From: Butyrivibrio sp.
Lineage (GTDB): Bacteria; Bacillota_A; Clostridia; Lachnospirales; Lachnospiraceae
Direction of reading: 5' to 3'
DNA length: 13,803 nt
Assembly: GCA_024690635.1 (NCBI GenBank)
Contig: JAILOW010000190.1
Coordinates: 1 to 13,803, forward strand
Part shown: positions 1-13,803 of the stretch, piece after piece
How the letters are laid out: each line of letters opens with the position of its first letter
Position numbering within the stretch: position 1 is the first letter of the stretch
Program-made: the position numbers and the translations under genes
The notes under the pieces: model-generated
What the model was told of the DNA's origin: nothing
The model's database searches: none
The model's input: the letters and a program-made list of their open reading frames with translations, nothing else

Positions 1-79
1 TAACTGTTTATACGATAAAAACAGATACGTGGCAACTCATATTTATTTTAAATCAATTACTTTACTCATTTCTAAATTC

Positions 80-107
80 TTGAAAATTATTTCCTTTCTG
101 CTATAAT
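80..107 (+). promoter_or_regulatory. Sigma-70-type promoter of tRNA-Pro
   Basis: A -35 box TTGAAA (80-85) and a perfect -10 box TATAAT (102-107) are separated by 16 bases. The predicted start near 114 gives a short leader before the tRNA at 128. The stretch 1-79 is AT-rich and I see nothing else in it. Confidence 0.8.
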
Positions 108-127
108 AAGTAAGTCTTTGACAACAT

Positions 128-201
128 CGAGGCGTGGCTCAGTTTGGTAGAGCGCTGCGTTCGGGACGCAGAGGTCGCAAGTTCGAATCTTGTCGCCTCG
201 A
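128..201 (+). tRNA. tRNA-Pro (anticodon CGG)
   Basis: This is a full cloverleaf. The acceptor stem CGAGGCG (128-134) pairs perfectly with CGCCTCG (194-200), with discriminator A at 201. The D-arm is 137-153. The anticodon stem is CTGCG/CGCAG (155-159, 167-171) around the loop TTCGGGA, with anticodon CGG at 162-164. The T-arm has the TTCGAAT loop (182-188) and a stem closed by one G-T wobble. The 3' CCA is not encoded. It reads CCG proline codons. It has its own promoter and terminator and is the only plus-strand gene in the window. Confidence 0.97.
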
Positions 202-211
202 CTATAATTAT

Positions 212-252
212 AACGGGCAGCATATCGCAGTTGATATGTTGCCCGTTTTTTT
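212..252 (+). terminator. Intrinsic terminator of tRNA-Pro
   Basis: A 15-base left arm (212-226) pairs with 233-247 around a 6-base loop, with one or two wobble or mismatch positions, and runs into a T-tract at 245-252. It ends 8 bases before the stop codon of the convergent ATPase gene. On the minus strand the stem is followed only by mixed A/T, so it would be a weaker terminator for that gene. Confidence 0.9.
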
Positions 253-259
253 GAATTAC

Positions 260-2062
260 TCACTTCCCCAGAGCCTTAAGATATCCCTCAACATTCAAAT
301 AACTGATATCTCCGCTTTCAGCATCCTCTCCGCGGTAGATCACATATTTACCGACAATATCTCCAAATCTGTGTGCGGTCATACTGCATTTTTCCTCATC
401 TTCTAAATGTCTGTATTGCTCAGGAACCTGTTCCCTGCTGTACTTTACCTCATATATTTTGCAGGTAATGTCCTTCGGATCATATACGACCATATCAAAT
501 TCACCCACCGCAAACTGTAGTTTGAACACCTTTTTGTCGGGACAAGCAAGCTTTGTTTCCAGCAGGACGATATCTTCCATCATTCTTCCACGGATCTCAG
601 AAAGAAGTCTTTCCAAAATCCTATTTCTCTCCTTTGCAGACAGTTCATTGAACTTTTCATCCAGGAGCATGTTCTCCACGATAGCCTGTGCCTGTGCATA
701 GCGAAGCCCCGGTTGGGTAATGACTGTGACTGTTCCCTTTCTGCCAACCTCAGGCAACGACTCAAGGTCAATATTATTAAGAAGATCCAGCATAGTAAGG
801 TACTCCCTGATCTGAATCATATGGCCATCCTCAATCTCTACACTCTGCTCCTCTTTATTCAGGATATCCAGCATCTGCATGATCCCTTTAGTAACCTCAT
901 CAAGGTCCATATGCTCCTTAATATTTATGGGAGCCTCCCTGTCATGGAGCAGATTCGCTGCCGTCACTGAAATGTCATGGGACTTGAAGGTTCTTTCCAC
1001 AACACTTTTTGTAAAGCTGTGATTTATGTTTTCAACGACGCGGTTTATAACATTAGTCAGTTCTCCACGTTCATACAGATCCAAAAGAAGCCTGAAATGG
1101 CCTCCATACTGATACGTCTTTAATGCATGCTGAATATTCCTGGCTATAGCAGTATCGATATACTCCTCTGCACTTTTTGAATCTGCGAAAGGCGTATCGG
1201 CATTGTAGTTTATCCCACCAAGACTCATGGTCCCACCATATCTGATATATTCATCGATACCGCGTACCCCAAGTACCTCTTCAAATTCGCGGTATGGAAT
1301 GAATGTTGTATGGATCAGAATGCATCTGTCATAAAGCTGTTCCTCTCTGGTAAATGCAAATCCAAGTGAATCTGTTCCGGACAGAACTATCTTCATACCG
1401 CTACTGGCATAAATGTCAGAAAAAACCGCCGCACCCTCAATAAAGTCTTCCATCAGCGTTACTTCATCAATAAATACATACTTGAAGCCTTTTTCTTCCA
1501 AAAGCCTTAAGTCAGAATCCACATCAGCAAGCGTGCTGCCACTTGTAACCTGTATAAATGCGGCCTTAGCAAATTCAGAAGGCGTAAGCTCCGTTAGGAT
1601 CTGCCTTATCATAGTTGTTTTTCCTGTCCTCCTGAGACCATAAATGATCAGGACTTTATCCTGCTGAGGGCCAAAGACATAATCTCTAAGCTGATTTATG
1701 CACTCCCTCTTTCTGTATTTTCTTACCGGCTCAATCTGCGCTTCTAGTTGCTTGCCTATTCTGATCTGAGTTTTGAAACCAATATTGTTCAGGTCTCTTT
1801 TCGCATCATCAGCAGCTTTCGGAAGATACTTTCTCAGTTCCTTCAGCTCCTTTTCCAATGCTTTTCTCTTATCTATCTTTTCTTTCATCCCCCGGACTTC
1901 ATCGAAGCCAACATAATTCTCGGTTCTCTTACCATCACGAGTAACACGGTGATAATAGTATTCCTTGTCACGGATCTTTTTCTTAGTGATACTACCTTCC
2001 GGCAAAAGAGCTATCTCGCGCTCTATTTCAGTTATACGGTCAATAATTCTCTCTTCATTCAT
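260..2062 (-). CDS. AAA ATPase (AAA_14/DUF4143 type) with C-terminal PD-(D/E)XK-like domain
   Basis: A 600-aa cytoplasmic protein with three visible parts. The N-terminal part (about 1-85) is two charged helices around LPEGSI (20-25), EYYYHRV and a DGK turn ending NYVG (34-52); this resembles the DUF6788 type, from memory. The ATPase core has Walker A GLRRTGKTT (142-150), Walker B KYVFIDE (194-200, D199/E200), a sensor-1-like VLSGTDS (226-232) and FIPYREFEEVLG, typical of AAA_14/DUF4143 ATPases. The C-terminal part has GEFD (D523) and EVK (E538, K540), the spacing of a PD-(D/E)XK active site. The ATG is supported by AAGGTGAGG about 8 bases upstream. The promoter lies in a perfect palindrome (2081-2142). 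Members of this ATPase group are common accessory genes whose substrate is generally unknown; a defence or mobile-element role is possible but not shown. Fold assignment is firm, function is not. Confidence 0.85.
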   Translation of the reverse strand: MNEERIIDRITEIEREIALLPEGSITKKKIRDKEYYYHRVTRDGKRTENYVGFDEVRGMKEKIDKRKALEKELKELRKYLPKAADDAKRDLNNIGFKTQIRIGKQLEAQIEPVRKYRKRECINQLRDYVFGPQQDKVLIIYGLRRTGKTTMIRQILTELTPSEFAKAAFIQVTSGSTLADVDSDLRLLEEKGFKYVFIDEVTLMEDFIEGAAVFSDIYASSGMKIVLSGTDSLGFAFTREEQLYDRCILIHTTFIPYREFEEVLGVRGIDEYIRYGGTMSLGGINYNADTPFADSKSAEEYIDTAIARNIQHALKTYQYGGHFRLLLDLYERGELTNVINRVVENINHSFTKSVVERTFKSHDISVTAANLLHDREAPINIKEHMDLDEVTKGIMQMLDILNKEEQSVEIEDGHMIQIREYLTMLDLLNNIDLESLPEVGRKGTVTVITQPGLRYAQAQAIVENMLLDEKFNELSAKERNRILERLLSEIRGRMMEDIVLLETKLACPDKKVFKLQFAVGEFDMVVYDPKDITCKIYEVKYSREQVPEQYRHLEDEEKCSMTAHRFGDIVGKYVIYRGEDAESGDISYLNVEGYLKALGK

Positions 2063-2080
2063 AGTTGGTACCTCACCTTA

Positions 2081-2142
2081 TTTGTTATACCCATTATACC
2101 CTTTATGCTCAAATACCGCAAGGGTATAATGGGTATAACAAA
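2081..2142. repeat. Perfect 23-bp inverted repeat over the ATPase promoter
   Basis: Arms 2081-2103 and 2120-2142 are perfect reverse complements separated by 16 bases. Each arm contains the octamer TTATACCC (or its complement GGGTATAA) twice in tandem, one base apart, so the element has four half-sites. It covers the -35 and -10 of the ATPase promoter and the likely start point. This is the layout of an operator for a multimeric repressor or autoregulator. It could also extrude as a cruciform or be a short selfish palindrome. Confidence 0.9.
2093..2121 (-). promoter_or_regulatory. Promoter of the AAA_14-type ATPase gene
   Basis: On the minus strand there is TTGCGG (2121-2116), a 17-base spacer and a perfect TATAAT (2098-2093), giving a start near 2086 and a leader of about 24 nt that carries the Shine-Dalgarno sequence. 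A second overlapping pair, TTGAGC / 17 / TATAAC, is shifted by the direct repeat. Because of the palindrome, a mirrored TATAAT also lies on the plus strand at 2125-2130 with a poor -35. Confidence 0.65.
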
Positions 2143-2151
2143 GCTCAGAAC

Positions 2152-2181
2152 AAAATAAGAGGACTGCTACGCAGTCCTCTT
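2152..2181 (-). terminator. Intrinsic terminator of the giant surface-protein gene
   Basis: A perfect 11-bp stem (2157-2167 with 2171-2181) around a 3-base loop is followed on the minus strand by ATTTTG. It lies 47 bases after the stop codon at 2228 and just before the palindromic promoter of the next gene, so the two genes are separate transcription units. Confidence 0.85.
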
Positions 2182-2227
2182 AGAATTTATGATCCACTAA
2201 CCCCGTCCCCCAGTTTCATTTCGGGGC

Positions 2228-5200
2228 TCACTTCACCACCGTCACAGTGTACTTCACCGCATACCTTCCATTCACGGAAGTCACATAGATCGTTGCGGTA
2301 TCGCCTTCCTGGGCGGTCTTGGCAACGGTGACTTTACCGTTTGCGGCTACCGTAGCTACAGCTGTGTTGGAGCTTCGGTAGGATACGCTTGTATCTGTGT
2401 ATTTCTTGTACTTGGAGTAGGTCTTCTTGGCGGCCTTGGCCTTTGCTGCGCCTGAAACGCCGTCTATATCAACTATAGGTGCAAGCTTCAGGAACGCGCC
2501 AGCCTTCATGTTTCCGCTGTAGGTTAGACCTTTAAGCGGATCCGTAAGAGTCACATCATTGACTCCCTTCTTGGCTTTAGCAGTCTTAAGCTTAAGTCCT
2601 GTGATCTGTCCGCGAACAGTAACCGTGCAGGTTACCTTCTTCTTGGATCCGTCTGTTGCCACACCTGTGAGCTTTACAACGCCCGGTGCAACGCCTTTGA
2701 TCGCAAGCACCTCACCGTCTTTGGTTGTTACGGATGCACCTGCCTTGCCAAAGAGAGCTGCCGAGAAGGTAGTGTTCTTTTTAACTGCAGCAAGGGATAC
2801 ATTCTTGCCTCCTACGGTCCACTTTACAGAAGGATCTGTCACATCTGTTGGCTGAACATAATAAACGCTTACCAGACCATAGTTCTTTCCTTCCTGGGTT
2901 CCCACAGTAAGCTTTGACTTGTCGATGGCGATCTTTTTCACAATGGAGCGCACATCAAAGGTCACAGATGCAAAAGGTGCCTCTCCGTATGCTTTGCTCG
3001 CAGCAGAAGTTGCTGTGATCGTTACTGTTCCGGGAGCAATTGCCTTTACTACGCCTTTCTTTGATACTGTTGCTATACTTGTATCTGATGATGTCCATAC
3101 AAGGCCTTTTGTAGCAGCCTTTCCTTTACTCCTTGTAAGCGTAAGCTTTGTCTTTAATGTAAAGGTCTTTCCTTTAACAAGTCCCTTGTTTTCAAGTGTC
3201 TTTGCATTCGTAAATGTAACCGCCTTAACGGAAGGTGTGACCGTAACCTTGCAGGAAGCAGAAGGATTCACAGTCTTACCTTTCTTGGTAACTGTTCCGT
3301 TTGCTTTCACCGTAACAGTTGCAGATCCGGGCTTAAGGGCTGTTATCACTCCGTCCTCAACCTTTACAACAGACTCATTTGAGCTTGCCCATGTGTAGCC
3401 CATGTCTCCGTCGGGATTTACAGGACTTAGGTTTGCGGTAAGAGTAGCTGTGTCACCTTCTCCGATTGAAAGCTTCTTCTTGGATATACTTATACCCTTT
3501 AGAGGATTTGTCGCAGCTACAGTAACCTTGCAGGTCACCGTCTTTTTATAGCCATTAAATGCCTCAACAGTAGCAGTGACAGGTACATTTTTGGCTGTCT
3601 TTGTTCCTGCCGTTACAAGTCCGGTGTCAGAAACAGTTACGCTGTCAGCATATTTAGGATCCACAGACCATGTAACGGTAGGTGCATGTCTGAGACTTGT
3701 TCCGGTTGCAGTCAATCCCGGAACTGTGGAGGTAATATTTGCTTCAAGCTGAACGCTGTTAGCCCCCGGTGCCTGGCTTACAGTTGCCGATGTCATGTTA
3801 AGTGCCACACTCTTTACAGGGACATAAAATGTTAGTAAATCTGACCGTCTTCCCCAACTAGCGCGTTCTTTACCAGCGTATTTTGCATATACATAGCATC
3901 TGCCCTCTCCTACGCCGGTAATTACTCCATCGTCTGAAATTGTCGCCACATCATCAGCACTGTCTAATGTACTCAGTTTTTCAGTCTCCCATTTGATTTG
4001 GGGCTTTATTGGTACTATATTATCCGCCCATTCAATGTCCATAGGATAACTCTTACCCACTTCAAGGACTGTAATGCCGCCTTTGGGCGATACAGAATAA
4101 TCTGTAATAGGAGCTCCTACTGTAACATTACAGGTTGCCTTCTTGCCACTGTCATCCACTGCGGCTGCTGTGATTACAGTCTTTCCTTCAGTAACTCCGA
4201 TGACTTTTATGCTAAGGCCGTCTTCAGAAACCTCGATATTTGCATTTTCATTATCGGCTGTCCAAACAAGCTTCTGAGCAGCACTATACGGAAGGACAGT
4301 AGCGGTAATAGTTTCACCAATCTCATCCACACCAACCACGCAGCTCTTCTTATCAAGTGAAATGGCGGTTACACGATCAAATACCGTCACGCCGCACTGA
4401 GTCAGTACAACTCCCGGATCATACTCACTTATGGCAATGATTTCTGCAAATCCTGCAGAATGACCGGTTACTTTTCCACTTTGATTTACGGAAGCCACAT
4501 CCGGGTTGGAGCTTGACCATACTACCCTGGTATTTGTCACTTCTTCGTCAAGGAATGCTGGAGTAAGAGTAAAGGATTTGCCTACTGCTATTTCCTTTGT
4601 TGTACTAAGCACTGCATCCGTCTTATTTTTCTCAACCAGTCCCATTGCCTGTTGGCGTACTGTAACGCTTATTGTAACTGCATTAAGATAGTTCGATCCG
4701 GTGACATTAACAGTGATTGTGCCGGCTCTGGATGCATCACCGGCGCGAACAGTATAGCACAGCTTATTACCCTCCATCCTGGGTTCCTTCTGAGATACAT
4801 AGTAGACGGTTCCGTTTCTTTCCACGGAACCATATGTAGGATCTCCAAAACCTTCAGGAATATACTGATTAAGGTCTATTGCATCACTTACCTGTTCGTT
4901 ATACGGATAGCTTCTTGTGATATAAATATTCGTATCGCCATGCATGCGAACACGATATATCTCAAACTCCTGAGTCTTTTCGGAAAATGCATAATTACCA
5001 TCAGCAGCTGCCGTAATGATAATCTTGCCCTTTCCGGCATTTATATTATCTTCAAACCTAGCATTGTACTGATCCGTAAAAAGAACCATCCCAGTATCAG
5101 GCTCGTTAACTGTAAACTTCGGTTCAATAAGGGTTCCGGTGTAATGATACGATCCTTCTACTTTAATATTTGGAGCGGTATCTTTCTTTGCAATAGTGAA

Positions 5201-8200
5201 TACCTTTGTCACTGAACCAGTAAGGTTGCCACCTTCATTTGCACTTACTGTGAGGGTATAGCTTCCCGCATTGGTTCCGGTATTGCCTGTAACCGTGCAC
5301 TGATCCGTTACATCATTATCACCGATTTTCACAAGAACGTTCTGGGTCTGCTTACGTGCGTTATAGGTAAGAGCATCGCCCAAAGTTACCAGGTTCTCGG
5401 TAAGTTCTGCTGTTCCTATGGAAAAGATGCAGCTTGTCTGGTCGGCATCAGTTACGTAATTTCCGGCATCGTCTCCTGCAAGACCGGCTGTTGCTATATA
5501 GCCTTCGCCTGCATATTTCTTTCCTCCGGATACTTCCACGCTGCATTTATCACCGTCTATAACTCCTGTAACAGTAGCCATAGGCGCCTGCGTATCCCCG
5601 TTAAATTTAAAGCTTGTATTGCTCCAGGTGATATCTACAGGCTTCTTTTTTACAGTCAGACAGATCTCTGCTGACCCTGTAGCTGAATCCGAAATATAGG
5701 TTGCCTTGATATTTGTTGTTCCGGCCTTTTTGATCGTTACTTCTCCGGTGGTACTGTCAACATCAGCCACTGTAGGCGCCGAACTTTCCCATGTCCAGGT
5801 GACGTTATCTCCCTGCTCTGCAGCTTTTCCTGTAAGAGTGAATCCTTCACTTCCATACTCTACAGTCCTATCGCCGCCTTCGATGCTCACTTCCGTATGA
5901 TCCAGTTCTGAACCTGTGACTGTTACCAGCACATCAAAGTCCGCATAGTTATCAATCTCTGTAATAGGGACTTTATATGTAGCCGTAGTGCCTGACGGTT
6001 TCATATATGCGTTAAAAAGAAGTACATAAGATCCATCATTTAATTCCGGCAAGAAAGGAATGTTTCCGTCTGCCACCTGTATACCGGTAATTGCCATGAA
6101 ATCTTTTGTTCCACTTACATAAGCGCACTTGGAAATATCAGGATACTCTGCTCCATCAGGAAGTCCCGGAAGCTTGCAAAAAGCAATAAGATTTCCGGAA
6201 TTTGCGTATACGGTTTTATATACATGTTTTGTTCCGGTATATACTGCCTTTGCAATACTTGCCTCAACCTTAACCGGGGCGACATCATTATGATTTTTAT
6301 CACCCTTTACCATGTACCAGACATCATAGTCTCCGGCATTTGTAGCCTTGGGAAGGGTTTCAGTAAATGCGGATACCTGTGGCTGCTCCTCACCTTTTGC
6401 GGTCATCGCATAGCATATGGTGCCGAAGTCAGTATATCCTTTGTTTACTAGCACCTGGTCAGAGCCGTTATAAGTAAGCCCTTCTCTTGCAGTGGGCGCT
6501 GTCAAGGTAGGATCCGCCTTATTTATCATTACTGTAGCTGAGCCGGTCTTTGCGGCATATCCTGATGCTGTTATCTTGTAATAAACAGTACGAGGGCTGT
6601 CGGATGCATCCGTATACTTAGGACTTGTTGTCAGGTTGTAGGTTCCTTCTTTTGTTCCGTACTTAACAGTTGCACCGCTCCTGGGGCTTAAGACGGTAAC
6701 TGTGATGCCGTGGGCTTTTCCGTCATAGACGCCTTCATAGCCGATACTCTCAGCCATCATGGAAACAGACACAGGAACGCTGGCATAGTCGGTTTCAAAC
6801 GGCATGGTCTCATCCAGGGCTACAATGTATATGTTGTAATCCCCGGTGATACTGCTATCAAGCTTGAATTTAATTGTACCCTTGGTTCCTGATGCAGATG
6901 CCTGCGCCTTCTGAAGGAGACGAGCGCCATCGCTCCAGCCATTTGATGTCCATACTCCGTCTGTTACAACTGCAACAACGCTGTCAGGTTTTGACAGACT
7001 GCTCTTATTCGTTATCGCGTAAGCAATTGATACATTGCCGTTTTTATCGATCTTTGGAGCTTCGGTAGTCTTTATTGAAAGACCACTATCTTTAATTGCA
7101 AGTGTGTACTCTGCACCAATCTCACCGGCACCGTTAGAAGAACCGTACTGGTTAAGATCTGAAAATACAACTGATGACAAGTCGACGTTAAAGGCCGGAC
7201 TCATGTCCTGATTCGTTTTTGCAACTATAAATGTAACATTTCCTTTAGTAACGTCGGATTGTTTTTCTTTACATGATACACACCTAAGATAATCGCTGGA
7301 TAGGGGCGTTCTTAAAGCCCAGCATCTCATCTCAAGCCCATCTTTATTTAGAGCATGGTTTGACCCGCTTCCCGGATATCCATAAGCTTCATTTACAACA
7401 TCTTTTTCATCCAGCAGGAAAATCTTATCATTATGAAGCGGTGTAGTTACGCCGGATTCTATCGTGCTTTCTGCAATAGCATCCTTCTCCGGGCCGGTAA
7501 AACAGCCATCCTTTGTAAGGAATTTTTCGCCATTAAGACCGACTTGCGGATCACTGTAATTCCATTCGGTTACTTTTGCGGCTCCCGGATTAGGTATACC
7601 ATCCTCGTCAAAAGGATCCACATATATCCCGGTATCACAATCAAGCAGCATGGTTTTGCTGCCGGATTCAGCGCTATATTGGTCAGTACTCTTGCTAAGG
7701 ACCCTGTAGCGAAGGGTATCTCCATCATATTTACCATAATGTACATAGCTTCCCGACCAGGAATCTAAAGCGGATGCCGGCAGATTAGGATTTGCCATCA
7801 CATCTGTTCCAAGTCCGGATACAGTCTTTTGGGCAACTATAACTTTTACATTTACGGTATATGGAGCATAATCCTTTGCTCCTTTTACAGAAACAGCAAT
7901 AGTTGCGCTTTTCCCTGCCTCAATACCGCTTTTAACTGTTACATTAAGCTTGCTTCCGGATACTGTAGGCTTTCCTGAAAGGATTCCTTCAGGATCTTCT
8001 ACACTGGAAAAGCTTGCTTTTCCGCCTTCTGCAATAGCAGAAGCTATGCTGAATGTATTACTTCCCTGCTTTACATACTTCACAGGGGATAATTCTTCAT
8101 GGTTTGCGTAGAAATTTTCTACCTTCACAGGAGCACTTGCATAGTCAGACTCATATACCCCATTTTCATCCACTGCAACAATGTAGCAGTTGTTGATATT

Positions 8201-9697
8201 GATATTGTCCGACGAAAACGTGAGCTCTCCTAACTCTTTAACCTCATCATAATCAAACTTTTCGCACTGAATCAGCTCTCCCTTTTTTTGCGAGTATTGA
8301 TCGTAGCTCCATCCATTTTCAGTCCATTCATTTTCATCCGGTGTGGAAAATACCATAATATAGTCCGGATCAGAAACATCGCTGTAGTCATTGACCTCAA
8401 AGGGAATCTTTACAACTCCGTCAACGTAGCTTGACCTACCTGTTGTCTTTATACGAAGTGCATCATCAAGTAGTGCCAGGCTTAAACTGGCGCCGCTGTT
8501 TCCTACCTGGGGTGCGCCGCTATAATCGATTTGAGAAGCAAAGATCAATTTAGATCTGTCAACAAAGAAAGCTGGCGCCACTCCCCTTGAGCCATATCCG
8601 GTTGAATATTGCAATTCACCGTTTTCGTCTACCCAATAAGGCTGATTATGGCTCAGATTAAACTCAATAGTCCACCATCTTCCAACCTCGTTAGTATTAA
8701 CATCGCGTTTTTTTCTGGTCTCGGGATTATCGTATCCGTACTTATCTGCTACCGCCTGATATTGGTTGAGTAAAAAAATCTTTTCTCCATCTATCCTCAG
8801 TCCTTCAATACCCTCTACAATATCAAACGTAGGCGCAAGAGAGTTCTTCTCAATTGTGGTAAAAACGCCATCCTTGTCCAGGAATTCCTCTCCATTCAGA
8901 TCCCTTTTAAGATCGCTTAAGTCCCATGTTGCCTTACTGCCACTGGAATAATATACCGAATTAAATAAGATTTTATCTGAGTCAAGAAGTAAGCCTGCGC
9001 TTTCTACCCTGGTGAGCAAACGATATTTTACAGGTTGGCCTTCGTATTTACCGTAATATACATATTGTCCCAGCTTACTAAGCTTATATCCAAGGCCCAA
9101 AGCAGCAGGTGTCTTGCCTGTGCCGGGAAGATTTTCTGCGGTAACAAGCTTTTCTTCCTTGTCTTTATCTTCCTCAAGGATTTCCTCTTCATCCAAAGAT
9201 GTATCTAATGCTGCTTCATCTGAGGAACTTTCCACACTAGAAGCATCCCCGGGTTCATCTGTACCTTCCTCGGGGTCTGCAGGATCATCTGTATTGTCTT
9301 CCGGATCTGTTGGATCCGCGGGATCTGTGGGCTCTGTAGGGTCCTCCGGCTCGTCCGGGTCATCATTTCCGTCATCAGGATCGTCGGGATCATCCGGGTC
9401 ACTGGGATCGCCGCCTTCGTCGTCCGGGTCAGCCGGATCTGTGGGATCTCCTGCTCCGTTGGTCGGATCTGCCGGATCTGTGGGATCTTCTGCTCCGTTG
9501 GTCGGATCTGCCGGATCATCGATGCTCTCTGCTTTTTTCTGCAGATTTGTATCAATTCCTTCCACGGCAAAAATCGTCGTCCCTGCCCCCTCATTAACTC
9601 CTGCCGCAAGAACTGTCTGCGGCACAGAACCTGCCATCAGCACTATACTTATCCCCAGCGCCAATAACCTTTTCATTGCTCTTTGTACTTTCTTCAT
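2228..9697 (-). CDS. Giant secreted Ig-like (BIG2) repeat surface protein with two DUF6273-like domains
   Basis: About 2489 aa. The ATG at 9697 (MKKVQRAMKRLL) is preferred over the in-frame ATG at 9712 because GGGAG lies 8 bases before it. Residues 1-31 are a signal peptide ending TVLA. Residues about 58-185 are an acidic Asp/Pro linker of DPTDPADP type. Two DUF6273-like domains follow (about 212-385 and 652-847; YVYYGKYEG and YVHYGKYDG starts), each trailed by a similar module ending in IVA(V/L)DE and DYAS. Residues about 985-1150 hold MBG/YDG-like domains (YEGVYDGKAHGITV, LTYNGSDQVL). From about 1260 to the end come roughly nine BIG2 domains (WSSSNPDVASV, YTWASSNESVV, LVWTSSDTSIATV), mixed with further MBG-like repeats. 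I see no LPXTG motif, SLH domain or C-terminal membrane segment, so attachment is unexplained. It is probably an extracellular adhesin or scaffold. It is monocistronic, with its own leader and terminator. Confidence 0.92.
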   Translation of the reverse strand: MKKVQRAMKRLLALGISIVLMAGSVPQTVLAAGVNEGAGTTIFAVEGIDTNLQKKAESIDDPADPTNGAEDPTDPADPTNGAGDPTDPADPDDEGGDPSDPDDPDDPDDGNDDPDEPEDPTEPTDPADPTDPEDNTDDPADPEEGTDEPGDASSVESSSDEAALDTSLDEEEILEEDKDKEEKLVTAENLPGTGKTPAALGLGYKLSKLGQYVYYGKYEGQPVKYRLLTRVESAGLLLDSDKILFNSVYYSSGSKATWDLSDLKRDLNGEEFLDKDGVFTTIEKNSLAPTFDIVEGIEGLRIDGEKIFLLNQYQAVADKYGYDNPETRKKRDVNTNEVGRWWTIEFNLSHNQPYWVDENGELQYSTGYGSRGVAPAFFVDRSKLIFASQIDYSGAPQVGNSGASLSLALLDDALRIKTTGRSSYVDGVVKIPFEVNDYSDVSDPDYIMVFSTPDENEWTENGWSYDQYSQKKGELIQCEKFDYDEVKELGELTFSSDNININNCYIVAVDENGVYESDYASAPVKVENFYANHEELSPVKYVKQGSNTFSIASAIAEGGKASFSSVEDPEGILSGKPTVSGSKLNVTVKSGIEAGKSATIAVSVKGAKDYAPYTVNVKVIVAQKTVSGLGTDVMANPNLPASALDSWSGSYVHYGKYDGDTLRYRVLSKSTDQYSAESGSKTMLLDCDTGIYVDPFDEDGIPNPGAAKVTEWNYSDPQVGLNGEKFLTKDGCFTGPEKDAIAESTIESGVTTPLHNDKIFLLDEKDVVNEAYGYPGSGSNHALNKDGLEMRCWALRTPLSSDYLRCVSCKEKQSDVTKGNVTFIVAKTNQDMSPAFNVDLSSVVFSDLNQYGSSNGAGEIGAEYTLAIKDSGLSIKTTEAPKIDKNGNVSIAYAITNKSSLSKPDSVVAVVTDGVWTSNGWSDGARLLQKAQASASGTKGTIKFKLDSSITGDYNIYIVALDETMPFETDYASVPVSVSMMAESIGYEGVYDGKAHGITVTVLSPRSGATVKYGTKEGTYNLTTSPKYTDASDSPRTVYYKITASGYAAKTGSATVMINKADPTLTAPTAREGLTYNGSDQVLVNKGYTDFGTICYAMTAKGEEQPQVSAFTETLPKATNAGDYDVWYMVKGDKNHNDVAPVKVEASIAKAVYTGTKHVYKTVYANSGNLIAFCKLPGLPDGAEYPDISKCAYVSGTKDFMAITGIQVADGNIPFLPELNDGSYVLLFNAYMKPSGTTATYKVPITEIDNYADFDVLVTVTGSELDHTEVSIEGGDRTVEYGSEGFTLTGKAAEQGDNVTWTWESSAPTVADVDSTTGEVTIKKAGTTNIKATYISDSATGSAEICLTVKKKPVDITWSNTSFKFNGDTQAPMATVTGVIDGDKCSVEVSGGKKYAGEGYIATAGLAGDDAGNYVTDADQTSCIFSIGTAELTENLVTLGDALTYNARKQTQNVLVKIGDNDVTDQCTVTGNTGTNAGSYTLTVSANEGGNLTGSVTKVFTIAKKDTAPNIKVEGSYHYTGTLIEPKFTVNEPDTGMVLFTDQYNARFEDNINAGKGKIIITAAADGNYAFSEKTQEFEIYRVRMHGDTNIYITRSYPYNEQVSDAIDLNQYIPEGFGDPTYGSVERNGTVYYVSQKEPRMEGNKLCYTVRAGDASRAGTITVNVTGSNYLNAVTISVTVRQQAMGLVEKNKTDAVLSTTKEIAVGKSFTLTPAFLDEEVTNTRVVWSSSNPDVASVNQSGKVTGHSAGFAEIIAISEYDPGVVLTQCGVTVFDRVTAISLDKKSCVVGVDEIGETITATVLPYSAAQKLVWTADNENANIEVSEDGLSIKVIGVTEGKTVITAAAVDDSGKKATCNVTVGAPITDYSVSPKGGITVLEVGKSYPMDIEWADNIVPIKPQIKWETEKLSTLDSADDVATISDDGVITGVGEGRCYVYAKYAGKERASWGRRSDLLTFYVPVKSVALNMTSATVSQAPGANSVQLEANITSTVPGLTATGTSLRHAPTVTWSVDPKYADSVTVSDTGLVTAGTKTAKNVPVTATVEAFNGYKKTVTCKVTVAATNPLKGISISKKKLSIGEGDTATLTANLSPVNPDGDMGYTWASSNESVVKVEDGVITALKPGSATVTVKANGTVTKKGKTVNPSASCKVTVTPSVKAVTFTNAKTLENKGLVKGKTFTLKTKLTLTRSKGKAATKGLVWTSSDTSIATVSKKGVVKAIAPGTVTITATSAASKAYGEAPFASVTFDVRSIVKKIAIDKSKLTVGTQEGKNYGLVSVYYVQPTDVTDPSVKWTVGGKNVSLAAVKKNTTFSAALFGKAGASVTTKDGEVLAIKGVAPGVVKLTGVATDGSKKKVTCTVTVRGQITGLKLKTAKAKKGVNDVTLTDPLKGLTYSGNMKAGAFLKLAPIVDIDGVSGAAKAKAAKKTYSKYKKYTDTSVSYRSSNTAVATVAANGKVTVAKTAQEGDTATIYVTSVNGRYAVKYTVTVVK
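9433..9517. repeat. 39-bp tandem repeat encoding the Asp/Pro linker
   Basis: Two 39-bp copies (9433-9471 and 9472-9510) differ at one base and are followed by the first 7 bases of a third. They encode 13-residue units of the TNGA-x-DPTDPADP type near the N-terminus of the surface protein. The wider region 9290-9530 is built from shorter GGATC/TCCGG-rich units with the same Asp-Pro output. Confidence 0.9.
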
Positions 9698-9770
9698 ACT
9701 TACTTCTCCCATTGTGAATTTACCTGTTACTTATCCGTGCTGTCAGCTCGTGGCTCTTTTTAACGCGCAA

Positions 9771-9810
9771 ACCGCCGGACTTTGGGCATAGAAACCCAAA
9801 ATCCGACGGT
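9771..9810 (-). promoter_or_regulatory. Long hairpin in the 5' leader of the surface-protein gene
   Basis: Arms 9795-9810 and 9771-9786 form a 16-bp helix with an 8-base loop. Read as minus-strand RNA, all 16 positions pair, two as G-U; read as plus-strand RNA the same two positions become C-A mismatches. This favours a role in the leader of the minus-strand gene. No U-tract follows (the next bases are TTGCGCG), so it is not a simple terminator. GTTAC (9848-9844) and GTAAC (9730-9726) could close a domain of about 120 nt around it. I do not recognise a known riboswitch. Confidence 0.55.
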
Positions 9811-9887
9811 CATTCGTCATTACTTCTCATCCTATTCATACGTGTAACCCCTTCCCCCCAAAAACAAAAACTCTTTTTTCACAGATT

Positions 9888-9916
9888 AGCATAACAAAGC
9901 AGGGGCTATAAATCAA
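9888..9916 (-). promoter_or_regulatory. Candidate promoter of the surface-protein gene
   Basis: TTGATT (9916-9911), a 17-base spacer and TATGCT (9893-9888) on the minus strand. It would give a leader of about 185 nt containing the long hairpin. Both boxes match consensus at four of six positions, so this is tentative. I see no convincing terminator for the preceding nuclease-like gene in 9811-9964, so read-through is also possible. Confidence 0.35.
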
Positions 9917-9964
9917 CGGAAAACCGCGCAATATTCGTCGCAAATTGAAGTGTAGCTGTCACTT

Positions 9965-10762
9965 TTACAGAAGCAGTTCTTTTATCTTCTTTTCTATCTC
10001 TTTTACATCCAATGGCATATTCTCTGATTCCATGGAAAACAACAGGCTATCTCCCAGTCTGAGCCCGCTTTTCTCGTAAGCCTCAAGTTTTTTCAAAGCT
10101 TTTGTCGCATATTCTCCATTGTTGATAAGCCCAAAATGTTCCCAATATATTGTTTTTCTTTTTCGGACATTGAGAATAACAAAATCAGGACATAGAATCG
10201 CCCCGCTTCGTAGTTTAAACTGCGGCTCATATGCATACGGAATCTTGTATTTGTAAAACAAGTCCGCTAGGATCTTTTCAGATTTAGATCTGACATATTC
10301 ACCTCTCTCGGTCAGATACTTCTCTTTTTCCGGAAAGGAGTTTTGTCCACCTTTATGAGTTTCAAGCCATTTTTCAATGTAGACTTCATCCGGCATAAGA
10401 ATTGGATCAATGAGTGCCTTCTTGCCCTCTCCCAGATCTTTGTAGACTTCTTGAATAGAATCAAAATCGTATAGTCGCAGGAAGGAATCCAGCCTCTTGT
10501 GCATTACCTTGATTTTATTGAGCAGCTGCTTGTCATAATGCTTCTGAACAGTCGCTGCAATCATAGCTCTGTCTATCGCCTTAACATATTCAAGTCTGCC
10601 ATCGGAGTTCTGAAGATAATACTGGTAGCCATGCTTCCTTTTTGAAGTCACTACCGGTCGCTCCTCCTTGACCTTTATAGACTTTAGGTCTTTTTCAGCC
10701 TGAGCCATCACTTGTTCCATCCATTTAAGCTGCTCCACCAGCTCTGTTCTGTAATCTTGTAT
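9965..10762 (-). CDS. PD-(D/E)XK-like protein, probable ATA start, next to a 54-bp repeat array
   Basis: About 265 aa, cytoplasmic. The start is uncertain. The first standard start is GTG at 10738, which has no ribosome binding site, whereas an in-frame ATA at 10762 lies exactly 8 bases after GGAGG (10775-10771). I take the ATA; the protein then begins MQDYRTELVEQLKW. The N-terminal half is a helix, then a GYQYYL..SDGRLEYV hairpin, then another charged helix (about residues 10-95). The C-terminal half has RSKSEKILADL (E162), CPDFVIL (D193) and YWEHFG (E208), the order of a PD-(D/E)XK fold in which the usual lysine is replaced around the WEH motif. Such proteins are usually unnamed in Firmicutes. 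The 54-bp array lies immediately upstream and might be its leader or its binding site. Nuclease activity is inferred from fold only. Confidence 0.7.
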   Translation of the reverse strand: MQDYRTELVEQLKWMEQVMAQAEKDLKSIKVKEERPVVTSKRKHGYQYYLQNSDGRLEYVKAIDRAMIAATVQKHYDKQLLNKIKVMHKRLDSFLRLYDFDSIQEVYKDLGEGKKALIDPILMPDEVYIEKWLETHKGGQNSFPEKEKYLTERGEYVRSKSEKILADLFYKYKIPYAYEPQFKLRSGAILCPDFVILNVRKRKTIYWEHFGLINNGEYATKALKKLEAYEKSGLRLGDSLLFSMESENMPLDVKEIEKKIKELLL

Positions 10763-10780
10763 TGTTGTACCCTCCTTTAT

Positions 10781-11486
10781 GCTTGTTTTTGACTTGTTTT
10801 GCCTTTGCTGTGTCTATCTCCTAGAAAACCCAACACTAGTTTTAGCTATTTTTACCATGCTAGTGTCCGCCACTCGAGGGCATATACACTAGTATCTCGC
10901 GACAAGCCCTCTGTTAGTGTCCACTTTTTCTTTTGCTCGGCACTGAGCTTTAACTTGTTTTGAGTTTCTAGTGTCTACATTTTGAGAACATGTACACTAG
11001 CATCGCGCAGTACACCGCTTTCTAGTGTCTACTTTTTCTCCAGCCCGACACTTGTTTTTAACTTGTTCTACCTTCCCAGTGTCCACCTTTTGAAAGCTTG
11101 AGCACTAATTTTCCATGTTAGGCATTCTCTTAGTGCCCACCTGTCGTAAACGCTTACACTAACATTACGCAGCACACCGCTTTCTAGTGTCTACTTTTTC
11201 TCCAGCCCGACACTTGTTTTTAACTTGTTTTGAGTTTCTAGTGTCTACATTTTGAGAACATGTACACTAGCATCGCGCGACAAGCCCTCTGTTAGTGTCC
11301 ACTTTTTCTCGTGCCAGACACTGATCTTTAACTTGTTTTGAGTCTTTAGTGTCATTATTTCGAGAACATGTACACTAGCACCTCGCAGCACACCGCTTTC
11401 TAGTGTCTACTTTTTCTCCAGCCCGACACTTGTTTTTAACTTGTTCTGCCTTCCCAGTGCCCGCCCCACCAAACATAGACGCTGTA
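10781..11486. repeat. Array of 13 palindromic units with 54-bp period
   Basis: Units begin with TAGTGTC or a variant at 10861, 10915, 10969, 11023, 11077, 11131, 11185, 11239, 11293, 11347, 11401 and 11455, every step exactly 54. A degenerate first unit is at about 10808, one base off phase. Each unit is a 32-base inverted repeat (AGTGTC, 17-18 variable bases, then GACACT or ACACTAG) and a 22-base linker. Units at 11023, 11185 and 11401 are identical, as are those at 10969 and 11239. Two linker types alternate: one carries TTTAACTTGTT, the other a CGC-rich stretch. Stops occur in all frames, so it is not coding. Repeats and interiors are not organised like CRISPR. The left edge reaches the ribosome binding site of the nuclease-like gene. 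Function is unknown. Confidence 0.93.
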
Positions 11487-11579
11487 AAACAATTCCCTCT
11501 CAAAAGCTTGTTAAAAAACACCTTCAAAATTGGATTTTCTGTGGCAAGACATATACTGCCACCGGCGAACGCCGTAAAA

Positions 11580-11595
11580 CATCAAACATTTGATG
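11580..11595. promoter_or_regulatory. 16-bp palindrome, possible operator
   Basis: CATCAAA and TTTGATG form perfect 7-base arms with 2 bases between. It lies about 3-18 bases downstream of the predicted start point of the candidate promoter at 11605-11633, a position suited to a repressor site. The next stretch towards the array (11541-11574) has two small hairpins, GTGGCA/TGCCAC and CGGCG/CGCCG. I see nothing else in 11487-11540. Confidence 0.35.
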
Positions 11596-11604
11596 CTAAT
11601 GACG

Positions 11605-11633
11605 AATATACTCCAAAACAAAAACAAAAGCAA
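11605..11633 (-). promoter_or_regulatory. Candidate promoter reading into the repeat array
   Basis: TTGCTT (11633-11628), a 17-base spacer and TATATT (11610-11605) on the minus strand, starting right after the U-tract of the upstream gene's terminator. The start would be near 11598. Transcription would cross the whole array before reaching the nuclease-like gene, giving a leader of about 835 nt. The -10 is good; the -35 matches only in TTG. Confidence 0.4.
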
Positions 11634-11634
11634 G

Positions 11635-11672
11635 AAAAAGCCGCGAGGGCAGCTATCTGCTGCCTTCGCGGC
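11635..11672 (-). terminator. Intrinsic terminator of the CbbX-type ATPase gene
   Basis: A 14-bp GC-rich stem (11640-11653 with 11659-11672, one mismatch) with a 5-base loop is followed on the minus strand by TTTTT (11639-11635) and more T-rich sequence. It lies 60 bases after the stop codon. Confidence 0.92.
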
Positions 11673-11732
11673 AATAAGGTCTACAAAATGTCCGGGAAGG
11701 ATGAAAATACCCGGCAAGCGCACAATGCCTTG

Positions 11733-12980
11733 TCACTCCTCGGCCTGTTCATTTTCTACTTCTAAGCTCTCGCCCTGTTCTTCAATAACATCTTCTGAAT
11801 CGCAGGCCTTCTCCGCCTTCACAGGACTTTCCTCCGGCTTTTCGACCGTATCTGACAGGTCCTCAAGGACAATTGTCATCATGTCCTCGCCGGTGGGATT
11901 CTCCATGGCGGAAACGCGGCGCGCCTGATTGGTGATGATCTCCTCGAAGAGATTACGCACCTCTCTGGCGTTGGCAAAATTGTCGATGTTTTCTATCTTT
12001 CTGGCGGTGATGAGAGCGCGTATCTGGTGCTTAACATCGTCAGCCACCTTGTAGTCGTACTTTTTGCAGTTCATATCAAAGATCGCTTCAAGCTCATCGA
12101 TGTTGTAGTCCGGGAACTCAATATACTTGTTGAAGCGGGACTTAAGACCCGGGTTACTATCGATGAATTTCTTCATGGGATCGGTGTAGCCTGCTACGAT
12201 CACAACAAAGTCATCTCGGTTATCTTCCATGGCCTTCAGAATTGTATCGATGGCTTCCTGTCCGAAGGCGTCATCCTTTTGAGCAAGAGAATAGGCTTCA
12301 TCTATAAAGAGCACTCCGCCCTTGGCTTTGGCGATCTGCTCCTGAGTCTTGATGGCTGTCTGGCCAACGTAGCCTGCAACAAGTCCGGAGCGGTCCACCT
12401 CAATGAGCTGTCCCTGGGACAGAACGCCTATCTGCTTGTAGATGCGAGCAATAATTCTGGCTACGGTAGTTTTACCTGTTCCGGGATTTCCTGTAAACAC
12501 AAGATGAAGGGATACGGGAACTGACTTAAGTCCTTGCTCCTGTCTTGCTTTCTGGACCTTTACAAAGGCAGTGAGTTCCTTCACATCATCTTTGATGGTG
12601 GACAGGCCGATGAGTCCGTCAAGCTCTTCCATGGGATCTTTTTCAGGTTCTGCGGGCTTTTCCTCAGCAGGGGTGCTGACATTCTTGTCAGCAGCTAAAA
12701 GCGCCTTGGCTTCGCCGATAGCGTCATTTGCATTTTTAAGTGCGTCCTCCGAATTTCCTGCGGAAGCCATGTTGCCGGATGATTCCTCAGCCCCCGCTCT
12801 TCCTGCACTTCCGGCTGATGCTGAATCGTCCAAAGATCCTGTTAATGCAGACGCTCCGCCACTCACACTCGCAGGCTTGCCCCCGCCGGAAAAGAAGTCT
12901 CCATACAAACTTCCCAGCAGGTCTTTCTGCATGCTTGTGATCTTTTCAAGTGTTTCCAGCTCTTTGTCTCTCTTTTCCAT
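11733..12980 (-). CDS. CbbX/SpoVK-type AAA+ ATPase
   Basis: A 415-aa cytoplasmic protein. Residues 1-30 are a charged helix and about 30-115 a Gly/Ser/Ala-rich flexible linker. The AAA+ module starts at PMEELDGLIGLSTIKDDV (about 116-133). Walker A is GNPGTGKTT (164-172), the pore-loop region is LVAGYVGQTA (200-209), Walker B is GVLFIDEAYSL (222-232, D227/E228), the arginine-finger region is GLKSRF (278-283, R282) and sensor 2 is NAREVRN (337-343). Residues 375-415 are an acidic tail. The family remodels protein complexes as hexamers (CbbX acts on RuBisCO; relatives include SpoVK and the ATPase domain of type VII EccA). No RuBisCO or type VII gene is visible here, so the client is unknown. GGAG lies 6 bases before the ATG. 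A hairpin separates it from the upstream DUF5722 gene. Confidence 0.93.
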   Translation of the reverse strand: MEKRDKELETLEKITSMQKDLLGSLYGDFFSGGGKPASVSGGASALTGSLDDSASAGSAGRAGAEESSGNMASAGNSEDALKNANDAIGEAKALLAADKNVSTPAEEKPAEPEKDPMEELDGLIGLSTIKDDVKELTAFVKVQKARQEQGLKSVPVSLHLVFTGNPGTGKTTVARIIARIYKQIGVLSQGQLIEVDRSGLVAGYVGQTAIKTQEQIAKAKGGVLFIDEAYSLAQKDDAFGQEAIDTILKAMEDNRDDFVVIVAGYTDPMKKFIDSNPGLKSRFNKYIEFPDYNIDELEAIFDMNCKKYDYKVADDVKHQIRALITARKIENIDNFANAREVRNLFEEIITNQARRVSAMENPTGEDMMTIVLEDLSDTVEKPEESPVKAEKACDSEDVIEEQGESLEVENEQAEE

Positions 12981-12991
12981 ACAATACTCCG

Positions 12992-13020
12992 AAAACGGGC
13001 AGGAGTTTGTCCCCTGCCCG
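12992..13020 (-). terminator. Terminator or attenuator hairpin abutting the ATPase ribosome binding site
   Basis: An 8-bp stem CGGGCAGG/CCTGCCCG (13020-13013 with 13003-12996, minus strand) with a 9-base loop is followed by TTTT (12995-12992), then one base, then the GGAG ribosome binding site (12990-12987) of the next gene. It probably ends the DUF5722 transcript. There is no room for a promoter between it and the ATPase start. Confidence 0.7.
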
Positions 13021-13051
13021 GTGCTTTAATCTATGTTACTGAAACTGAACA

Positions 13052-13803
13052 TCAGTCGTTGAGGAACCAGCCGCCTCTTGTGAGGAAGGTTCTGCTTGTT
13101 ACCATCTGATCGATGTTCATGCCGGTTACTGATGAATACTTGTCCTTGTAGGTTCCGGCCTGGTTGGTGTCGATGTACTTGTAAACATCGTAGGACTGCT
13201 TTTTGCTGCCGTCCAGGTTCTTAAGACCCTGAGCGATATGGCTCTCCATCTCGTGAGCATCATCAGTCTCTCTAAAGAGAATGAAGCTTGTGATGTAAGG
13301 GTTGTTCTGAGCCATGGTGTATGCATAAGCAATTGATGCCGCCTGGTACTCCTCGCCAAAGCTTGAAGTGTAGCCGATCTCTGAAAGAGAGATCTGGCGA
13401 ACAGCGCCCGAAGGGCTGAGGAATGAAGGCTGGCACATGTAATCTGTAAGGATGTAAATGTTCTCGATAGTGATATAAGGAGTAGCAAGAGACTGATTTA
13501 CATACTGAGCCTGCTGCTTCCATGCGTAGGGATCAAAGAGAGGTGCGTTGTAAGGATGAACTGAAAGGCACCAGTCAATGTTTCCTTCACGGTTGATGTA
13601 GTAGTTGAATCTGTCAAGGAACTCCTTTGCAAGGAAGCATCCGGGATTGGACTTTCTGTTCCACTCCTGGTCGATGGAGTTGTAAACCCTTGCGTTGGCG
13701 TTAACTGCCTTGATCTCGTTGTAGAAGATTCTGAAGGCCTTAACATACTCGCTGACATTGAGCTCAATGTTGGTTGAGTTCATGTAATACCACTCTGTTC
13801 TGG
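13052..13803 (-). CDS. DUF5722 glycoside-hydrolase-like protein, 5' end missing
   Basis: The C-terminal 250 residues or so of a gene that continues beyond the right edge. The first ATG inside the window (13783) is internal, because the frame stays open through RTEWYYM to 13803. Family-like motifs are EWYYMN, EYVKAFRIFYNEIKA, NARVYNSIDQEWN, GNIDWCLSVHPYNAPLFDP, ENIYILTDYM and ISLSEIGYTS, where SLSE could carry a TIM-barrel glutamate. From memory these match the DUF5722 family of TIM-barrel proteins, thought to be related to glycoside hydrolases. Family members are often secreted, but the signal region is outside the window. The substrate cannot be told. It is followed by the hairpin at 12992-13020. 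Confidence 0.85.
   Translation of the reverse strand, partial: RTEWYYMNSTNIELNVSEYVKAFRIFYNEIKAVNANARVYNSIDQEWNRKSNPGCFLAKEFLDRFNYYINREGNIDWCLSVHPYNAPLFDPYAWKQQAQYVNQSLATPYITIENIYILTDYMCQPSFLSPSGAVRQISLSEIGYTSSFGEEYQAASIAYAYTMAQNNPYITSFILFRETDDAHEMESHIAQGLKNLDGSKKQSYDVYKYIDTNQAGTYKDKYSSVTGMNIDQMVTSRTFLTRGGWFLND

Follow-up and report, generated by a model that had tools for sequence, protein, structure and literature searches.

The window analyzed here is a 13,803-nucleotide stretch of Butyrivibrio sp. DNA. It contains a phased array (10809–11461, no strand assigned) of twelve inverted repeats and one lone half-site, with the form AGTGTC...GACACT or TACACT at 54-bp steps. The twelve repeats occupy 10809–11430 and start at 10809, 10862, 10916, 10970, 11024, 11078, 11132, 11186, 11240, 11294, 11348 and 11402. 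When the window was laid out at 54 bp, each repeat had a fixed span of 29 bases. The repeat at 10862–10890 (likewise unstranded) is a typical example, with a left half-site at 10862–10867, an interior of 17 bases and a right half-site at 10885–10890. Half-site starts are separated by 23 bases within a repeat and by 31 bases over a spacer, and the lone half-site, AGTGCC, lies beyond the last repeat at 11456. We searched both strands of the window for AGTGTC-N18-ACACT, allowing at most one mismatch, and found 21 matches, every one within the array. Shuffled versions of the window (n = 200) gave a mean of 0.25 matches and a maximum of 3. These counts confirm the array of twelve units that a first-pass annotation of this DNA had described. 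The annotation had also reported an exact 54-base step throughout. This holds for the last eleven starts, but the gene-proximal step is 53 bases, and an alternation of the units had been overlooked. Identity within the array is 0.58 at lag 108 versus 0.41 at lag 54; the units alternate in two forms, and the array is therefore partly a dimer repeat. A 120-codon ORF (11403–11765) has a start that touches the array edge. We treated this ORF as spurious and the array as non-coding.

The array sits 3′ of the end of a gene for a SpoVK/CbbX-like AAA ATPase (11733–12980, minus strand), its upstream neighbor, whose match falls below the NCBIfam cut-offs. A nuclease-like gene, also on the minus strand, borders the array on the other side and is read away from it, with the array just upstream. 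Between the ATPase gene and the array lies a terminator-like hairpin (11639–11654, on the minus strand of the ATPase gene) identified by a consensus match only; the stretch contains three terminator-like sites versus a mean of 1.0 in shuffles. We found no sigma-70-like site in the stretch, the only RNA family match in the window was a tRNA, and a search of phage DNA with the window's intergenic region returned no match. A very large ORF (2228–9712, 2494 aa) adjoins the nuclease gene; it contains Big_2 domains as well as a region rich in DP/E.

The array-linked gene (9965–10762, minus strand) codes for 264 amino acids. The frame that aligns to its relatives begins with ATA at 10762–10760, and the listed ORF starts at a GTG at 10738. 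The ATA lies 7 bases past AAAGGAGGG (10778–10770) and behind a good ribosome-binding site, with a standard start codon absent at the aligned position. The start codon may have mutated or be an atypical one, or the assembly may be wrong at this point. The predicted structure (pLDDT 91.8) has a helix at residues 4–27, three strands at 36–58, a long helix at 61–96 and then a PD-(D/E)XK-like fold. The three strands form a beta-sheet at the tip of a coiled coil (10574–10660, minus strand; codons 34–62, numbered from the Q at 10759), and modeling the N-terminal part alone recovered the same elements. Within the PD-(D/E)XK-like domain (9968–10354, minus strand; codons 136–264), a comparison of 65 sequences showed no variation at E161, D192, E207 or H208, and we read these as putative catalytic residues. 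The protein thus shows the core fold and candidate acidic catalytic residues that define the PD-(D/E)XK nuclease superfamily. Its fold matches are PD-(D/E)XK nucleases, and PADLOC nuclease-domain profiles match the gene family with E-values down to 2.9e-26.

Foldseek with the whole model of this protein found no match at E ≤ 0.001, and a sequence search of solved structures gave one match at E 0.03. A fold search with the beta-capped coiled coil recovered generic coiled coils only. The N-terminal domain matched nothing among viral folds at E ≤ 0.001, and no named DNA-binding fold was prominent among its listed PDB matches. No Pfam family matched the window protein at E ≤ 0.001, and no family at E ≤ 1 was common to more than one of 17 relatives.

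We examined how widely the gene family is distributed. A protein search at E ≤ 0.001 recovered 295 relatives, and none of the 120 listed carried a precomputed Pfam domain. Twenty relatives came from genomes whose titles name Lachnospiraceae, Butyrivibrio, Oribacterium or Acetatifactor; many of these have upstream arrays, and their inverted words differ. At the same threshold, matches occurred in 111 of 299 genomes from the family of genome G002, the weakest of which may reflect the nuclease domain alone, and in 37 of 196 genomes at the order level. Matches at the phylum level (14 of 299 genomes) include several to the nuclease domain only, inside large proteins. Eight genomes contained 2–11 matches each, some of them fragments of broken copies. 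Plasmids contributed seven records with weak matches to the nuclease domain, and comparison of viral contigs with the protein alignment gave 31 pattern matches and no relatives. In total we gathered 138 loci, of which 128 remained once duplicates were removed. We also scanned 14 further loci from across the order. Six contained a periodic region with identity of at least 0.5 (L139, L142, L145, L161, L162 and L165), four had a weaker periodic region only and four had none. Seven of the 14 belong to weaker-scoring sub-families, and three of these reach an identity of at least 0.5, with periods of 74 (L161), 62 (L165) and 48 (L162); the L162 region may be coding. The L161 array (positions 1–715) has the form TATCATC...GATGATA at a 74-bp period and adjoins a weaker-scoring family member in another genome of the order.

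Arrays are linked to the upstream side of the gene. Periodicity was significant against shuffles in 88 of 122 upstream regions and 26 of 124 downstream regions; the other 34 of the 122 copies had no significant upstream period at the threshold used. Periodicity alone does not prove inverted words; 85 of 128 loci have a word with at least three inverted pairs. A clear array lies downstream of the gene in L094, L126 and L122, and L116 and L137 carry the same word on both sides. Repeat words vary from locus to locus, and the number of units differs between the close relatives L012 and L013. One intergenic region, in L158, carries two arrays side by side (1402–1800 and 1870–2230), with the words ACATGCA and ACACGCA.

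The periods of these arrays follow the DNA helix. Best periods cluster near 53, 63, 74, 84 and 94 bp, with peaks at 53, 62–64 and 73–75 and a few at 83–85 and 94. With a helical turn of 10.5 bp, the best lag deviates from a whole number of turns by no more than 0.2 turn in 82 of 88 arrays, where uniform lags between 40 and 100 would give 44%, and none of the 88 falls at 57–60, 66–69 or 77–82. The Rayleigh R is 0.78, whereas 2000 random draws from uniform lags never exceeded 0.35, in a test that ignores shared descent of arrays; the 88 periods are not independent because related arrays inherit their period. The word TGATGCTTT has a period of 62 in L091 and 73 in L109. The occurrence of one word at different whole-turn periods indicates that the period can change yet stay in phase. 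Spacing at whole helical turns speaks for double-stranded DNA bound by protein on a single face, more than for RNA hairpins, and we favor the interpretation that the arrays bind protein in this way. The first-pass annotation had suggested that spacing may be under selection and would place all sites on one face of the helix, and the periods of the relatives strongly support this. Protein binding is also the best supported of the readings that it had offered for the array, judged from sequence; a centromere-like site, which it had listed as well, is a less supported candidate.

We asked where else the words occur, using a genome (G289) that is assembled as one contig of 2.86 Mb and has three nuclease copies. 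Exact repeats of its three words number 41, 41 and 32 and are spread over roughly 15, 13 and 6 places, respectively, some of which hold a single repeat. For each word, one array directly adjoins a nuclease copy. In the 800 kb that we scanned, the three words recur at 94 (17 of 19), 71–72 (15 of 16) and 72 (18 of 18) bp, and the interiors of the repeats differ from place to place despite these fixed steps. The words are private to the genome: in four other genomes the first two gave no matches and the third gave one match in one genome, and backward control patterns gave 0–1 per genome. Because each word searched genome-wide came from an array that adjoins a family gene, its gene linkage reflects the choice of query. 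A word-free scan of 800 kb of G289, which avoids this choice, found 46 periodic regions, 13 of which hold one of the three words. Nine regions have at least three paired inverted 7-mers, and all nine come from the three families; most of the remaining regions lie inside long ORFs or have no more than a single inverted pair. One region (284008–284650, about 4008–4650 of L180), a tandem repeat of period 96 whose inverted arms read TGTTATA, falls outside the three families and is tied to no known nuclease copy. We also searched 131 ORFs near G289 arrays for a partner gene. This gave 96 similar pairs, and among the 30 listed no unusual recurring gene appeared other than the nuclease; we take the other listed pairs to be ordinary paralogs.

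Similar behavior was found in other genomes. The L006 word has 13 exact repeats in G004. Eight make up its own array, and a second 52-bp array accounts for three of the five that lie apart from it; four other genomes had none. Two words of G006 and G007 (59/77 and 86/25 repeats) were absent from three other genomes, backward patterns gave 0–1, and the steps among the matches listed were 52 and 53, rarely one base off. One of these words, CTACGGG, has a nuclease-linked array in G006 (L044). In G007, the only nuclease copy identified for CTACGGG is truncated (L019) and lies about 3 kb from such an array. For an ACATGCA array in G004 we found no cognate copy; this genome yielded two nuclease copies, neither of them with this word.

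Words also appear to be exchanged. After the same gene (89.9% identical DNA), presumably a sugar-phosphate mutase gene, G006 has a CTACGGG array and G007 has a GGCAAGT repeat ahead of the contig end. In L012 (10000–10768) and L013 (10669–10768), the same intergenic site of two sister genomes carries repeats with different words. The word at a site therefore seems replaceable, and the sequences suggest that one repeat family replaced another here. Array repeats also lie within about 100 bases of the starts of several draft contigs (C1 and C8 of G006; C9, C10 and C30 of G007), so short-read assemblies probably tend to break at arrays, and counts of arrays are probably too low.

We analyzed the placement of the arrays in G289. 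With at most one mismatch, we found 36 clusters containing 154 repeats. By simple ORF calls, 33 clusters could be classed: 16 lie between convergent genes, 15 between co-directional genes and 2 between divergent genes. Background gaps of at least 100 bp (n = 462) comprise 73 convergent, 308 co-directional and 81 divergent cases, which gives a convergent enrichment of p = 3e-5 and a divergent depletion of p = 0.10. In a size-matched test we compared clusters of at least two repeats (n = 33; 15 convergent, 17 co-directional, 1 divergent) with array-free gaps of at least 280 bp (n = 167; 23 convergent, 104 co-directional, 40 divergent). This comparison gave a convergent excess (p = 1e-4) and a divergent deficit (p = 0.004). 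Thus, in this one genome and with simple ORF calls, arrays favor convergent gene ends. The families also differ in chromosomal position. GC skew places the G289 origin between about 0.44 and 0.64 Mb, and 13 of 15 GGGGTAC arrays but 3 of 13 ACACGTAA arrays lie within 700 kb of 0.55 Mb (p = 2.7e-4). Across five origin positions tried in this one genome, the p-value for this bias ranged from 2e-4 to 3e-3. The third family has two of six arrays near the origin, and label shuffling indicated clustering within families (p = 0.0016).

We compared words with protein sequences to locate a candidate reader. Without phylogenetic control, word similarity tracks identity at residues 34–62 with a mean z of 2.86 (66% of columns at z > 2), compared with a mean z of 1.46 (33% of columns) in the nuclease domain. 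Across all pairs, word similarity follows protein identity weakly (correlations 0.05–0.13; Spearman 0.12), and a contrast emerged only when the comparison was restricted to columns. Similar words were shared by 3.5% of 875 pairs at 30–35% identity and by three of six pairs at 60–80%, again without phylogenetic control. On the basis of these sequence comparisons, we propose that the beta-sheet tip is the word reader.

We considered whether the protein controls its own gene. At many loci the array stops a short distance from the gene. In L116 a TTGACA-N17-TATAAT promoter match encloses the half-site TTAGCC, and in L006 a half-site abuts TATAAT. The nearest half-site, however, lies a median of 103.5 bases from the start (62 loci). 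The best promoter match reaches 10 of 12 positions in four loci (L116, L087, L067 and L084) of the 51 listed, and only L116 has a half-site inside it. With the nearest half-site this far away and three of four strong promoter matches free of half-sites, we dropped general autorepression; it may at most be frequent.

Together, we consider it probable, with room for doubt, that the window array belongs to a dispersed extragenic family of binding sites and that the adjoining gene encodes a nuclease that reads the word and spreads the arrays. The window's own word would then be dispersed in its genome as well. The protein would read the inverted word shared by its array family, with the beta-sheet tip of the coiled coil contacting each half-site. 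Whole-turn spacing would align successive dimers on one DNA face, allowing them to bind together. The PD-(D/E)XK domain could then act on the assembled DNA, perhaps by cleavage, and maintain or amplify arrays or copy them to new gene ends. At some loci the last half-site might also repress the nuclease gene. More tentatively, such families may form several mutually orthogonal address systems on Lachnospiraceae chromosomes. Each would pair one nuclease-fold protein with 6–15 mostly extragenic private-word sites or arrays, on which whole-turn spacing would permit assembly of a one-faced filament. Different systems would occupy different parts of the replichores (the origin or terminus half), and word and period would be heritable, replaceable at the same site and rewritten together with the beta-sheet tip.

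The arrays might instead be chromosome-organizing sites, at which a domesticated nuclease fold clusters arrays and marks regions in the manner of parS or matS with no need for cutting. The origin bias of GGGGTAC over ACACGTAA arrays and the clustering within families fit this model. That evidence comes from a single genome with an origin placed by GC skew, local spreading would cluster families too, the third family is mixed, and the catalytic-looking residues are invariant. We consider this model unlikely. A local operator model, with the array as the many-site operator of a protein that regulates its own gene, would account for arrays that end near the gene and for the half-sites that overlap promoter-like hexamers in L116 and L006. 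It is improbable given that the places of the G289 words are mostly remote and at gene 3′ ends, that most strong promoter matches are free of half-sites, and that a simple operator does not need 5–16 phased copies.

Two further readings concern RNA and neutral expansion. The first-pass annotation had raised a chain of RNA hairpins, and arrays transcribed from 3′ regions could serve as RNA stabilizers, terminators or nuclease substrates. Arrays do occur at 3′ ends, and compared with 20 shuffles the window array folds more stably on either strand (z of −4.65 and −3.37), as expected of inverted repeats. Quantization by 10.5 bp has no reason in RNA, however, and a small test found only five compensatory positions over all three G289 families. 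The loops are long, and the terminator-like hairpin separates the upstream gene from the window array. We regard RNA hairpins as improbable. Least probable of all are neutral tandem repeats that expanded through slippage or unequal exchange and have no relation to the gene nearby, even though unit number does vary between L012 and L013. One word at identical spacing in 6–15 separate places with differing interiors is not expected of such repeats, nor are whole-turn periods or upstream linkage to one gene family; dispersed fixed-step words and whole-turn periods are hard to reconcile with neutrality. The earlier annotation had held that units dispersed at random and never beside the gene family would argue for a neutral repeat. 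The outcome of this check is mixed: the units are dispersed over the genome, but arrays often adjoin the family (88 of 122 upstream regions).

We compared the arrays to known repeat systems. By genomic behavior, the closest are REP/BIME repeats with RAYT transposases (REPINs), minus their defining enzyme. REP and BIME elements are inverted repeats outside genes that lie mostly between co-directional or convergent genes, and some of them form arrays in which the orientation alternates; the gene for a cognate DNA-processing enzyme adjoins its repeats, an organism can hold several repeat types, and repeat number is tied to the presence of the enzyme gene (PMC2817692, PMC3733652, PMC8049555). The G289 families share with them dispersed extragenic inverted repeats at gene 3′ ends. 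By analogy, the nuclease may drive the spreading of its arrays. Several features distinguish the two systems. The RAYT enzyme is an IS200/IS605-like tyrosine transposase, whereas a PD-(D/E)XK fold is predicted here. Our repeats occur mostly as arrays with whole-turn periods, in contrast to single hairpins or pairs, and in these searches the host range of the phased arrays centers on Lachnospiraceae. Other comparisons separate the two less clearly. REP repeats have a GTAG or CGTC tag at the foot; 60 words compared by eye here share no tetranucleotide, though CTACGGG/CCCGTAG happens to contain GTAG. The RAYT gene is flanked on both sides by its repeats; here periodic regions are more frequent upstream, and L116 and L137 have the same word on both sides. 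REP repeats and their enzyme coevolve; here, without phylogenetic control, word similarity associates most with the tip residues.

Other systems resemble the arrays in part. A regular step and differing interiors recall CRISPR, but only short inverted arms recur here and the interiors are variants of one another. A scan of five window proteins revealed neither a cas family (Pfam) nor an integrase, and a Cas1 match in one of 17 relatives (E 0.015) is at chance level. The 54-bp step leaves no room for the cassettes of an integron attC layout. On both points we agree with the first-pass annotation. The parS and matS sites and helically phased clusters such as DnaA boxes combine a cognate protein, repeated sites and helical-turn phasing. 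In our system, by contrast, the word differs per copy, each family has many arrays and the protein has a nuclease fold. The C-terminal domain resembles stand-alone Vsr/TnsA/Bax1-like PD-(D/E)XK nucleases and PADLOC PDC-S68 domains; to our knowledge, those families lack both the beta-capped coiled coil at the N terminus and an association with phased arrays.

Among the open-access papers listed by our text searches, we saw none that describes a PD-(D/E)XK gene together with phased arrays. As far as our searches reach, private-word, whole-turn-phased, mostly extragenic arrays and PD-(D/E)XK-fold proteins form a real, undescribed system. It joins dispersed bacterial repeat arrays, a private word for each paralogous nuclease-fold protein and a whole-turn spacing rule, a combination that we did not see among those papers. 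If the pairing is functional, it would provide dozens of natural word–protein pairs for learning the DNA-reading code of a beta-sheet module and would allow helical cooperativity to be compared in natural arrays spaced by 5, 6, 7, 8 and 9 turns. It would also mean that REP-like repeats originate outside RAYT transposases, and would offer a second system for studying why bacteria keep them.

The spacers may hold a further element. By eye, the window spacers (AACTTGTTTTG) contain an A-rich motif resembling AAAAGCAAG, perhaps a host-factor site or a bend. A similar motif recurs, again by eye, beside unrelated words in L058, L059, L067, L071, L076, L084, L089, L090, L091, L101 and L117.
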